Source of the DNA: Herbaspirillum sp. SJZ107
GTDB lineage: Bacteria > Pseudomonadota > Gammaproteobacteria > Burkholderiales > Burkholderiaceae_D
DNA: 64,000 nt
Direction of reading: 5' to 3'
NCBI RefSeq assembly: GCF_006715485.1
Contig: NZ_VFNH01000001.1
Location: forward strand, 1,736,001-1,800,000
Below, piece by piece: positions 1-64,000 of this stretch (position 1 is the stretch's first letter; every line of letters starts with the position of its first letter). Below the pieces are notes generated by a model. The model made no database searches. It saw only the letters and a program-made list of their open reading frames with translations, and was not told where the DNA came from. The position numbers and the translations under genes are program-made.

Positions 1-338
1 TAGGTCGGCAGCAGGCCGATCACGACGGTGGACACGCCCATGGTCAGCAGCGCCGCCACCAGCGTGGCCTTGCGGCCGATACGGTCGCCGAAGTGGCCGA
101 ACACGGCCGAGCCGACCGGACGCGCGAAAAACGCGATGGCGAAGGTGGCCAGCGACGACAGCGTGGCCGCGGCCGGGTCGGCGGCCGGGAAGAACAGTTT
201 CGGGAACACCAGCACCGCGGCGGTGGCGTAGATATAGAAGTCGAAGAATTCGATGGTGGTGCCGATCAGGCTGGCGAACAGGACGGTGGCCGGGCGATTG
301 GTGGCGCTGCCTGCGCTCTGGGGCGGCTGTTTGCTCAT
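1..338 (-). CDS. MFS transporter, MHS (metabolite:H+ symporter) type, N-terminal part
   Basis: This gene runs off the left edge of the window, so only about the first 112 residues are visible. The start reads MSKQPPQSAG, followed by a first membrane helix with the EFFDFYIYATAA stretch that is typical of metabolite:H+ symporters of the major facilitator superfamily. The loop between helices 2 and 3 carries the signature GHFGDRIGRK. These proteins sit in the inner membrane and import small acids or osmolytes together with protons; the substrate cannot be read from this fragment. The ATG overlaps the stop of the thioredoxin gene upstream (ATGA at 335-338), so the two are probably co-transcribed and translationally coupled. 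Confidence 0.85.
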   Translation of the reverse strand, partial: MSKQPPQSAGSATNRPATVLFASLIGTTIEFFDFYIYATAAVLVFPKLFFPAADPAAATLSSLATFAIAFFARPVGSAVFGHFGDRIGRKATLVAALLTMGVSTVVIGLLPT

Positions 339-658
339 GCGCGCTCCGCCTGGCTCAGTGCATCGGCGACTTCGCGGCTGTCCGCCGGGCGCACCACGCG
401 CGCCACTTCCTTGCCGTCCTTGAGCACCACCACCGTCGGCCACAGCTTGATGCGGAACGAACGTCCCAGCGGCCGGCCCGGTCCATCCTCGACCTTGATG
501 TGCGCCGCCTGCGGATGGGCCGCCACGGCAGAGGCGATGTCGTCGCGCGCGGCGTTGCAGTAACCGCACCAGTTGGTCCCGAAATCGAGAGCCACGATAC
601 CGGGATGCGCGTCGATCGCGCCGCGTTCGGGCTGGGTGGTGTCATAGGGCTTGGTCAT
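335..658 (-). CDS. Thioredoxin family protein
   Basis: This is a 107-residue single-domain thioredoxin fold. The active-site motif WCGYC lies at residues 30-34, and the cis-proline segment LWPTVVVLKDGKEV follows in the expected place. There is no signal peptide, so it should act in the cytoplasm as a disulfide reductase. The central GY dipeptide differs from the classical WCGPC of TrxA, so it is probably an accessory thioredoxin rather than the housekeeping one. A good ribosome site (AAGGAG) precedes the ATG. The stop overlaps the start of the transporter gene downstream by four bases, suggesting a two-gene operon. Confidence 0.85.
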   Translation of the reverse strand: MTKPYDTTQPERGAIDAHPGIVALDFGTNWCGYCNAARDDIASAVAAHPQAAHIKVEDGPGRPLGRSFRIKLWPTVVVLKDGKEVARVVRPADSREVADALSQAERA

Positions 659-760
659 GCAAGGTCTCCTTTACTGTCTTGTTGAGGCAATGACAATAGA
701 GTACCGCAAAACGCTGCCTTCGGCACCGCCCAGTCCTGTTTCAACCTTGCCGGTTGCCGT

Positions 761-3700
761 TCAGTCGGCGTGCCCGTGGTCCTGCTCGCACTCGGCTGGT
801 TGCGCCTTGCAGCGCGCTGCGTATGCCGCCAGGTTGCCGCGTCGCGCCGCCAGCGCCGCCGGTGTGCTGAACGGGGCCAGGATTTCTGCCTGCGTGTAGG
901 TGCGCCCGTTCTTGATCACATACTGCACGGCGGCGGCCGCGCGCAGGTCGGCCAGCGGATTCCCTCGCACCGCGATCAGGTCGGCCAGCTTGCCTGCTTC
1001 CACCGAACCGAGATCGCGCTCCACTAGCGCCATCCTGGCGGCATTGATTGTCACCGTCTGCAGTGCCGTGTAGTTACCGAGCGCCATGCCGGCCGCGCGC
1101 AGGTTGAGGTGCAGCTGAATGCCCGGCACCACCAGGGGCGAGTCGGTGCCATTGGCCACCAGGCCGCCGGCCGCCACTACCTTGGCCTGCTGGGTAGCGT
1201 CGTTGACGATGCCGGCCAGCTGGGCCGCGGTGGGCGGCACGGCGTTCTGCAATCCCGCCACGAAATTCGGCGGCACCAGGATGAAGCGCGGGTCGGTGGC
1301 GATGCCCGGGTCGAGCCCGGCCAGGGCCGACGCCGAGAACAAGGTGTCGATCAGGTGGAAGCCACCCTTGCCGTAGATGTCGTAAGCATCCTGGTAGGTG
1401 ATCGCCTTGACGAAGGATTTCGACCAGCTGTAGCCCATGCGCTGGGTGGCCGACAGATGGGTGGTGCCTGCGATGCCGGTCTGGGCGCCCGGACTGATCG
1501 GGTGGGTCCCGCTCGGCACGCCGAGGTCGAGGGCGCCCTGGGCGATCCGGCTCATGACCGGGATCGGCGCCCGCACGTAGGACTTCATGAAATCGACGTC
1601 CATGCGTTTGGCCTTGGCGATCTCGATGTCGGCCACCTCGGGCGTGCGCAGGCTGCGCGCGAAATGGTAGAACAGGCGGTTGCCCTCCCACAGCGGCGGC
1701 GAGACGAACAGGCGCGGTCCCACCAGCCGTCCGGCTTCGAGCGATTCGCGCAGCTCGATCGACTGGTGCAGCGGCCCGCCGACCGACTGCCCGGTGGTCA
1801 CACCGTAGGACAGCATCAGCGGCAGCCACTGTCCGACCTGGCCGCCCTGATACAGGGTCAGCGGATGGATGTGGGTTTCGATCAGGCCCGGCATCACGGT
1901 CAGGCCGCTGGCGTCGACGTAGCGCTCGGCGCCGGTTTCGCTGCCGGCACGATGCGGCCGTACCCAGGCGATGCGATTGCCGCGGACGAGAATGTCGACG
2001 TCATAGCGCAGCGAGGGCGACAGTCCGTCCCATAGCGCGCCGGCGCGGATCAGGGTAGTGCCGGCTGGAACCTGCTGGCGCCAGCTCAGCCGCACTGGGA
2101 CGTCGGCCGGGGTGCCGGGGTTGCCGGTGGCGTCGACGCGCAGGGTGCGGATGCGCTCGGCCGATTTGTACAGCAGCGTGTTCGAATCGCCCCAGGATGG
2201 CAGGTCGGCCGGTTCGTTCGACAGCACGCGCGCCTGGCCGGCGGGCGAGCCGTCCGGGTTCAGCGGCATCAGGTGCAGCAGCGAATCCATGATGAAGGCG
2301 ACCCGGCGCCCGTCCGGCGACAGTACCGCCGCACCCTCGTCGCGTTCGCTGATCTGGCGCGGCGCGGCCGCCACGCCGTAGAAAACCGCCTGGCGCGTGG
2401 CAAGGTCGATCACGCGCAGCTTGTTGTAGCCCTCGCGGTAGCGGTTGTTGATGCGTTCGTTATCGACGACCAGGATGCGGCGCCCGTCCGGTGTCCATTG
2501 CGGCGTGCTGACCTGGCTGCCGACGGCCGTGACGATCACCTCGAAGCTGCCGGTGGCACGGTTCCAGACCTCCAGCTGGCCGGCCAGCGTGGTGTAGGCG
2601 ATGCGCCCGCCGTCGGGCGACAGCTTCGGGTTGGCCATCGAGCGGCCGGGAATCGCCGCCAGCCGCGTGCGCGCACCGGTGGCGACGTCGACCTGGTCGA
2701 CCGCGAGCTGGCCGGCATTCCCGCGTTCGCTCGAAAAGTAGACCGCGTGGCCGTCGGCGCTCCATTGCGGACTGGTGTCACGGTCGATGTCGTCGGTCAG
2801 CCGGCGCGGGACGCCGCCAATGCGCATCACCCAGACATCGTTCAGGGCGACAAAGGCGATACTTTGTCCGTCCGGCGACAGCACCGGCGCGCTGATGCCC
2901 GACACCGCGCGCGCGCCCCGGTCGTCGAAATGGCGGTCCTTGCGGCGCGCAAAGGTGGGGCGGCGCAGCCCCAGTTCAGCACGGAAGGCGATGTCCGATG
3001 GGTTGCCGCCGAGCGCGTCGCGGACCCGGATGTGGCCGTCGGCCGTGTACAGAAAGCGCCCGTCCGGCAGCCAGCGCACCGGAAACGGGAAGATGTCCTC
3101 GTCGGTCGTGACCTGGGCGCCGCCGACCACCAGCTGGCGCGCGGCGTTCTGGTAGACCAGGCCGGCGCCGCCCGGGGCCCAGGTCGGGGCCGTGCCGGGG
3201 GCGACGATCGCGGCGGCGCCGCCGGCCAGCGGCGCGGTCACCACGTTGGCGCCGTCGACATATGCCACGCGCGTGCCGTCGGGCGACACCACCGGATTGC
3301 TTTCCATGCCCGGCCCGGCCGTGACCCGCTGCGGCTGGCCGCCGCCGCTCGCCACACGCCAGATCTTGTATTGGCCGTCGTTGCTGCGGTCGCTCGAGAA
3401 CACCAGGCCGCTGCCGTCGGGCAACCAGGCCGGCTCGCGGTCGTCGTTCGGCCCGGTCGTGAGTTCGGTGGCGTTGCGGCCGTCCGGCATGATGGTCCAG
3501 ATATGGTAGTTGCCTACGGGAGCGTAGTTCTGGAAGGCGATGCGGCTGCCGTCGGGCGACCAGACCGGCGCGGTCGGCTCCAGCTGCCAGCCGGTGATGC
3601 GGGTCGCCTTCCCGCCGCCAATGGGCATGATCCAGAGCGCGCCCTGGTTCGAAAACACGATGCGTGTACCGTCGGGCGAGGGTGCCGCGGCCATGTCGGT

Positions 3701-3874
3701 CCCTTCGCGCAGCTCGACCACGTAGTCGCGGGTGGGGCCGCGCAGGTCGTTGAGCTGGTCGGCACCGGACCGGTGGGGCCACTGGCAGGCGCTGAGGAAG
3801 GCGGTGGCGATGGCGGCGGTGAGTACGGGGCCGGCCAGCGGGCGGAAGGAATAAGGCGTGGCGGAATCGTTCAT
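761..3874 (-). CDS. Lipoprotein amidohydrolase with N-terminal TolB-like beta-propeller
   Basis: This 1037-residue protein joins two enzyme-type domains. The N-terminus has a lipoprotein signal with lipobox LSAC (Cys30). Residues of about 50-610 contain many PD40/TolB-like propeller blades, each with the repeating SPDG motif (for example SPDGTRIVFS, SPDGSRIAF, SPDGQSIAF). From about residue 620 a metal-dependent amidohydrolase domain follows: metal ligands are the HIH pair (His668, His670), a probable carboxylated lysine in FMKSYVR (Lys764), GTHPIS, GTTHLS and the aspartate in NGTDSPL. Such proteins are membrane-anchored hydrolases of cyclic amides or peptides facing the periplasm; the substrate is unknown. 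It stands alone, 102 bases upstream of the thioredoxin gene on the same strand. The C-terminus contains two cysteines and ends QDHGHAD. Confidence 0.85.
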   Translation of the reverse strand: MNDSATPYSFRPLAGPVLTAAIATAFLSACQWPHRSGADQLNDLRGPTRDYVVELREGTDMAAAPSPDGTRIVFSNQGALWIMPIGGGKATRITGWQLEPTAPVWSPDGSRIAFQNYAPVGNYHIWTIMPDGRNATELTTGPNDDREPAWLPDGSGLVFSSDRSNDGQYKIWRVASGGGQPQRVTAGPGMESNPVVSPDGTRVAYVDGANVVTAPLAGGAAAIVAPGTAPTWAPGGAGLVYQNAARQLVVGGAQVTTDEDIFPFPVRWLPDGRFLYTADGHIRVRDALGGNPSDIAFRAELGLRRPTFARRKDRHFDDRGARAVSGISAPVLSPDGQSIAFVALNDVWVMRIGGVPRRLTDDIDRDTSPQWSADGHAVYFSSERGNAGQLAVDQVDVATGARTRLAAIPGRSMANPKLSPDGGRIAYTTLAGQLEVWNRATGSFEVIVTAVGSQVSTPQWTPDGRRILVVDNERINNRYREGYNKLRVIDLATRQAVFYGVAAAPRQISERDEGAAVLSPDGRRVAFIMDSLLHLMPLNPDGSPAGQARVLSNEPADLPSWGDSNTLLYKSAERIRTLRVDATGNPGTPADVPVRLSWRQQVPAGTTLIRAGALWDGLSPSLRYDVDILVRGNRIAWVRPHRAGSETGAERYVDASGLTVMPGLIETHIHPLTLYQGGQVGQWLPLMLSYGVTTGQSVGGPLHQSIELRESLEAGRLVGPRLFVSPPLWEGNRLFYHFARSLRTPEVADIEIAKAKRMDVDFMKSYVRAPIPVMSRIAQGALDLGVPSGTHPISPGAQTGIAGTTHLSATQRMGYSWSKSFVKAITYQDAYDIYGKGGFHLIDTLFSASALAGLDPGIATDPRFILVPPNFVAGLQNAVPPTAAQLAGIVNDATQQAKVVAAGGLVANGTDSPLVVPGIQLHLNLRAAGMALGNYTALQTVTINAARMALVERDLGSVEAGKLADLIAVRGNPLADLRAAAAVQYVIKNGRTYTQAEILAPFSTPAALAARRGNLAAYAARCKAQPAECEQDHGHAD

Positions 3875-4104
3875 GACGGTCTCCGGGTGAGTGACCAGCT
3901 GATCCTAAAGCCGGGTTCGCTCGACAGTGCAAGTATCAGCGCTTTTGCTGAGCACGCTCAACAGGTATTACTGCTGCATTGGAACCTTTTTGGAATTAAA
4001 TTGTTCCGTAAAGAATGCGAACTCAACGTGAAGCAGCGAACGGAAGCGCTGCCCGGCGGGTGGCATCCTGAAATCGGTATAAACGTAAAGTAAAGGAGCC
4101 CATC

Positions 4105-4293
4105 ATGTCTGACGATCTGCACAACCGTGGTCCGCAGGACCGCAGCCGCATCAACCTGCATGAGCCGTGGGAAGTCCAGTACTGGACCAAGACCCTCGGC
4201 GTCTCGAAGGAAGAACTGGAACGCGCGGTCAAGTCGGCCGGCAGCAGCAGCGTGAACACGGTGCGCCAGCACCTGACCGGCAACAAGCACTAA
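4105..4293 (+). CDS. DUF3606 domain-containing small protein
   Basis: This 62-residue protein matches the DUF3606 family: an N-terminal RGPQDRSRIN-like stretch (here NRGPQDRSRINLHEPWEV), then YWTKTLGVSKEELERAVKSAG, a small helical domain. The function is unknown; in related bacteria such small proteins are often found in stress-related loci. A strong ribosome site (AAAGGAG) lies eight bases before the ATG. The gene is followed by a GC-rich hairpin and by genes for a mechanosensitive channel and a stress-type dehydrogenase, which fits an osmotic or general stress context. That role is inferred only from the neighbours. Confidence 0.8.
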   Translation: MSDDLHNRGPQDRSRINLHEPWEVQYWTKTLGVSKEELERAVKSAGSSSVNTVRQHLTGNKH

Positions 4294-4313
4294 GCGCTAC
4301 CGTTCCACTCCGT

Positions 4314-4330
4314 GCCCGGCCGCGCCGGGC
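4314..4330 (+). terminator. GC-rich hairpin after the DUF3606 gene
   Basis: A perfect 7-bp inverted repeat (GCCCGGC / GCCGGGC, loop CGC) begins 21 bases after the stop codon. It has no T-run after it, so it may slow or end transcription only partly, and the channel gene downstream may still be read through. Confidence 0.35.
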
Positions 4331-4440
4331 GCGAGCACGCTCCGCCATCTTCATGGACGCGACACGCGTCCATTCCGTATGCCGCCGCATTGCCTGCAGT
4401 GCCGGCGCGCCTCGATACAACCTGATTCGCAAGGAGCCCA

Positions 4441-5607
4441 ATGACTATCCGCGGCTATTTCACTTCCCTCGACATAAGCTGGACCAACCTCGCCTTCGCG
4501 GTCGGCGCGGCGGTCGTCAGCTTCACCCTCATCCACGGCGCCGTGATGCTGTTCCGGCGCCGCCTCGACGCGCTCGATGGCGCACGCGCCCACAGGCCCC
4601 TGGTCGACGTGCTGCGTCAGACACTGGCACGCACCAGCAAGCTGGCCATCCTGGCGACCTCGATCCTGATCGGCGTATCCGTGCTCAACCTGCCGCCGCC
4701 CTGGGATGCGCGCGTCGGCCACCTGTGGTTCCTGACCCTCGGCGCCCAGATCGCGCTGTGGCTGCACCGCGCGATCGACGTCAGCGCGCGCCGCTACTTC
4801 CAGACGCACGGCAAGGGCCGCGAAGACGACCAGGTCTCGGTAGCGCATACCCTCGTCATCTGGGCGATGCAGTGGAGCGTGTGGACCATCTTCCTGCTGG
4901 CGATGCTGTCCAACCTCGGCATCAACGTCACCACCTTCGTGGCCAGCCTCGGCATCGGCGGCGTGGCCGTCGCGCTGGCGGTGCAGAACATCCTCGGCGA
5001 CCTGTTCGCTTCGCTGTCGATCGCGCTGGACAAGCCCTTCGAGGTCGGCGATTCGATCTCGGTGCCGGAATTCTCCGGCTCGATCGAACATGTTGGCCTG
5101 AAGACGACCCGCATCCGCGCCCTGTCGGGCGAGCAGATCGTGATCGCCAACGCCGAACTGCTGCGCAAGGTGGTGCACAACTTCAAGCGCCAGTCGACCC
5201 GCCGCGTGCAGTACACGCTGCGCGTCAACCCGTCCACCGCGCCCGAACTCGCGGCCAAGGTGCCGGAGCGCCTCGGCGCCATCATCCAGGCCAAGGACCA
5301 GGTCAAGTTCGACCACGTCAACCTGACCACGATGACCCAGGACTTCATCGAGTACGACATCGTCTACAACCTGCAGGATGCCAACTACGGCCTGTTCCTG
5401 TCGACCCAGCAGGCGGTACTGCTGGAAACCATGGAGATGCTGCGCGATCTGGGCATCTCGACCGCGCCGCGCGCCCAGGAATTCACGCTGCACGAGCAGC
5501 CCGGCAAGGGCGACGCCCGTGCGCCGGCCGGCGCCGAAGGTGTTAACGCGCCGACCTATGGGATTCCTGGCGGCACGCGAGCGCCATCCCTGATCCGTGG
5601 CGCCTAA
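4441..5607 (+). CDS. Mechanosensitive ion channel family protein (MscS type)
   Basis: This 388-residue inner-membrane protein has about four transmembrane segments and a cytoplasmic MscS beta domain. The pore helix is recognisable at about residues 163-185 (VASLGIGGVAVALAVQNILG), followed by the conserved SIALDKPFEVGDSI segment. The beta domain continues with VGLKTTRIRALSGEQIVIAN. MscS channels open when membrane tension rises and release solutes during osmotic downshock. The C-terminal 40 residues are proline and alanine rich and poorly conserved. An AAGGAG ribosome site stands just before the ATG, and the gene sits between DUF3606 and a stress-type dehydrogenase on the same strand. Confidence 0.9.
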   Translation: MTIRGYFTSLDISWTNLAFAVGAAVVSFTLIHGAVMLFRRRLDALDGARAHRPLVDVLRQTLARTSKLAILATSILIGVSVLNLPPPWDARVGHLWFLTLGAQIALWLHRAIDVSARRYFQTHGKGREDDQVSVAHTLVIWAMQWSVWTIFLLAMLSNLGINVTTFVASLGIGGVAVALAVQNILGDLFASLSIALDKPFEVGDSISVPEFSGSIEHVGLKTTRIRALSGEQIVIANAELLRKVVHNFKRQSTRRVQYTLRVNPSTAPELAAKVPERLGAIIQAKDQVKFDHVNLTTMTQDFIEYDIVYNLQDANYGLFLSTQQAVLLETMEMLRDLGISTAPRAQEFTLHEQPGKGDARAPAGAEGVNAPTYGIPGGTRAPSLIRGA

Positions 5608-5639
5608 AATTCCCACTCACGTTTCAAAAGGAGAAAGCA

Positions 5640-6491
5640 ATGCCCGAAGAAAAGCAATTCCCCGCACAGCAACAGCAGCCCCCGGGCACCGAAGCGCAGC
5701 TTACCCCTAAGGCCGACCACGGCGAAACCAGCTACGTCGGCCGCGGCCGGCTCGAGGGCAAGGCAGCAGTCATCACCGGCGCCGACTCCGGCATCGGCCG
5801 CGCCGTCGCCCTGGCCTATGCGCGCGAAGGCGCCGACGTCCTGATCGGCTACCTGAACGAAGACGAGGATGCGCAGGAAACCGCGCGCCTGGTCACCGAA
5901 GCCGGCCGCAAGGCGGTGCTGTTCCCCGGCGACCTGTCCGATCGTAACGTGTGCCGCGCGCTGGTCGACAAGGCGGTGCAGGAATTCGGCCGCATCGACG
6001 TGCTGGTGAATAATGCCGCCTACCAGATGACCCATGAATCGATCGAGGAAATCCCGGACGACGAGTGGGAACACACCTTCGCGGTGAACATCAGCGCGAT
6101 GTTCTACATCTGCAAGGCAGCGGTGAAGCACATGAAGCCGGGCTCGGCCATCATCAACACCACGTCGATCAATTCCGACAAGCCGACGCCGCAGCTGCTG
6201 GCCTACGCCACCACCAAGGGCGCGATCGCCAACTTCACGGCCGGCCTGGCGCAGCTGCTGGCCGAAAAAGGCATCCGCGTGAATTCGGTGGCCCCGGGCC
6301 CGATCTGGACCCCGCTGATTCCGTCGACCATGCCGCCTGAGAAGGTCGAGAGCTTCGGCGCCGAGACGCCGATGAAGCGTGCCGGACAGCCGAAGGAACT
6401 GGCGCCGGTGTACGTGATGCTGGCGACCGACGAGGCGAGCTACGTGTCGGGCGCCCGCATCGCGGTGACCGGCGGTACGCCGATCCTGTAA
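5640..6491 (+). CDS. SDR family oxidoreductase, general-stress type
   Basis: This is a 283-residue classical-fold short-chain dehydrogenase/reductase with an N-terminal extension of about 35 polar residues containing QQQQPPG. The cofactor motif is TGADSGIGRA, the structural motif NNAAYQ replaces the usual NNAG, and the catalytic set is present (Ser in NTTSINS, then YATTKGA). The extension and the QxP-rich start place it with the YhxC/YdaD-like dehydrogenases that are induced in general stress responses of many bacteria. The substrate is unknown. A strong AAAAGGAG site is 7-8 bases before the ATG. It lies 32 bases after the MscS gene, so co-transcription is likely. A palindromic element follows between this gene and the convergent PBP gene. 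Confidence 0.85.
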   Translation: MPEEKQFPAQQQQPPGTEAQLTPKADHGETSYVGRGRLEGKAAVITGADSGIGRAVALAYAREGADVLIGYLNEDEDAQETARLVTEAGRKAVLFPGDLSDRNVCRALVDKAVQEFGRIDVLVNNAAYQMTHESIEEIPDDEWEHTFAVNISAMFYICKAAVKHMKPGSAIINTTSINSDKPTPQLLAYATTKGAIANFTAGLAQLLAEKGIRVNSVAPGPIWTPLIPSTMPPEKVESFGAETPMKRAGQPKELAPVYVMLATDEASYVSGARIAVTGGTPIL

Positions 6492-6502
6492 ACGGTCGCA
6501 TC

Positions 6503-6532
6503 AACGTCGTCCCCCTCCGCGGGGGCGACGTT
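6503..6532. repeat. REP-like palindrome, family A (also a possible bidirectional terminator)
   Basis: An inverted repeat AACGTCG-T-CCCCC / GGGGG-CGACGTT with a 5-base loop sits between two convergent genes. The CGTCG...CGACG outer arms and C-run/G-run inner arms are shared with elements at 18061-18153 and 43456-43483. It could end transcription from both sides. Confidence 0.6.
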
Positions 6533-6605
6533 CATTTTCGTTCGCGTCACAGTAATTCCACAAACACGCTATCCGGCATTACCGTTCGCATCACGGTAAA
6601 TCACC

Positions 6606-9017
6606 TCAAGCATCATTCGGCAACTGGTTGCCCTGCCCCGGCGGCAAGGGTTCCTGCTCCGGCTCCGGCATCGGCGCCTGCTCCGGGCTCGGGCCGACCG
6701 GCTCGTCGGCCGGCGGACCGCCTTCCTGCTCCATGTCGCCGCCCTCTTCCATGTCCTCCTCGACCGGCGCTTCCTCGCGGCGGTACACCGGCGCCGCCTT
6801 CTGGCCGCCCGGGAACAGCGCGTCGGCGCTGACCTTGCCGCTGGCGAGGGCATCCTTGAAGAAGTCGCCGACCAGCAGGATCGCGCTATGGCCACCCTGG
6901 CCCCAGTAATTCGAGCGCATCGTCACGCGGTTGTCGTTGAAGCCGACCCAGGCGCCCGCCACCAGGTTCGGGTGCATCATGATGAACCAGCCGTCGGCAT
7001 TGTTCTGGGTGGTGCCGGTCTTGCCGGCGACGTCGGCGGTGATGCCGAACTTGTAGCGGATCGCGGTGCCGGTGCCGCGGTTGATCACGCCGCGCATCAT
7101 GTCCAGCAGGGTGACGGCGGAGGCCTGCGACAGCACGCGCTGCGGCTGCTGCGAACCGAAGTCGGCGATGACCTTGCCGTCGCGGTCGGTGATCCTGCGC
7201 ACGAACACCGGGTGCCGGTATTCGCCCTGGGTGGCGATGGTGGAATAGGCGCTCACCATTTCCAGCAGCGTCACCGGGCTGGTGCCGAGGGCGATCGACG
7301 GCACCTGGGCCAGCTTCGACTGGCGCACGCCCATGTCCTGGGCCAGCTTGACGATCGGCGCCACGCCCACGTCCTGCATCACCTGCGCGGTGATGGTGTT
7401 CTTCGAGAACACCAGGCCGTCGCGCATCGTCAGCGTGCGCCCGGTGGTGCCGCTCATGTCGGTCGGGCGCCAGATGGTGCCGTCGCCGAAGCGGATGCTG
7501 GTGACGGCGTCGCGGTAGGGATGCTCGGGCGCGATGCCCTTTTCCAGCGCGGCGGCGTAGACGATTGGCTTGAAGGTGGACCCCGGCTGGCGCGCCGCCT
7601 GGTTCACGTGGTCATATTGCTCGCGCTGGAAGTTGCGGCTGCCAACCCAGGCCTTGACTTCGCCGCTGGCCGGGTCCATGGCGACGAAGCCAGCTTCCAG
7701 GCGCGACTTGGCGATTTTCAGGTTGCGCATGAACTCGCGGTTTCCCCTGAGGCGCTTGAGTACGGCCTCCGGCTTGTCGCCGGCTTCGACCGCCTTGCGG
7801 TACTCGCCCGATTCGCGCACGAAGGCATTCAGCAGGTCGCCGTGCGACTGCCAGAAGTACTCGAACGGCGTCACGTTCTCGCGCATCGAGATGTAGGTCT
7901 GCGGCTGGCTGGCATTCACCTGCCACGAATGGGCCCAGTCGACGTCGGCGATCGCCTGCAGTGCATCGGCCTGGCGTTCCACTGCGCGCACGGCGTCCTG
8001 CTGCAGGTCGTAGTCGAGCGTGGTCTGCACCACCAGGCCGTCCTGCTGCAGGTCGGCGTCGTTCTTGTCGGCCCATTCGACCAGCCAGCGCCGTACGTAG
8101 GCGGTGAAGTGGTCGTCCTTGCCGGTGCGCTCGGCCTGGCGCGTGAAATGCAGGCCCAGGCGCCGCCGCGACAGCTGCTTGTAGCGGTTCTCGTCGAAGG
8201 CGCCGGCTTTCAGCATCTGCGCCAGCACCACGTTGCGGCGCGCCAGCGAGCGTTCCGGATTGGTCACCGGGTTGTAGTAGGCAGTGCCCTTCAGCATGCC
8301 GACCAGGGTCGCGGCCTCGGTCTCGTTCAGCTGCAGCGCCGGCTTGTTGAAGTAGGTGCGCGCCGCCGCCTCGATGCCGTAGGTGTTGTACAGGAAGGGC
8401 ACCGTGTTCAGGTAGGCCTCGAGGATCTCGGTCTTGCTGTAGGTGTTCTCGATCTTGAAGGCGGTGATCAGCTCCTTCAGCTTGCGGTTGATGTTGCGCG
8501 CGCGGCCGATCTCGTCGCGGAACATGTTGCGCGCCAGCTGCTGGGTGATGGTCGAGCCGCCCTGGGCATCGCCCTTGAGGTTGGCGACGAAGGCGCCGGC
8601 GGTACGGGTGAAGTCGATGCCGTGGTGTTCGTAGAAGCGGTGGTCCTCGGTCGCGATCAGCGCCGTCACCACGTGTTTCGACACCTGCGACAGCGGCACC
8701 CTGTCCTGCACCCCCTGCTCGAAGCTGGCCAGCTCGCGGCCGTCGCTCGAGACGACCACGGTCGGACGCGCCACGCGCGCCTGCTTCACGTCCTCGATAC
8801 CCGGCGTCAGCGGGAACAGGATGGCGATATAGATGACGAAGACGGCCACCAGCAGGACCGAGGCGCCGCCGACGATCCACAGCCAGCGCTGCAGCGGCGG
8901 CTTCTGCATGAGCAGCCCATGCGCGCGCGCGTACTCCTGCCGGGCACGCGCCCCGGCGCGGTCCAGCAGCCTGCGTTCGCGTCCATTCCATTGCTTGCCG
9001 TTGTTATGGTCATCCAC
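6606..9017 (-). CDS. Class A penicillin-binding protein (PBP1A type)
   Basis: This 803-residue bifunctional enzyme polymerises and cross-links peptidoglycan in the periplasm. After a cytoplasmic start of about 45 residues and one transmembrane helix, the glycosyltransferase domain shows ATEDHRFYEHHGID (catalytic Glu), GGSTITQQLARN and the RKLKELITA segment. The transpeptidase domain has the SxxK nucleophile Ser480 in PGSTFKP, SKN in FSKNTIT, and KTG in AGKTGTTQN. The last 65 residues form an acidic, proline and methionine rich tail (for example VEEDMEEGGDMEQEGG), probably disordered in the periplasm. The length fits the family. It lies upstream of the GGDEF/EAL gene on the same strand with an 87-base gap. 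Confidence 0.92.
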   Translation of the reverse strand: MDDHNNGKQWNGRERRLLDRAGARARQEYARAHGLLMQKPPLQRWLWIVGGASVLLVAVFVIYIAILFPLTPGIEDVKQARVARPTVVVSSDGRELASFEQGVQDRVPLSQVSKHVVTALIATEDHRFYEHHGIDFTRTAGAFVANLKGDAQGGSTITQQLARNMFRDEIGRARNINRKLKELITAFKIENTYSKTEILEAYLNTVPFLYNTYGIEAAARTYFNKPALQLNETEAATLVGMLKGTAYYNPVTNPERSLARRNVVLAQMLKAGAFDENRYKQLSRRRLGLHFTRQAERTGKDDHFTAYVRRWLVEWADKNDADLQQDGLVVQTTLDYDLQQDAVRAVERQADALQAIADVDWAHSWQVNASQPQTYISMRENVTPFEYFWQSHGDLLNAFVRESGEYRKAVEAGDKPEAVLKRLRGNREFMRNLKIAKSRLEAGFVAMDPASGEVKAWVGSRNFQREQYDHVNQAARQPGSTFKPIVYAAALEKGIAPEHPYRDAVTSIRFGDGTIWRPTDMSGTTGRTLTMRDGLVFSKNTITAQVMQDVGVAPIVKLAQDMGVRQSKLAQVPSIALGTSPVTLLEMVSAYSTIATQGEYRHPVFVRRITDRDGKVIADFGSQQPQRVLSQASAVTLLDMMRGVINRGTGTAIRYKFGITADVAGKTGTTQNNADGWFIMMHPNLVAGAWVGFNDNRVTMRSNYWGQGGHSAILLVGDFFKDALASGKVSADALFPGGQKAAPVYRREEAPVEEDMEEGGDMEQEGGPPADEPVGPSPEQAPMPEPEQEPLPPGQGNQLPNDA

Positions 9018-9104
9018 TTCGGTTCCTGCCTGCTACATATTAATAGAGCTGCAAGTATAGCTGACGGCGTGTAAATGTACGCTGCACAAGAGTACGTACG
9101 GCGC

Positions 9105-11915
9105 TCAGGACGACGCCGGATGGGGATCGACGCGGCGCCCGTTGCGCAGCAGCGCTTCCACGGTCGGCCCGGGCTCGGCCTTGCCATACACGTGTCCCTG
9201 CACCTCGTCGCAGCCGCGCCGCTTCAGGGTGTCGAGCTGGGCCTCGGTCTCGACTCCTTCGGCGATGGTGCGCATGCGCAGTCCGCGCGCCAGTTCGATG
9301 ATGGCCGACACCATCGCCGCGTCGTCTTCGCTGCAGGCGATGTCGCGCACGAAGCTGCGGTCGATCTTGAGCACGTCGACCGGGAAGCGGCGCAGGTAGG
9401 ACAGGCTCGAATAGCCGGTGCCGAAATCGTCGATCGACAGCTTGATGCCCATCCGTTTCAGCTCGCCCATGGTGCGGATCGCGCCTTCGACGTCTTCCAT
9501 CACCAGGCTTTCGGTGATTTCGATCTCGAGCGAGGATGGCGGCATGCCGGTTTCCTCGAGCACGCGCTCGATCTGGCGCAGCAGCCCGGGGTCGGCGAAC
9601 TGGCGCGCCGACAGGTTCACGCCCACCCGCAGCGGGCCGTAGCCGGCATCCTGCCAGTCGCTGTGCTGGCGGCAGGCGGTGCGCAGCACCCAGGCCCCGA
9701 TCGGGACGATCAGGCCGGTTTCCTCGGCCAGGTTGATGAAGCGGTCCGGACGCACCATGCCCATGCTCGGATGGCGCCAGCGGATCAGGGCCTCGACCCC
9801 GACCACCGAGCCGCTGAGCAGGTCCACCTGCGGCTGGTAATACAGCTCGAATTCGTTCTGGCTGAGCGCACTGCGCAGCGCCATCTCGAGCGCGAGGCGG
9901 TCGCGGGCCCTGGCATTCATGCTGGACGTATAGAACTGTACCGTATTGCGCCCGGTCTCCTTGGCGCGGTACATCGCGACTTCCGCATGCTGGATCAGGG
10001 TGGCGGCGTCGTTGCCGTCGAGCGGGAAGCCGGCCACGCCGGCGCTTCCGGTCAGCACCAGCTCGTGACCGTCGACCACCAGCGGGTGCGCCAGCGCGGC
10101 CAGCACGGTACGCACGGTGTCGGCGGCTTCGCCCTCGTCGGCACGCCCGGGCAGCACTAGCACGAATTCGTCGCCGCCGGTGCGCGCCACCGTGTCGCTG
10201 CGCTCGACCGCGCCGGCGATGCGCGCGGCGACTGCCTTCAGCAGGCGGTCGCCGGCCTGGTGCCCGAGGGTGTCGTTGACGAACTTGAAATGGTCGAGAT
10301 CGAGCGCGGCCACCCACACCGAGGGCCGCCCGCCCGAGAAATTCAGCGCTCCCTCGATGCGGTCGTGCAGCAGCGAGCGGTTGGCCAGGCCGGTGAGCGT
10401 ATCGAAGCGCGCATGCGACTCCAGTTCGGCCTCGTAGCGCTTGGCCGTGGTCACGTCGTACTGGGTCATCACATAATGGGTGGTCCGGCCTTCGCGGTCG
10501 TTGACCGGCGCGATGTAGACTTCGGCGAACAGTTCGCGTCCGTCCTTGCAGCGCAGCCGCATCGATGCCTGGCCTTCGCGCCGCTCGCGCATCGCGCTGC
10601 GCAGTTCGGCCACCGCGGCCTGGTCCGGCTCCTTTTCGCCCAGTTCGAGCAGGCTACGCCCCACGACCTCGGCGCCGGCATAGCCGCGCATGCGTTCGAA
10701 GGCCGGATTCACGTGCACGATCGGGAAACCCGGCCGGGTGGCACTGATCAGGATCACGGCATTCGCGCTGGCGTCGATGGCGCGCCGGTACAGGCGCAGG
10801 TCGACCAGGGCCTCGCGCAGGTCGGCGGTGCGGCGTATGACCAGCTCTTCGATGCGGCGTGTACGCCGCACCCGGCTCTGCACGTAGGCGGCCGCCGCCA
10901 GGCTGGCCAGCACGCCCAGCACCAGCATCGTCAGCGGACCGGTCCCGCTCACCATTTCGCTGGAATGGCCGGCCAGCCGCAATTCCCACCGCTGGCCGGC
11001 GACGTCGAAGTGGCGTCGGGTGGTGAACACGGTGTCGTTCATCCAGGTGCGCCAGGCCGGCTCGGTCTTGCGTTCGAGTGTGTCGTGGCGGTACGCCAGG
11101 CGCCGGGTGCCGTCGTACGGCCCGTGCAGTTCGATCGACATGCCGGCGCGTGCCAGCAGGTTGCCGCTGGCCAGGCTGCCCCCGACCATGTCGGCGACGT
11201 CGATCACGACCGCGGTGTCGCCGACCGCAGCGGCGCGCCGGGTTTCCTGGGCGGCGGGATGGGTACCGGGGCGGTACAGCGGCTGCACCAGCACGATGCC
11301 CATCCTGCCGCTGCGCTGGATCAGCGGCAGCATGACGGTGGACGCCGGCGCGCCGCTGTCCACCGCGCGTACGAACGCCTCGTTTTCGTCGCTGTAGAAC
11401 AGGGCGTCGTAGCCGAGAACGCCGGTATTGCCGTCGGCCGGCTCGATGTACTCGATTACCAGGTAACGGTCGCGCGGCGCGGCCGGCACCAGGCCGCCGT
11501 CCCTGCGTTCCCGGATGCGAAAGCCTGGCCGCTCCACCGCTTGCGCGCGCTCGTAGGCGGCGCGCTCGTCTGCGTAGACGATGCGTTCCATGACGACCGC
11601 CTGGATGTACGGATGGCTGGCCAGCAGCGGATGTGCGAACGCGGTGAACTGGGCGCGGCTGACCTGCCCCATGGCGCCGAACAGCGCATTGGTGGCCTGC
11701 AGCACCTCGAGCGCTTCGTTGAAAGTGCGGCGCACGGCGGCAACGCGGGTTTCGGCAAACTGCAGGAAGGCCGAGCGCGCTTTCTCCTGTTCGGCGCTAC
11801 GGGCGTCGGCGAAAAGGAGCGCAGTGATCCCGAGTCCTGTCAGCAAGGTCAGGACCGCGAGCAGGGAAGGCAGCCGCGCGCGCAGGCGGCCTGGGCGCGC
11901 TTTTTGGGTGGACAT
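9105..11915 (-). CDS. CHASE-PAS-GGDEF-EAL cyclic di-GMP protein
   Basis: This 936-residue inner-membrane signalling protein has an N-terminal helix, a periplasmic CHASE sensor (about residues 45-310), a second membrane helix near residue 340, then PAS, GGDEF and EAL domains. The diguanylate cyclase motif is intact (RTGGDEFVLVLPG). The phosphodiesterase domain is also intact by eye: EAL in VGVEALIRW, VNLSARQF, IEITESLVM, SIDDFGTGYSS, LKIDRSFVRD and AEGVETEAQ. It could therefore make or break cyclic di-GMP in response to an external small molecule. Which activity dominates cannot be told. It is probably transcribed separately from the PBP gene upstream. Confidence 0.9.
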   Translation of the reverse strand: MSTQKARPGRLRARLPSLLAVLTLLTGLGITALLFADARSAEQEKARSAFLQFAETRVAAVRRTFNEALEVLQATNALFGAMGQVSRAQFTAFAHPLLASHPYIQAVVMERIVYADERAAYERAQAVERPGFRIRERRDGGLVPAAPRDRYLVIEYIEPADGNTGVLGYDALFYSDENEAFVRAVDSGAPASTVMLPLIQRSGRMGIVLVQPLYRPGTHPAAQETRRAAAVGDTAVVIDVADMVGGSLASGNLLARAGMSIELHGPYDGTRRLAYRHDTLERKTEPAWRTWMNDTVFTTRRHFDVAGQRWELRLAGHSSEMVSGTGPLTMLVLGVLASLAAAAYVQSRVRRTRRIEELVIRRTADLREALVDLRLYRRAIDASANAVILISATRPGFPIVHVNPAFERMRGYAGAEVVGRSLLELGEKEPDQAAVAELRSAMRERREGQASMRLRCKDGRELFAEVYIAPVNDREGRTTHYVMTQYDVTTAKRYEAELESHARFDTLTGLANRSLLHDRIEGALNFSGGRPSVWVAALDLDHFKFVNDTLGHQAGDRLLKAVAARIAGAVERSDTVARTGGDEFVLVLPGRADEGEAADTVRTVLAALAHPLVVDGHELVLTGSAGVAGFPLDGNDAATLIQHAEVAMYRAKETGRNTVQFYTSSMNARARDRLALEMALRSALSQNEFELYYQPQVDLLSGSVVGVEALIRWRHPSMGMVRPDRFINLAEETGLIVPIGAWVLRTACRQHSDWQDAGYGPLRVGVNLSARQFADPGLLRQIERVLEETGMPPSSLEIEITESLVMEDVEGAIRTMGELKRMGIKLSIDDFGTGYSSLSYLRRFPVDVLKIDRSFVRDIACSEDDAAMVSAIIELARGLRMRTIAEGVETEAQLDTLKRRGCDEVQGHVYGKAEPGPTVEALLRNGRRVDPHPASS

Positions 11916-11975
11916 GACCCATGCTAGCAGGCTTCAGCCGTTATGCACGCTGTATTGACGATCAGTCCGCCGTGC

Positions 11976-13319
11976 TCATTCGCCCGCCTGGGCCGGCGGC
12001 TTGACGCGCCCCAGCTGCATCCGCGCCAGGCTCGGGTACAGCGGCGGGCTGATCGCACGCGCGACGACGAAGGAAACCAGCGCGCATGCCATCAGGCTGA
12101 GTACCATCGCATGGCCGTCGACCATTTCCATCACGATGATGAAGGCGGTCAGCGGCGCCTGGGTCGCGGCGGCCAGGAAGCCGACCATGCCGAGCGCGAT
12201 CAGCGCCGGCACCTGGGCGTGGTACAGCAGCAGCGCGATATCGTTGCCGAGCGCGGCCCCGATCGCCAGCGAGGGGGCGAAGATGCCGGCCGGGACGCCG
12301 GACCAGGTGGTCAGCCAGGTGGCCAGGAACTTGAACAGCGCGTAGGCCGCCGGCATCGTGCCGCTGCCCTCGACCATGGCGCGCGTGGTGCCGTAGCCGG
12401 AGCCGAAGGCGGCGCCGCCGGTGACCAGGCCGATCACCGCCACCGCCAGCCCGCAACCGGCCGCGAACCATACCGGACGGCGTGCGCGGAAGCGCGAAAA
12501 GCGGTCAGGACTCTGGCCCGACAGCGAGGCGATCAGGAGACGCGAGAACAGGCCGCCGGCAATCCCGGCCACGATCGCCAGCAGCAGGCCCGGCCACAGC
12601 AGGTCGAGGCCGATCGACGACGCGTGGATGACGCCGAAATAGGCGCCGTTGCCGTGCGCCGACACCGCCACCAGGCCGGCCAGCACGATGGCGGCGATGA
12701 TCAGGCCACTGCTGCGCTGCTCGGGTGCTCGCGCCAGTTCTTCGATCGCGAACATGACCCCGCCCAGCGGCGTATTGAAGGCGGCGGCGATACCGGCGGC
12801 GCCACCCGCCACCAGCAGGCCGTGCACGCCGACCGCGGCCCCGGGCGGCATGTTGGCAGGCATGAAGCGCCTCGCCTGCAGCATGATGCCGGCGGCGATC
12901 TGTACCGACGGGCCTTCGCGCCCGAGCGACAGTCCGCCCAGCAGGCCGCCGGCGGTCAGCAGGATCTTGGCGACGCTCAGGCGCAGCGACACGAACAGCC
13001 CGCGCTCGGCCTCGCCGACGCGCGGCTCGAGCGTGGCCATCACCTGGGGGATGCCGGAGCCGGCCGCGCCGGGGGCGAAGCGGCGCGTCAGCCAGACCAC
13101 CGCGGCCGCGCACAGCGGCGTCCACAGCAGCGGCGCCCAGGCCGCATGCCGGCGCAGCACGGTGAACTGGGCGCTGGCGGTCTCGGCCAGCCAGGTAAAG
13201 CCGACGATGGTCAATCCGGCCAGGATCGCCAGCGCGACCACCAGGCCGCGCACCGCCCAGACGCGCCAGTCGGCCAGTTCGCGCCGCAGCGCATCGTCCC
13301 ACTCGCCGGGCGAATTCAT
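11976..13319 (-). CDS. ClC-type chloride channel/antiporter
   Basis: This integral membrane protein of 447 residues carries the anion-selectivity motifs of the ClC family in order: AAGSGIPQVMA, SLGREGPSVQ and GIFAPSLAIGAALG. The glutamate in GREGP is the gating glutamate, so proton-coupled exchange is possible. There are no CBS domains. I chose the ATG that gives MNSPGEWDD; an upstream in-frame start at 13415 would run into the divergent MarR gene. The MarR regulator starts only 44 bases away on the other strand, so the two probably share a control region. Confidence 0.9.
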   Translation of the reverse strand: MNSPGEWDDALRRELADWRVWAVRGLVVALAILAGLTIVGFTWLAETASAQFTVLRRHAAWAPLLWTPLCAAAVVWLTRRFAPGAAGSGIPQVMATLEPRVGEAERGLFVSLRLSVAKILLTAGGLLGGLSLGREGPSVQIAAGIMLQARRFMPANMPPGAAVGVHGLLVAGGAAGIAAAFNTPLGGVMFAIEELARAPEQRSSGLIIAAIVLAGLVAVSAHGNGAYFGVIHASSIGLDLLWPGLLLAIVAGIAGGLFSRLLIASLSGQSPDRFSRFRARRPVWFAAGCGLAVAVIGLVTGGAAFGSGYGTTRAMVEGSGTMPAAYALFKFLATWLTTWSGVPAGIFAPSLAIGAALGNDIALLLYHAQVPALIALGMVGFLAAATQAPLTAFIIVMEMVDGHAMVLSLMACALVSFVVARAISPPLYPSLARMQLGRVKPPAQAGE

Positions 13320-13363
13320 GCGTCCGGCATCTTCGGTTGCCGGTTTTCCGCTATCATCCTGCC

Positions 13364-13858
13364 ATGTCCCCATCTTCAGATCCCATCCAGGCCGCGGAGC
13401 CGGCGTCGACCACACGCGTGCTGCGCCAGTTCCGCATCGTCTTCAATTCCGTCAAAACCCACTTCCGCCAGGTCGAGCGCGAGGCCGGCGTCGGCGGCGC
13501 CCAGTTGTGGGCGCTGTCCGTGATCGAGCGCCGGCCCGGGATCGGCGTGACCGAACTCGCGCGCGAGCTCGACATCCACCAGTCCACCGCCAGCAACCTG
13601 ATCAAGGCGCTGTGCGAACGCGGCCTGGCCGTCGCCGCGCGCGAAGGCATGGACCGCCGCAGCGTGTCGCTGCGCATCCTGCCGCCCGGCCAGGAAGTGC
13701 TGCGCAGTGCCCCGATGCCGTTCGCGGGCGTGCTGCCGGACGCCCTCTCCAGCCTCGACGAAGCCACCCTGGCCCGCCTCGAACAGGACCTCGGCAAGTT
13801 GATCGCCCTGCTCGAAGCCGACGAGTCGGTCGGCAAGGTGCCGCTGGCCCAGCTCTAG
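13364..13858 (+). CDS. MarR family transcriptional regulator
   Basis: This 164-residue protein has a winged helix-turn-helix of the MarR family: IGVTELARELDIHQSTASNL is the DNA-recognition region (about residues 58-77) and the wing contains AREGMDRRSVSLRI. The DNA-binding dimers usually repress a neighbouring or their own gene until a ligand binds. The chosen ATG (MSPSSDP) lies close to the ClC start on the other strand; a further upstream start at 13337 (MPVFRYHP) is possible but less likely. Its most obvious target is the shared intergenic region at 13320-13363. Confidence 0.85.
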   Translation: MSPSSDPIQAAEPASTTRVLRQFRIVFNSVKTHFRQVEREAGVGGAQLWALSVIERRPGIGVTELARELDIHQSTASNLIKALCERGLAVAAREGMDRRSVSLRILPPGQEVLRSAPMPFAGVLPDALSSLDEATLARLEQDLGKLIALLEADESVGKVPLAQL

Positions 13859-13881
13859 AGCATCCATCCCGTTTCGATCGG

Positions 13882-13912
13882 AAAAAAAAGGCTCCCGGCA
13901 GGACCGGGAGCC
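13882..13912 (-). terminator. Rho-independent terminator for the phosphoesterase gene
   Basis: A 9-bp stem (GGCTCCCGG / CCGGGAGCC, short loop) is followed on the reverse strand by eight T residues. It lies about 120 bases past the stop of the reverse-strand phosphoesterase gene and may also act on the MarR transcript from the other side. Confidence 0.8.
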
Positions 13913-14030
13913 AAATAGATACATCGTATCCTCATCGCTGATCGCAACGGCGGCGTCGTGCTGCCCTGCTCACGCTTCTATGATGGCACGGATGCTGTGC
14001 TTAAAGCAAGTACATTTGACGAAATGTATG

Positions 14031-15419
14031 TCAGTGTACCTGCCCCACGGCGCACTTCGACTTGCTGCCACGGATCTCGCACGTCGTCTTCTCGTTCCCA
14101 TCCCGGTCATGCACGACCACATGCCAGCTGTCGGTCCCGGTACGCTCCATGCTCATGAAGCCGAAACCGTCGATCCAGGAACTCATCGCGTCGACGCGCG
14201 CACCCGGCGCCGGCAGCATGTCGGGGATGGTGGACGGCAGCGGCACGATGTCTTCGGCGGTGCCGGCGAATCCGGCCACGAACTGGGTCGGATGGTCGGT
14301 CGCGAAGCTGGTCTGTTCCCACAGGTGCACGTGGCCCGACAGCAGCACGTCGACGCCGGCCGGCAGCAGGCGCGGCGTGAACGGGGCGAAGGTCTGGATC
14401 AGGCCGGCGTCGCCGCCAAACAGCTTGATCGCGCCGGTGTCGGCATTGCGTTCGGCGCCGAAGTTGTAGAGCGGATGGTGGTCGACCGCGATGCTGTGGC
14501 GGGCACGCTTCGACAGCGCCTCGATCTTGCGCCAGGTGTCGGCATACTTGTCCAGCCGTGCGTCGCCTGGCTTGAAGCCCTTGTACGAGGTGTTCGCGCT
14601 GTCGAACACCAGGAACTGGGCGTCGCCGCCGATCGGCACCACGTAGGGATCGGCATAGTCGGCGACGGCGTCCCGGGCCGGGTCGTCGCAGCTGCGGCCG
14701 TTCATCGGATGCGGGTCGAGGAAGCGCCACCAGCCCTGGCCGCCGCGCACGCAGGTCTCGTGGTTGCCGCGCGCCATGATCCAGGGGGCGGCGTCCAGCA
14801 GCGCCTTGCCCGGCGTGAAGAAGTCGGCGTTCCAGGCATCCCAGCCATACCCCCAGGGCGAACCGGCGCAGCCGGGCCGGTCGGCCGGGCACGACGCCTC
14901 ACGGTAGTGGAAGTCGCCCACGTGCACGACCAGGTCCGGCTTCCAGGCGGCGGCGCTGGCCGCCACGCGCGCGAACGGATAGGCCTTCGGATCGTTGCAG
15001 TCCTGGGTTTCCTTGGCCGTCAGGCGGCAGCCGGTGTCGCCGATCACGACGATGCGGCGCGGTTCCGCCTTCGGCAGCGGCAGCGCCTGCCCCGCCACAG
15101 CGATGCGCGCCGCGCCGGCCGGCAGCGCCGTCTCGCAGGACAGCACGGCGCCGGACGCCGGACCAGGCCGCGGCTTGCCGTCGCCGCCGGCGCGCAGCGG
15201 GATGGCACCCCACGGTGCGCGCACCGCCATCGCTGACGTCTTGCCGTCGATCTCGATGGCCGGGCAGGATTGGGCGGTGGTGATCGCGCGCGCGATCGCG
15301 GCGCCGTCTTCGCCGACGATCACGAAGGCGGCTTCGGGCGGATGGGACGCCGGGACGCTGGCACAGCCGCCGAGGATGGCGAGCAGGCTTGCAAGAGACA
15401 CTGAGCGGAAAACGGGCAT
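14031..15419 (-). CDS. Lipoprotein metallophosphoesterase
   Basis: This 462-residue protein begins with a lipoprotein signal, lipobox LGGC (Cys19). A calcineurin-like phosphoesterase domain follows with all metal-binding motifs visible: VVIGDTGC, HVGDFHYRE, MARGNHETC, VDHHPLYNF and LSGHVHLWE. About 150 residues precede this domain, and a small C-terminal domain follows (residues about 390-462). It should hydrolyse phosphate esters at the cell envelope, possibly nucleotides or phospholipid heads; the substrate is not readable. It is divergent from a TonB receptor with a 186-base gap, and a clear terminator lies downstream. Confidence 0.88.
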   Translation of the reverse strand: MPVFRSVSLASLLAILGGCASVPASHPPEAAFVIVGEDGAAIARAITTAQSCPAIEIDGKTSAMAVRAPWGAIPLRAGGDGKPRPGPASGAVLSCETALPAGAARIAVAGQALPLPKAEPRRIVVIGDTGCRLTAKETQDCNDPKAYPFARVAASAAAWKPDLVVHVGDFHYREASCPADRPGCAGSPWGYGWDAWNADFFTPGKALLDAAPWIMARGNHETCVRGGQGWWRFLDPHPMNGRSCDDPARDAVADYADPYVVPIGGDAQFLVFDSANTSYKGFKPGDARLDKYADTWRKIEALSKRARHSIAVDHHPLYNFGAERNADTGAIKLFGGDAGLIQTFAPFTPRLLPAGVDVLLSGHVHLWEQTSFATDHPTQFVAGFAGTAEDIVPLPSTIPDMLPAPGARVDAMSSWIDGFGFMSMERTGTDSWHVVVHDRDGNEKTTCEIRGSKSKCAVGQVH

Positions 15420-15605
15420 GGGCCGGCCTTGTTCAAAATTGCGAATTTACCACATTCAACGTGGCGCGCCGTCAGCTACTCGCAGTACATAATCTTTGAG
15501 CATATAAGCATAGGCGCATTCGGTATTGGCGAAGAGCTTGACCAACTGCTAAGCTTGCGCCCCCTCGACGGCCGCAGTGCCGTCGCAACATCCTCCCTAA
15601 TATAT

Positions 15606-18035
15606 ATGAGCACCAAACATAAGAAGACGAATCCCTCGCGCGCCCTGCTCGCCCTGACGCTCGTCGCCGCCAGCTTCCCGGCCGCCCAGGCCCAGACCAC
15701 CTCGGCCGCCCAACCGGCCGCTGGCGCCGACACGCCCGCCAACACCGTGGTCGTCACCGGCACCCGCTCGCTGAACCGCCGCAGCCTCGACACCGAATCC
15801 CCGGTCGACGTCATCTCCAGCAAGGACCTGCTGGGCACCGGCTCGGGCGAACTGGCCACCGTGCTGTCGCGCCTGCTGCCGTCGATGAACTTCGCGCGCC
15901 CGACCGGCGCCGACGCCAGCGACGCCGTGCGCCCGGCCCAGCTGCGCGGCCTGTCGCCGGACCAGACCCTGGTCCTGGTGAACGGCAAGCGCCGCCACAC
16001 CTCGGCCGTGGTCAACGTCAACGGCACCCTCGGCCGCGGCTCGGCCCCGGTCGACCTGAACGCCATCCCGCTGGCCGCGATCGACCACATCGAAGTGCTG
16101 CGCGACGGTGCCGCTGCCCAGTACGGCTCGGACGCGATCGCCGGCGTGGTCAACATCATCCTGAAGCGCGGCGCCGACGGCGGCGAAGTCGAAGCCATGT
16201 ACGGCGTCTACGACAAGGGCGACGGCGACCAGACCACGGTGCGCGGCTCGACCGGCTTCGCACTGGGCGACAAGGGTTGGGTACGTGTCGCGGTCGAGGG
16301 CGCCAACCGCCTGGCGACCAACCGCTCCTTCGCCGACCCGCGTCCTGAATCCGGCCCGCGCCAGGGCACCATCACCCAGCGCTACGGCGATCCGGACAGC
16401 AAGCCGAAGACCCTGTTCGTCAACGGCCAGTACAGCCTGACCGACACCATCGACTGGTACGCCTTCGCCAACTACGGCGAGCGCAAGACCTCGTCGGCGG
16501 CCAACTGGCGCACTGCCTACGCCACGCCGTTCAACCCGGCCAACCCGGTCCTGCGCACGTCCCTGTATCCGGAAGGCTTCCTGCCGCTGGAAAACAGCAA
16601 GTCGGTCGACTCTTCGCTGGTGACGGGCCTGCGCGGCGAATTCGCCGGCTGGCGTTGGGATGCAAGCCTGAACTATGGCCGCAACCGCTTCTCGCTGGAC
16701 GTCGACAACACGGTCAACTATGCCCTCGGCGCCGCCAGCCCGACCAGCTTCTACGCCGGCAAGCTGACCTCGACCCAGGAACTGGCCAACCTGGACGTGG
16801 CACGCGACATCCCGGTGGCCTGGATGGCCGGCCCGCTGACGGTGGCCTTCGGTGCCGAAGCGCGCTACGAGTCCTATGACATCGGCGCCGGCGAACCGAA
16901 TTCCTACTTCGGTTCGGGCGCCCAGGGCTTCTCCGGCTTCCGGGCCGAGAACGCCGGCAAGAACAGCCGCAACAACCAGTCGCTGTACCTGAACCTGGAA
17001 GGCGACATCCTCAAGGACCTGTCCGGCTCGCTGGCGGTGCGCCACGAGCGCTACAGCGACTTCGGCAACACGACCTCGGGCAAGGGCTCGCTGCGCTATG
17101 CCTTCACGCCGGCATTCGCGCTGCGCGGCACGGTGTCGAACGGCTTCCGCGCGCCGTCGCTGGCCCAGGAGTACTACACGATCACGACGACCAACACGCT
17201 GCAGGTCCCGGGCCAGGGCGCCCAGCTGATCGAAACCGGCACCTTCCCGGTCGGCAGCGCGGCCGCCGGCGCGCTCGGCGCCCAGGCGCTGAAGCCGGAA
17301 CGCGCGCGCAACCTGAGCTTCGGCGCCCAGTGGCAGCCGATCCGCAACTGGACCACCAGCATCGACCTGTACCGCATCGACATCGACGACCGCATCGTGT
17401 TCTCGTCGAACCTGCAACTGGCCAACGCGCCGGCGCTGAACAACGCCTTGCGCGCCCAGGGCATCTTCGTCGGCGCGGCGCGCTACTTCACCAACGCCGT
17501 CGACACCCGCACCAAGGGCGTCGACGTGGTCAGCACCTACCGCCTGCCGCTGCAGCAGGGCGCACGCGCCGACTTCACGCTGGCCTACAACCACAACGAC
17601 AACGAAGTGCGTCGCGTGGCCGGCAATCCGGCGATCCTGGCTGCCAATAACCTGACCCTGGTCGACCGCCAGTCGATCAACCGCCTGACCGTGGGCTCGC
17701 CGAAGGACAAGCTGACCCTGTCCGCCGATTACACCCGCGGCGTCTGGAGCGGCCACGCCAACGTGACCCGCTACGGCGAATTCACCGTGCCGCAGAACAA
17801 TCCGGCACTGGACCAGAACTACGATCCGCAATGGGTGCTGGACGTCTCGGCCAGCGTGCGCGTGGCCAGCAACTGGCGCGTGACGCTCGGCATCGACAAT
17901 CTCACCAACCGCTATCCGGCGCAGGTGACCTCGGTCAGCAACCTGAACCTGAACGGCACCCAGCCGTACAGCGTGTGGGCGCCGAACGGCTTCAATGGGC
18001 GCTTCCTGTACGCGAAGGCTGGCTATAGCTGGTAA
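15606..18035 (+). CDS. TonB-dependent receptor
   Basis: This 809-residue outer-membrane receptor has a signal peptide ending near AAQAQTT, a short TonB-box-like stretch (NTVVVTGTRS), a plug domain (about residues 55-180, with GLSPDQTLVLVNGKRR and VEVLRDG-like IEVLRDGAAAQYGSDAIAGVVN) and a beta-barrel. It ends in an aromatic residue (YAKAGYSW), as barrels of this class do. Such receptors import large substrates such as siderophores or oligosaccharides using TonB energy. I placed the start at the ATG of MSTKHKK because it gives a good signal peptide; an upstream in-frame ATG at 15429 adds a non-signal-like leader. The ribosome site is weak. Confidence 0.88.
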   Translation: MSTKHKKTNPSRALLALTLVAASFPAAQAQTTSAAQPAAGADTPANTVVVTGTRSLNRRSLDTESPVDVISSKDLLGTGSGELATVLSRLLPSMNFARPTGADASDAVRPAQLRGLSPDQTLVLVNGKRRHTSAVVNVNGTLGRGSAPVDLNAIPLAAIDHIEVLRDGAAAQYGSDAIAGVVNIILKRGADGGEVEAMYGVYDKGDGDQTTVRGSTGFALGDKGWVRVAVEGANRLATNRSFADPRPESGPRQGTITQRYGDPDSKPKTLFVNGQYSLTDTIDWYAFANYGERKTSSAANWRTAYATPFNPANPVLRTSLYPEGFLPLENSKSVDSSLVTGLRGEFAGWRWDASLNYGRNRFSLDVDNTVNYALGAASPTSFYAGKLTSTQELANLDVARDIPVAWMAGPLTVAFGAEARYESYDIGAGEPNSYFGSGAQGFSGFRAENAGKNSRNNQSLYLNLEGDILKDLSGSLAVRHERYSDFGNTTSGKGSLRYAFTPAFALRGTVSNGFRAPSLAQEYYTITTTNTLQVPGQGAQLIETGTFPVGSAAAGALGAQALKPERARNLSFGAQWQPIRNWTTSIDLYRIDIDDRIVFSSNLQLANAPALNNALRAQGIFVGAARYFTNAVDTRTKGVDVVSTYRLPLQQGARADFTLAYNHNDNEVRRVAGNPAILAANNLTLVDRQSINRLTVGSPKDKLTLSADYTRGVWSGHANVTRYGEFTVPQNNPALDQNYDPQWVLDVSASVRVASNWRVTLGIDNLTNRYPAQVTSVSNLNLNGTQPYSVWAPNGFNGRFLYAKAGYSW

Positions 18036-18060
18036 TCCCGCTGGGGTAAGTTAGCCGAAA

Positions 18061-18153
18061 AACCGTCGTCCCCGCGCAGGCGGGGATCCAAGTTCTGCGT
18101 GCGTTACGACTGCTCGACAAACTTGGTTCCCCGCCTCCGCGGGGACGACGTTT
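18061..18153. repeat. Paired REP-like palindromes, family A, in head-to-head arrangement
   Basis: Two copies of one 34-base element face each other: left copy at 18061-18095 and right copy at 18119-18153. Each copy has its own hairpin (CCCCGC / GCGGGG with loop GCAG on the left and CTCC on the right). Together they form a larger inverted repeat with CGTCG at the outer ends and CCAAGT at the inner ends. The pair lies between the TonB receptor stop and the ZIP gene and resembles the REP/BIME elements of other proteobacteria. Confidence 0.75.
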
Positions 18154-18261
18154 ACACACAGACACAAGATTCTGCTCTGCCGGTGCGTCTCTTGCCCAAG
18201 AGAACCGTACACCAGTCAACTCCTCCTTTGCTTATCATGCAGATAACAAAAGGAGACCCCC

Positions 18262-19026
18262 ATGCAATCCATCCCCCTCTGGGCCCAGGCCGGTTTCTGG
18301 GGCCTGGTTGCCGGTGCCGCCCTGGTCCTGGGTGCCGGCGTCGGCTACTACCTCAAGGTCCCGCAGCGCCTGATCGCCGCCATCATGGCCTTCGGCAGCG
18401 GCGTGCTGATCTCCGCCCTCTCGTTCGAACTCATTGCGGAGGCCTACGACAAGGGCGGCTTCGGCTCGATGGCCACCGGCTTCCTCGGGGGCGCGGCGGT
18501 CTACACGGCGGCCAACTGGGTGCTCTCGCGCCAGGGCGCCAAGCACCGCAAGCGCTCGGGCGGCCAGCAGCCGTCGGAACAGGAAGACAGCGGCAGCGGC
18601 CTGGCGATCGCGGTCGGCGCCCTGCTCGACGGCATCCCGGAGTCGATCGTGATCGGCCTGTCGATGCTCGGCGGCGGCGCGGTCAGCACGGTGGCGGTCG
18701 GCGCGATCTTCCTGTCGAACGTGCCGGAAGGCTTGTCGAGCGCGGCCGGCATGAAAAAGGCCGGCCGCTCGCCGCTGTACGTGTTCGGCATCTGGGGCGG
18801 GATCGCCCTCGCCTCCGGCATCGCCGCGCTGGTCGGCTATACCGTGTTCCAGCAGTTTTCGCCGCAGGTGGTGGCCGCGACCACGGCGGTGGCGGCGGGC
18901 GCGATCCTGGCGATGCTGGTCGATACGATGATCCCGGAAGCCTTCGAGGCGGCCCATGATTTCGCCGGCCTGATCACGGTGGCCGGCTTCCTGGCCGCGT
19001 TCGCGCTCAGCAAGCTGGGCGGCTGA
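18262..19026 (+). CDS. ZIP family metal transporter
   Basis: This 254-residue inner-membrane protein has about eight helices. Family features include FGSGVLISALSFELIAEA in helix 2-3, a charged loop around residues 88-112 (KHRKRSGGQQPSEQ), and the metal-site helices IPESIVIGLSM and LSNVPEGLSSA. ZIP proteins import Zn, Fe or Mn. The usual histidine of HNxPEG is not present here, so the metal specificity is uncertain and this is a divergent member. A strong AAAAGGAG ribosome site precedes the ATG. It ends two bases before the stop of the convergent KfrA-like gene. Confidence 0.78.
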   Translation: MQSIPLWAQAGFWGLVAGAALVLGAGVGYYLKVPQRLIAAIMAFGSGVLISALSFELIAEAYDKGGFGSMATGFLGGAAVYTAANWVLSRQGAKHRKRSGGQQPSEQEDSGSGLAIAVGALLDGIPESIVIGLSMLGGGAVSTVAVGAIFLSNVPEGLSSAAGMKKAGRSPLYVFGIWGGIALASGIAALVGYTVFQQFSPQVVAATTAVAAGAILAMLVDTMIPEAFEAAHDFAGLITVAGFLAAFALSKLGG

Positions 19027-19028
19027 GC

Positions 19029-19598
19029 TCAGGACCTCGCCACGGTCCGGATCATGTCGAACGGCGAACTGGCGCCGGGCCCCGAGCGCGAGGACAGCAG
19101 GCCGCTGTCGAAGCGGCCGAAGCCGGCATGCGCCTGGTCGGGCCGCGGCGTGCGCCAGCTGGGCGCCAGGCCGTAGCGCTCGTCGTCCAGGTCGCCGCCA
19201 TCGGCATCGCGGCGTGCCTCCAGCAGGGTCACGCGCGCAGTCAGCGCCGCCACGGTATCGCGCAGCGCGGCCAGCTCCGCCTCCTTCGCGCTCAGAACTT
19301 CCTCGTGCGCCGCCTGCAGCGCCGCCACCCGCGCCTTGATGCGCGCATCGGCATTGGCGTGCAGGCGCTCTGCCAGCTGGCCCACCACGGCGCGCAGCGC
19401 CTCCTCGGTATCGTCGCGCTGCAGGCCGACGTCCGGATCCTCGTCGCGCAATTCGCGCAGGTATTTGTGGATGGTCGACTTCGAGCCGCTGTCGCCCAGC
19501 GCATGGCGCACCGCATCGACCGACGGATACTTGCCGTCCGCCAGCATGCGGTCGCGCACCGACCTGACCTGTGCCTTCGTGAGTCCGCTTCGCGCCAT
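19029..19598 (-). CDS. KfrA-like DNA-binding protein
   Basis: This 189-residue protein has the KfrA N-terminal DNA-binding domain (MARSGLTKAQVRSVRDRM..., with KSTIHKYLRELRDE as the recognition part) followed by an alanine and glutamate rich coiled coil (about residues 60-135: VGQLAERLHANADARIKA, LQAAHEEVLSAKEAELAALR). The last 50 residues are low-complexity with many Ser, Arg and Pro. KfrA proteins were described on plasmids as nucleoid-like partition accessories, but chromosomal copies are common. The gene starts 29 bases after the stop of the Kef-type antiporter on the same strand with a good ribosome site (GGAGG), so the two may form an operon. Confidence 0.85.
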   Translation of the reverse strand: MARSGLTKAQVRSVRDRMLADGKYPSVDAVRHALGDSGSKSTIHKYLRELRDEDPDVGLQRDDTEEALRAVVGQLAERLHANADARIKARVAALQAAHEEVLSAKEAELAALRDTVAALTARVTLLEARRDADGGDLDDERYGLAPSWRTPRPDQAHAGFGRFDSGLLSSRSGPGASSPFDMIRTVARS

Positions 19599-19627
19599 GA
19601 TCCGCCTCCGCTATTCGAGAATGCCGT

Positions 19628-20836
19628 TCAGGAGCTGGCCTGCTCCACCAGCCCGCGATGCTGTGCACGGTTCAGTTTCGGATGCACGACCGGCACTGTC
19701 AACATCGTGCTGCCGACGGCCATCAGCAGCAGTGCGGTGAAAGTCTCGCTGGTGATGATGCCCTTGTCGAGCAGGATGTTGGCAAAAATGATTTCGATCA
19801 AACCCTTGGTTTGCAGCAGCCAGCCGATGATCGAGGCTTCGCCGCGCTTCCACTTCAGCATGCGACCGGCAATGTGGGCACCGGCAAGCTTGCCGCCGAC
19901 CGAGGCGAACAGCAGCAGGCCGCCGACGAAGAACACGGCATAGCCACCCATGTCCCATTTGGTGCGCAGGCCGGTGCTGAGGAAGAACACCGGCATCAGC
20001 ACCAGCAGCACGTTCTTGAACAGCGCATCCAGCTTGTCCTGGCCGAACCAGTCGGCGTCCATCACCACGCCAGCCAGGAAGGCGCCGACCATGAAGTGCA
20101 GGCCCGCCCAGTCGGCGCCGAAGCCGCAGGCGATCAGCCAGATCATGGCCACGTACCAGCGGTCGGATTGCGGCAGGCGCGCCATCAGGCGCCGGAACAC
20201 CAGCGTCAGCAGCGCGAAGCCGGCCAGGAAGCCGAGCTGGCGGCCGACGCGTTCCCAGTCGAGCAGGATCAGGGCCAGCACGCCCCAGATGGCGACGTCG
20301 TCGAGGCTGGCGTAGCGCAGGATGCGCTGGCCCATCGGCTGGCGCAGGATGTCGAGCTTTTCCATCAGCAGCACCAGCACCGGCAGCGCGGTGACGGCGC
20401 AGGCCATGCCGGTTCCCAAGGTAAATTGCCAGACTTGCGCCTTGGGACCCATCCAGCCCGGATAGGCGACCAGCAGCAGCGCCGCTCCGCAGCCGAACAG
20501 CAGGGGCATGCCGAGCGACAGGCCGGCGGTGGTGGCGCTCTCGCGGCGGTAGGTCCACACTTTTTTGAGGTCGAGTTCGATGCCGGCCAGCATCACGAAC
20601 AGCATCACGCCCCATTGCGCAATGCCGCTCAGGATTTTCATGACCTCCGGATTGAATACAAACTTGTGATATTCGGGAAAAATCGCACCGGCGACGCCTG
20701 GACCGAGCACGATGCCGCCGATGATCTGGACGATCGCCAGCGGCGCAACATAATCGGTGCGGCCGAGCCGCCACACCAGATACGGCAGGCTGAAGATCAG
20801 TAGCATCGCCAGCAGAAAGATCTCGGTGTTACTCAT
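19628..20836 (-). CDS. Cation:proton antiporter (Kef/CPA2 type)
   Basis: This 402-residue inner-membrane protein has about 12 helices of the CPA2 family, including the IVQIIGGIVLGPGVAG segment in the N-terminal part, the ion-site helix CAVTALPVLVLLMEK and the later HFMVGAFLAGVVMDAD. It lacks the C-terminal TrkA-N domain of KefB/KefC, so it is a short-form antiporter for K+ or Na+ against protons. A GAGGAG ribosome site precedes the ATG. The KfrA-like gene follows closely. The upstream region shared with the hybrid kinase gene contains the string GCGTTACAT, also found upstream of cyoA. Confidence 0.87.
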   Translation of the reverse strand: MSNTEIFLLAMLLIFSLPYLVWRLGRTDYVAPLAIVQIIGGIVLGPGVAGAIFPEYHKFVFNPEVMKILSGIAQWGVMLFVMLAGIELDLKKVWTYRRESATTAGLSLGMPLLFGCGAALLLVAYPGWMGPKAQVWQFTLGTGMACAVTALPVLVLLMEKLDILRQPMGQRILRYASLDDVAIWGVLALILLDWERVGRQLGFLAGFALLTLVFRRLMARLPQSDRWYVAMIWLIACGFGADWAGLHFMVGAFLAGVVMDADWFGQDKLDALFKNVLLVLMPVFFLSTGLRTKWDMGGYAVFFVGGLLLFASVGGKLAGAHIAGRMLKWKRGEASIIGWLLQTKGLIEIIFANILLDKGIITSETFTALLLMAVGSTMLTVPVVHPKLNRAQHRGLVEQASS

Positions 20837-21017
20837 ACGTCTCCTCGGTGTTATGTAATTATGTAACGCTATGATCCGCCTATGCTAACGGACAATTGAA
20901 TGTTTGAAAAGCAATTGGATGCTAGGTCGGCTGATAGGTGTGGCTGGGCGCACGCAAGCGTTCTGCGTGATTTGACGATGGTTGATAGAATTTCATTTTT
21001 ATTAGCATCGAATCGTT

Positions 21018-22730
21018 ATGGAACTGAGCGCCCCGGTGGCAGACGATGCGCGCCTCGCCGTGCTCGAGTCGTATGGCATCCTCGACACGCCGCCCGAGCA
21101 GGCCTTCGACGACGTGGTCAAGCTGGTCACCCAGCTGCTGCATGCGCCGATCGCCGTGGTCAACCTGATTGCACGGGGCCGCCAGTGGTTCAAGTCGGAA
21201 GTCGGCCTCGGCGTGCGTGAAATGCCGCTCGACGACTCGATCTGCAAGTTCGCCTTGCTGGAAGAGTCGCGGATGGTGGTGCCCGACACCCTGAACGACC
21301 CGCGCTTCAGCTGCAATCCGCTGGTCACCGGCGCGCCCGGCCTGCGCTTCTACGCCGGCCAGGTGTTGAAGACGCGCGACGGCGTCCCCTTGGGCACGCT
21401 GTGCGTGCTGGACATGGCACCGCGCCCGGAAGGCCTGACGGCGCAACAGGAATTCGCGCTGGCCACGCTCGGCCAGCAGGTCATGAGCCAGATCGAACTG
21501 CGCAAGGCACTGGTCGACCAGCAAGCCCTGATCGCACAGCAGGCGTCGGCCCAGGCCGCGCTGCGCCAGGCCGACCGCAAGAAGGACGAGTTCCTCGCCA
21601 TGCTGGCCCACGAACTGCGCAACCCGCTGGCGCCGATCACCTCGGCCGCCGCCATCCTGTCGAATTTCAAGTTCGACGAAGCCATGGTCAGGCGCGCCAG
21701 CACCATCATCTCGCGCCAGGCCAGCCACATGACCTCGCTGATCGACGACCTGCTCGACGTCTCGCGCGTCACCCGCGGCAAGGTCGAACTCGAACTGGTC
21801 GAGCTCGACATCAAGGACGTGATCGCCGACGCCGTCGAACAGGTGCGTCCGCTGGTCGAGCGCCACGGGCACACGCTGGACCTGCAACTGGCGCCGGGCC
21901 AGGCCATCGTCAGCGGCGACCGCAAGCGCCTGGTGCAGGTGGTCGCCAACCTGCTCAGCAACGCCGCCAAGTACACGCCGGATGGCGGCCGCATCGAGGT
22001 CGCGCTCGAGACGGGGCCGGATACGGTCGCGTTCACGGTCCGCGACAATGGCATCGGCATGACGCCGGAACTGATCGGCCATGCCTTCGAGCTGTTTTCG
22101 CAGGGCGCGCAGGGGCTCGACCGCAGCCAGGGCGGCCTCGGCATCGGCCTGGCACTGGTCAAGAGCCTGGTGCAGCTGCATGGCGGCAGCGTCGGCGCCG
22201 AGAGCGCCGGCAGCGGCATGGGCAGCACCTTCCACCTGACGCTGCCGCTTGCCGCGCCCTCGGCGCCGCGGCGCGAGGCACGGCGCGGCGGCCCGGACGA
22301 CGGGCAGGCACCGGCGCTGCGCGTCGGCATCGTCGACGATAACCAGGACGCGGCGGTGACGCTGGCCCTGTTCCTCGAGACCAGCGGCCACACGGTCACG
22401 GTCGCGCACTCCGCCGGCGCCGCCCTCGCCGCCCTGCCGGCCTTTGCGCCCGACGTCTGCCTGCTCGACATCGGCCTGCCCGACATGAACGGTTTCGAGC
22501 TGGCGCGCGCCCTGCACGGCAGTGGCGGCGCTGCGCGCCCGGTGCTGATCGCCGTCACCGGCTACGCCCAGGACAAGGACCGCGACGCCGCGCTGGCGGC
22601 CGGGTTCGACGACCTGCTGGCGAAACCGGTCAGCCTGGATACGCTGAATACGGTACTGGCGCGCATCGGGCTGGGCCACGGGCCACGGCAGGGTACAGCG
22701 CCTGCCCTGACCCGGCTCCCTGCTGGTTGA
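21018..22730 (+). CDS. GAF-domain hybrid histidine kinase with receiver domain
   Basis: This 570-residue soluble kinase has an N-terminal GAF domain (residues about 20-160), a short coiled linker, a histidine kinase core (H-box FLAMLAHELRNPL, N-box VVANLLSNAAKYTPDGG, G-boxes VRDNGIGM and GLGIGLALVKSL) and a C-terminal receiver with the phosphoacceptor Asp in CLLDIGLPDMNG. There is no transmembrane segment or DNA-binding output, so it senses a cytoplasmic signal and presumably passes phosphate through the receiver to an unseen partner. Its stop (TGA 22728-22730) abuts the stop of the convergent catalase gene with no base between. The start has only a weak ribosome site. Confidence 0.88.
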   Translation: MELSAPVADDARLAVLESYGILDTPPEQAFDDVVKLVTQLLHAPIAVVNLIARGRQWFKSEVGLGVREMPLDDSICKFALLEESRMVVPDTLNDPRFSCNPLVTGAPGLRFYAGQVLKTRDGVPLGTLCVLDMAPRPEGLTAQQEFALATLGQQVMSQIELRKALVDQQALIAQQASAQAALRQADRKKDEFLAMLAHELRNPLAPITSAAAILSNFKFDEAMVRRASTIISRQASHMTSLIDDLLDVSRVTRGKVELELVELDIKDVIADAVEQVRPLVERHGHTLDLQLAPGQAIVSGDRKRLVQVVANLLSNAAKYTPDGGRIEVALETGPDTVAFTVRDNGIGMTPELIGHAFELFSQGAQGLDRSQGGLGIGLALVKSLVQLHGGSVGAESAGSGMGSTFHLTLPLAAPSAPRREARRGGPDDGQAPALRVGIVDDNQDAAVTLALFLETSGHTVTVAHSAGAALAALPAFAPDVCLLDIGLPDMNGFELARALHGSGGAARPVLIAVTGYAQDKDRDAALAAGFDDLLAKPVSLDTLNTVLARIGLGHGPRQGTAPALTRLPAG

Positions 22731-25172
22731 TCACACCCGCGGCGGATCGGTCTCGCGCGCATACACCTTGTACTGCGCCACCGCCCTGGCGAAGGCCCGC
22801 AGCGCCGCCGGCAGCTGCGCCGGATCGGCCACGATCAGCCCCGGATCCGGTTCGCCCCCCGGCAGCGCCGGCGGCATCCCGGCCGCGACCACCAATTGCC
22901 GCCCTGCCCCCAGGATCAGGAAGGCCTTGTCGTGGCGATAGGCGTCGCGCACGAAGTCGAGGACGCGGCCGTCGCGCGCCAGTCCCGCCGCCGACCCTTC
23001 GCCGGGCGCCACCACCACGGCGTCGTACATCACCGAAGGCGTGGTCTCGACCGTCACCTCGACGTCCAGCGGTTTGTCGTTGACGGCTTTCAGTTCGCCC
23101 AGGCGCAGGCCGACGATGCGCGGCTGGGCGCCCTCTTGCAGCAGGAAGGCGTACAGGCGACGCACGGCGGCGGCGTCGACACCGTCGCCGGCCAGGATCG
23201 CGATGCGGCGCGTGCGGATGCCGGTCTTGCCGGGGTGGGCCAGCAGCGACAGCGACGGCGACGGCGCATAGTCCGGAATCGGGGTGTCGTTCACGCGCGG
23301 CAGCGGCGGCGGCACCGGGATGCCGAGGCCGTCGGCCACGGCGCGTGCCAGGCCGGCATCGACGTTGGCCAGGCCGGCGACGATGCGGGCGCGGATCGCC
23401 GGGGTCTGCACCCGCGTCAGCTCGAACCGGAAGGCGTCGATGATGTGCTTTTGTTCGACCGGCGTCTGGCTCTTCCAGAACAGGCGCGCCTGGCCGTAGT
23501 GTTCGGCGAACAGTTCCGGCTTGCCGCGCACCTTGCTGGCATCGATGTGCTCGGCATAGCTGACGAAGCCGCGCTGTCCGGCCTGGAACGGGCACCCGCC
23601 GGCCAGCGAGTTCGGCTCGTAGGCCACGCGGCCCCGGTTGATGGCCTGGCGGTGGAAGCCGTCGCGCTGGTTGTTGTGGACCTGGGCGAGCGGGCTGTTG
23701 ATCGGGATCTCGTGGAAGTTCGGCCCGCCCAGGCGCGTCAGCTGGGTGTCGACATACGAGTGGATGCGCCCCTGCATCAGAGGGTCGTTGGTGAAGTCCA
23801 GGCCCGGCACCAGGTGGGCGGTGCAGAAGGCCACCTGCTCGGTCTCGGCGAAGAAGTTGTCCGGGTTGCGGTTCAGGACCAGCTTGCCGACCGGGCGCAG
23901 CGGCACCAGTTCCTCGGGCACCAGCTTGGTCGGATCGAGCACGTCGAACACCTTGAAGGCGGCGGCCTGCTGTTCGGTGAAGATCTGCAGCCCCAGTTCG
24001 TACTCGGGGAACTGGCCGGCCTCGATCGCTTCCCACAGGTCGCGCCGGTGGAAGTCGGGGTCGGCGCCGGCCAGCTTCACCGCTTCGTCCCACACCAGCG
24101 AATGGGTGCCTTGCAGCGGGGTCCAGTGGAACTTCACGAAATGCGACTCGCCTTGCGCATTCACGAGGCGGAAGGTGTGCACGCCGAAGCCCTGCATGGT
24201 GCGGTAGCTGCGCGGGATCGCGCGGTCGGAGTTCACCCACAGCAGCATGTGGAAGATCTCGGGCGACAGCCCGGCGAAATCGTAGAAGGTGTCGTGCGCG
24301 CTCGAGGCTTGCGGGATCTCGTTGTGCGGCTCCGGCTTGACCGAATGGATGATGTCCGGGAACTTCATCGCATCCTGGATGAAGAACACCGGGATGTTGT
24401 TGCCGACCAGGTCGAACACGCCTTCCTCGGTATAGAACTTGGTGGCGAAACCGCGCACGTCGCGCACGGTGTCGGCCGAGCCGCGCGAGCCGGCGACGGT
24501 GGAAAAGCGCACGAACACCGGCGTGCGCTTGCCCGGTTTCGAGAACAGCGCCGCGCGCGTGAGGCTGGACAGGTCGCCGTAGTTCTCGAAATAGCCGTGG
24601 GCGCCCGAGCCGCGCGCATGCACCACCCGCTCCGGGATGCGCTCGTGGTCGAAGTGGGTGATCTTTTCGCGGAAGATGAAGTCTTCCATCGCGGTCGGGC
24701 CGCGCAGGCCGATCTTCAGCGAATCCTGGTTGTCGGCGACCTTGACGCCCTGGTTGGTCGTGAGTTCGCGGCGGGTAGCGTCGACGCGCACGCGGTCCAG
24801 CGGGCCATTGAGCGGATTGTCGCCGATGTTCGGCTGGCCGTCGCCGGTCTTGCGCGAGGCGATGTCTTCGGTGGTCGTGCTGGCGGTGGCCAGCGGCGTG
24901 TCCGGCACGAACACTTCGCCGCGGTGGGCGGCGTAGGCGGCCAGGCCGTACTCGAGGCCCTTGGTCGCGTTGTAGGGACGGTCGGCGGCAAGTTCCTTGT
25001 CTTCGCTGACCTTTTCCAGCAGGCGCTCGCTCTCCGGCGTGTCGGCGCCCAGGCTTTCGGGCGGATTGGGGTCGGCCGGACCGCCTACCGTACTGAGGAT
25101 CGATCCCGCACCGTCAAGCGGGCCGTTGGGAGAGAACGCGGGGTCCTTGGGGTCGTGCTCATGCGTGGCCAT
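22731..25172 (-). CDS. katE: Large-subunit clade II catalase (KatE/HPII type)
   Basis: This 813-residue heme catalase detoxifies hydrogen peroxide. The catalytic histidine is His185 in [14 protein letters not shown]; the distal Asn region and the heme tyrosine segment ([14 protein letters not shown]) are present. The C-terminal part (about residues 650-813) is the class I amidotransferase-like domain of large catalases (for example [22 protein letters not shown]). It is longer than E. coli HPII at 753 residues, with His185 instead of His128, so the N-terminus carries about 57 extra residues that include [15 protein letters not shown] and [14 protein letters not shown]. The ribosome site GAGGTG precedes the ATG. 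It is the downstream neighbour of regA on the same strand, but a 191-base gap suggests its own promoter. Confidence 0.92.
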
Positions 25173-25363
25173 GCATCACCTCGTTGGGTTGTGATGGAAA
25201 AGGCGCACACAGTCCGGTTGTGCCTACTGGAAAAATGTCTTGCGTCCGGCTAAACGTGTACGCGATAGCCGAGTCTGCTTGCATAAGGGGTGGGGGTTTT
25301 TGAGGGATGCCAAACGAAGCTGCTGGCATGGGAACTATCGAAATACGTCGCTAACGCACGGCG

Positions 25364-25933
25364 TTACTTGACCCGCTGCTTCTCCAGCTTGCGCGCCAGC
25401 GTCCGCCGGTGCATCCCCAGCCGCCGCGCCGCTTCGGAAATATTGAAATCGGTCTCGGCCAGCACCTCGTGGATGCGCTCCCACTCCAGCGTCTTGATCG
25501 AGGTCGAGCGGTTGGTCAGCTCCACTTCGACGTTGCCGGCCACATGGTCGAAGGCGGCTTCGATGTCGTCGGTGTTGGAAGGCTTGGCCAGGTACTGGCA
25601 GGCGCCCAGCTTGATCGCCTCGACCGCGGTGCCGATGCTGGCAAAGCCGGTCAGGACCACGATCAGCATCTCGGGATCGTGCTGGTGCAGCATCTGCACG
25701 CAGGCCAGGCCCGAGCTGTTGCCCTTCAGCTTGAGGTCGACCACGGCATAGCCGGGCGAATGCTGCTGCAGCAGGTCGGTGGCTTCTTCGAGGCCGGGGG
25801 CCAGCAGCACCTTGTAGCCGCGCCGCTCGAACGAGCGGCCGAGGGTGCGGGCAAAAGCGTCGTCGTCTTCGATGATCAGGAGCAGACGCTCGTTATCGAA
25901 GGCGCTATCGGTATCGGTATCAGTGTTGGACAT
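25364..25933 (-). CDS. regA: RegA/PrrA/ActR-type response regulator
   Basis: This is a 189-residue response regulator: receiver domain with the acidic pair IEDDDAFART at its start and the phosphoacceptor aspartate in YAVVDLKLKGNSS, and a Fis-like helix-turn-helix at the C-terminus (NISEAARRLGMHRRTLARKL). This pattern is characteristic of RegA/PrrA/ActR regulators, which answer to redox changes and control respiration and energy genes. I took the ATG at 25933 (MSNTDTD); a TTG at 25957 is also possible. The gene overlaps the 3' end of regB by 14 bases, so the two are co-transcribed and coupled. Confidence 0.9.
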   Translation of the reverse strand: MSNTDTDTDSAFDNERLLLIIEDDDAFARTLGRSFERRGYKVLLAPGLEEATDLLQQHSPGYAVVDLKLKGNSSGLACVQMLHQHDPEMLIVVLTGFASIGTAVEAIKLGACQYLAKPSNTDDIEAAFDHVAGNVEVELTNRSTSIKTLEWERIHEVLAETDFNISEAARRLGMHRRTLARKLEKQRVK

Positions 25934-27269
25934 GGTCTGGTTTCTTGTCCAGGGCAATTGCCGACAGCGGCAGGGTCAGCCTGACCTCGGCGCCGCCCTC
26001 GGGACGGTTGGTGGCGGCGACGAAGCCGCCCAGCGTGCGCGCCACGTTCACGGCCAGGAACAGGCCGAGTCCACCGCCGGGACGGCCCTTGCTGGACTGG
26101 TAGGGTTTGCCGAACTGGGCCAGCATGCTCGGCGCGAAGCCGGGGCCGCGGTCGCGCACGGTGAGGTTCAGGGTGCCGTCGTCGACGCCCGCTTCCAGGC
26201 TGACCCAGTCGGGCGAGGCTTCGAGTGCGTTGTCGAGCACGTTGTCGATCATCTGCTTGAGGGCCGAATCAAAGGCCACCGGCAGGTCGTCCTCGATGTG
26301 GTTGTCGTAGGCGAAATCGCGCACCGGGCGGCTGTCCTGCCATTCGTCGACCAGCTCGTCGAGGAAGCTGCGGATGGTGGTCCTCACCGCCGATTCGCCG
26401 CGCGTTTCGCCGGCCGACAGCAGGATGCTGGTGACGATCGACTTGCAGCGCTTGAGCTGGGTCTGCATCTCGTTCAGCTCTTCCAGCATTTCGGGGCTGC
26501 GCTTGAACTCGGGCATGCGCTTCCAGTCCCCCAGGATCACGGACACGGTCGCCAGCGGCGTGCCAAGCTCGTGGGCGGCGCCCGAGGCCAGCAGGCCCAT
26601 GCGCACGATGTGCTCTTCCTCGGCGGCGCGCTGGCGCAGGTCGGCCAGCTGCGCGGCCCTCACCCTGAGCGTGGTCGAGATGCGCGAGATGAAGACCACC
26701 AGCAGCGCCGCATTCAGCACGAAGCAGATCAGCATGCCCTGCACGTACAGGCTGGCTATCCCGCGCGCGTGGTCGAACGGCAGCGGCAGCGGCTGGGCGA
26801 AGATCGAGAGGCCGGCCAGGCAGGCCAGCGTGATGCCGACGATGGTCCAGGTCGACCAGGCTTCCAGCAGCACCGCCGACAGGATCACCTGCAGCAGGTA
26901 GAGGAAGGCAAAGGGATTGGTGGTGCCGCCCGACAGGTAGAGCTGGATGGTCAGGCTGGCGACGTCGACCAGCAGCGCGAGGAACAGCTCGTTGTTGGTG
27001 ACGGGGCGGTGTTCGTGCCAGCGCAGGTGGCTGGCGACGTTGAAGGCGATCAGGCAGGCCAGCACTTCGAGCATCTGCACCAGCGGCAGCTGCACCCCGA
27101 ACACCAGGATGGCGGCGGCGATGGTGGTGACCTGGCCGATGACGGCGATCCAGCGCAGCTCGATCAGCTGCAGCATGTTCTTGTGGCCGGCCGCGTATTC
27201 GACGTCGGCAGCGGAATGCGCGCGCCGCAGCGCGGCCGCTATCGGTTTGCCGTCAGTTGTCGCGCTCAT
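25920..27269 (-). CDS. regB: RegB/PrrB-type redox sensor histidine kinase
   Basis: This 449-residue membrane kinase has six predicted helices in its first 195 residues. The heptad GGTTNPF at residues 114-120 matches the quinone-site motif of RegB. The H-box is ASGAAHELGTPLATV with His233, and a cysteine in LKRCKSIV (Cys275) sits where the redox-active cysteine of Rhodobacter RegB lies. The ATPase boxes are VLDNALEASPD, VRDRGPGF and GGGLGLFLAVNVA. RegB senses the redox state of the quinone pool and phosphorylates RegA. It overlaps surf1 by 17 bases upstream and regA downstream, so it belongs to the cyo operon. Confidence 0.92.
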   Translation of the reverse strand: MSATTDGKPIAAALRRAHSAADVEYAAGHKNMLQLIELRWIAVIGQVTTIAAAILVFGVQLPLVQMLEVLACLIAFNVASHLRWHEHRPVTNNELFLALLVDVASLTIQLYLSGGTTNPFAFLYLLQVILSAVLLEAWSTWTIVGITLACLAGLSIFAQPLPLPFDHARGIASLYVQGMLICFVLNAALLVVFISRISTTLRVRAAQLADLRQRAAEEEHIVRMGLLASGAAHELGTPLATVSVILGDWKRMPEFKRSPEMLEELNEMQTQLKRCKSIVTSILLSAGETRGESAVRTTIRSFLDELVDEWQDSRPVRDFAYDNHIEDDLPVAFDSALKQMIDNVLDNALEASPDWVSLEAGVDDGTLNLTVRDRGPGFAPSMLAQFGKPYQSSKGRPGGGLGLFLAVNVARTLGGFVAATNRPEGGAEVRLTLPLSAIALDKKPDHVQH

Positions 27270-28062
27270 CGTCGTTTGCCCTGGTTCTGACTCCGGCGCG
27301 CATGGCCCACCACCACGCGCCGCCGACCATCAAGGCAAGAGCATACCAAGTGACCGCATAGACCAGGTGGCTGTTCGGGAATTTCACGACGGTGAGGCCG
27401 CCGATCGGGCGGTCCGGCGAATCCGGCGGGTTCTGGTCGGCGGCGGCGTCGACGAAGAACGGGGCCGCCTGCGGGACGCCGCGCGCGGCGGCGATCGCGC
27501 GGATGTCGCGCACGAACCAGCGGTTGGCGGCAGGGTCGTTGTTGCGGGTAAAAGCGCCGCCCTGCTCGCCGATGCGCAGCAGGCCGGTGATCGTCGTGGC
27601 CGCGGACGGCGCTGCCGTGCAGGGCGCCGGGCCGGCCTCCTGTGCCGCATAGCGCGTCGGCGCGCCCAGGTCGGACGGGATGAAGCCGCGGTTGACGATG
27701 ATGATCTGGCCGTCGACGGTGCACAGCGGCGTCAGCAGCCAATAGCCGCTGCCCTGCTCGGTGAGCGCCTGGACGGGGGTGGTGAGGTCGTACAGATAGG
27801 TGCCGCGCAAGACGGTGCGACGGTATTCGTCGCCGGCGGCGGTGATGCCGGCCCAGCGCGCCGCGGGCGGCGGCGCCACCGGGGCGGCGTGCACGCGTGC
27901 TTCCACGCGTGCGATGAGGTCCAGTTTCCATTGCAGGCGATAGACCTGCCAGGTTCCGAGACCCGCGAACAGCACGATCAAGAGCAGTGCCAGGATAACC
28001 AGGAAGGGGTTGGACCGCTTGCCGGCGGCGCCCGGTACTGCTGCTTGATCGCTCTCTCGCAT
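27253..28062 (-). CDS. SURF1 family oxidase assembly protein
   Basis: This 269-residue protein has two membrane helices flanking a large periplasmic domain. The N-terminal helix ends with the family mark GLGTWQVYRLQWKLDL; the body contains WLLTPLCTVDGQIIIVNRGF, and the C-terminal helix is VYAVTWYALALMVGGAWWW. SURF1 helps heme insertion into terminal oxidases. It starts nine bases after the cyoD stop and overlaps regB, so it is transcribed with the quinol oxidase subunits. Confidence 0.9.
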   Translation of the reverse strand: MRESDQAAVPGAAGKRSNPFLVILALLLIVLFAGLGTWQVYRLQWKLDLIARVEARVHAAPVAPPPAARWAGITAAGDEYRRTVLRGTYLYDLTTPVQALTEQGSGYWLLTPLCTVDGQIIIVNRGFIPSDLGAPTRYAAQEAGPAPCTAAPSAATTITGLLRIGEQGGAFTRNNDPAANRWFVRDIRAIAAARGVPQAAPFFVDAAADQNPPDSPDRPIGGLTVVKFPNSHLVYAVTWYALALMVGGAWWWAMRAGVRTRANDDERDN

Positions 28063-28071
28063 CGATGCTGC

Positions 28072-28488
28072 TTACTGCATGTCGTGCATGCCGTGCACGG
28101 CGGATCCGTCGTTGCTCATGTGCGGCATCATGTTGGCGTTCATGTGCATCATGACCCAGATCGAACCGACCATCACGATCGCCAGCAGGATGATGGTGAG
28201 CAGCAGCGCCATGAAGTTCCAGCCGCCTTCCGACTTGGTGTTCATGTGCAGGAAGTAGATCATGTGCACGACGACCTGGACGGCCGCGAACGCGAGGATC
28301 ACGTACTTGGTCGTGCCCGGCTGCAGCTGGTGGGTCATCACCAGCCAGAACGGGATCGCGGTCAGGATCACCGACAGGATGAAACCGATCGCGTAATCCT
28401 TCAGGCTGCCATGGGCATGCAGGTGTTCGTCGTGATCGACGTGGTGGCCGTCGTGGCCGTGGCCGTGTGCGTGGTGCAGGTCGCTCAT
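28072..28488 (-). CDS. cyoD: Cytochrome bo3 ubiquinol oxidase subunit IV with His-rich N-terminus and Met/His-rich C-terminus
   Basis: This 138-residue subunit has three membrane helices matching CyoD (SLKDYAIGFILSVILTAIPF, YVILAFAAVQVVVHMIYFLHM, FMALLLTIILLAIVMVGSIW). It is longer than the usual 109-residue subunit. The first 27 residues hold 11 histidines (for example HHAHGHGHDGHHVDHDEH), and the last 26 residues hold eight methionines and four histidines (from MMHMNANMMPHM). Such tails could bind copper. The ATG at 28488 overlaps the cyoC stop (ATGA). An upstream in-frame extension exists but is a shadow of cyoC and was not used. Confidence 0.9.
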   Translation of the reverse strand: MSDLHHAHGHGHDGHHVDHDEHLHAHGSLKDYAIGFILSVILTAIPFWLVMTHQLQPGTTKYVILAFAAVQVVVHMIYFLHMNTKSEGGWNFMALLLTIILLAIVMVGSIWVMMHMNANMMPHMSNDGSAVHGMHDMQ

Positions 28489-29123
28489 GGCAGGACTCCA
28501 ATCAGGTAAACATAGGTGAACACGCCGATCCAGATGACGTCCAGGAAGTGCCAGAACATCGACAGGCAGGTCAGGCGGCGGTAGTTGGCGCCGTTGATGC
28601 CGTGCTTGCCGAGCTGGAACATCAGCGTGATGAGCCACACGATACCGAAGGTCACGTGCAGGCCGTGGGTGCCGACCAGCGCGAAGAACGAGGTCAGGAA
28701 GCCCGAACGCCACGGGCCGAAGCCTTCGTGGATCAGGTGCGTGAACTCGTACAGTTCCAGGTACAGGAAGCAGGCACCCAGGATGCCGGTGATGCCCAGC
28801 CAGATCTGGGTCTTGCCCAGGTTCTTCTTCGCCGCGGCCAGCATGGCGAAGCCGTAGGTGATCGACGAGAACAGCAGGAAGCCCGTGTTCAGGGCCACCA
28901 GCGGCAGGTCGAAGATCTCGGCGCCCGACGGGCCGCCTGCGTAGTTGCGGCCGAGGACGGCATAGGTCGCGAACAGGCAGGCGAAGATCAGGCAGTCGCT
29001 CATCAGGTAGATCCAGAAACCGAGCAGCGTGCCCTGTTCCGGATGATGTTCGCGCACGAAGTAGCGCGAGCTTGCGTCGGCGCCGCGAACGGCGCCTGCA
29101 GTGGTTGCTTTGATATCAGACAT
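28485..29123 (-). CDS. cyoC: Cytochrome bo3 ubiquinol oxidase subunit III
   Basis: This 212-residue membrane subunit has five helices of the heme-copper oxidase subunit III family: [40 protein letters not shown], and [20 protein letters not shown]. It carries no metal and stabilises the complex. The gene overlaps cyoB by eight bases if the ATG of MSDIKATT is used; an ATG at 29129 is an alternative. It is immediately followed by cyoD. Confidence 0.93.
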
Positions 29124-31119
29124 GGGCATTCAGCAGTCGGGTATGGGCTTCTTCCGTACGTGCCACTTCTTCCGCAGGGATGTAGAAGTCGCGCTTGTAG
29201 TTAAAGGTGTGGTAGATGATCGCGGCGAGCATCGCGATGAACGATGCGCCCACCAGCAGCCACATGTGCCAGATGATGCCGAAGCCGACGCCGGCCGACA
29301 GCACGGCGATCACGAAGCCGGCCCAGGTGTTCTTGGGCATGTGGATCGCGACGAAGTCGTTCAGCGGACGCTGGTAGCCGTTCTTCTTCATGTCGGCGAA
29401 GGTGTCGTTGTCGTACACCACCGGGGTGAAGGCGAAGTTGTAGTCAGGCGGCGGCGACGAGGTGGCCCACTCCAGGGTACGGCCATTCCACGGGTCGCCG
29501 GTCACGTCGCGCAGTGCCTTGCGGTTCATGATCGAGACGACGAACTGCATCAGCATGCAGCCGATACCGGCGGCGATCATCAGGGTGCCGAACAGCGAAA
29601 CCTGGAACAGCCAGTGGATCGACGGGTCTTCGAAGTGGCTCATGCGGCGGGTGACGCCCATGAAGCCCAGCACGTACGGCGGGATGAAGGCGAACCAGAA
29701 GCCGATCGACCACAGCCAGAAGGAGCGCACGCCCCACTTCTTGTCCAGCTTGAAGCCGAACATCTTCGGCCACCAGTAGTTCACGCCGGCGAACAGGCCG
29801 AACAGCACGCCGCCGATGATCACGTTGTGGAAGTGAGCGATCAGGAACAGCGAGTTGTGCAGCACGAAGTCGGCTGCCGGCACCGCCAGCATCACGCCGG
29901 TCATGCCGCCGATGGTGAAGGTGATCATGAACGAGATGGTCCACATCATCGGCAGTTCATAGCGGATGCGGCCCTTGTACATGGTGAACAGCCAGTTGAA
30001 CAGCTTGGCACCGGTCGGGATCGAGATGATCATCGTGGTGATGCCGAAGAACGAGTTCACGCTCGCGCCCGAGCCCATCGTGAAGAAGTGGTGCAGCCAC
30101 ACGAGGTAGGACAGGACCATGATGACGGTGGTCGCGTACACCATCGAGGTGTAGCCGAACAGGCGCTTGTTGCAGAAGGTCGGGACGACTTCGGAGAAGA
30201 TACCGAAGGCCGGCAGAATCAGGATGTAGACCTCGGGGTGGCCCCAGATCCAGATCAGATTCACGTACATCATGGCGTTGCCGCCCAGTTCATTGGTGAA
30301 GAAGTGGGTGTCGAACAGACGGTCCAGGCCCAGCATCGCCAGCACGGCGGTCAGGATCGGGAAGGCCATCACGATCAGGATGTTGGTGCACAGTGCGGTC
30401 CAGGTGAAGACCGGCATCTTCATCAGGCCCATGCCCGGCGCGCGCATCTTGACGATGGTGACGACCAGGTTCACGCCCGACAGCAGCGTGCCGACACCGG
30501 CGATCTGCAGCGACCATATGTAATAGTCGACCCCGACATCAGGACTCGCCAGGATACCGGACAGCGGCGGGAAGGCCAGCCAGCCGGTGCGGGCGAATTC
30601 GCCGACGAACAGCGAAGCCATCACCAGGGCGGCGCCCATCGCGGTCATCCAGAACGAGAAGTTGTTCAGGAACGGGAAGGCCACGTCGCGCGCGCCGATC
30701 TGCAGCGGCACGATGTAGTTCATCAGGCCGGTGATCAGGGGCATCGCCACGAAGAAGATCATGATCACGCCGTGGGCGGTGAAGACCTGGTCGTAGTGAT
30801 GCGGCGGCAGGAAGCCGTGCGAATCGCCGAACGAGAACGCCTGCTGGGCGCGCATCATCAGGGCGTCGGCGAAGCCGCGCAGGAACATGACGAGACCGAG
30901 GATCATGTACATGATGCCGATCTTCTTGTGGTCGATACTGGTGAACCAGTCCCTCCACAGGTAGCCCCAAAGCTTGAACTTGGTAATGGCGGCCAGGACG
31001 ACGATGCCGCCCAGGATCACCGCGATGAAGGTACTGATCAGGATCGGCTCATGGTAGGGAATCGCTTCCCAGCTGAGCCGACCGAAGATCAACTTTGCTA
31101 AGTCAAATTGGTCGTTCAT
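29116..31119 (-). CDS. cyoB: Cytochrome bo3 ubiquinol oxidase subunit I
   Basis: This 667-residue catalytic subunit of the heme-copper quinol oxidase reduces oxygen to water and pumps protons. Visible marks include [16 protein letters not shown] (low-spin heme ligand), [15 protein letters not shown] (Cu_B ligand and cross-linked tyrosine), and [10 protein letters not shown] (heme ligands). The K- and D-channel elements are present in the length expected. I chose the ATG of MNDQFDLAK at 31119, which lies five bases after the cyoA stop, over an upstream in-frame ATG. It is translated with cyoA and cyoC from one mRNA. Confidence 0.95.
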
Positions 31120-31124
31120 TGTGA

Positions 31125-32144
31125 TTACTTCTTCTTCACAGTTTCGTTGGGCGTGGTGCATACCTCGCCGTTGGCCTGGGCCAGGCGGGTTGCCGCGGCT
31201 TGCGGCATGCGGGCCATGGCCATCTCATGCGACTTGCGCGCATCGTCCATCATCATCTTGTCCATGCAGACGACGCCGTCGACGACGCAGCGGTTCAGGA
31301 CGCGATAGAACAGGTCGCCGTCGACGCCGGCGTAGCGGCGCACCGGATCCTTGATGGACGGCTTCTCGAGCGTCAGGTAGTTGGCGCGGTCGAGGTTGCC
31401 GCCGCCGGCTTTCACCGACTGCACCCAGCCGTCGAAATCGCCCTGGGCGACGCCGCGGTAGGCGAACTTCATGTCCGAATAGCCTGCGCCGCTGTAGTTC
31501 GACGAGATGCCGAAGGACGTGACCGGCTTGTTCTGGACGGCGTTCAGCGTGGTTTCCATGCCCGGCATCGCGTAGATCATGCCGGCCAGTTCAGGAACGT
31601 AAAACGCGTTCATGACCGAGGTCGCGCTGATCTTGAAGCGCACCGGCACGTCGACCGGCACCACCAGTTCGTTGACCGTCGCGATGCCCTGCTCCGGATA
31701 GATGAACAGCCACTTCCAGTCCATCGCGACGACCTGCACCACCAGCGGCTTGGTCGATGCCGGGATCGGACGGCCGGCGTCCAGGCGGTCGAGCGGACGG
31801 TAGGGGTCGAGCTTGTGGGTGGTAATCCAGGTGATCAGGCCCAGCACGATGATGATCAGGAGCGGTGCGCCCCAGATGACCAGTTCGAGCTTGGTCGAGT
31901 GATCCCAGTCGGGTTCGTAGGCGGCCTCGGTATTGCTCGCGCGGTACTTGCGGGCAAAGTAGATGACCAGGAAGATCACCGGGACGATAATCAACAGCAT
32001 CAACAACACCGAAACGACGATGAGCTGTGCCTGCTGTGCAGCGATGTCACCGGACGGGTTCAGCACCACCGTGTTACAGCCGGAAAGCAGCGCTGCAGCC
32101 AACGGGGCGAGGAACAGTCCTCGACGGAGGGTTTTAGGAATCAT
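31125..32144 (-). CDS. cyoA: Cytochrome bo3 ubiquinol oxidase subunit II
   Basis: This 339-residue lipoprotein has lipobox LSGC (Cys23) and two membrane helices (residues about 40-65 and 95-115), then the periplasmic cupredoxin-like domain ([40 protein letters not shown]). As in all quinol oxidases it lacks the copper-A ligands of cytochrome oxidases. It is the first gene of the cyoABCD-surf1-regBA operon. The C-terminal segment is longer than in E. coli and ends with [18 protein letters not shown] and a lysine-rich tip. Confidence 0.93.
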
Positions 32145-32156
32145 GCTTGTGTTTTA

Positions 32157-32190
32157 CGTTACATGGGAAAGATAACATGATAATGTAACG
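32157..32190. promoter_or_regulatory. Inverted repeat upstream of cyoA
   Basis: A perfect 8-bp inverted repeat (CGTTACAT, 18-base spacer, ATGTAACG) begins 13 bases before the cyoA ATG. It lies in the A/T-richer gap between cyoA and a divergent transporter and could be a regulator site. The half-site GCGTTACAT also occurs upstream of the Kef-type antiporter. The factor is unknown. Confidence 0.45.
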
Positions 32191-32327
32191 CCATCGGTGC
32201 ACGTTTGGCGATTGGACGTTTTGTCCCACCCGTTTTTGTCCACCCGTTTTTTACCGTTTCGCAGCCGTAGCAGTCGTAGTCTTTCCGAGCAAGTCCAAAC
32301 GCGCCGTTTGACATGAGGAGACGAAAT

Positions 32328-33674
32328 ATGCAGAGCACGAACACCACGTACGGCGACGCAGGCGCCGCACCCATCACCAGCCCGCAAAGCGGCGCACGCA
32401 ACATCAACGCCCGCGACGGCCACGTCTCCCCCGGTGACATCGCAGTCGGCGTGGTCATCGGACGCGCCTCCGAGTATTTCGACTTCTTTGTATACGCGAT
32501 CGCCTCGGTGCTGGTATTCCCGGCGGTGTTCTTCCCGTTCGCCGACCGCCTCGAAGGCACCCTGTATTCGTTCGCCATCTTCGCCCTTGCCTATATTGCA
32601 CGTCCGATCGGCACCCTGGTCTTCATGTTCATCCAGCGCCATTTCAGCCGCGAAGTGAAGCTCACCATCGCCCTGTTCATGCTGGGCAGCGCCACCGTCG
32701 CCATTTCCTCGCTGCCGACCTACGCGCGCTGGGGCGAATGGTCGATCGTCGCACTGGCGGTCCTGCGCTGCGGCCAGGGCGCCGCGCTGGGCGGGTCCTG
32801 GGACGGCCTGCCTTCGCTGCTCGCGCTGAACGCGCCCGAGGGAAAACGCGGATGGTACGCCATGCTCGGTCAATTGGGAGCACCGGTGGGTTTCATCATC
32901 GCCGCCGGCATCTTCGCCTACATGATGACCCAGCTGTCGCAGGACGATTTCCTGGTCTGGGGCTGGCGTTTCCCGTTCTTCGTCGCCTTCGCGATCAACG
33001 TGGTCGCCCTGTTCGCCCGCCTGCGCCTGGTGTCCACCCACGACTACGTGCACCTGCTGGACGAGCACCAGCTCGACGCCGTGCCGGCGCGTGAAGTCTT
33101 CGGCAAGCAATGGACCACGATCGCCCTGGGCGCCCTCGCCGCCCTGGCCAGCTACGCGCTGTTCCACCTCGTGACCGTGTTCCCGCTGTCCTGGATCCAG
33201 CTGTACGACACCCGTTCGGTGGCCGACTTCCTGGTCGTCCAGATCTGGGGCGCGGGCGTCGCCATCCTCGGCGTGCTGGCCTCGGGCCTGATCGCCGACA
33301 GGTTCGGGCGCCGCAATACGCTCGGCACGCTGGCGATTCTGATCGCGATCTTCTCGTTCTTCGTGCCGACCCTGATCGATGGCGGCGTGTCGGGCCAGAA
33401 CACCTTCATCCTGCTCGGCTTCCTGCTGCTCGGCCTGTCGTACGGCCAGGCCGCGGGCGCCGTCACCTCGAACTTCCTGCCGCAGTACCGCTATACCGGC
33501 GCCGCCTTCACCTCCGACCTGGCCTGGCTGGTGGGCGCGGCCTTCGCGCCGCTGGTTGCCCTCGGCCTGGCTGCCAACTTCGGCCTCGGTTACGTCAGCC
33601 TGTACCTGCTGTCGGGTGCGGTCGGCTCGCTGGCGGCACTCAGCCTGAACCGCGCCCTGGAGATCAGGAACTGA
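32328..33674 (+). CDS. MFS transporter, MHS-like, divergent from the cyo operon
   Basis: This 448-residue permease has 12 helices of the major facilitator superfamily. The opening helix resembles MHS symporters (RASEYFDFFVYAIASVLVF), but the loop between helices 2 and 3 is FIQRHFSREVK and lacks the usual DRxGRR-type motif, whereas the second half keeps LIADRFGRRNTLG. The transport role and substrate are uncertain. The ATG at 32328 has a clear GAGGAG site seven bases upstream, and the upstream in-frame ATG lies inside that site. It is divergent from cyoA with a 183-base gap. A strong terminator follows. Confidence 0.82.
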   Translation: MQSTNTTYGDAGAAPITSPQSGARNINARDGHVSPGDIAVGVVIGRASEYFDFFVYAIASVLVFPAVFFPFADRLEGTLYSFAIFALAYIARPIGTLVFMFIQRHFSREVKLTIALFMLGSATVAISSLPTYARWGEWSIVALAVLRCGQGAALGGSWDGLPSLLALNAPEGKRGWYAMLGQLGAPVGFIIAAGIFAYMMTQLSQDDFLVWGWRFPFFVAFAINVVALFARLRLVSTHDYVHLLDEHQLDAVPAREVFGKQWTTIALGALAALASYALFHLVTVFPLSWIQLYDTRSVADFLVVQIWGAGVAILGVLASGLIADRFGRRNTLGTLAILIAIFSFFVPTLIDGGVSGQNTFILLGFLLLGLSYGQAAGAVTSNFLPQYRYTGAAFTSDLAWLVGAAFAPLVALGLAANFGLGYVSLYLLSGAVGSLAALSLNRALEIRN

Positions 33675-33698
33675 GCAGGCACTGAATCAGCAGAGCTT

Positions 33699-33729
33699 GA
33701 GCCCCGGTCGATACCGGGGCTTTTTTTTT
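33699..33729 (+). terminator. Rho-independent terminator after the MFS gene
   Basis: A stem GCCCCGGT / ACCGGGGC with a short loop is followed by nine T residues, beginning 25 bases after the stop codon. It is a textbook terminator. Confidence 0.92.
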
Positions 33730-33799
33730 GCTGCCCAGCCGTGCGCTGCGTCCGGGGCGGAGCCGCGATAATGAAGCCATCCAATGGATGGAGGCTGCC

Positions 33800-34372
33800 A
33801 TGCAGCGTCGCCGTCTTCTCATGCTCGGCCTTGCTTGCGCCCTGCCCGCCAGAGTGCCCGCCGGGGTGCCCTCAGCAGAACTCTGGCAGCGCCTGCAGGG
33901 CGGAGGACTCGTGCTGCTGGTCCGGCATGCCGCCACCGACCCGGGCATCGGCGATCCGCCCGGCTTCGCGCTGGCCCAGTGCCGCACCCAGCGTAACCTG
34001 TCCGCCAGCGGCCGGCGCGACGCCGAGGCGCTCGGCGCATTGGTCCGTGCCCACGGCGTTCCGGTCGGCCAGGTGTGGTCGAGCCGCTGGTGCCGCTGCC
34101 TCGATACCGCCCGCCTCGCCTTCGGCCGGGCCGAACCCGAACCGCTGCTCGATTCGCTGTTCCAGCAGGATGCCGGCCATGTCCGCGCCGCCACCGCCGC
34201 GCTGCGTGCGCGTCTGGCGGCTCCGCCAGCCGGTGCCAATACCGTGCTGGTCACGCACGACATCAATATCCGCGCCCTGGTCGACGAATCGGTCGCGTCC
34301 GGCGAAGTCCTGGTCCTGCGCCCCGCTCCGGGCCGTCTGGAAGTCCTCGGGCGCCTGTGGCGGCCTGGCTGA
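33800..34372 (+). CDS. Histidine phosphatase family protein
   Basis: This 190-residue protein starts with a signal-like sequence (MQRRRLLMLGLACALPARVPAG). The RHG-type catalytic histidine is in LLVRHAATDPG, and the supporting motifs SSRWCRCLDTARLAF and VLVTHDINI are present. It probably removes phosphate from a small molecule or sugar phosphate in the periplasm. The ATG at 33800 is preceded by GGAGG; an upstream in-frame start would add 24 residues without a signal. It is followed 27 bases later by a DUF6152 gene. Confidence 0.82.
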   Translation: MQRRRLLMLGLACALPARVPAGVPSAELWQRLQGGGLVLLVRHAATDPGIGDPPGFALAQCRTQRNLSASGRRDAEALGALVRAHGVPVGQVWSSRWCRCLDTARLAFGRAEPEPLLDSLFQQDAGHVRAATAALRARLAAPPAGANTVLVTHDINIRALVDESVASGEVLVLRPAPGRLEVLGRLWRPG

Positions 34373-34399
34373 TCCGCAATCTCACTCACGGGAGTCACC

Positions 34400-34750
34400 A
34401 TGAAACGCCGCCTGCTGCTCTCCGCCCTGCTCTCCACCCTGCTGGCCGGTACCGCCTGGGCCCACCATGGCTGGAGCGAGTACGACGACAAGAAGCCGCT
34501 CGAGCTCAAGGGCACCATCGAATCCTCGGGTTACCAGCAGCCGCATGGCTTCGTCGCGCTGAAGACCGCCGGCAAGACCTGGCACGTGGTCCTGGCGCCG
34601 CCGGGCCGCATGGACAACCGTGGCCTGGCCAGGGAGATGCTGGCCGCCGGCACCGCCGCCACCGTGTACGGCTATCCGCACCGCAGCAAGCCGGAGGAAT
34701 TGCGCGCCGAGCGCATCACGATCGCCGGCAAGACCACCGAGCTGCGCTGA
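34400..34750 (+). CDS. DUF6152 family protein
   Basis: This 116-residue protein has a signal peptide ending at TAWAHHGW and a compact beta domain (LELKGTIESSGYQQPHGFVAL, RMDNRGLAREML, YPHRSKPEELRAERITI). The pattern HHGWSEYD followed by PH and the late YPHR motif belongs to DUF6152, periplasmic proteins of unknown function. It lies two bases before a DUF6644 membrane gene that begins with GTG, so the pair is co-transcribed and co-translated. Confidence 0.83.
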   Translation: MKRRLLLSALLSTLLAGTAWAHHGWSEYDDKKPLELKGTIESSGYQQPHGFVALKTAGKTWHVVLAPPGRMDNRGLAREMLAAGTAATVYGYPHRSKPEELRAERITIAGKTTELR

Positions 34751-34752
34751 CC

Positions 34753-35250
34753 GTGCTCGCGGGCGCGGCACCGGGCGGCCTGGCCGGCCTGGCGCAGTGG
34801 ATCGCGGCGACCGCCCCGGCCCAGGCCATGCGCACCAATGCCTGGCTGTACCCGGCGGTCGAGACCGTGCACATCGTCGGCTTCGTGCTGCTGGTGGGCG
34901 CGGTGGCGATGTTCGACCTGCGCGTGCTCGGGTTCGGGCGCGCGCTGCCGCCGCGCGAACTGGCGCGCCACCTGCTGCCGTGGTCGGCCGGCAGCTTGCT
35001 GCTGGTGGTGCCGAGCGGGCTGCTGCTGCTGTCGGCGCAGGCGGCTGACATGCTGCGCAATCCGGTGTTCCTGCTGAAGATGGTTCTGGTGGTGGTGGCC
35101 GGGCTGAATGCGCTGGCCTTTCACCTCGGGTCGTGGTGGCGCACCCGCGGCAGCGGCGCGCCGACGGTCGCGGCGCGCGTGAATGCGGCGCTGTCGCTGC
35201 TGTTCTGGGTGGCGGTGATTGCGTGCGCGCGCATGCTGGCTTACGTGTGA
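34753..35250 (+). CDS. DUF6644 family membrane protein
   Basis: This 165-residue protein is predicted to have four membrane helices. Family marks are the opening LAQWIAATAPAQAMRTNAWL, VETVHIVGFVLLVGAVAM, LARHLLPWSAG and FLLKMVLVVVAGLNALAFH. The start is a GTG two bases after the DUF6152 stop; there is no good ATG before the first helix. DUF6152 and DUF6644 genes often occur together, which supports a common function at the inner membrane or periplasm, still unknown. Confidence 0.78.
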   Translation: MLAGAAPGGLAGLAQWIAATAPAQAMRTNAWLYPAVETVHIVGFVLLVGAVAMFDLRVLGFGRALPPRELARHLLPWSAGSLLLVVPSGLLLLSAQAADMLRNPVFLLKMVLVVVAGLNALAFHLGSWWRTRGSGAPTVAARVNAALSLLFWVAVIACARMLAYV

Positions 35251-35263
35251 GCCTGTACGATGC

Positions 35264-35283
35264 GTGGACGGCGAGCCGTCCAC
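35264..35283. repeat. REP-like palindrome, family B
   Basis: An 8-bp stem GTGGACGG / CCGTCCAC with loop CGAG lies between the convergent DUF6644 and ZIP genes. The reverse-strand reading begins with AGGGTGGACGG, as does the element at 54433-54453. There is no T-run, so it is more like a REP element than a classic terminator. Confidence 0.6.
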
Positions 35284-35307
35284 CCTACAGCAAGCGCGCC
35301 ATTTGCA

Positions 35308-36222
35308 TCAGCCCAGCGCGGTATCGAGCACCGTCATCAGGATGAAGCCGAACACCAGTGCCCCGCTGGCCCAGGTGCCGTTGCCGTTTTCCTGCGACTC
35401 CGGCACCACGTCGTTGACGATCACGAACAGCATCGCCCCAGCAGCCGCCGCCAGCGCAAACGGCAGCAGGCCCGCCGAGACGCCGATCACGGCCACGCCG
35501 GCAGCCGCGGCGATCGGCTCGATCACGCCGGACAGCATGCCAAGCGCCGCCGACAGCACGCGGCCATAGCCGACCGTGCGCAGGGCCAGTGCCACCACCA
35601 GGCCTTCCGGGACGTCCTGGATCGAAATGCCGGTCGCCAGGGAGTTCGCCTTGGACAGGTCGATGCCGCCGTAGGCGACGCCGATCGCCAGGCCTTCCGG
35701 CAGGTTGTGCAGGGCCACCGCCCAGACGAACAGCCAGGCGCGCCGCATCGAGTGCGACAGGCGCGCATCCTCGGTGTCGAGGATGCCGTCGGTGCTGATG
35801 AAGCGGCCCATCAGCAGCAGCAGGGTGGCGCCGATCATGATGCCGGCACCGACGGTCAGGCTGGCGCCCCAGTTGCCGGCACCGGCCGCCTTGGAGGCGG
35901 CCAGCGCCGGGATCACCAGCGAGAACGCGGTCGCGCCGAGCATCACGCCGGCACCGAAGCCGAGGAAGCAGTCGTAGGTCCGTTTCGAGAAATTCTGGGA
36001 GAACAGGATCGGCAGCGTGCCGAGCGCGGTCGCGGCGGCGGCAGTACCGCCGCCCAGCAGCGCGGCGCGCAAATTCGGGGAGGCATGCGTGATCTGGTTG
36101 ACCAGGCCGGCGATCAGCAGCAGGCAGCCGAGCACGCAGATGAACATGCCGACCGCGCGGCGCGGGGTCGACAGGCGTGCAATGCCGCCCGCGGGCCGGG
36201 CTTTGTGCGCATGCGTTTCCAT
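35308..36222 (-). CDS. ZIP family metal transporter
   Basis: This 304-residue inner-membrane protein has about eight helices and the metal-site motif ALHNLPEGLAIGVAYG (HNxPEG) followed by SIQDVPEGLVVALAL, both typical of ZIP importers of zinc, iron or manganese. A first helix follows a short basic start (METHAHKARPAGG) containing histidines. It is distinct in sequence from the ZIP gene at 18262. The gene lies on the reverse strand, convergent with the DUF6644 gene and 113 bases past the Mn-catalase gene. Confidence 0.88.
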   Translation of the reverse strand: METHAHKARPAGGIARLSTPRRAVGMFICVLGCLLLIAGLVNQITHASPNLRAALLGGGTAAAATALGTLPILFSQNFSKRTYDCFLGFGAGVMLGATAFSLVIPALAASKAAGAGNWGASLTVGAGIMIGATLLLLMGRFISTDGILDTEDARLSHSMRRAWLFVWAVALHNLPEGLAIGVAYGGIDLSKANSLATGISIQDVPEGLVVALALRTVGYGRVLSAALGMLSGVIEPIAAAAGVAVIGVSAGLLPFALAAAAGAMLFVIVNDVVPESQENGNGTWASGALVFGFILMTVLDTALG

Positions 36223-36335
36223 ATTGATATCCTAAACGAAAAACAGCGCCGCACAGCACGAGGCTGCGCGGCGCCGGTTGCCGATGCGAAGCCGCGTCCT
36301 GCGGGCATTCGCATCGTGACTGGCGTGCCGCGACC

Positions 36336-37271
36336 TTATTTCGGGGCGCCCGGGCTCGGGATCGCGCCCGGTTGCACGGTCAGGCCGTCGGCGGTGGTCT
36401 GGTTGCCCATGCCCAGTTCGGCGCCGGTCGGCGGATCGACAGCCGGATTCGACATGGTGCGCTCGGCAAACGCCTTGAGGATGTCGATGTCTTTCGCCGG
36501 CAGCTTGACCTCGGCTTCGCCGGTGCCGCCATCGACTGCCATCTGCTTCTCGCGGTCGGTGACGAATTCCCACTGCTCGCCCTGGTTCCACGAACCGCGC
36601 ATTTCGCCCGGGCCCTGGGACATGTTGAAGTAGGTGTTGGAAAAACGCGGATCGACCGGCATTTTCCCTGGCGGGAAGTTCGGGTTCATCGAGTACAGCG
36701 CTTTTTCGAAGGACTTCTGGTGCGCCACTTCGCGCGTCATCAGGAAGGTCAACGCTTCCTTGACGCCCGCATCGTCGGTACACGCAATCAGACGCTCGTA
36801 GACGATCTTGGCGCGGGCTTCGGCGGCAATGTTCGAACGCAGGTCGGCACTCGGCTCGCCGATGGTGTCGATGTAGGCCGCAGTCCAGGGCACGCCGGCC
36901 GAGTTGATCAGTGGGGTGCCGGCACCGTACAGGATCTGGGTGACGTGGCTGTCATTGCCGCCGCCGCTGATCTTGCGATACATCTCCGCTTCGGTATCGA
37001 CCGCTTCGGCCAGCTGGCCCTTGGCGCCCTTGTTCAGCATCGCGATGATGTGGCCGATGATTTCCAGGTGGCTCAGCTCCTCGGTGGCGATGTCGTAGAG
37101 CATGTCCTTGCGGCCCGGATCGTCTTCGCTGACGGCCTGGGTGAAGTAACGCATGGCGGCGGCCAGTTCGCCCTGCGGCCCGCCGAACTGTTCCAGCATC
37201 AGATTGGCCAGGCCCGGATTCGGTTCGCTGACGCGCACCGTGTACTGCAAGCGTTTGTTGTGTGCAAACAT
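36336..37271 (-). CDS. Manganese catalase family protein
   Basis: This 311-residue protein is a non-heme, di-manganese catalase. The metal ligands are visible in two EexxH-type helices: TEELSHLEIIGHI and REVAHQKSFEKAL, with further acidic ligands in FGGPQGELAAAM and NIAAEARAKIVYE. It breaks hydrogen peroxide down in the cytoplasm or in the spore-like stress state. The ATG of MFAHNKRLQ at 37271 has a perfect AGGAGG site; an in-frame start 93 bases upstream has none. The C-terminal tail is proline rich. It follows a 316-base regulatory gap shared with the acetyltransferase gene. Confidence 0.92.
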   Translation of the reverse strand: MFAHNKRLQYTVRVSEPNPGLANLMLEQFGGPQGELAAAMRYFTQAVSEDDPGRKDMLYDIATEELSHLEIIGHIIAMLNKGAKGQLAEAVDTEAEMYRKISGGGNDSHVTQILYGAGTPLINSAGVPWTAAYIDTIGEPSADLRSNIAAEARAKIVYERLIACTDDAGVKEALTFLMTREVAHQKSFEKALYSMNPNFPPGKMPVDPRFSNTYFNMSQGPGEMRGSWNQGEQWEFVTDREKQMAVDGGTGEAEVKLPAKDIDILKAFAERTMSNPAVDPPTGAELGMGNQTTADGLTVQPGAIPSPGAPK

Positions 37272-37587
37272 GCGTAGTCCTCCTAGATAGTTGTGTATCA
37301 GAAACGTCCTGCGGACATACTCCTGATTCGGGGGTGTGGTCACACTTGCCTTGTGACTAACCATGGACCCATCATCGCAGGCTGAGGATTTGTCGGAATC
37401 GGAGCGTTTGCCGTGTCTGTGTAGGACAAAAGACGACAGCCTGTCGAGCTAGCTTGATAGCAATGTTATGATGCAACTTTTCGAGCCGATAGTTTTTGAC
37501 AATAACTCTAATAGCCTTTTCTAGCGGCTTACCTTGAGGTGTAATAGACTCGTTTAATTGAATTTTTTCCCTTCTGGAAAGTGAACG
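37272..37587. other. A/T-richer intergenic region between divergent Mn-catalase and acetyltransferase genes
   Basis: This 316-base gap is visibly poorer in G+C than the genes around it, especially about 37440-37587, and must hold the promoters of both divergent genes. A TTGACA lies at 37496-37501 but has no good partner at the expected spacing. A reverse-strand reading frame of about 65 codons (37372 to about 37580) has no ATG and I do not call it a gene. No other clear element was found. Confidence 0.5.
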
Positions 37588-38118
37588 ATGACCGCTTCCG
37601 AATCCGTCCTGCGCGATGCCTGTGCCGCCGACGCCGCTGCCATGGCCGCGATCTATAACCACTACGTAGCCACGACCGTGATTTCGATGGAATCGGACCC
37701 GGTCGGCGCCGACGAGATGATGCGCCGCCTCGCCGACGTGCAGGGCGCCGCCCTGCCCTGGCTGGTCCTGGTGGACGGTGGCGTGGTCCTGGGCTATGCC
37801 TACGCCAGCAAATGGCGCGCCCGGCCCGGCTACCGTCATGCGGTCGAGTCGAGCGTCTACGTGGATGCCGCGCAGCGCGGCCGTGGGCTGGGATCGACGC
37901 TGTACCGCGCTCTGATCGCGCGCCTGGCCGGGCGCTTCCACTGCGTCATCGGGGGCATCGCCCTGCCCAACCCGGCCAGTGTCGGCCTGCACGAACGCCT
38001 CGGCTTCCGCCAGGTTGCCTGTTTCACGGAAGTCGGTTACAAGTTCGGCGGCTGGATCGACGTCGGTTACTGGCAGCTGCACCTGCCGGCCTCGCCGTCG
38101 CCGGAAATGTCAGCGTAG
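37588..38118 (+). CDS. GNAT-family N-acetyltransferase (phosphinothricin acetyltransferase-like)
   Basis: This 176-residue protein has the GNAT fold of the PAT/bar group: AAAMAAIYNHYVATTVISME at the start, the acetyl-CoA loop VYVDAAQRGRGLGSTLYRAL (motif QRGRGLG), and the closing PASVGLHERLGFRQVA. These enzymes acetylate amino groups of phosphinothricin, methionine sulfoximine or related amino acids, so its native role may be amino acid detoxification. The ribosome site GGAAAG precedes the ATG. It is divergent from the manganese catalase and lies before the hemerythrin gene. Confidence 0.87.
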   Translation: MTASESVLRDACAADAAAMAAIYNHYVATTVISMESDPVGADEMMRRLADVQGAALPWLVLVDGGVVLGYAYASKWRARPGYRHAVESSVYVDAAQRGRGLGSTLYRALIARLAGRFHCVIGGIALPNPASVGLHERLGFRQVACFTEVGYKFGGWIDVGYWQLHLPASPSPEMSA

Positions 38119-38220
38119 GAGACTGTGGGCCGCGAACTGACAACCCCTTGCGTAGAATTCCTACGTGCGTGTCATGGCATTAAGCATAAGATGGACATAT
38201 CGACAAAACCACTGGAGCAG

Positions 38221-38802
38221 ATGATGTTTTCTCTCAAAAAGCTGAGCCCGTCCATCACCGACATGATCCGCTTCGACCATTCGCACGTGATGGTCACCTT
38301 CCACCAGTACACCCGCGACAAGCGTCCGAGCGTCAAGAAGGCATTGGCCGAAACCATCTGCGATGCACTGGAAATCCACGCCACGCTGGAAGAGGAAGTC
38401 TTCTACCCGGTGATGCGCCCGAAAGCACATGACCAGAAGGTCATGGAAAAGAGCGAGCCGGAGCACGACGAAATGCGCGCCGTGATCGCCGAGCTGCGCC
38501 GCACCGATCCGAAATCGCCGCGCCACGACGAGCTGGTGTTCGAACTGATGCGTGACGTGGTGCACCACGTGGCCGACGAGGAAACCGTGCTGCTGCCGGA
38601 TGCCGAGCGCACCCTGAGCAAGGACCGTCTGTCGGAATTGGGCGCCCAGATGACCAGGCGCCGCCTGGAACTGGTGACGCCGAAGGCCGGCAAGATTGCC
38701 AAGAACACCGCGGTCGGTTTCTCCGGCAGCACCGCTGCACTGGTGGTCGGCGTGGCCAGCGCGCTGTTCGCCGCCAAGGCGTTCGGCCGCAAGACTGCCT
38801 GA
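38221..38802 (+). CDS. Hemerythrin HHE domain-containing protein
   Basis: This protein of about 193 residues has a four-helix HHE domain (residues about 10-140) with ligands in FDHSHVMV, EIHATLEEEVFYP, EHDEMRAVI and HHVADEETVLLP. The di-iron centre can bind oxygen or react with NO. A C-terminal hydrophobic helix (STAALVVGVASALFAAKAFG) could anchor it to the membrane. Three in-frame ATGs lie at 38191, 38221 and 38224; GGAG best serves the last two. A strong hairpin follows. Confidence 0.82.
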   Translation: MMFSLKKLSPSITDMIRFDHSHVMVTFHQYTRDKRPSVKKALAETICDALEIHATLEEEVFYPVMRPKAHDQKVMEKSEPEHDEMRAVIAELRRTDPKSPRHDELVFELMRDVVHHVADEETVLLPDAERTLSKDRLSELGAQMTRRRLELVTPKAGKIAKNTAVGFSGSTAALVVGVASALFAAKAFGRKTA

Positions 38803-38824
38803 GCGGCGTTTCGCGCCAGCTATC

Positions 38825-38866
38825 TGCCCGCAAGCATGTTCGCGCACGCTTGCGGGCATTTCGTTT
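38825..38866. terminator. Terminator between hemerythrin and a convergent gene
   Basis: An 11-bp perfect stem (TGCCCGCAAGC / GCTTGCGGGCA, 12-base loop) is followed by TTTCGTTT on the plus strand. It lies 22 bases past the hemerythrin stop and just before the stop of the reverse-strand gene, so it may serve both. Confidence 0.75.
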
Positions 38867-38874
38867 GTACTAGG

Positions 38875-39882
38875 TCATTTCCCCGCGGCCAGCCGGCGGC
38901 AACCTTCCAGGCCACGCTCGGGATTGGTGCCCCAATCCGCGGTGTGGATGGCGTCGCCGATCCGTTCCAGCAGGACCGCCAGCGTCTGGCGGTCTTTCGC
39001 GACGCACGCCATGTAGGCGTAGCGGTTCAGACGATGGGGACTGTCGGGGAAACGGGCCAGCAGATCCTCGAAGGACGCTTTCATCCGCGGCCAGTCCGCC
39101 AGGCTGTCCTCGAACAGGTCGAAGCCATACTGGTCGCCGGCGGCCATCGAATACAGCCGCGCATACATACTGGTCCCGAACCGGGCGCGCGTCTGCTGGA
39201 CCGCGTGGTTGACGTAACTGTCGAGTATCCTGGCATCGCCGTGCCATTTCGGTAGCAGGCTGAACGCCACTGCGAAGATCAGCTCGGTATCCTCGGGATT
39301 GCGCTTCAGCCCATCGTCGGCGATGGCGATGAGCTGTTCGGGTTTCCATGCCAGTCCCCTGCCGATCTGGATCAGGACATGGTGGGCATAGCTGTCAGTC
39401 AATGCCACGTCGGCATGCGCATGCAGGTATTCTGCTGCGCGGCGCAGATAGGCATGGAAATCCTGCCAGGCCGCGGGCGGAACATCCTTTGCATAGCTGC
39501 CGCCGCGGTAGGACCAGCCATGCGCATACAGTGCCCTGGCGTGCAGGACGTGGGCAAAGGCCGACTTCGGGTGCTCGGTGGCCCACTGCAGCGTCAGGCG
39601 GTCGACTTCCTGCAGATAGGCCTCGACGTTGCCGACGTCATTCGAGAAGACAGTGTTGAGTCCGCCGCGGAACAGGTCGAGCTGGGAGGTCGCGTCGGGC
39701 TCGATACGGCCCGGCTGGCTGTAGTAGGCGTTCTGCCGTTCGAGTTCGGCAAAGTCGCCGGTCCAGAATGCTTCCTGGGCGGCCTGCGTGATCGGCGGCA
39801 GCGGCTTGTCGGCCGCGCATGCCGAGGCGGCCGCCACGCAGGCAAGCACGCCCGACAGCAGGATCGATGATGCGAACTTCAT
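38875..39882 (-). CDS. Uncharacterised secreted protein (DUF4034-like)
   Basis: This 335-residue protein has a signal peptide (MKFASSILLSGVLACVAAAS) and an alpha-helical body that resembles DUF4034-type proteins: helices with AAQEAFWTGDFAELERQNAY, SAFAHVLHARALYAHGWSYRG and later tetratricopeptide-like turns (EDTELIFAVAFSLLPKWHGD). I do not recognise a catalytic motif. It probably lies in the periplasm. The ATG has a perfect AGGAGG site. Its start overlaps the stop of the upstream gene (ATGA at 39879-39882), so the two secreted proteins are made together and may act together. Confidence 0.7.
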   Translation of the reverse strand: MKFASSILLSGVLACVAAASACAADKPLPPITQAAQEAFWTGDFAELERQNAYYSQPGRIEPDATSQLDLFRGGLNTVFSNDVGNVEAYLQEVDRLTLQWATEHPKSAFAHVLHARALYAHGWSYRGGSYAKDVPPAAWQDFHAYLRRAAEYLHAHADVALTDSYAHHVLIQIGRGLAWKPEQLIAIADDGLKRNPEDTELIFAVAFSLLPKWHGDARILDSYVNHAVQQTRARFGTSMYARLYSMAAGDQYGFDLFEDSLADWPRMKASFEDLLARFPDSPHRLNRYAYMACVAKDRQTLAVLLERIGDAIHTADWGTNPERGLEGCRRLAAGK

Positions 39883-41093
39883 GGCTTGCCTCCTTGCGTG
39901 GCGGCACCGCGGGTGGACGGCTCCAGGTCCCATACCATCTCGAATGTCTGCGCCGGCCCCGACCCGGACGGTGCGACGCTGGCGCCGCCCAGGGCGTAAT
40001 GCACGGCGAGCGCGTCGAAGGTATCCTCGAACGCGACCGGCCGCACGCCGCGGATGCCGCGCACCTGGATGCGGCGGTCGATCACGCTGGCCTGGACCGG
40101 CTTGCCGCCGGCATCGAAACGGCGCGTTACGCGGGTGACGCCGGTGACGTCGAAGCGTGCCGCCATCTTCGGATAGGCCGGCGGCGCGGCACTGGCTGCC
40201 GTCCTGGGCTTGGTACGCGCGGTGCCCGCTTCGCGCTCGAAGGCGTCGCCGAAACCTTCGCCCGCAGTGATCAAGGTGCCATAGCGGAAGGCAGTCAGCG
40301 CCTCGGCGGCCGGACGGCCCTGCGCCAGGCTGACGCCGAGCCACCAGCGCTGGAATGCGCAGCGGGTCGGCCAGGGCATGCTGTCGTAGCGCTCGCGCTC
40401 CGCCAGCAGGATCGACGCCAGCACCGGACTCAGGGCCAGCGGCGGCCGCGCGCCGCCGCTCCGTATCTGCACGACGGCTTCCATGCCCGCCTCCTGCGGC
40501 AGCGGATCGGGCCACGGCGGCGGCGCCGGGTGCGGCTTGCCCCAGGCTTCCAGCAGGCGGCGCTCGGTGGCCAGCGCCGCCGCGCGTGCCTGGGGCGGCA
40601 TCGCCTGTACGCGCACGATCCGGGTCAGGAAATCGTGATGGCGATCATGGCCGGCGTTGGCGCACACCGCCGGCGTGGCCCGGATGGCGTCGAGGGTCGC
40701 CTTTTCGTAGGCGGCATCGCCAGGTGCCAGCTGCCACAGTGCCAGCTCGTTCAGCATGCGCGCGAACACGGCGTAATACACCGGTCCTGATGGCGCCTTG
40801 CCGTCGGGACCGGCCTGCAGCCGGCGTTCTTCCTCGATCCACCGCGGTACCAGTGTGTGCATGCGTGCCAGGTGGGCAGCGGCGATGGCATCGGCTTCCG
40901 TACGCAAGCCAGGGTCGAGCTTGATGTCAGGCGGCATAATGAAGACCAGGCCGAGATCGCGTTCCACGCGCTGCGCCATCGCCGCGTCTTCCTCGCTCGG
41001 CACGTTGGCCGCGGCAGGTGGAACGGCGCAGGCGCTCCCGGCGAGGATGCCGATCGACAGCAGGAGACCGATGCGCAAGCTGAATGTGCTCAT
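39879..41093 (-). CDS. Uncharacterised secreted protein with TonB C-terminal-like domain
   Basis: This 404-residue protein has a signal peptide ending near AGSACAVPPAAA. The middle is helical with no known motif. The last 85 residues (PAYPKMAARFDVTGVTRVT, then RFDAGGKPVQASVIDRRIQV) have the beta-alpha-beta pattern of TonB C-terminal domains, as found in proteins that touch outer-membrane partners. It is followed by a coupled DUF4034-like gene. The function is unknown, but the pair may form a periplasmic system. Confidence 0.65.
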   Translation of the reverse strand: MSTFSLRIGLLLSIGILAGSACAVPPAAANVPSEEDAAMAQRVERDLGLVFIMPPDIKLDPGLRTEADAIAAAHLARMHTLVPRWIEEERRLQAGPDGKAPSGPVYYAVFARMLNELALWQLAPGDAAYEKATLDAIRATPAVCANAGHDRHHDFLTRIVRVQAMPPQARAAALATERRLLEAWGKPHPAPPPWPDPLPQEAGMEAVVQIRSGGARPPLALSPVLASILLAERERYDSMPWPTRCAFQRWWLGVSLAQGRPAAEALTAFRYGTLITAGEGFGDAFEREAGTARTKPRTAASAAPPAYPKMAARFDVTGVTRVTRRFDAGGKPVQASVIDRRIQVRGIRGVRPVAFEDTFDALAVHYALGGASVAPSGSGPAQTFEMVWDLEPSTRGAATQGGKP

Positions 41094-41180
41094 GACTTTC
41101 CGATCGAAAATAGATCAGATCAGTTTAATATGTCATTTAAGCAATAGCCAGCGTTTCGTGCCGTCTATTCGCACGGCATG

Positions 41181-41200
41181 GGGCGGCGTTTCAGCCGCCC
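41181..41200 (-). terminator. Hairpin overlapping the lrgB stop codon
   Basis: On the reverse strand GGGCGGC and GCCGCCC pair across the stop codon of lrgB, with a second short hairpin (TGCCGT / ACGGCA) directly after it. There is no T-run, so a rho-independent role is likely but not certain. Confidence 0.45.
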
Positions 41201-41931
41201 ATCCAGGCCATCAGGTGCGGGACCAGCCAGGGCGCCAGCAAGGCGGTGAGCACGCCGTTGACGCCCATCCCGAGGCCGGCGTAAGCACCCATTTCAGGGC
41301 TCACCTGGAAGGCGCGCGCGGTGCCGATGCCGTGTGAAGCCACGCCCAGCGCCAGGCCGCGCGCGGCATGCGATTTCACGCCCAGTGCATTCATCAGGAA
41401 GCGCGCGAAAATGGCGCCGAAGATGCCGGTGCAGATCACCAGCACCGCCGTCAGTGCCGCCACCCCGCCCAGGTGTTCCGAAATCGCCATCGCAATCGGC
41501 GTGGTGGCCGACTTCGGCGCGATCGAGGCGGCCAGCTGGGGCGAGGCACCCAGCAGCAGCGCGACGCCCACCGCGCTGACGATCGCGGTGACGCAGCCGC
41601 ACACCAGGGCGCAGGCCAGCGGCAGCAGGTTGCGGCGCAGGCGCGGCACCTGGCGTGCCATCGGCACCGCCAGCGCAACCGTTGCCGGCCCGAGCAGGAA
41701 GTGGACGAACTGGGCGCCGGCAAAATAACGCTGGTAGGACATCCCGCTCGCCGTCAGGACCAGGCTGATCAGGGCAATGGCGATCGCCACCGGATTGGCC
41801 AGCGGCGAGAAGCCGCAGCGCGCATACACCCACTGCGCGAACAGGTAGGCGCACAGGGTCAGGGTCAGGCCCAGCAGCGGCGATGCCGACAGGTAGACCC
41901 AGAAATGGCTGAGTTCCGCGAAATTAAACAC
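41191..41931 (-). CDS. lrgB: LrgB family protein
   Basis: This 246-residue inner-membrane protein has about seven helices of the LrgB/YohK family, including LTLTLCAYLFAQWVYARCG, FLLGPATVALAVPMARQVP, ASIAPKSATTPIAMAISEHLG and GVASHGIGTARAFQVSPEMG. LrgAB affects murein hydrolase release and also acts in pyruvate or short-chain acid transport in some bacteria. I placed the start at GTG 41931 (MFNFAELSH), preceded by AGGA; it overlaps the lrgA stop by eight bases. An ATG at 41961 is an alternative. Confidence 0.87.
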   Translation of the reverse strand: MFNFAELSHFWVYLSASPLLGLTLTLCAYLFAQWVYARCGFSPLANPVAIAIALISLVLTASGMSYQRYFAGAQFVHFLLGPATVALAVPMARQVPRLRRNLLPLACALVCGCVTAIVSAVGVALLLGASPQLAASIAPKSATTPIAMAISEHLGGVAALTAVLVICTGIFGAIFARFLMNALGVKSHAARGLALGVASHGIGTARAFQVSPEMGAYAGLGMGVNGVLTALLAPWLVPHLMAWMGG

Positions 41932-42298
41932 GGCGATCCTCCTCGCCCGGGGCCGGCGCATCGATGCGGCTGCCGAAGGCCTGCAGGACCAGGGCGGTGA
42001 CGGCCAGCGTGGCGAGCGTGCTGAAGATTACCGAGGCCGCGATCGCCAGCCAGTGCCCGCTGCCGCTGGCGGCAGCTGCGACGATGCCGACCCCGGCCGG
42101 CAGGAACAGCAGCGACAGGTGGCGCAGCAGCTCGTTGGCGCCGTTCTCGACCACGTCGTGCAGGCGTGGCCAGGCGATCAGGGCCGCCAGCAGGGCCAGC
42201 ATCCCGGCCACCGGTCCGGGCACCGGCAAGCCCAACAGAAACACCAGGCCCTCGCCCAGGCACTGGAACGCGAGTAAGACGGCAAACGCTTGCAGCAA
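41924..42298 (-). CDS. lrgA: LrgA/CidA family holin-like protein, TTG start
   Basis: This 124-residue protein has four membrane helices. Marks are CLGEGLVFLLGLPVPGPVAGML and LRHLSLLFLPAGVGIVAAA. CidA/LrgA proteins resemble phage holins and work with LrgB. The start codon appears to be TTG at 42298: no ATG lies in the right place and GAGGAG stands five bases before it. Overlap with lrgB shows an operon. Confidence 0.87.
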   Translation of the reverse strand: MLQAFAVLLAFQCLGEGLVFLLGLPVPGPVAGMLALLAALIAWPRLHDVVENGANELLRHLSLLFLPAGVGIVAAAASGSGHWLAIAASVIFSTLATLAVTALVLQAFGSRIDAPAPGEEDRRV

Positions 42299-42378
42299 GA
42301 TTTCTCCTCATCATGGCGGCGGCGGCGCAGCAGCGCACCAACCTCGACCGCCCGAGGCATCAAGCATAACAGCTGGAT

Positions 42379-43188
42379 TCAGAAGCGGCGGCTCAGGGTC
42401 ATGACCAGCGCACCGCTGCGGCTCTTGCTGCCCGACAGCGGACGCAGGTCGGTGCGCGGCATCGCGCTGGCATAGCGGTCGAAGGCCCCGCCGGCACCGG
42501 CGCCGAAGGCCCGGCTGTAGGTGCCGGACAGCGCCCAGCCGCCTTCGAACCTGCGGCTCAGCCCTGCCTTGAGGTCGTGCCAGTCCATGCCGCCATTGCC
42601 GGCCCCGGCGACGCGGCCGTCGCCGGCATGCAGGTTCAGGGTCATGGCGCCGCCGATCTCGTGCTTGACGCCGACGTCGAGGTAGCCGGACCCGCGCGCG
42701 TCGGCGATCCCGAAGAAGTCGCGGGTGAAGGTGCGGTAATAGCGGGCGTACAGCGAGCGGTAGCTCAGGCCGGCGGCGACCTCGCCGTAGTCGTAGCGGC
42801 GGCCGTCGCCGCCGACACGGGCGCCCGGGTACATGTAATAGTAGGCCATGCCGCTATAGCCGATCCCGCCTGCCGTGGTCCCGCCATAGCCGCCATACAC
42901 GTCCCACTCGAGCCAGCCGTCGTCGACTGCGCGCTCGCCGATACTGGAAGCCCAGGTGCCCGCCGACCAGCCGCCCGGGCGGCGATAGTCGAGGCTGAAC
43001 TGGGCCGCCGGGCGGCCGTCCGACTGGCGGATACCACGCCACAGGTATTGCGAGGCCAGCGTGGCGGTCGCGGTGACCGGCGCCATGCTGGCGGAATACG
43101 GTTCGATGCTGCCGTTGCCGGCGGCGTGGGAGTCATACGATGCGAAGCTCAGGAGCGCGAGCGGCAGCAGCCGTTGTGCAAGTGTCAT
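42379..43188 (-). CDS. TorF family putative porin
   Basis: This 269-residue outer-membrane protein has a signal peptide (MTLAQRLLPLALLSFASYDSH) and the family entry VTATATLASQYLWRGIRQSDG, followed by alternating beta strands rich in glycine and tyrosine (for example GYSGMAYYYMYPGARVGG). It ends in RSGALVMTLSRRF with a terminal phenylalanine, as expected for a barrel. TorF proteins are thought to form small substrate channels. The ribosome site is weak. A 12-bp palindrome lies about 40 bases before the ATG. Confidence 0.83.
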   Translation of the reverse strand: MTLAQRLLPLALLSFASYDSHAAGNGSIEPYSASMAPVTATATLASQYLWRGIRQSDGRPAAQFSLDYRRPGGWSAGTWASSIGERAVDDGWLEWDVYGGYGGTTAGGIGYSGMAYYYMYPGARVGGDGRRYDYGEVAAGLSYRSLYARYYRTFTRDFFGIADARGSGYLDVGVKHEIGGAMTLNLHAGDGRVAGAGNGGMDWHDLKAGLSRRFEGGWALSGTYSRAFGAGAGGAFDRYASAMPRTDLRPLSGSKSRSGALVMTLSRRF

Positions 43189-43227
43189 GGGACAGCGGGA
43201 GTCGTCGGGAGGTGCGGGTGAATTACA

Positions 43228-43239
43228 TTCCGTACGGAA
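43228..43239. promoter_or_regulatory. Perfect 12-bp palindrome upstream of the TorF porin gene
   Basis: TTCCGTACGGAA reads the same on both strands and lies 40 bases upstream of the porin start. It is the right size and place for a dimeric repressor or activator site. No regulator is encoded nearby. Confidence 0.35.
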
Positions 43240-43455
43240 ATTCTATGCGGAATAGGACGACTTTTGGTTGCTTCCCGGGCAGATAATTGACCGAGACCCA
43301 TGATGTGCGGCGCGTATGCAACACGGATGCCGGGAATTGCTGACAGGCCGGCAAGTTGTTGAAAATACGGCTATATGACGGATTCTGCGAGTATGAGGCA
43401 CATGCAGAACAGGGGGCATCGCTGCCGAGATAGACGATTAATGGTAACTCAACAA

Positions 43456-43483
43456 CGTCGCCCCTGCGCAGGCAGGGGCGACG
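43456..43483. repeat. REP-like palindrome, family A
   Basis: A perfect 12-bp stem (CGTCGCCCCTGC / GCAGGGGCGACG) carries the tetraloop GCAG. The ends CGTCG / CGACG and the C-run are shared with the elements at 6503 and 18061. It lies 15 bases after the hpd stop on the reverse strand, so it may also act as a terminator-like structure. Confidence 0.75.
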
Positions 43484-43497
43484 GTTATGCCACTGGT

Positions 43498-44577
<1,080 letters not shown>

Positions 44578-44633
44578 GGTGTCTTTCCTCATGTAGTTAT
44601 AGTTTCCAGCTCCTCCACCGCATCCGCCCGGCT

Positions 44634-45539
44634 CTATTCGGCGAATACGTCGGCAATCAATCCCCGCAGCCACTGGATGCCGGGGTCGTGGTTGAAGCGC
44701 CGGTGCCAGAACACATTGGTCTGCAGCGTGGGCAGCTGCAGCGGCGGTTCGATCCACTTCAATCCAAACGGTGCCGCGGCGCTCTCCGCGAGCTTTTGCG
44801 GCACGGTCACCACGAGATCGGACGTGGCGACAATGTAGGGCACCGCGGTGAAATGCGGTACCCGGAACCTGGCGTTGGCGGTCACGCCCGCCTTTTCCAA
44901 TAAAACATTGACCCTGTCATAGGGACTGTGTGCTGCGTCCACCACCAGATGGGCCGCCGCCGTGAAGCGCGCCAGGTCCACCGTCCCGCTCGCCAGCGGA
45001 TGTCCCTTGCGGAACATGCTCACGAAGGCCTGGCGGAACAGCTGCCGCTGGAACAGCGCGTCCGACATGTCCTCGAAGGCGCCGATGGCGAGGTCGACGC
45101 GGCCGGTTTCCATCTCGTCCTTCAGGCCGATGCTGCTCGCACGCACGGAGGCGATTTCCACGTTCGGCGCCAGCGTTCGGCAGCGCTCGGTCAGTACCGG
45201 CATGAAATACACCTCGCCGACGTCGGTCATCGCCAGCGTGAAGCGGCGGCGGCTGGTGGCCGGGTCGAAACGGCTGCGCTGGCTGAGGGCGAGCGCGACC
45301 TGCGCCATCGCAGCGCCGATCGGCTCGGCCATCTGCTGCGCCAGCGGCGTCGGCTGCATGCCGTGTGCCGTGCGCACGAACAGTTCGTCGCCGAAGGTGC
45401 GGCGCAGGCGCGCCAGCGCATTGCTGACCGCGGACTGCGTCAAGCCCAGGCGCCGCGCCGCGGCCGAGATCTGGCGTTCGCGGTACACCTCCTGAAAGAC
45501 GGACAACAGATTCAGGTCGATGCTAGAGGGTTCGATCAT
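44634..45539 (-). CDS. LysR family transcriptional regulator of homogentisate genes
   Basis: This 301-residue regulator has an N-terminal LysR helix-turn-helix ([40 protein letters not shown]) and the periplasmic-binding-protein-like sensor domain (residues 90-300). The close position between hpd and hmgA, with hmgA divergent, makes it the likely regulator of tyrosine/homogentisate breakdown. A dyad in the intergenic region (45565-45589) could be its site. The ligand is not known, though a pathway intermediate is probable. Confidence 0.88.
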
Positions 45540-45564
45540 GCCGGAGATAGGGTTATTGATGTGC

Positions 45565-45589
45565 TGAATAGTCTACATTTTTCTATTCA
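45565..45589. promoter_or_regulatory. Inverted repeat between the LysR and hmgA genes
   Basis: TGAATAG and CTATTCA form perfect 7-bp arms separated by 11 bases. LysR proteins commonly bind dyads with a T-N11-A core, and this one lies between the divergent LysR and hmgA starts. It is a good candidate operator, not proven. Confidence 0.55.
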
Positions 45590-45645
45590 CCTCGTAAAAT
45601 GTCCGGCCCTGCTACAGAATGAGGCGAAAGAACCGGAGACTCGCA

Positions 45646-46947
45646 ATGCACCTTCAGGAAGGCTATTTATCCGGCTTCGGCAACGAATTCGCTACCGAAG
45701 CCCTGCCCGGCGCCCTGCCCGCGCACCGCAATTCGCCCCAGCGCGTGGCTTACGGCCTGTACGCCGAACAGATCTCGGGCACGGCCTTCACCGCGCCGCG
45801 CGGACAGAACCGGCGCTCGTGGCTGTACCGCATCCGCCCGGCGGCAATGCACGGCCCCTTCCGCCCGCTCGACAGCCGCCGCATCGCCAGCGATTTCGAG
45901 ACCGGTGCGCCCTCGCCCAACCAGATGCGCTGGAGCCCGCTGCCAGTCCCGGATGCACCCACCGATTTCATCGACGGCTGGGTGACCATGGCCGGCAACG
46001 GCGCGGCGGCGGCGATGAGCGGCTGCGCGATCCACCTGTATGCAGCCAACCGCTCGATGACGGGCCGCTATTTCTACTCCGGCGACGGGGAATTGCTGGT
46101 GGTGCCGCAGCAGGGCCGCCTGGCGATCGCGACCGAACTCGGCTTGCTGGAGGTCGAGCCGCAGCAGATCGCCGTGATCCCGCGCGGCGTGCGCTTTAGC
46201 GTCGGCCTGCCCGACGGCACGGCACGCGGCTATATCTGCGAGAACTTCGGCGCCCTGCTGCGCCTGCCGGACCTCGGCCCGATCGGCGCCAACGGCCTGG
46301 CCAATCCGCGCGATTTCCTGACCCCGGTGGCGCGTTACGAGGATGTCGAAGGTGATTTCGAACTGGTCGCCAAGTTCGGCGGCAAACTGTGGTCGGCGCG
46401 GATCGGCCATTCGCCGCTGGACGTGGTCGCCTGGCACGGCAACCATGCGCCCTATAAATATGACCTGCGCCATTTCAATACCATCGGCTCGATCAGCTAC
46501 GACCACCCGGACCCGTCGATCTTCCTGGTCCTGCACGCGCCGACCGACACGCCCGGCGTGGACAGCCTCGACTTCGTGATCTTTCCGCCGCGCTGGCTGG
46601 CCGGCGAAGACACCTTCCGCCCGCCCTGGTTCCACCGCAACGTGGCGAGCGAGTTCATGGGCCTGATCCACGGCGCCTACGATGCCAAGGCCGAAGGCTT
46701 CGTCCCCGGCGGCTCCAGCCTGCACAACTGCATGAGCGGACACGGCCCTGATGCGGCGACCTTCGACAAGGCCAGCAGCGCCGATACCAGCCGCCCGCAC
46801 AAGGTCACGGACACGATGGCCTTCATGTTCGAGACGCGCAATCCCCTGGTCGCGACGGCACAGGCCCTTGCCTCGCCCCAATTGCAGGGCAATTACCAGG
46901 ACTGCTGGGCCGGTATCCAGAAGCATTTCGACCCGGCGCGCCCCTGA
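45646..46947 (+). CDS. hmgA: Homogentisate 1,2-dioxygenase
   Basis: This 433-residue enzyme opens the ring of homogentisate to maleylacetoacetate. It starts [19 protein letters not shown], the usual opening, and carries the [19 protein letters not shown] segment with the first iron histidine, then [12 protein letters not shown] (Glu) and the HGPD motif ([10 protein letters not shown]) with the second histidine. The ATG has a GGAG site eight bases before. It is divergent from the LysR gene. No fumarylacetoacetase or maleylacetoacetate isomerase gene follows in this window, so the rest of the pathway is elsewhere. Confidence 0.95.
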
Positions 46948-46995
46948 ACGCGCCCCTGGCTGCCCCTTAATTTTCCCTTGGCTGCCTGTTTCAGC

Positions 46996-47015
46996 CGTGC
47001 GCCCGTTGGCGCACG
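46996..47015 (+). terminator. Hairpin after hmgA
   Basis: GTGCGCC and GGCGCAC pair across a CGTT loop (with one extra flanking pair), 48 bases after the hmgA stop. There is no clear T-run. Confidence 0.35.
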
Positions 47016-47078
47016 CTGGCCGGCATGCGATGATCAGGCCGAATAGTGTTGTAACCGGCATAACCATCCTGACATCGC

Positions 47079-48431
47079 ATGACCGACATCATCATCATCC
47101 TCGTTCTCATCCTGCTCAACGGAGTCTTTTCGATGTCGGAACTGGCCGTGGTGTCCGCCAAGCGCCTGCGGCTCGAAAAACTGGCGGCGGAAGGCAGCGG
47201 CGGTGCAGGTACCGCGATTGCCCTGGCCGACGACCCCAGCCGCTTCCTTTCCACCGTCCAGGTCGGTATCACCCTGATCGGCATCTTCAACGGCGCCTTC
47301 GGCGAAGCGTCGCTCACGGCGCGCCTGACACCGGCCCTGGCCGAACTCGGCGTGCCGGAAGCCTGGGCCCGTCCCACCGCGCTGGGCGTGGTCGTGGTGT
47401 CGATCACCTTCCTGTCCATCGTGCTCGGCGAGCTGGTCCCGAAGCGCATCGCGATCCTGTATCCGGAGTTCATGGCGACGGTGGTATCGCGCCCGATGCA
47501 CTACCTGTCGCGGCTGATGCATCCCTTCGTCGCCCTGCTCGGGATGACCACCGACTTCATCATGCGCCTGCTCGGCATGCGCCAGCGCAAGGACGAGGTG
47601 CCGACGGAGGACGAAGTCACCGGGATGATCCGCGAAAGCACCGACGCCGGCGTGTTCGAGCGCACCGAATACGACATCGCGGCGCGCGCCCTGCGGCTCG
47701 ACGACTGGCACCTGCGTGCGCTGATGACGCCGCGCGTCGACCTCGAGTTTCTCGACCTCGACGAGCCGCTCGAACGCAGCCTGCAGCGCATCGCCGAATC
47801 GCCCTACAGCCGCTTCCCGGTCTACCGCGGCGACCGCTCGCAGGTGGTCGGCGTGGTACGCGCACGCAACCTGTTCGAGCAGGCGATCCGGGCCCGGACC
47901 CTGCAGTCCATCGACGTCGGCGCAGCCGTCGAACCGCTGCTGTTCGTGCCGGAATCGGTCAGCGCGATCGATCTGCTGGAACAATTGAAGAAGCATCGGG
48001 CCGAACTGGCGATGATCGTCGACGAGTATGGCGATATCCAGGGCATGATCACCCTCACCGACGTGATGGGTGCCCTGGTCGGCGAAGTCCCGACCGGCGA
48101 AGACCACGACCCGGGCGACGGCGTCCGCCGCGAGGACGGCAGCTGGCTGATGGATGGCGGCATGATCCTGGACCGCTTCCGCTACCTGACCGGCGTCGAG
48201 TTCGTGTTCCCCGACGAGGATGCGGCGGCCTACCACACGCTGGCCGGCTTCGCCCTTTACCGCTTGGGCTACATCCCGAAAGTCGGCGAGACCCTGGAAT
48301 GGAACGGCTGGCGTTTCGAGGTGGTCGACATGGATGGCAACCGCATCGACCGGCTGCTGGTCGTGCCGGGCACGTTGCAGGATGAGGGAGAAACCCGGGA
48401 CGCCGCGCCTGCCGGCCGTTCGGCAGACTAG
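47079..48431 (+). CDS. Hemolysin-type CNNM/CorC transporter
   Basis: This 450-residue inner-membrane protein has an N-terminal CNNM (DUF21) domain with four helices (ELAVVSAKRLRLEKLA, FLSTVQVGITLIGIFNGAFG, ITFLSIVLGELVPKRIAI), then a pair of CBS domains (MTPRVDLEFLDLDEPL and AELAMIVDEYGDIQGMITLTD) and a CorC_HlyC transporter-associated domain (WLMDGGMILDRFRY, TLAGFALYRLGYIPKVGE). Related proteins export magnesium or cobalt or support resistance. The length of 450 residues is usual. A terminator overlaps the stop codon. Confidence 0.9.
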   Translation: MTDIIIILVLILLNGVFSMSELAVVSAKRLRLEKLAAEGSGGAGTAIALADDPSRFLSTVQVGITLIGIFNGAFGEASLTARLTPALAELGVPEAWARPTALGVVVVSITFLSIVLGELVPKRIAILYPEFMATVVSRPMHYLSRLMHPFVALLGMTTDFIMRLLGMRQRKDEVPTEDEVTGMIRESTDAGVFERTEYDIAARALRLDDWHLRALMTPRVDLEFLDLDEPLERSLQRIAESPYSRFPVYRGDRSQVVGVVRARNLFEQAIRARTLQSIDVGAAVEPLLFVPESVSAIDLLEQLKKHRAELAMIVDEYGDIQGMITLTDVMGALVGEVPTGEDHDPGDGVRREDGSWLMDGGMILDRFRYLTGVEFVFPDEDAAAYHTLAGFALYRLGYIPKVGETLEWNGWRFEVVDMDGNRIDRLLVVPGTLQDEGETRDAAPAGRSAD

Positions 48432-48449
48432 TCTGCCTGCCGGTTTTTT
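48412..48449 (+). terminator. Terminator overlapping the CorC-type gene's stop codon
   Basis: The perfect stem GGCAGAC / GTCTGCC, with outer CCGGC / GCCGG arms, places the TAG stop in its loop and is followed by six T residues. This makes a rho-independent terminator embedded in the end of the coding sequence. Confidence 0.8.
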
Positions 48450-48663
48450 GCATCTTGGCTTGCGTCCTTCGGCCTCGCCTGTGTTGGTGGCTGGGGTTGT
48501 TTTTGGTTTTTTGGCCATTGTCGGTTAGTTGCATTATTAAGATAAAGTCGAAGCTGCTCGTATCGCCATGCGCTGGTCAAACGACAGGCGCTGGCTACAA
48601 TGCCTGGTGAGACTTGTACATGCACGCGGCACAAGCAAGCTCGACGCAACCATGGAGACTCCC

Positions 48664-49098
48664 ATGCATATCGACTGGACCCACTTCACGCCGCTGGCCT
48701 CGCTCGGCGGCGGCATCCTGATCGGCCTGGCGGCCGTCCTGCTGCTGCTGGCGAATGGCCGCATCGCAGGCATCAGCGGTATCGCCGGCGGCTTGCTGCG
48801 CCCTGCCGGCGGCGACATCGGGTGGCGTCTCGCCTTCCTGCTCGGCCTGGCCAGTGCGCCGCTGGCGTGGCTCGCCTTCGGCGCGATGCCGCCGGCACAG
48901 ATCGACCATTCGCCTGCCCTGCTGACGGTTGCCGGCCTGCTGGTCGGCATCGGCACCCGCTTCGGCTCCGGCTGTACCAGCGGCCACGGCGTATGCGGCA
49001 TCTCCCGCCTGTCGCCGCGCTCGCTTGCCGCGACTGCCTCCTTCATGGCGGCCGGCTTCCTCATGGTTTTCGTGATGCGTCACGTAATAGGAGCCTGA
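48664..49098 (+). CDS. YeeE/YedE family sulfur transporter, first half
   Basis: This 144-residue membrane protein has about four helices and the conserved cysteine segment [21 protein letters not shown]. In YeeE/YedE proteins these cysteines bring thiosulfate or related sulfur compounds through the membrane. Full-length relatives of about 350 residues are split here into two genes; the second half follows after four bases. The ATG of [10 protein letters not shown] was used; GGAGA lies upstream. The likely role is sulfur compound import. Confidence 0.85.
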
Positions 49099-49102
49099 TG
49101 CC

Positions 49103-49561
49103 ATGCCCCTCGTTACCGCCTTCCTTGCCGGCATCCTGTTCGGCAGTGGACTGATCCTCTCCGGCATGACCAACCCGGCCAAGGTACTCGCCTTCCTCGA
49201 CCTCGCCGGACCGTGGGACCCGTCGCTGGCCTTCGTGATGGTCGGGGCGATCCTGGTCGCCGCGATCGGCTTTCGCTTTGCCGGCCAGCGCGGGCGCTCG
49301 CTGTTTGGCGGCAAGCTGCACCTGCCGGGGGCCGTGGGAATCGACCGGCGCCTGCTGCTCGGCAGCCTGACTTTCGGTGTCGGCTGGGGGCTGGTGGGCT
49401 ACTGCCCCGGTCCGGCGATCGCGGCGCTGGCGGTCGGCGGACGGCCGACGCTGATGTTCGTCGGCGCCATGATTGCCGGCATGGCCGTGTTCGAGGTCAT
49501 CGAGCGCCTGGCATCGGTGCGTGCCGCGCGCCTGCAGCCGCCCGCGCACGCGGGGGAATAG
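49103..49561 (+). CDS. YeeE/YedE (DUF6691) family sulfur transporter, second half
   Basis: This 152-residue membrane protein has four helices; marks are ILFGSGLILSGMTNPAKVLAFLD and GWGLVGYCPGPAIAALAVGG with the conserved cysteine. It pairs with the preceding gene, four bases upstream, to form the complete transporter. No sulfurtransferase or regulator gene lies next to it here, unlike in many other genomes. Confidence 0.85.
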   Translation: MPLVTAFLAGILFGSGLILSGMTNPAKVLAFLDLAGPWDPSLAFVMVGAILVAAIGFRFAGQRGRSLFGGKLHLPGAVGIDRRLLLGSLTFGVGWGLVGYCPGPAIAALAVGGRPTLMFVGAMIAGMAVFEVIERLASVRAARLQPPAHAGE

Positions 49562-49693
49562 GATGCCGCGCAAGCCGGAACGCGTGCGGCGCTCCGCCAT
49601 CGGCGGCGCCACCCTATACTGAGCCGGCGCCTGCGCCGCTGCGGCCACGCCGGCCCCGGCGCATGACGCAACACTCTACTGAGGGAACTGAAC

Positions 49694-50449
49694 ATGTGGA
49701 AATCACCGTGGCTCCGCTGGGGCGCCGCTCTCGGCTTCGCGCTCGGCGGCTTTTTCGACGGCATCCTGCTGCACCAGATCCTGCAGTGGCACCATCTGCT
49801 GAGCCTGGTCCGCGGCCTGGACGACTTGCGCGTGCAGGTCTTGTGGGACGGCTATTTCCACGCACTGATGTACGTGATCGCGGTCGCCGGCCTGTGGGGC
49901 ATGTGGCGGGCACGCCGGCGCGGCGTCCAGGCGCCGCCGGCGGCCGTGCTGGCCGGCATGCTGATGCTGGGCTTCGGCACCTGGCACCTGATCGATGCGG
50001 TGCTGTCGCACTGGATACTCGGCATCCACCGCATCAGGCTCGACAGCCCGCAACCGCTGGCGTGGGACCTGGCCTGGCTGGCGATCTTCGGGCTGGCGCC
50101 GCTGTTCGCCGGCCGCGTGCTGGTGCGACAGGGGCCGGCGCGTCCGGGCGGGGCGGCAGCCGCACTGTGCCTGGTGGGCGCGCTGACCGGCGCCGCCGGC
50201 GCCTGGGCGCTGCGCGAGCCGCCGGGGCAGCGCTTCACGACCGTGGTGTTCGCACCCGGCACCGGGGCGGCGCAGGTGTTCCGGGCGCTGGATGCGACCG
50301 GGGCGCGGCTGGTGTGGAGCGACCGCAAAATGGGCGTGGTCGTGGTGGATGTGGCGCCTGGGGAGCGCTGGCGCCTGTACCGGCATGGGGCGCTGCTGGT
50401 GGGCGGGACGGTGCTGGGGGCGGGGTGTGTGAGTGCGAGTGGGGTGTGA
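49694..50449 (+). CDS. DUF2243 membrane protein with C-terminal extension
   Basis: This 251-residue protein has four to five membrane helices of DUF2243 in its first 150 residues (GFALGGFFDGILLHQILQWH, VLWDGYFHALMYVIAVAGL, GTWHLIDAVLSHWILGIHRI). The conserved aspartate and histidines near the start (DGILLHQ, HH) suggest a metal or heme site. The last 90 residues form a further helix and a small beta domain (FTTVVFAPGTGAAQVFRALD, KMGVVVVDVAPGERW) that is not part of the basic family. Function unknown. A ribosome site (GAGGG) stands upstream. Confidence 0.8.
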   Translation: MWKSPWLRWGAALGFALGGFFDGILLHQILQWHHLLSLVRGLDDLRVQVLWDGYFHALMYVIAVAGLWGMWRARRRGVQAPPAAVLAGMLMLGFGTWHLIDAVLSHWILGIHRIRLDSPQPLAWDLAWLAIFGLAPLFAGRVLVRQGPARPGGAAAALCLVGALTGAAGAWALREPPGQRFTTVVFAPGTGAAQVFRALDATGARLVWSDRKMGVVVVDVAPGERWRLYRHGALLVGGTVLGAGCVSASGV

Positions 50450-50451
50450 GC

Positions 50452-50482
50452 GAGTCGTTTCCGGCAATGCCGGGAACGACTC
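50452..50482. repeat. Palindromic element, family C
   Basis: The arms GAGTCGTT...CCGGC and GCCGG...AACGACTC pair across a three-base loop with one G-T pair, giving a 14-bp stem. It lies between the convergent DUF2243 and TonB receptor genes. Its ends differ from the other two families. Confidence 0.6.
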
Positions 50483-50518
50483 CCTGGATGCGCGCATCAA
50501 CACTGCGCTGACGACATG

Positions 50519-52870
50519 CTACATGCCGGGTCCGCCACCACCCGGCCCGCCACCGAAGCCGCCACCCGGGCCGCCAGGCCCGCCCGGCGGCGGACCGCCG
50601 CGCCAGCCTTCGCCATCCGGGCCTTCGCGTCCGGTGCGCGGGCGCTGCGGCACGCCGCCGAAGCGCCATGACAGGCCGACGTAGGCAATCCGCCCATCGA
50701 AGCGGCGGATCGAACGTTCCTTCAGCGTGGCCGAATCGGTCACGGTTTCCATTTTCTGCGAACTGAACACGTCGGTCACGTTCATCACCAGCGACAGCGT
50801 CGGCGTGAGGTTGCGGCGCCAGCTCAGGTTCAGGGTCGACATCGGCTGGCGGTAGCCGGTGCCGGCCAGGGTCTTGCCCTGGGCGTTGATCATCAGCTGC
50901 AGCGCGTCCTGCGGGGTAATCTGGTAGTTCACGCGGCCGCGCACGCTCAGCGAGTTGGCGCTGCGGCGGGTCTCGGCGCCGTTCAGGTCGATCTGTTCCT
51001 GCTCGGTGAAGGCGAGGTTGCCGCTGGTGCTGATCGACAGCTTCGGCGTCAGCTTGCCGCTCAGCGTGAATTCGAGGCCGCCGGAGCGGTTGCTGCCGCC
51101 ATTTTCCAGCGTGGTGAGCAGGGTGTTCTCGCCGACCGGCACCTGGCGGCTGCGGATGGTATCGCGATCGTTGCGGAAGTAGCCGCGCAGGTTGGCGTCC
51201 AGGCCGCCGGCCTTGGTTTCGTAGCCGATCTCGAAGGAATCGGTCTGCACCGGCTTGAGCATCGGATTGCCGCTGCTTTCGTTCAGTTCGTCGACGTAGA
51301 CCACGAACGGGTTCAGCTGGTTGGCATTGGCGCGCCGCAGGCGGTGCGAATAGGCGAAGCGCAGGTTGCTCTTCTCGCCCAGTTTATAGGTGGCGAACGC
51401 GCTCGGGATCCAGTTCAGATAACTGTTGGTGGCGTTCAGTGCGGTCGTGACCTGGTCCAGGTCGAGACGGGTGTACTCGGTGCGCAGGCCGACCAGCGCG
51501 CCCCAGCGCTCGCTCAGCTTCCATTGGTAAGAACCGTACAGGGCCACGTTCCTCTCGTCGACCTGGAAGGCGTTGGTGCGGCGGCCGTTGACCACGTCCA
51601 GCGCCGTGAGCGGATCGACGTCGAAGTAGCGCGTGTCGAAGCCGCTCTTGTTGTCGGCGATCTTGTAGCCGAGCTTCAGGATGGCGCCGCCGTCGAGCGG
51701 GCGCTCGTAGTCGCCGGTGTAGTCGACGATGCGGGTGCTGTTCGCCACCGACTGGCTGCTGTCGGCGCTTTCCGCGTTCGGCGGCGCCACGGTATAGGTG
51801 TTGGCGTAGCGGGTATCGCTGTCGTTGCTGCTGCGCGAGACGCGCAGGTCCATGCGGAACAGCTCGCCGATCTTTTCGCCCTTGTGGTCCCAGCGCAGCC
51901 CGCCCATGCCGTTGCTGTTGTCGCCGTTGCGGCGCGTGGTGCGCAGGTAGTCGCTGGCCGGCACGCCGTCGGCGTCGACCCGGTAGTGCTCGAGGCCGGT
52001 CTGGTCGTTGGTGCGCTTCATGAAGCCGACATTGGCTTCCAGCGTGTCGTCGTCGTTCAGGTTGTAGGTGATCTGCCCGCGCAGGCCGGCGCTGTCGTTG
52101 AGGCCGGTGCTGGCCGAGGTCTGGCTGCTGTGGCGGTCGGCACCGGTGACCGGGTCGATCTGGTCGCGCTCGGTGTCGCCGGTCGAATTGCGGCCGTCGT
52201 GGCGCACGTTGACGCCGCCCTGCATGCCCCAGCGCCCGGTATTGTACGAGCCGTTGACGGCCGAATTGTAGCGGCCCGCGGTCCCGTAGTTGGCATTGAC
52301 CACGCCGAAGCCGCCGGCGCGGCGGTTGCGTTTCATGACCAGGTTCAGGATCGGACCGCCGCCACCCTCGTTGCCGAACTCGGCGCCGGGATTGTTGATG
52401 ACTTCGATCGAGTCGATGTCTTCCGAGGGCATCGCCTGCAGCGCCGGGCCGCGGTTGTCGCCCTGCAGCATGGCCGAGGGCTTGCCGTCGACCAGGATCT
52501 GGACGTTGCTGCTGCCGCGCAGCGACACCGTGCCGTCCGGGTCGACCGATACCGAAGGGACGTTGCCCAGGGCGTCGGCAGCGGTGCCGTTGGTGCTGCC
52601 GACATCCTGCTTGACGTCGTAGACCTGGCGGTCGATGCGGTTGTTCTGGCGCTCGCCGACCACATTGACCGAGGTGACCGTGCCGCTAGCCGCCGGGCCG
52701 GGGGCGCTGGTGGCGCTGGTGGCGCTGGTGGTGCCAGCGGCCGCGGCCGCCGCGCCGGTCGCAGTGCCGGCGGCGCCCACGGTCGCCTGCGCCTGCGCCA
52801 GGCCCGACCCCAGCGTCGCCAGCGCGAGTGCAACGTAATGCAGTTTTAAGGAAGAAATACGATGAACCAT
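50519..52870 (-). CDS. TonB-dependent receptor with glycine/proline-rich C-terminal tail
   Basis: This 783-residue outer-membrane receptor belongs to the group with a plug (VTSVNVVGERQNNRID at the TonB-box side, then VSLRGSSNVQILVDGKPSAM and IEVINNPGAEFGNEGGGG) and a barrel of the OMP_b-brl_3 type. The signal sequence is followed by an alanine/threonine stretch (ATSATSA). The barrel ends near IAYVGLSWRFGG, but about 45 residues follow: VPQRPRTGREGPDG, then a glycine/proline tail ending GPGM. Barrels normally finish with an aromatic residue. The start at MVHRISS is supported by the signal peptide; a longer in-frame start extends into the permease's promoter and gene. Confidence 0.83.
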   Translation of the reverse strand: MVHRISSLKLHYVALALATLGSGLAQAQATVGAAGTATGAAAAAAGTTSATSATSAPGPAASGTVTSVNVVGERQNNRIDRQVYDVKQDVGSTNGTAADALGNVPSVSVDPDGTVSLRGSSNVQILVDGKPSAMLQGDNRGPALQAMPSEDIDSIEVINNPGAEFGNEGGGGPILNLVMKRNRRAGGFGVVNANYGTAGRYNSAVNGSYNTGRWGMQGGVNVRHDGRNSTGDTERDQIDPVTGADRHSSQTSASTGLNDSAGLRGQITYNLNDDDTLEANVGFMKRTNDQTGLEHYRVDADGVPASDYLRTTRRNGDNSNGMGGLRWDHKGEKIGELFRMDLRVSRSSNDSDTRYANTYTVAPPNAESADSSQSVANSTRIVDYTGDYERPLDGGAILKLGYKIADNKSGFDTRYFDVDPLTALDVVNGRRTNAFQVDERNVALYGSYQWKLSERWGALVGLRTEYTRLDLDQVTTALNATNSYLNWIPSAFATYKLGEKSNLRFAYSHRLRRANANQLNPFVVYVDELNESSGNPMLKPVQTDSFEIGYETKAGGLDANLRGYFRNDRDTIRSRQVPVGENTLLTTLENGGSNRSGGLEFTLSGKLTPKLSISTSGNLAFTEQEQIDLNGAETRRSANSLSVRGRVNYQITPQDALQLMINAQGKTLAGTGYRQPMSTLNLSWRRNLTPTLSLVMNVTDVFSSQKMETVTDSATLKERSIRRFDGRIAYVGLSWRFGGVPQRPRTGREGPDGEGWRGGPPPGGPGGPGGGFGGGPGGGGPGM

Positions 52871-53045
52871 CTGCAAGCTTGTCTCGGTATAAAGGTATTG
52901 GATAAAGTTTCCAGATTTTAAGACAACCCATCCCGCGTGGCGGCGCCGGCCGTGTAAAGAAAAGTAAATCAGCGGTCTCCCCTGCCCGACCGTTTCCTTT
53001 AGAATCCTGTCTTTTCCAACAAGTATTTTCACCCTGGCAGATCCA

Positions 53046-54422
53046 ATGGCCCCAGAAGACAACCAACTCCACCGCGGCCTCAAGAACAGGCACATCCAGC
53101 TGATCGCGCTCGGCGGCGCCATCGGCACCGGCCTATTCCTCGGCGTGGCGGAAAGCGTCAAGATAGCCGGACCGGCCGTGCTGCTCGGTTACGCCTTGGC
53201 CGGCCTGATCGCCTTCCTGATCATGCGCCAGCTCGGCGAAATGATGGTCGACGAACCGGTGGCCGGCTCCTTCGGCTACTTCGCCGACAAATACGGCGGG
53301 CGCTTCGCCGGCTTCGTCTCGGGCTGGAACTACTGGGTGCTGTACGTGCTGGTCAGCATGGCCGAGCTGTCGGCAGTCGGCATCTACGTCCAGTACTGGT
53401 GGCCGGACGTGCCGACCTGGGCCTCGGCGCTGGCGTGCTTCTTGTTGGCGAATGGCATCAGCCTGATCAACGTACGCGCCTTCGGCGAGAGCGAATTCTG
53501 GTTCTCGGTGATCAAGGTGGCGGCGGTGGTGGCGATGATCGTGTACGGCGTATTCCTGCTGCTGAGCGGCGGCGCCGGTCCGCAAGCCTCGGTGGCCAAC
53601 CTGTGGCAGCACGGCGGCTTCTTCGCCCACGGCATCGAAGGGCTGGTGATGTCGATGGCGATCATCATGTTCTCGTTCGGCGGCCTGGAGGTGATCGGCA
53701 TCACGGCCGCCGAAGCCGCGGACCCGAGCCACTCGATCCCGCGCGCGACCAACCAGGCGCTGTGGCGCATCCTGGTGTTCTACGTCGGCGCGCTGGCGGT
53801 GCTGCTGTCGCTGTACCCGTGGAACCAGATCGTGCCCGGCGCCAGTCCCTTCGTCCTGATCTTCAAGGCGCTGGACGCCAACGTCGTCGCCCACGTGCTC
53901 AACCTGGTGGTGCTGACCGCGGCGCTGTCGGTCTACAACAGCTGCGTGTATTCCAACAGCCGCATGCTGTACGGCCTGGCGACCCAGGGCCACGCGCCGA
54001 AGTCGCTCTTGAGGGTGAACGAGCGCGGCGTACCGCTGGCGTCGCTCGGCGTGTCGGCGCTGGCCACCGCGCTGTGCGTCGGCGTGAATTACGCGTTCCC
54101 GGGCAAGGCGCTGGGCATGCTGATGGGCCTGGCGGTGTCCGGCCTGCTGATCAACTGGACCATGATCAGCTGGACCCACCTGCGCTTCCGCGCCGCCAAG
54201 CGCGCCGCCGGCCAGGGCACGACCTTCCCCAGCCCGGCCTACCCGCTGACCAATTACCTGTGCCTGGTGTTCCTGGCCGGGATCGTCGCCGTGATGCTGG
54301 CGACGCCGGAGCTGCGGGTCTCGGTGTACCTGATTCCGGCATGGCTGATCGTGCTGGCGATCGGTTACCGGCTGGCCGAAGGACGGCGCAGCGCGGCGCG
54401 CGCCGGCGCCCCGGTTCGCTAA
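53046..54422 (+). CDS. Amino acid permease (AAT/APC family)
   Basis: This 458-residue inner-membrane protein has 12 helices and the amino acid transporter start LKNRHIQLIALGGAIGTGLF, typical of AroP/ProY/GabP-type permeases. Further marks are FGYFADKYGGRFAGFVSGWN and FSFGGLEVIGITAAEA. It imports an amino acid by proton symport; which one is not clear. It is divergent from the TonB receptor, and an element of palindrome family B follows its stop. Confidence 0.9.
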   Translation: MAPEDNQLHRGLKNRHIQLIALGGAIGTGLFLGVAESVKIAGPAVLLGYALAGLIAFLIMRQLGEMMVDEPVAGSFGYFADKYGGRFAGFVSGWNYWVLYVLVSMAELSAVGIYVQYWWPDVPTWASALACFLLANGISLINVRAFGESEFWFSVIKVAAVVAMIVYGVFLLLSGGAGPQASVANLWQHGGFFAHGIEGLVMSMAIIMFSFGGLEVIGITAAEAADPSHSIPRATNQALWRILVFYVGALAVLLSLYPWNQIVPGASPFVLIFKALDANVVAHVLNLVVLTAALSVYNSCVYSNSRMLYGLATQGHAPKSLLRVNERGVPLASLGVSALATALCVGVNYAFPGKALGMLMGLAVSGLLINWTMISWTHLRFRAAKRAAGQGTTFPSPAYPLTNYLCLVFLAGIVAVMLATPELRVSVYLIPAWLIVLAIGYRLAEGRRSAARAGAPVR

Positions 54423-54432
54423 CGACCACAGG

Positions 54433-54453
54433 GTGGACGGGTTTCCCGTCCAC
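54433..54453. repeat. REP-like palindrome, family B
   Basis: A 9-bp stem GTGGACGGG / CCCGTCCAC with loop TTT stands between convergent genes, 10 bases after the permease stop. The reading AGGGTGGACGG matches the element at 35264-35283 on the opposite strand. Confidence 0.6.
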
Positions 54454-54461
54454 GCGCCCCG

Positions 54462-55040
54462 TCAGCCCAGCTTCGTCACCTCGAACGCTGCGCCGGTCTC
54501 CATGAAATGGCCGCCGGCCACGTAGTGGATGCTGCGCTTGCCGCCCTCTTCCATGTGCCAGTGGCCGTCGGTGAACACCGCCGGATCGGCCCACGCGCCC
54601 ACCACCTCGCCGAGGAACAGGTCGTAGGCCTGCTGGATGTGCGGCTCGGGAATCAGGCGGCACTCGAGCCACGCCAGGCAGCCCTCGACCAGCGGCGCGC
54701 CGGTGTGTTCGCCGGGTGTCCATTCGATGCCGTGGGCGGCGAACTTGTCGATCTCGCGGCCGGATTCCGAGCCCACGGCCAGCGTCAGCGCCGCCAGCTC
54801 GCGCGAGGGCACCGCCAGCACGAAGGCGCCGGAGGCTTCGATCAGCCCGCGCGTGAAGGTCGACTTGTCGATCACCACGGCGACCTTGGGCGGCGCGAAA
54901 TCGAGCGGCATCGACCAGGCGGCCGACATCACGTTGGCCTTGCCGGCGTGGACGCTGCTGACCATCACGGTGGGACCATGGTTCAGCAGGCGGTACGCTT
55001 TGGCCAGGTCGACCGGCACACGGGTGGGTTGCATCGTCAT
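54462..55040 (-). CDS. Flavin reductase family protein
   Basis: This 192-residue protein has the split-barrel FMN-binding fold of flavin reductase-like proteins: VMVSSVHAGKANVMSAAWS, KVAVVIDKSTFTRGLIEASG, FVLAVPSRELAALTLAVGSE. It may reduce flavins with NAD(P)H or act as an FMN-binding oxidoreductase. The ribosome site AAGGAAG precedes the ATG. It is convergent with the permease and divergent from the cupin gene. Confidence 0.87.
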   Translation of the reverse strand: MTMQPTRVPVDLAKAYRLLNHGPTVMVSSVHAGKANVMSAAWSMPLDFAPPKVAVVIDKSTFTRGLIEASGAFVLAVPSRELAALTLAVGSESGREIDKFAAHGIEWTPGEHTGAPLVEGCLAWLECRLIPEPHIQQAYDLFLGEVVGAWADPAVFTDGHWHMEEGGKRSIHYVAGGHFMETGAAFEVTKLG

Positions 55041-55199
55041 CGGGACTTCCTTATTGCGTTGGATTCATTGGAAAGTCCCATTATCGCGGCTCGGGCGCAA
55101 ACCTGCTGGCGGCGCCAGGCGCGGCGCCCGATGTTGCTGAGCGGTATTTTGACCGACCGGGTACAATCGGGGCGTTCAAAACACCTAAGGAGAACGACT

Positions 55200-55589
55200 A
55201 TGTCGGGTTACAGCATCAACATCGAAGAAAAAACACTGGCCGGTAATAATTTCCGTGAAGTGCTCTACACCACCGCGCGCAGCCAGCTGGTCATCATGAC
55301 CCTGCAGCCGGGCGAAGACATCGGCCAGGAAAAGCACGAAGGCCACGACCAGTTCATCCGCGTCGAAGCGGGCAGCGGCGAAGCGATCCTGGACGGCGAA
55401 AAGCATGCGCTGGAAGACGGCACCGCGCTGGTGATCCCGGCCGGCACCGAGCACAACGTGATCAACACCTCGTCCACCGAGCCGCTGCGCCTGTACACGC
55501 TGTACACCCCGCCGGAGCATCCGGACGGCATCGTGCATGCGACCAAGGCCGAGGCCGACGAGTACGAGAAGCAGCACGGCCATCACTGA
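55200..55589 (+). CDS. Cupin domain-containing protein
   Basis: This 129-residue protein is a single cupin: EDIGQEKHEGHDQFIRVEAGSG contains the first metal motif, and LVIPAGTEHNVINT the second. Metal-binding histidines and glutamate are present. Such cupins may be dioxygenases, isomerases or sensors; no substrate can be given. AAGGAG stands before the ATG. The C-terminus is acidic and ends in histidines (EKQHGHH). It ends three bases before the stop of the convergent gene. Confidence 0.87.
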   Translation: MSGYSINIEEKTLAGNNFREVLYTTARSQLVIMTLQPGEDIGQEKHEGHDQFIRVEAGSGEAILDGEKHALEDGTALVIPAGTEHNVINTSSTEPLRLYTLYTPPEHPDGIVHATKAEADEYEKQHGHH

Positions 55590-55592
55590 TCT

Positions 55593-56405
55593 TCATGGGG
55601 GCACATCGGCCCCCATCACCCCGCCCCTGCAGGCCAGCCCGAAGCGGGTCATCTCGCATTCGCGCCGTATGCACTGGCCTTCGTCGTAACCGAGCGCCCG
55701 GCACTGCAGCAGGGTTTCCTCGCGCCGGCGTCGGTCCGACTGCACCCGTTCCACAGGCGCTCTCGACGCCGCTTTCGACACGGCGTGCTCGCGCCGGATG
55801 CCGGGCATCGCCGGCTCCGTCGACACCGGCGCGGCCGGCTTGACGACCTCTTCCAGGATGGTCGGGGCTGGCCGCGGCGAGGACAGCACCGGGGCCAGCG
55901 TCGGCTTTGGTGCCGGCACGGGGGCCGGCACCAAAGCCGGCGAGCCTGCGGCCGGCGTCCCTGACGTCGACGTCCCCGCGTCCGGCGCGCCGCCCGCCGG
56001 AACGTCTGCCGCCGGAACGCCGGCCGCCACCACCGCCATCGCACCGTCCACCCGGCGCGCCTCCGTCATCCACAGCGCCCCTGCTGCCACCAGCGCCAGC
56101 AGGCCGGCGCCGATACTCCAGCCGAACACACGGCGCCGCCAGCGCCCGGCCTTTTGCTGCGCGTCCGCGCGCGCGGCATCCTGGCGCATCAGCTCGGCGA
56201 GCCAGTCCGGTTCGGGGGCCGTGGCGACATCGTCGGCGGGGTCGACCGAGGGCTCGATCCGGCCTTCGGGTTCGGGTAATTGTGCAGTCGCATCGGGCGC
56301 CGCCTGGGCGCGATGCCAGACCGCCGGCCGCACCTTGTGCGCAGCCGGCCCGGCTGGCGCTGCGGCGCCGCTGTCGCCGATATCCTGCAGGAGTTGGGTT
56401 TTCAT
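55593..56405 (-). CDS. Proline- and alanine-rich single-pass membrane protein
   Basis: This 270-residue protein has one membrane helix (FGWSIGAGLLALVAAGALWM, about residues 94-113), a cytoplasmic N-terminus with proline and glutamate and a long low-complexity periplasmic segment (PAPVPAPKPTLAPVLSSPRP). The last 60 residues are more structured and contain three cysteines (LLQCRALGYDEGQCIRRECE, then LACRGG). I do not recognise the family. The cysteine pattern may form disulfides. The ribosome site is weak. Confidence 0.6.
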   Translation of the reverse strand: MKTQLLQDIGDSGAAAPAGPAAHKVRPAVWHRAQAAPDATAQLPEPEGRIEPSVDPADDVATAPEPDWLAELMRQDAARADAQQKAGRWRRRVFGWSIGAGLLALVAAGALWMTEARRVDGAMAVVAAGVPAADVPAGGAPDAGTSTSGTPAAGSPALVPAPVPAPKPTLAPVLSSPRPAPTILEEVVKPAAPVSTEPAMPGIRREHAVSKAASRAPVERVQSDRRRREETLLQCRALGYDEGQCIRRECEMTRFGLACRGGVMGADVPP

Positions 56406-56485
56406 GGTGCGCTCGACGTCTGCCTCGCATGATCGCAGTCTAGCCGATCATGGACGCAGCGCCAGCGCACCCGGCAGTACGACGA

Positions 56486-58915
56486 TCAGAGCGTGATCGC
56501 CACTTTCATGGCCGTGTCCGCCAACGGCGGCAGGCTCACTTGCAGCAGGCGGCGCTTGGCGTCCCAGGCGAAGGGCAGCGATTTTCCGGCGGCCTGGACC
56601 GCGCGCGGACGGGTGCCGACGTTGTGCACCTTGAGCGCAAACGTGCGCGCCATCGGCGTCGCGTTCGCACCACGTTCCGTGCGCAAACCGATCTCCAGCC
56701 GGCCGGCGCTGGCCTCGCTGTCGAAACGCACCAGCGTCGACTGGCCCGACTCGAAGGCGTGGGCAGTCGTGCCGTCGTCGTCGTAGAGCTGGCCCGACGC
56801 GGCGCTCACCGAGGCGTCATGGTAATAGTGCAGCTCGAGCGCCTTGCCGCTGTAGTCCTGGGTGCTGTGCCCGACCCTGGCCAGCGGGATGAAGGCGCCG
56901 GCGCGCACGTAGGTCGGGATGTGCTCTGGCACCGTCGATACCGTCTCCAGGATGCCGCCGCGGTGCGGCTGGTCGCTGTAGAAGTCGAACCAGACGCCGC
57001 CCGCCTTGCCGCCCTGGTTCGGGAAATAGACTTCCTTGCGCAGCTGGCCGGCTTCGACCACCGGCGCCACCAGGAAGTCCGGCCCCCACAGGTAGGTGCT
57101 GGAGATGGCCGGGGTCGGCACCATGTCGTTGTCCGGGTCTTCGAACAGCACCGGACGCATCAGCGGCATGCCGGTGCGGCTGTTCTCGAAGGCGGCCGTG
57201 TAGTTATACGGCAGCATCGCGTAGCGCAGGCGCACCGCATCGCGCGCCAGCGCTTTGGTACGCGCCTCGCGGAACACCGGCTCGGCCGGCACCGCTTCCT
57301 GCGCGTGCGGGCGGAAGACCGGCTGGAACACGCCGTACTGCAGCCAGCGCACGTACAGCTCGTCGTCCAGCACCGGCCCGGCAAAGCCGCCCAGGTCCGA
57401 GTGCATGTAGGCCTGGCCCTGCATGCCCATCTGCAGCGAGATCTCCATCTGCGACTGCAGGCCGCCCCAGCCGCGGCTGACGTCGCCCGACCACGGGATC
57501 ATGCCGAAGCGCTGCGAGCCCGAGTAACCCGAGCGCATCAGGATGAAGGGACGCTCCTTCGGGAAGTCGCGCGCGTAGCCGTCGGCGATCAGGTGCGCCC
57601 ATTCGTGGCCGTAGATGTTGTGGACCTCGTCGGCGCTGCCGGTGGCGTGGCGCGCTTCGCTCGGGTGCATCTCCGGTTCGCCCAGATCGCCCCACCAGCC
57701 GGCCACGCCGCCGGCCTTGAGTTCCTTGTAGATGTCCCAGAACCAGCTGCGCGCGGACGGCTTGAAGACGTCGACCAGGCCGGTGTTCCCGAAATAGAAA
57801 TCGAAAGTGAAGGGCTTGCCGTCCTTGTCCGTCGCCAGCACCTGGCGCTCGGCCGCTTCCTGCCAGCGCTTCGAGCTGGTGAGGATGAAGGGTTCGGTGA
57901 TGACGACGGTCTTGACGCCCTGGCGCGAGAAATCGGCCATCATCTTTTCGGCGTGCGGGAAGCTGTCGCGGTCCCAGGCCAGGTTGCCCATCGTCCCCTT
58001 GACCGTCTTGCCGAACCAGTACAGGTCGAGCACGACGGCGTCGAGCGGGATGTCGTCCTGGCGGAACTTGTCGACCACGGCGCGCGTCTCGGCTTCGCTG
58101 TGGTAGCCGAAACGGCTGGCGAAATTGCCGAAGGCCCAGCGCGGCGGCAGCGGCTGGCGCCCGGTCAGGCGGGTGATGCCGTCCATGACCCCGGCCCAGT
58201 CATCGCCGGCCACCACCTGGTAGGTCTTGCGGCCGCCCGGCGTTTCGAATCGCAGCGTGCCGTCCTTGTGGCTGTCCATGTCGAGCCAGCCGGCCTGCGG
58301 ATTGTCGAAGTGGATCGCGTACCTGCGCGAGGACAGCGCCATCGGGATGCCGTAGCCCATCTGCTCGGCGCGGTTGGCGAAGCCGTAGGACGCCTTGTTA
58401 TACAGGCGGAAGCGGTTGCCGCGGCGATTCATGCCGACCGCGCGCGAACCCGCCCCGTACAGCGCCTCGTCGGGCTCGAGCGCGAATTCGACCGCCTGCA
58501 GGCTGTCGGCCCGGCCGAACCCGCCCTTTTCCGCGACCAGCGGCTTGCCCTTGTAGCTGTAGCTGATGCGGAACGGGTTCTTGTCGACCGTGACCGTGAT
58601 GCCATCCGTGACCAGTTCGATGCGGGTGCCGGCATCCTTCACCGTCGCCTTGGGCGCGCCCAGGGTCAGCACGACGGCGTGCGAGGCCGGCACCGGCGCG
58701 TCGCCACGGGCCACGAAGGTGGTTTCGACGATGTTCGGCGCGTAGGGCTTGATGACGTAGCGGCCGTCGCTGGTGGCGATCTCGAGGCCGGCACCGTCGC
58801 CGCTGAAGCTCTGGAAGGTGCGCTGGGCGTTCTGGGCTGCCGCGAGCGGGCTGGCGCCAAGGGCGGCGACGGCGGACAGGGTCCAGGCCAGCCGGTAAAA
58901 GGTGGGAGTGGTCAT
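56486..58915 (-). CDS. Secreted GH31 alpha-glycosidase
   Basis: This 809-residue glycoside hydrolase has a signal peptide (AALGASPLAAAQ) and the GH31 order: N-terminal beta-sandwich, TIM barrel, and C-terminal beta domains. The nucleophile Asp410 is in GGVAGWWGDLGEPEMHP and the acid/base Asp478 in MIPWSGDVSRGWGGLQ. It probably hydrolyses alpha-glucosides or alpha-xylosides outside the cytoplasm. The length is usual for the family. It lies alone, 80 bases from the proline-rich protein and divergent from exonuclease III. Confidence 0.92.
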   Translation of the reverse strand: MTTPTFYRLAWTLSAVAALGASPLAAAQNAQRTFQSFSGDGAGLEIATSDGRYVIKPYAPNIVETTFVARGDAPVPASHAVVLTLGAPKATVKDAGTRIELVTDGITVTVDKNPFRISYSYKGKPLVAEKGGFGRADSLQAVEFALEPDEALYGAGSRAVGMNRRGNRFRLYNKASYGFANRAEQMGYGIPMALSSRRYAIHFDNPQAGWLDMDSHKDGTLRFETPGGRKTYQVVAGDDWAGVMDGITRLTGRQPLPPRWAFGNFASRFGYHSEAETRAVVDKFRQDDIPLDAVVLDLYWFGKTVKGTMGNLAWDRDSFPHAEKMMADFSRQGVKTVVITEPFILTSSKRWQEAAERQVLATDKDGKPFTFDFYFGNTGLVDVFKPSARSWFWDIYKELKAGGVAGWWGDLGEPEMHPSEARHATGSADEVHNIYGHEWAHLIADGYARDFPKERPFILMRSGYSGSQRFGMIPWSGDVSRGWGGLQSQMEISLQMGMQGQAYMHSDLGGFAGPVLDDELYVRWLQYGVFQPVFRPHAQEAVPAEPVFREARTKALARDAVRLRYAMLPYNYTAAFENSRTGMPLMRPVLFEDPDNDMVPTPAISSTYLWGPDFLVAPVVEAGQLRKEVYFPNQGGKAGGVWFDFYSDQPHRGGILETVSTVPEHIPTYVRAGAFIPLARVGHSTQDYSGKALELHYYHDASVSAASGQLYDDDGTTAHAFESGQSTLVRFDSEASAGRLEIGLRTERGANATPMARTFALKVHNVGTRPRAVQAAGKSLPFAWDAKRRLLQVSLPPLADTAMKVAITL

Positions 58916-59123
58916 GGTCGCGTTTTGATTGGAATTATTGCAGGCGAGAGCATGCCAGAATTTACAGGGTTCAGGTAGTTAATTTACAAGCCACTGCGGA
59001 CACTGAAAAAACCCGTCCAGAATCGCCGTAGTTTGACTACTTCAACCCGACTTGGGATCATCCGTGCGGCAGCCCGGCCATTCTCCGGTCAAAATAAGGC
59101 CATCGAAACACAGGAGTCTGCGC

Positions 59124-59903
59124 ATGCGCGTCGCCACATTCAACGTCAACGGCATCGGCGCCCGCATCGGCGCCCTGCTGCAATGGCTCGACGAAACCCA
59201 ACCCGATGTCGCCTGCCTGCAGGAGCTGAAGGCGCCGCAGGAAAAATTCCCCGAAGCCGCCATCAGAGAGGCCGGCTACTACCCGATCTGGCACGGCCAG
59301 AAAAGCTGGAACGGGGTCGCGATCCTGGCGCGCGGGGTGGAACCGCAGGAAATCACGCGCGGCCTCCCGGGCGACCCGACGGACGAACAGAGCCGCTACC
59401 TCGAAGCAGCGGTGGGCGGCATCCTGATCGCCTGCCTGTACCTGCCGAACGGGAACCCGGCGCCCGGTCCCAAGTTCGACTACAAGCTGGCCTGGTTCGA
59501 GCGCTTCCACAAGCGCGCGCAGGAACTGATGGACAGCGGCGCGCCGGTGATCCTGTGCGGCGACTACAACGTGATCCCGACCGAGCGCGACGTCTACAAG
59601 CCCGAGCGCTGGGTCGACGATGCCCTGTTCCGTCCCGAGTCGCGCGCCGCCTACCGCAAGCTGCTCGACGCCGGCTGGTACGACGCGCTGCGCGAGACGC
59701 ATCCCGATGAAACCATCTTCACCTTCTACGATTACATGCGCGACGCCTATGGCCGCAATGCCGGCCTGCGCATCGACCACCTGCTGCTCAGCCCCAAGCT
59801 GGTGCCGCACCTGAAGACGGCCGGCACCGACCACGCGGTGCGCGGCCGCGAGAAGCCGAGCGACCACGTGCCGACCTGGGTCGAGCTGGACTGGCCGGCC
59901 TGA
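59124..59903 (+). CDS. xth: Exodeoxyribonuclease III
   Basis: This 259-residue DNA repair enzyme has the endonuclease/exonuclease/phosphatase fold: ATFNVNGIGARIGALL, CLQELKAPQEKFP, LIACLYLPNGNPAPGP, ILCGDYNVIPTERD, LRIDHLLLSPKL and KPSDHVPTWVEL with the catalytic histidine. It cleaves at abasic sites and trims 3' ends. The ATG of MRVATFN with CAGGAG upstream was chosen over a longer start. The gene ends seven bases before the TetR stop on the opposite strand. Confidence 0.95.
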   Translation: MRVATFNVNGIGARIGALLQWLDETQPDVACLQELKAPQEKFPEAAIREAGYYPIWHGQKSWNGVAILARGVEPQEITRGLPGDPTDEQSRYLEAAVGGILIACLYLPNGNPAPGPKFDYKLAWFERFHKRAQELMDSGAPVILCGDYNVIPTERDVYKPERWVDDALFRPESRAAYRKLLDAGWYDALRETHPDETIFTFYDYMRDAYGRNAGLRIDHLLLSPKLVPHLKTAGTDHAVRGREKPSDHVPTWVELDWPA

Positions 59904-59910
59904 GCCTGGC

Positions 59911-60507
59911 CTACGGCATACTGAGCCGCAGCGCGCTGTCGGTGACGCGCTCGATGTCCGGCGTATAGCCGTCCTCGATCCAGCGCAGGGCGATGTGAAT
60001 GACGCCACCGACTACGCCGGCCTGCAGCAAGGGGTCGGGCGGCAGCTCCGAGGGCACCATGCTGGATACCTGCTCGCCGATGGCGCGCAGGGCCGTGTCG
60101 AAGGCCTTGTCGACGGAGCGGCTGACGCCGCGGATCTCCACCAGGAACACGCGGGCGGAACGCGGGTCGCGCTGGAGGGCCGCAAAATAGGCGTGCAGCA
60201 TCGCACGGGCACGCGTCTCGGGATCGGGTCCGGCTGCGCGGGCGGCAGCGACGATTTCGTCCAGCACGGCATAGGTGACCGCATTGAAACAGGCGATCAG
60301 CAGTTCTTCGCTGTTGGCGAAGGATTCGTAGAAATAGCGTTCGGTGAGGCCGGCCGCTTCGCACACGGCTTTCACGGTCGCCTGGCGGTAGCCGCGCTCG
60401 CCGTAGACGGCGACGCCGGCAGAGATCAGCTGGGCACGGCGCTGGGCACGCCGCTCGTCCTGGGGGATGCCGCGATAGGGCCGGGCTGGGGTGGGTTCTG
60501 GAGGCAT
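59911..60507 (-). CDS. TetR family transcriptional regulator
   Basis: This protein of about 198 residues has the TetR helix-turn-helix (ERGYRQATVKAVCEAAGLTERYFYESFANSEELL) and a helical ligand domain (VTYAVLDEIVAAARAAG, AMLHAYFAALQRDPRSARVF). The most likely start is MPPEPTPARP at 60507; another ATG at 60540 would add 11 residues. Next to it, a monooxygenase-SDR-hydrolase operon is transcribed away from it, and a dyad at 60544-60563 lies between, so it is the expected repressor of that operon, responding to its substrate. Confidence 0.86.
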   Translation of the reverse strand: MPPEPTPARPYRGIPQDERRAQRRAQLISAGVAVYGERGYRQATVKAVCEAAGLTERYFYESFANSEELLIACFNAVTYAVLDEIVAAARAAGPDPETRARAMLHAYFAALQRDPRSARVFLVEIRGVSRSVDKAFDTALRAIGEQVSSMVPSELPPDPLLQAGVVGGVIHIALRWIEDGYTPDIERVTDSALRLSMP

Positions 60508-60543
60508 TCCTCTATTTTGGCACAGAATATTGTCTTTCATATT

Positions 60544-60572
60544 TTGACAATGTAGAGTGTCAATCTTAAAAA
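60544..60572 (+). promoter_or_regulatory. Candidate promoter and TetR operator of the monooxygenase operon
   Basis: TTGACA at 60544-60549 matches the -35 consensus; 17 bases later TAAAAA (60567-60572) is a fair -10. The -35 forms the left arm of an inverted repeat TTGACA / TGTCAA (60544-60563), as expected where a TetR dimer blocks polymerase. The operon's ATG lies at 60594. Confidence 0.55.
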
Positions 60573-60593
60573 TCGACAAGATCCCGAGACAGC

Positions 60594-62060
60594 ATGTCCC
60601 CCAACCCCGAACCGCTCGACGTACTGATCGTCGGCGCCGGCCTGTCCGGCATCGGCGCCGCCTGGCATCTCCAGAAGCGCTGCCCCGGCAAGACCTATGC
60701 CGTGCTCGAGTCGCGCGCCGCCATCGGCGGCACCTGGGACCTGTTCCGCTACCCCGGCGTGCGCTCCGATTCCGACATGTACACGCTCGGCTACGGCTTC
60801 CAGCCCTGGACCGCGGGCAAGGCGATCGCCGACGGCTCCTCGATCCGCCGCTACATCGAAGACACGGCGCGCAAGAGCGGCATCGACCGCCACATCCGCT
60901 TCAACCACAAGGTGGTGGGCGCGCACTGGTCGAGCAGCGAGGCGCTGTGGCGCGTCGAGGTCGAGGTCGAGGGTGCGGTCCAGGTCCTGCAGACCCGCTT
61001 CCTCTATATGTGCAGCGGCTACTACAGCTACGACGAAGCCTACCGTCCCACGTTCTCCGGCGAGGACAACTTCCGCGGCCGCATCGTGCAGCCGCAGTTC
61101 TGGCCGCGCGACCTCGAGTGGCGCGGCAAGCGCGTCGTGGTGGTCGGCAGCGGCGCCACCGCGGTGACGCTGGTGCCGTCGATGGCCGCGGATGCGGCGC
61201 ACGTCACCATGCTGCAGCGTTCCCCGACCTACATCGTCAGCCGCCCGTCCGAATACCGCTTCGCACAGAAGTACCGGCGCTGGCTGCCCGAAAAGGCGGC
61301 CTACCTGGCGACCCGCTGGCGCGTGATCGTCGAAAGCATGCTGCTGTACCGCGTGACGCGCGCCAAGCCCGAACTGGCCAAGCAGAAGATCGTCGCCATG
61401 GCGCGGCGCCAGCTGGGTCCAGGCTACGACGTCGATACCCATTTCACGCCGCGCTACAAGCCCTGGGACCAGCGCGTGTGCGTGGTGCCGGACGGCGACC
61501 TGTTCAAGGCGATCCGGAGCGGGCGCGCCTCGGTCGTCACCGACCACATCGAGCGCTTCGACGAACACGGCCTGCTGCTGAAATCCGGGCAGGCGCTGGC
61601 CGCCGACATCGTCGTGCTGGCGACCGGCCTCAAGGTGAAACTCATGGGCGGCATCGCCATCACGGTCGACGGCCAGCCGTTCAAGGCGAACGACGCCATG
61701 TCGTACAAGGGCATGATGCTCAGCGGCCTGCCCAACTGCGTGATGACCTTCGGCTACACTAACGCTTCCTGGACACTCAAGGCCGACCTGACCGCCGAAT
61801 ACGTATGCCGCCTGCTGCGCCACATGGACCGTCACCGTCAAGCCATCGCCGTGGTGCATCGCGAGCCCGGGGTCGAGCCGCGGCCCTTCCTCGGCTTTAC
61901 CTCGGGCTACGTGGAGCGCGCCGCGCGCGAGCTGCCGCAGCAGGGTTCGCGCGCGCCCTGGCACGTCTACCAGAACTACCTGCAGGACATGCTCATCATC
62001 CGTTTCGGCCGCATCGCCGACGGCATCATGCACTTCGGTGCCAAAGGAACCCTGCCATGA
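60594..62060 (+). CDS. Flavin-containing monooxygenase, Baeyer-Villiger type (EthA-like)
   Basis: This 488-residue enzyme has two Rossmann folds: FAD-binding VLIVGAGLSGIGAAWHLQ near the start and NADPH-binding VVVVGSGATAVTLVP. The second Baeyer-Villiger signature is present (GGTWDLFRYPGVRSDSD), as is VLATGLKVKL. The first fingerprint, FxGxxxH-type, is FSGEDNFRGRIVQPQFWP; where relatives have histidine this protein has glutamine (Gln166). Such enzymes insert oxygen next to ketones to make esters or lactones, or oxidise N/S groups. The gene overlaps the SDR start (ATGA), so the operon is coupled. Confidence 0.9.
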   Translation: MSPNPEPLDVLIVGAGLSGIGAAWHLQKRCPGKTYAVLESRAAIGGTWDLFRYPGVRSDSDMYTLGYGFQPWTAGKAIADGSSIRRYIEDTARKSGIDRHIRFNHKVVGAHWSSSEALWRVEVEVEGAVQVLQTRFLYMCSGYYSYDEAYRPTFSGEDNFRGRIVQPQFWPRDLEWRGKRVVVVGSGATAVTLVPSMAADAAHVTMLQRSPTYIVSRPSEYRFAQKYRRWLPEKAAYLATRWRVIVESMLLYRVTRAKPELAKQKIVAMARRQLGPGYDVDTHFTPRYKPWDQRVCVVPDGDLFKAIRSGRASVVTDHIERFDEHGLLLKSGQALAADIVVLATGLKVKLMGGIAITVDGQPFKANDAMSYKGMMLSGLPNCVMTFGYTNASWTLKADLTAEYVCRLLRHMDRHRQAIAVVHREPGVEPRPFLGFTSGYVERAARELPQQGSRAPWHVYQNYLQDMLIIRFGRIADGIMHFGAKGTLP

Positions 62061-62881
62061 CGTCTTCCGCACTCAACCTGAACAACCGCGTCGCCGTCGT
62101 CACCGGCGCCGGCGGCGGCATCGGCCGCGCCACCGCGCTGGCGCTGGCGCGGCGCGGCTGCCACCTGGCGCTGGCCGACATCGACGACACCGGCGTCCAG
62201 GCCACCGCGCGCGACGCCCAGAGCCTGGGCGTGCGCGCGAGTGCGCACCGCCTCGACGTCGCCGACCGCGCCGCCGTCGCCGCCTTCCCGCAACTGGTGG
62301 AGAGCGTGCACAAGCGCGTCGACCTGTTGATGAACAACGCCGGCGTGGCACTCGGCGGCACCTTCGAACAGGTGTCCGCCGACGATTTCGACTGGCTGAT
62401 GGAGGTCAACTTCCACGCCGTGGTGCGCATGACGCGCGCCTTCCTGCCTAACCTGCACCGCAGCGACGACGGCCGCATCGTCAACGTCTCCAGCATCTAC
62501 GGCATCATCACGCCGCCCGGCCAGGCCGCCTACGCCGCCAGCAAGTTCGCGGTGCGCGGCTTTTCCAACGTGCTGCGCAACGAACTCGAAGGCAGCAGCG
62601 TCGGCGTGTCGGTGGTGCACCCGGGCGGGGTCGCCACCTCGATCGCGAAGAATGCGCGCATCCCGGCCAGCGCCCCGCGCGAGGAAGTGGAACGCGGCCG
62701 CAAGAACATGGAAAAGCTGCTGCGCATGCAGCCGGACGAAGCCGGCGAGATCATCGTGCGCGGCATCGAGAAGCGCCAGGCGCGCATCCTGGTCGGCAGC
62801 GACGCCAAGGCCGCGGCGCTACTGGAACGCCTGGCGCCGGTCGGCTACTGGAACCTGCTCAAGAAGGCGATGAAACGATGA
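62057..62881 (+). CDS. SDR family NAD(P)-dependent oxidoreductase
   Basis: This 274-residue short-chain dehydrogenase has the cofactor motif VTGAGGGIGRATAL, NNAGVALGG, the catalytic serine in VNVSSIYG and the YAASK motif. It probably interconverts a secondary alcohol and ketone. The ATG at 62057 overlaps the monooxygenase stop by four bases, and the gene overlaps the hydrolase start by four. Upstream in-frame starts would lie inside the monooxygenase gene. Confidence 0.9.
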   Translation: MTSSALNLNNRVAVVTGAGGGIGRATALALARRGCHLALADIDDTGVQATARDAQSLGVRASAHRLDVADRAAVAAFPQLVESVHKRVDLLMNNAGVALGGTFEQVSADDFDWLMEVNFHAVVRMTRAFLPNLHRSDDGRIVNVSSIYGIITPPGQAAYAASKFAVRGFSNVLRNELEGSSVGVSVVHPGGVATSIAKNARIPASAPREEVERGRKNMEKLLRMQPDEAGEIIVRGIEKRQARILVGSDAKAAALLERLAPVGYWNLLKKAMKR

Positions 62882-63870
62882 GCATCGTGCTGACACTCCT
62901 CGGTTTCCTGGGCGGCATCGTGGTGGCCGGACTGGCCGGCTGCTGGCTGATCACGCTGGCGCTCAAGCGCAAGGTCGAATCGCTGCTGCCGCCGAAAGGC
63001 CGCTTCGTCGACGTGCCGGGAGCCCGCCTGCACGTGCGCGAGTTCGGCGAGGGGCCGGCAATCCTGATGATCCACGGGCTGGGCGGCCAGATGGCGCACT
63101 TCACCTATGCCGTCACGGCCCGGCTGGCCGGACGCTTCCGCGTGGTGGTGGTCGACCGTCCGGGCAGCGGCTGGTCCGCGGCAAGCGGCGGCGCCGACCT
63201 GTCGACCCAGGCGGCCGCGCTGGCGGCCCTGACCGAGCGCCTGGCCCTGGGCCGGCCGCTGGTGGTCGGCCACTCGCTCGGCGGCGCGGTCGCGCTGGCA
63301 CTGGCGCTGGAGCACCCGGACCGGGTGTCCGGCCTGGCGCTGCTGGCGCCGCTCACCCACATGCCCGAAGGCGACCGCGTCCCGGACGTGTTCAAGGGCC
63401 TGATGGTCCGTTCGGCGCCGCTGCGCACGCTGCTGGCCTGGACCCTGGCCACGCCGCGCTCGATCGGCAAGAGCAAGCAGACCCTGGACCAGGTGTTCGG
63501 CCCGGACAAGGTACCCAACGATTTCGGGATGCGCGGCGGCGGCCTGCTGTCGCTGCGCCCGGCCGCCTACCTGGCGGCGTCGAGCGACCTGCAGGCCCTG
63601 GAGGGGCGCCTGCCGCTGCAGCAGGGGCGCTACGGCGAGCTGCGCCTGCCGCTCGGCATCCTGTTCGGCCGCGACGACCGCATCCTCGACTGGCGCCACA
63701 ACGGCCAGGCGCTGGCGGACAAGGTCGACGGTGCGCGGCTGGAACTGGTCGATGGCGGCCACATGCTGCCGGTGACGAAGCCGGACGCCTGCGTCGCCTT
63801 CATCGAGCAGATGGCGCAGGCCAGCGGCCTCGCCGGCGGTGCTGCCCAACAGGCTGCCGGCGCGCGCTGA
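62878..63870 (+). CDS. Alpha/beta hydrolase
   Basis: This 330-residue hydrolase has an N-terminal membrane helix (LTLLGFLGGIVVAGLAGCWL) and the alpha/beta fold with oxyanion HG (LMIHGLGGQMAHF), nucleophile serine in VVGHSLGGAVALAL, aspartate in LFGRDDRILDW and histidine in DGGHMLPVTK. It would hydrolyse an ester at the membrane face. It is the last gene of the TetR-controlled operon and fits as the step after the Baeyer-Villiger enzyme, splitting the ester into acid and alcohol. Confidence 0.88.
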   Translation: MSIVLTLLGFLGGIVVAGLAGCWLITLALKRKVESLLPPKGRFVDVPGARLHVREFGEGPAILMIHGLGGQMAHFTYAVTARLAGRFRVVVVDRPGSGWSAASGGADLSTQAAALAALTERLALGRPLVVGHSLGGAVALALALEHPDRVSGLALLAPLTHMPEGDRVPDVFKGLMVRSAPLRTLLAWTLATPRSIGKSKQTLDQVFGPDKVPNDFGMRGGGLLSLRPAAYLAASSDLQALEGRLPLQQGRYGELRLPLGILFGRDDRILDWRHNGQALADKVDGARLELVDGGHMLPVTKPDACVAFIEQMAQASGLAGGAAQQAAGAR

Positions 63871-63897
63871 TTGCGCCGGCTGGGGTAGAGTAGCGCC

Positions 63898-64000
63898 ATG
63901 GACCTCGACCGCATACTCATCGCCACCGGCGCCATCTCCGCCTTCCTCGGCGTCGGCCTCGGCGCTTTCGGCGCACACGGCCTGCGCAAGCGCCTCTCTG
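63898..64000 (+). CDS. DUF423 family membrane protein, N-terminal part
   Basis: Only 34 residues are visible before the window ends: MDLDRILIATGAISAFLGV and then GLGAFGAHGLRKRLS. The GAFGAHGL motif marks DUF423 (YgdD-like) inner-membrane proteins. The function is unknown. It starts 27 bases after the hydrolase stop. Confidence 0.78.
   Translation, partial: MDLDRILIATGAISAFLGVGLGAFGAHGLRKRLS

Follow-up and report, generated by a model that had tools for sequence, protein, structure and literature searches.

The locus considered here lies at the right end of the window, by which we mean the whole stretch of 64,000 nucleotides of Herbaspirillum sp. SJZ107 DNA that was analysed, and consists of a TetR gene placed head to head with a run of three enzyme genes. 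The TetR-family regulator, of 209 amino acids, is read from the minus strand (59911..60540; Pfam TetR_N, 4.3e-09). An alternative start at 60507 would give a protein of 198 amino acids, and the choice between 60540 and 60507 is uncertain. On the plus strand lie a Baeyer-Villiger-type flavin monooxygenase (FMO) of 488 amino acids (60594..62060), assigned from Pfam (FMO-like, 7.4e-12), motifs and predicted fold, a short-chain dehydrogenase/reductase (SDR) of 274 amino acids (62057..62881; adh_short, 8.7e-53) and an alpha/beta hydrolase of 330 amino acids with a hydrophobic N-terminus (62878..63870; Abhydrolase_1, 3.7e-25). All four Pfam matches exceed the curated cut-offs and agree with the families named in an earlier, sequence-only reading of the same DNA. 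The ATGA overlaps which that reading described, between FMO and SDR (62057-62060) and between SDR and hydrolase (62878-62881), can be read directly, and the ORF layout likewise agrees with a TetR gene divergent from the three-gene set. The next ORF 3' of the hydrolase starts near 63900, after a gap, and the operon therefore appears to comprise three genes within the window, which ends at 64000. On the far side of the TetR gene is an ORF (59124-59903) that we take to encode an exodeoxyribonuclease III-like protein; by eye, the ORFs flanking the operon look unrelated to it.

Between the TetR and FMO genes is a predicted TetR operator, the near-palindrome TGACAATGTAGAGTGTCA (60545..60562, no strand assigned), recognised from conservation of the pattern TGACA-N8-TGTCA. 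Overlapping it on the plus strand is a promoter-like site, TTGACA-N18-AAAAAT (60544..60573), which matches the consensus at 10 of 12 positions; the consensus scan of the 201-base region gave two such sites, where shuffled versions gave 0.2 on average. Allowing one mismatch at most, the operator pattern occurs in 34 of 35 TetR/FMO regions (the window plus 34 loci), compared with 27 of 7000 regions after mononucleotide shuffling, figures that have to be read with the facts that the pattern was picked after viewing the same regions, that the control is a plain base shuffle and that many of the 35 regions are closely related and hence not independent. The single region without the pattern is L081, whose TetR gene is not upstream of the FMO. 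The consensus across regions is TGACAATRTANAGTGTCA. In Cupriavidus campinensis, whose TetR is 61% identical, the gap contains two copies of TGACA-N8-TGTCA. TetR would occupy the palindrome and in doing so cover the promoter-like site of the FMO gene, and we infer that repression is exerted through promoter blocking.

The same arrangement is present well beyond the window. A scan of genome contigs gave 70 named loci with an FMO relative, of which 27 have the full order of a TetR gene on the opposite strand to FMO, SDR and hydrolase (43 are without it), and the recurrence of the four-gene order is therefore not due to chance; a search of other genomes for this order had been proposed in the sequence-only reading. 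All but one of the 27 belong to the 33 Massilia-group loci, that is, those titled Massilia, Telluria, Noviherbaspirillum or Herminiimonas together with L097 (Burkholderiaceae, FMO 96% identical); the remaining one is from Halopseudomonas bauzanensis. Seven of the 33 are exceptions. An intact SDR is absent from L038, L042, L050, L053 and L066, with L053 also having no visible TetR; L060 has no alpha/beta hydrolase; and the contig of L097 begins inside the FMO. Among the other 37 loci, five (L065, L074, L075, L076 and L095) have an SDR or a hydrolase of 45% identity or more directly after the FMO, and neither was found there at that threshold in the remaining 32. The FMO of the window, whose own genome measures 6.7 Mb, groups with those of Massilia (Oxalobacteraceae), and a match of at least 61% identity was found in 40 of 61 same-genus genomes, its own included; one of these matches is partial and another is divided between two frames. 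The FMO/SDR junction is ATGA in 17 of the 32 loci tested and GTGA or TTGA in 11 of the other 15, and the SDR/hydrolase junction is ATGA in 26 of 30. Ratios of dN/dS estimated by NG86 in eight close pairs of relatives of the window genes range from 0.10 to 0.27 for FMO, SDR and hydrolase, one SDR remnant with a value of 0.62 being left out of that range, and are consistent with purifying selection on all three genes.

Family motifs are well kept in the two enzymes that accompany the FMO. TGxxxGIG, N[NS]AG and YxxxK are present in 32 of the 33 related SDRs scanned, and GHSxGG with a late GH in all 34 related hydrolases. The hydrolase N-terminus has a mean Kyte-Doolittle value of 2.33 over 19 residues, and the value is 2.08 or above in 34 of 34 related hydrolases. 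The hydrophobic segment that had earlier been called a membrane helix is thus confirmed and conserved, and from its hydropathy a membrane anchor at this end of the protein is plausible. In a class-wide search at E 1e-40 the hydrolase was matched in two of 369 genomes, its own included, so that the subfamily looks narrow.

Comparison of the loci indicates that the SDR is optional and that the monooxygenase and hydrolase form the steadier core. Fragments of SDR persist between FMO and hydrolase in L038, L042 and L050 (by eye, and for L042 also by tblastn). An SDR is present in L043, the sister of L042, and in the nearest rows to L038, and L050 falls in another group; by parsimony, this placement on the tree would require at least three losses. 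Relocation of the SDR was considered and rejected: in five genomes without it the best among the matches listed stood at 41%, against 78-79% in two controls, and one of the SDR-less genomes searched, G103, is a 3.4-Mb metagenome bin that is possibly incomplete. More distant loci vary further. Cupriavidus campinensis has a hydrolase but no SDR after the FMO, and in Noviherbaspirillum humi (L060) the gene after the SDR is not the alpha/beta hydrolase but a predicted hydrolase of PF10118. The order is SDR-FMO-hydrolase in Burkholderia multivorans, where a TetR gene (34% identical) is divergent from the SDR, and hydrolase-SDR-FMO, divergent from a TetR gene, in Deinococcus sp. QL22. In Deinococcus radiodurans R1 a hydrolase of a different family, Abhydrolase_3, is fused to the FMO in a protein of 833 amino acids. 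L065 (P. profundi) has an SDR but no such hydrolase, and on a Pseudomonas aeruginosa plasmid an FMO relative of 54% identity has no adjoining SDR, the nearest annotated alpha/beta hydrolase lying three genes on and on the opposite strand. Repeated SDR loss and the fusion of hydrolase to FMO suggest that the conserved core of the system is the formation of an ester followed at once by its cleavage. The three enzymes had been proposed to act as one set; the conserved order supports this, with the shared core reduced to monooxygenase and hydrolase.

In the FMO translation there are two Rossmann motifs of the form GxGxx[G/A] (GAGLSG, residues 14-19, and GSGATA, residues 185-190), and the Baeyer-Villiger monooxygenase (BVMO) motif [A/G]GxWxxxx[F/Y]P[G/M]xxxD is matched by GGTWDLFRYPGVRSD at residues 45-59. 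The BVMO fingerprint FxGxxxHxxxW[P/D] is not matched, the corresponding segment, FRGRIVQPQFWP, having Gln166 where His is expected. An AlphaFold2 model of the window FMO (mean pLDDT 92.4) matches steroid monooxygenase (4aox) at Z 31.8 and a phenylacetone monooxygenase mutant (2ylx) at Z 31.7. Among the best 50 structural matches listed, 48 are BVMOs by title (Z 29.1-31.8, about 438-458 residues aligned) and the other two are DiatB (8z12 and 8z17). The predicted structure therefore has the BVMO fold, although a shared fold by itself gives no function. The sequence-only reading took the protein for a Baeyer-Villiger enzyme, and family and fold bear this out; it did not notice the replacement of the fingerprint His by Gln166, so that Baeyer-Villiger activity cannot be assumed and is now less certain. 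By the strict fingerprint the enzyme is not a canonical type I BVMO, although its fold and remaining motifs are canonical, and it may still work like one.

The fingerprint column was followed in an alignment of 68 sequences, made up of the window FMO and those of 67 loci out of the 70; three short rows, L085, L097 and L102, were left out, and L085 among them carries His. The column contains His in 35 rows, Gln in 27, Leu in five and Val in one, and the Gln codons, CAG in 26 cases and CAA in one, agree with the alignment. The 33 rows without His are the window, Oxalobacteraceae and two Fibrisoma (Bacteroidota). His is present in two Massilia, L051 and L061, as well as in six further plasmid relatives, including Cupriavidus and Burkholderia, and the FMO tree requires five changes for the four residue states. 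A compensating substitution at position 289 was considered: of the 33 rows lacking His, 88% have Lys there, and of the 33 outside rows with His, 27 have Asn. This candidate was discarded, the residue following ancestry and the two His-bearing Massilia also having Lys.

It is possible, though in our judgement unlikely, that this FMO has lost Baeyer-Villiger chemistry and instead catalyses S- or N-oxygenation or oxidises NADPH, with the hydrolase and SDR working on a different, perhaps detoxification, substrate. The non-His rows make up 33 of the 68 and all fall in one part of the tree, and replacement of this His reportedly abolished activity in one studied BVMO. However, Asp59 of the BVMO motif and Arg294 of the DQR motif are invariant in all 68 sequences; judged by motif, these are presumably the equivalents of PAMO Asp66 and Arg337, and they are probably catalytic. 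The dN/dS of the FMO is 0.12-0.24 in the eight pairs, and the His-less variant therefore looks constrained rather than decaying; such purifying selection, and the fact that the hydrolase mostly stays linked to the FMO, also speak against a loss of function of this kind. So does OgBVMO, an enzyme of known structure (8wkc) that has Leu in the same column of a PDB alignment, although a literature search found no paper giving its activity. In the available text on a characterised Rhodococcus BVMO, the last fingerprint position is the one that deviates (PMC12724338), and variation in the fingerprint is not unique to the lineage of the window.

We suggest, at slightly under an even chance, that a selected and functional BVMO lineage in the Oxalobacteraceae, shared with Fibrisoma probably by transfer, has swapped a supposedly essential His for Gln, Leu or Val, and that His was kept or regained in two Massilia. 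If so, this would be a natural experiment in which the His is either dispensable or its replacement tunes the chemistry, whether in NADPH handling, in uncoupling or in a switch away from Baeyer-Villiger oxidation. According to the part of the source available, FxGxxxHxxxW[P/D] serves to sort BVMOs in genomes (PMC10682829), and a lineage under selection that departs from it would be missed or wrongly dismissed. The natural variants with Gln, Leu, Val or His could also be used to probe the role of the histidine.

We think it reasonably probable that the locus is a catabolic operon, repressed by TetR, for the cleavage of lipophilic ketones, probably aliphatic ones of medium or long chain. The SDR, where present, would turn a secondary alcohol into a ketone; the FAD/NADPH monooxygenase, going by its family and fold, would insert oxygen beside the carbonyl to give an ester; and the hydrolase, probably membrane-anchored, would split the ester into an alcohol and an acid that could enter beta-oxidation or central metabolism. 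The route had been drawn in this form before, and it agrees with family chemistry and comparative genomics, with the SDR step now optional and the Baeyer-Villiger step less certain. The Halopseudomonas operon has fadBA-like genes on one side and an acyl-CoA dehydrogenase gene on the other. The FMO of Streptomyces sp. NBC_01717 is flanked by a 3-hydroxyacyl-CoA dehydrogenase and the hydrolase, a long-chain acyl-CoA ligase comes next after the hydrolase, and the TetR gene is divergent. A search of the window's own genome with PF00487 and PF00067 gave nothing recognised as AlkB (the two FA_desaturase matches are a DesA-type desaturase and an unassigned 323-amino-acid protein), and the lack of a recognised alkane hydroxylase among these matches, as a source of the ketone, counts against the reading.

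By analogy, the operon may work like the sub-terminal oxidation route of AlmA and the sad cluster. AlmA of Acinetobacter baylyi ADP1 and A. calcoaceticus 21#, likened here by description, is a flavin monooxygenase that converts 2-ketones to esters, and in A. calcoaceticus, as the available text has it, those of C10-C16 (PMC12388405). The window FMO shares 47.5% identity with A. baumannii relatives that do not bear the AlmA label. AlmA, unlike the window FMO, is reported in the same partial source to have the His motif (PMC12388405), and the parts of the literature searched describe no TetR-FMO-SDR-hydrolase operon for it. The sad cluster, with the esterase SadA and the BVMO SadD, combines a secondary alcohol dehydrogenase, BVMO and esterase in sub-terminal alkane oxidation; in the accessible descriptions it comes from alkane users, whereas no alkane hydroxylase was recognised among the PF00487 and PF00067 matches of the window's own genome, and the likeness is one of reaction logic only. 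In Pseudomonas fluorescens DSM 50106 a BVMO gene clusters with those of an alcohol dehydrogenase and an esterase. This BVMO, likened by description and not by sequence, takes open-chain C8 and C10 ketones in the available part of its source (PMC5407406). A monooxygenase and hydrolase would equally fit a lactone formed from a cyclic ketone or terpenoid and then hydrolysed, and the best P450 in the window's own genome weakly resembles terpene oxidases, its matches to those models being far below their cut-offs. We regard such a substrate, in place of a linear ester, as distinctly unlikely, since the comparison enzymes, as far as the available texts go and likened by description rather than by measured kinship, use open-chain ketones, and fatty-acid genes are neighbours in two relatives.

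In layout the window operon resembles ethR-ethA of Mycobacterium tuberculosis, in which, as accessible accounts describe it, a TetR-family repressor acts on the region between its own gene and that of a type I BVMO. Here too the genes of a TetR regulator and a BVMO-type enzyme diverge from a region that contains a palindrome, but no SDR-hydrolase operon is described with ethA in the parts of the literature searched. A crystal structure of EthR, according to accessible accounts, contains hexadecyl octanoate, a linear ester. By layout the window operon stands nearer to ethR-ethA than to mymA, which has a role in envelope lipid remodelling and whose regulator, VirS, is of AraC type. The available text on mymA describes a BVMO gene beside its regulator and one promoter/operator for an operon of seven genes (PMC13234193). 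The similar set that the sequence-only reading saw in this mycobacterial locus proves a poor match, and membership is ruled out by the regulator (TetR_N, not VirS) and by the gene set (three against seven). A biosynthetic or lipid-modifying function of the mymA kind, in which the operon would remodel envelope lipids and not degrade a substrate, is in our view very unlikely. It draws on that earlier resemblance and on the hydrophobic N-terminus of the hydrolase, but the regulator is TetR, the three genes include no acyltransferase or acyl-CoA ligase, the neighbours in Halopseudomonas and Streptomyces belong to beta-oxidation, and presence within the genus (40 of 61 genomes) is patchy.

The catabolic operon that we favour is of a type already known, and the new parts are the fingerprint variant and the conserved operator. 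In the literature searched, which covered few subscription papers, there was no description of such an operon in Massilia or of Gln, Leu or Val fingerprint variants for the lineage, and no article joining Massilia with Baeyer-Villiger in title or abstract was found. The regulator itself lends weak support to a fatty effector. Its top NCBIfam matches, weak and far below cut-off, are the acyl-CoA-type regulators FasR and FadR. It also finds 41 TetR-type sequences in the PDB, with E values between 9e-11 and 1e-3; most of these alignments cover the N-terminal half, and that to the FasR structure 6o6p covers residues 12-189 (E 1.9e-08). FasR, in the portion of the source available, senses long acyl-CoA (PMC7382501). 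Binding of a lipophilic effector would release TetR from the operator, and the conserved 18-bp site could serve as a ready sensor for the natural inducer and hence for the substrate. A scan of the window's own genome with TGACANNNTNNNNTGTCA at one mismatch gave 18 + 19 sites, against 21 + 28 for the reversed-pattern control; operator-like sites are thus no commoner than in the control, and the scan yielded no regulon from which the pathway could be named. One operator-like site in this genome (L119) sits between two ORFs, presumably encoding a chemotaxis-like and a glutathione-transferase-like protein.

The Fibrisoma (Bacteroidota) monooxygenases at two loci, L054 and L062, share 67-68% identity with the BVMO-type monooxygenase of the window and cluster in the tree with those of Noviherbaspirillum, although with modest support (84/82); from these sequence comparisons it is likely that they have been horizontally transferred. 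No TetR, SDR or hydrolase of the operon's type was found in a search of their neighbourhood.

Short SDR remnants lie between monooxygenase and hydrolase at two further loci (L042:7461-7664 and L038:7446-7517), and the internal deletions differ between them. At L060 (Noviherbaspirillum humi) and L082, the monooxygenase operon is adjoined by a predicted metal-dependent hydrolase of family PF10118 (8286-9140 and 4994-5962, respectively), which is possibly a stand-in for the alpha/beta hydrolase. Plasmid MP1 of Deinococcus radiodurans R1 encodes an 833-aa fusion of an Abhydrolase_3 domain with a BVMO-type monooxygenase (L133:2933-5434), existing annotation describing it only as an alpha/beta hydrolase fold protein. 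In one same-genus genome (G038, contig C1:3624234-3625687) the monooxygenase match falls in two overlapping frames, reflecting either a frameshift or an assembly error.

Elsewhere in the SJZ107 genome, a DesA-family fatty acid desaturase (contig C2, L130:1432-2640) carries a tail domain common to ISL3 transposases (NF049919). The window also contains a large ORF of 809 aa (56486-58915, minus strand), which presumably resembles a glycoside hydrolase family 31 alpha-glucosidase.
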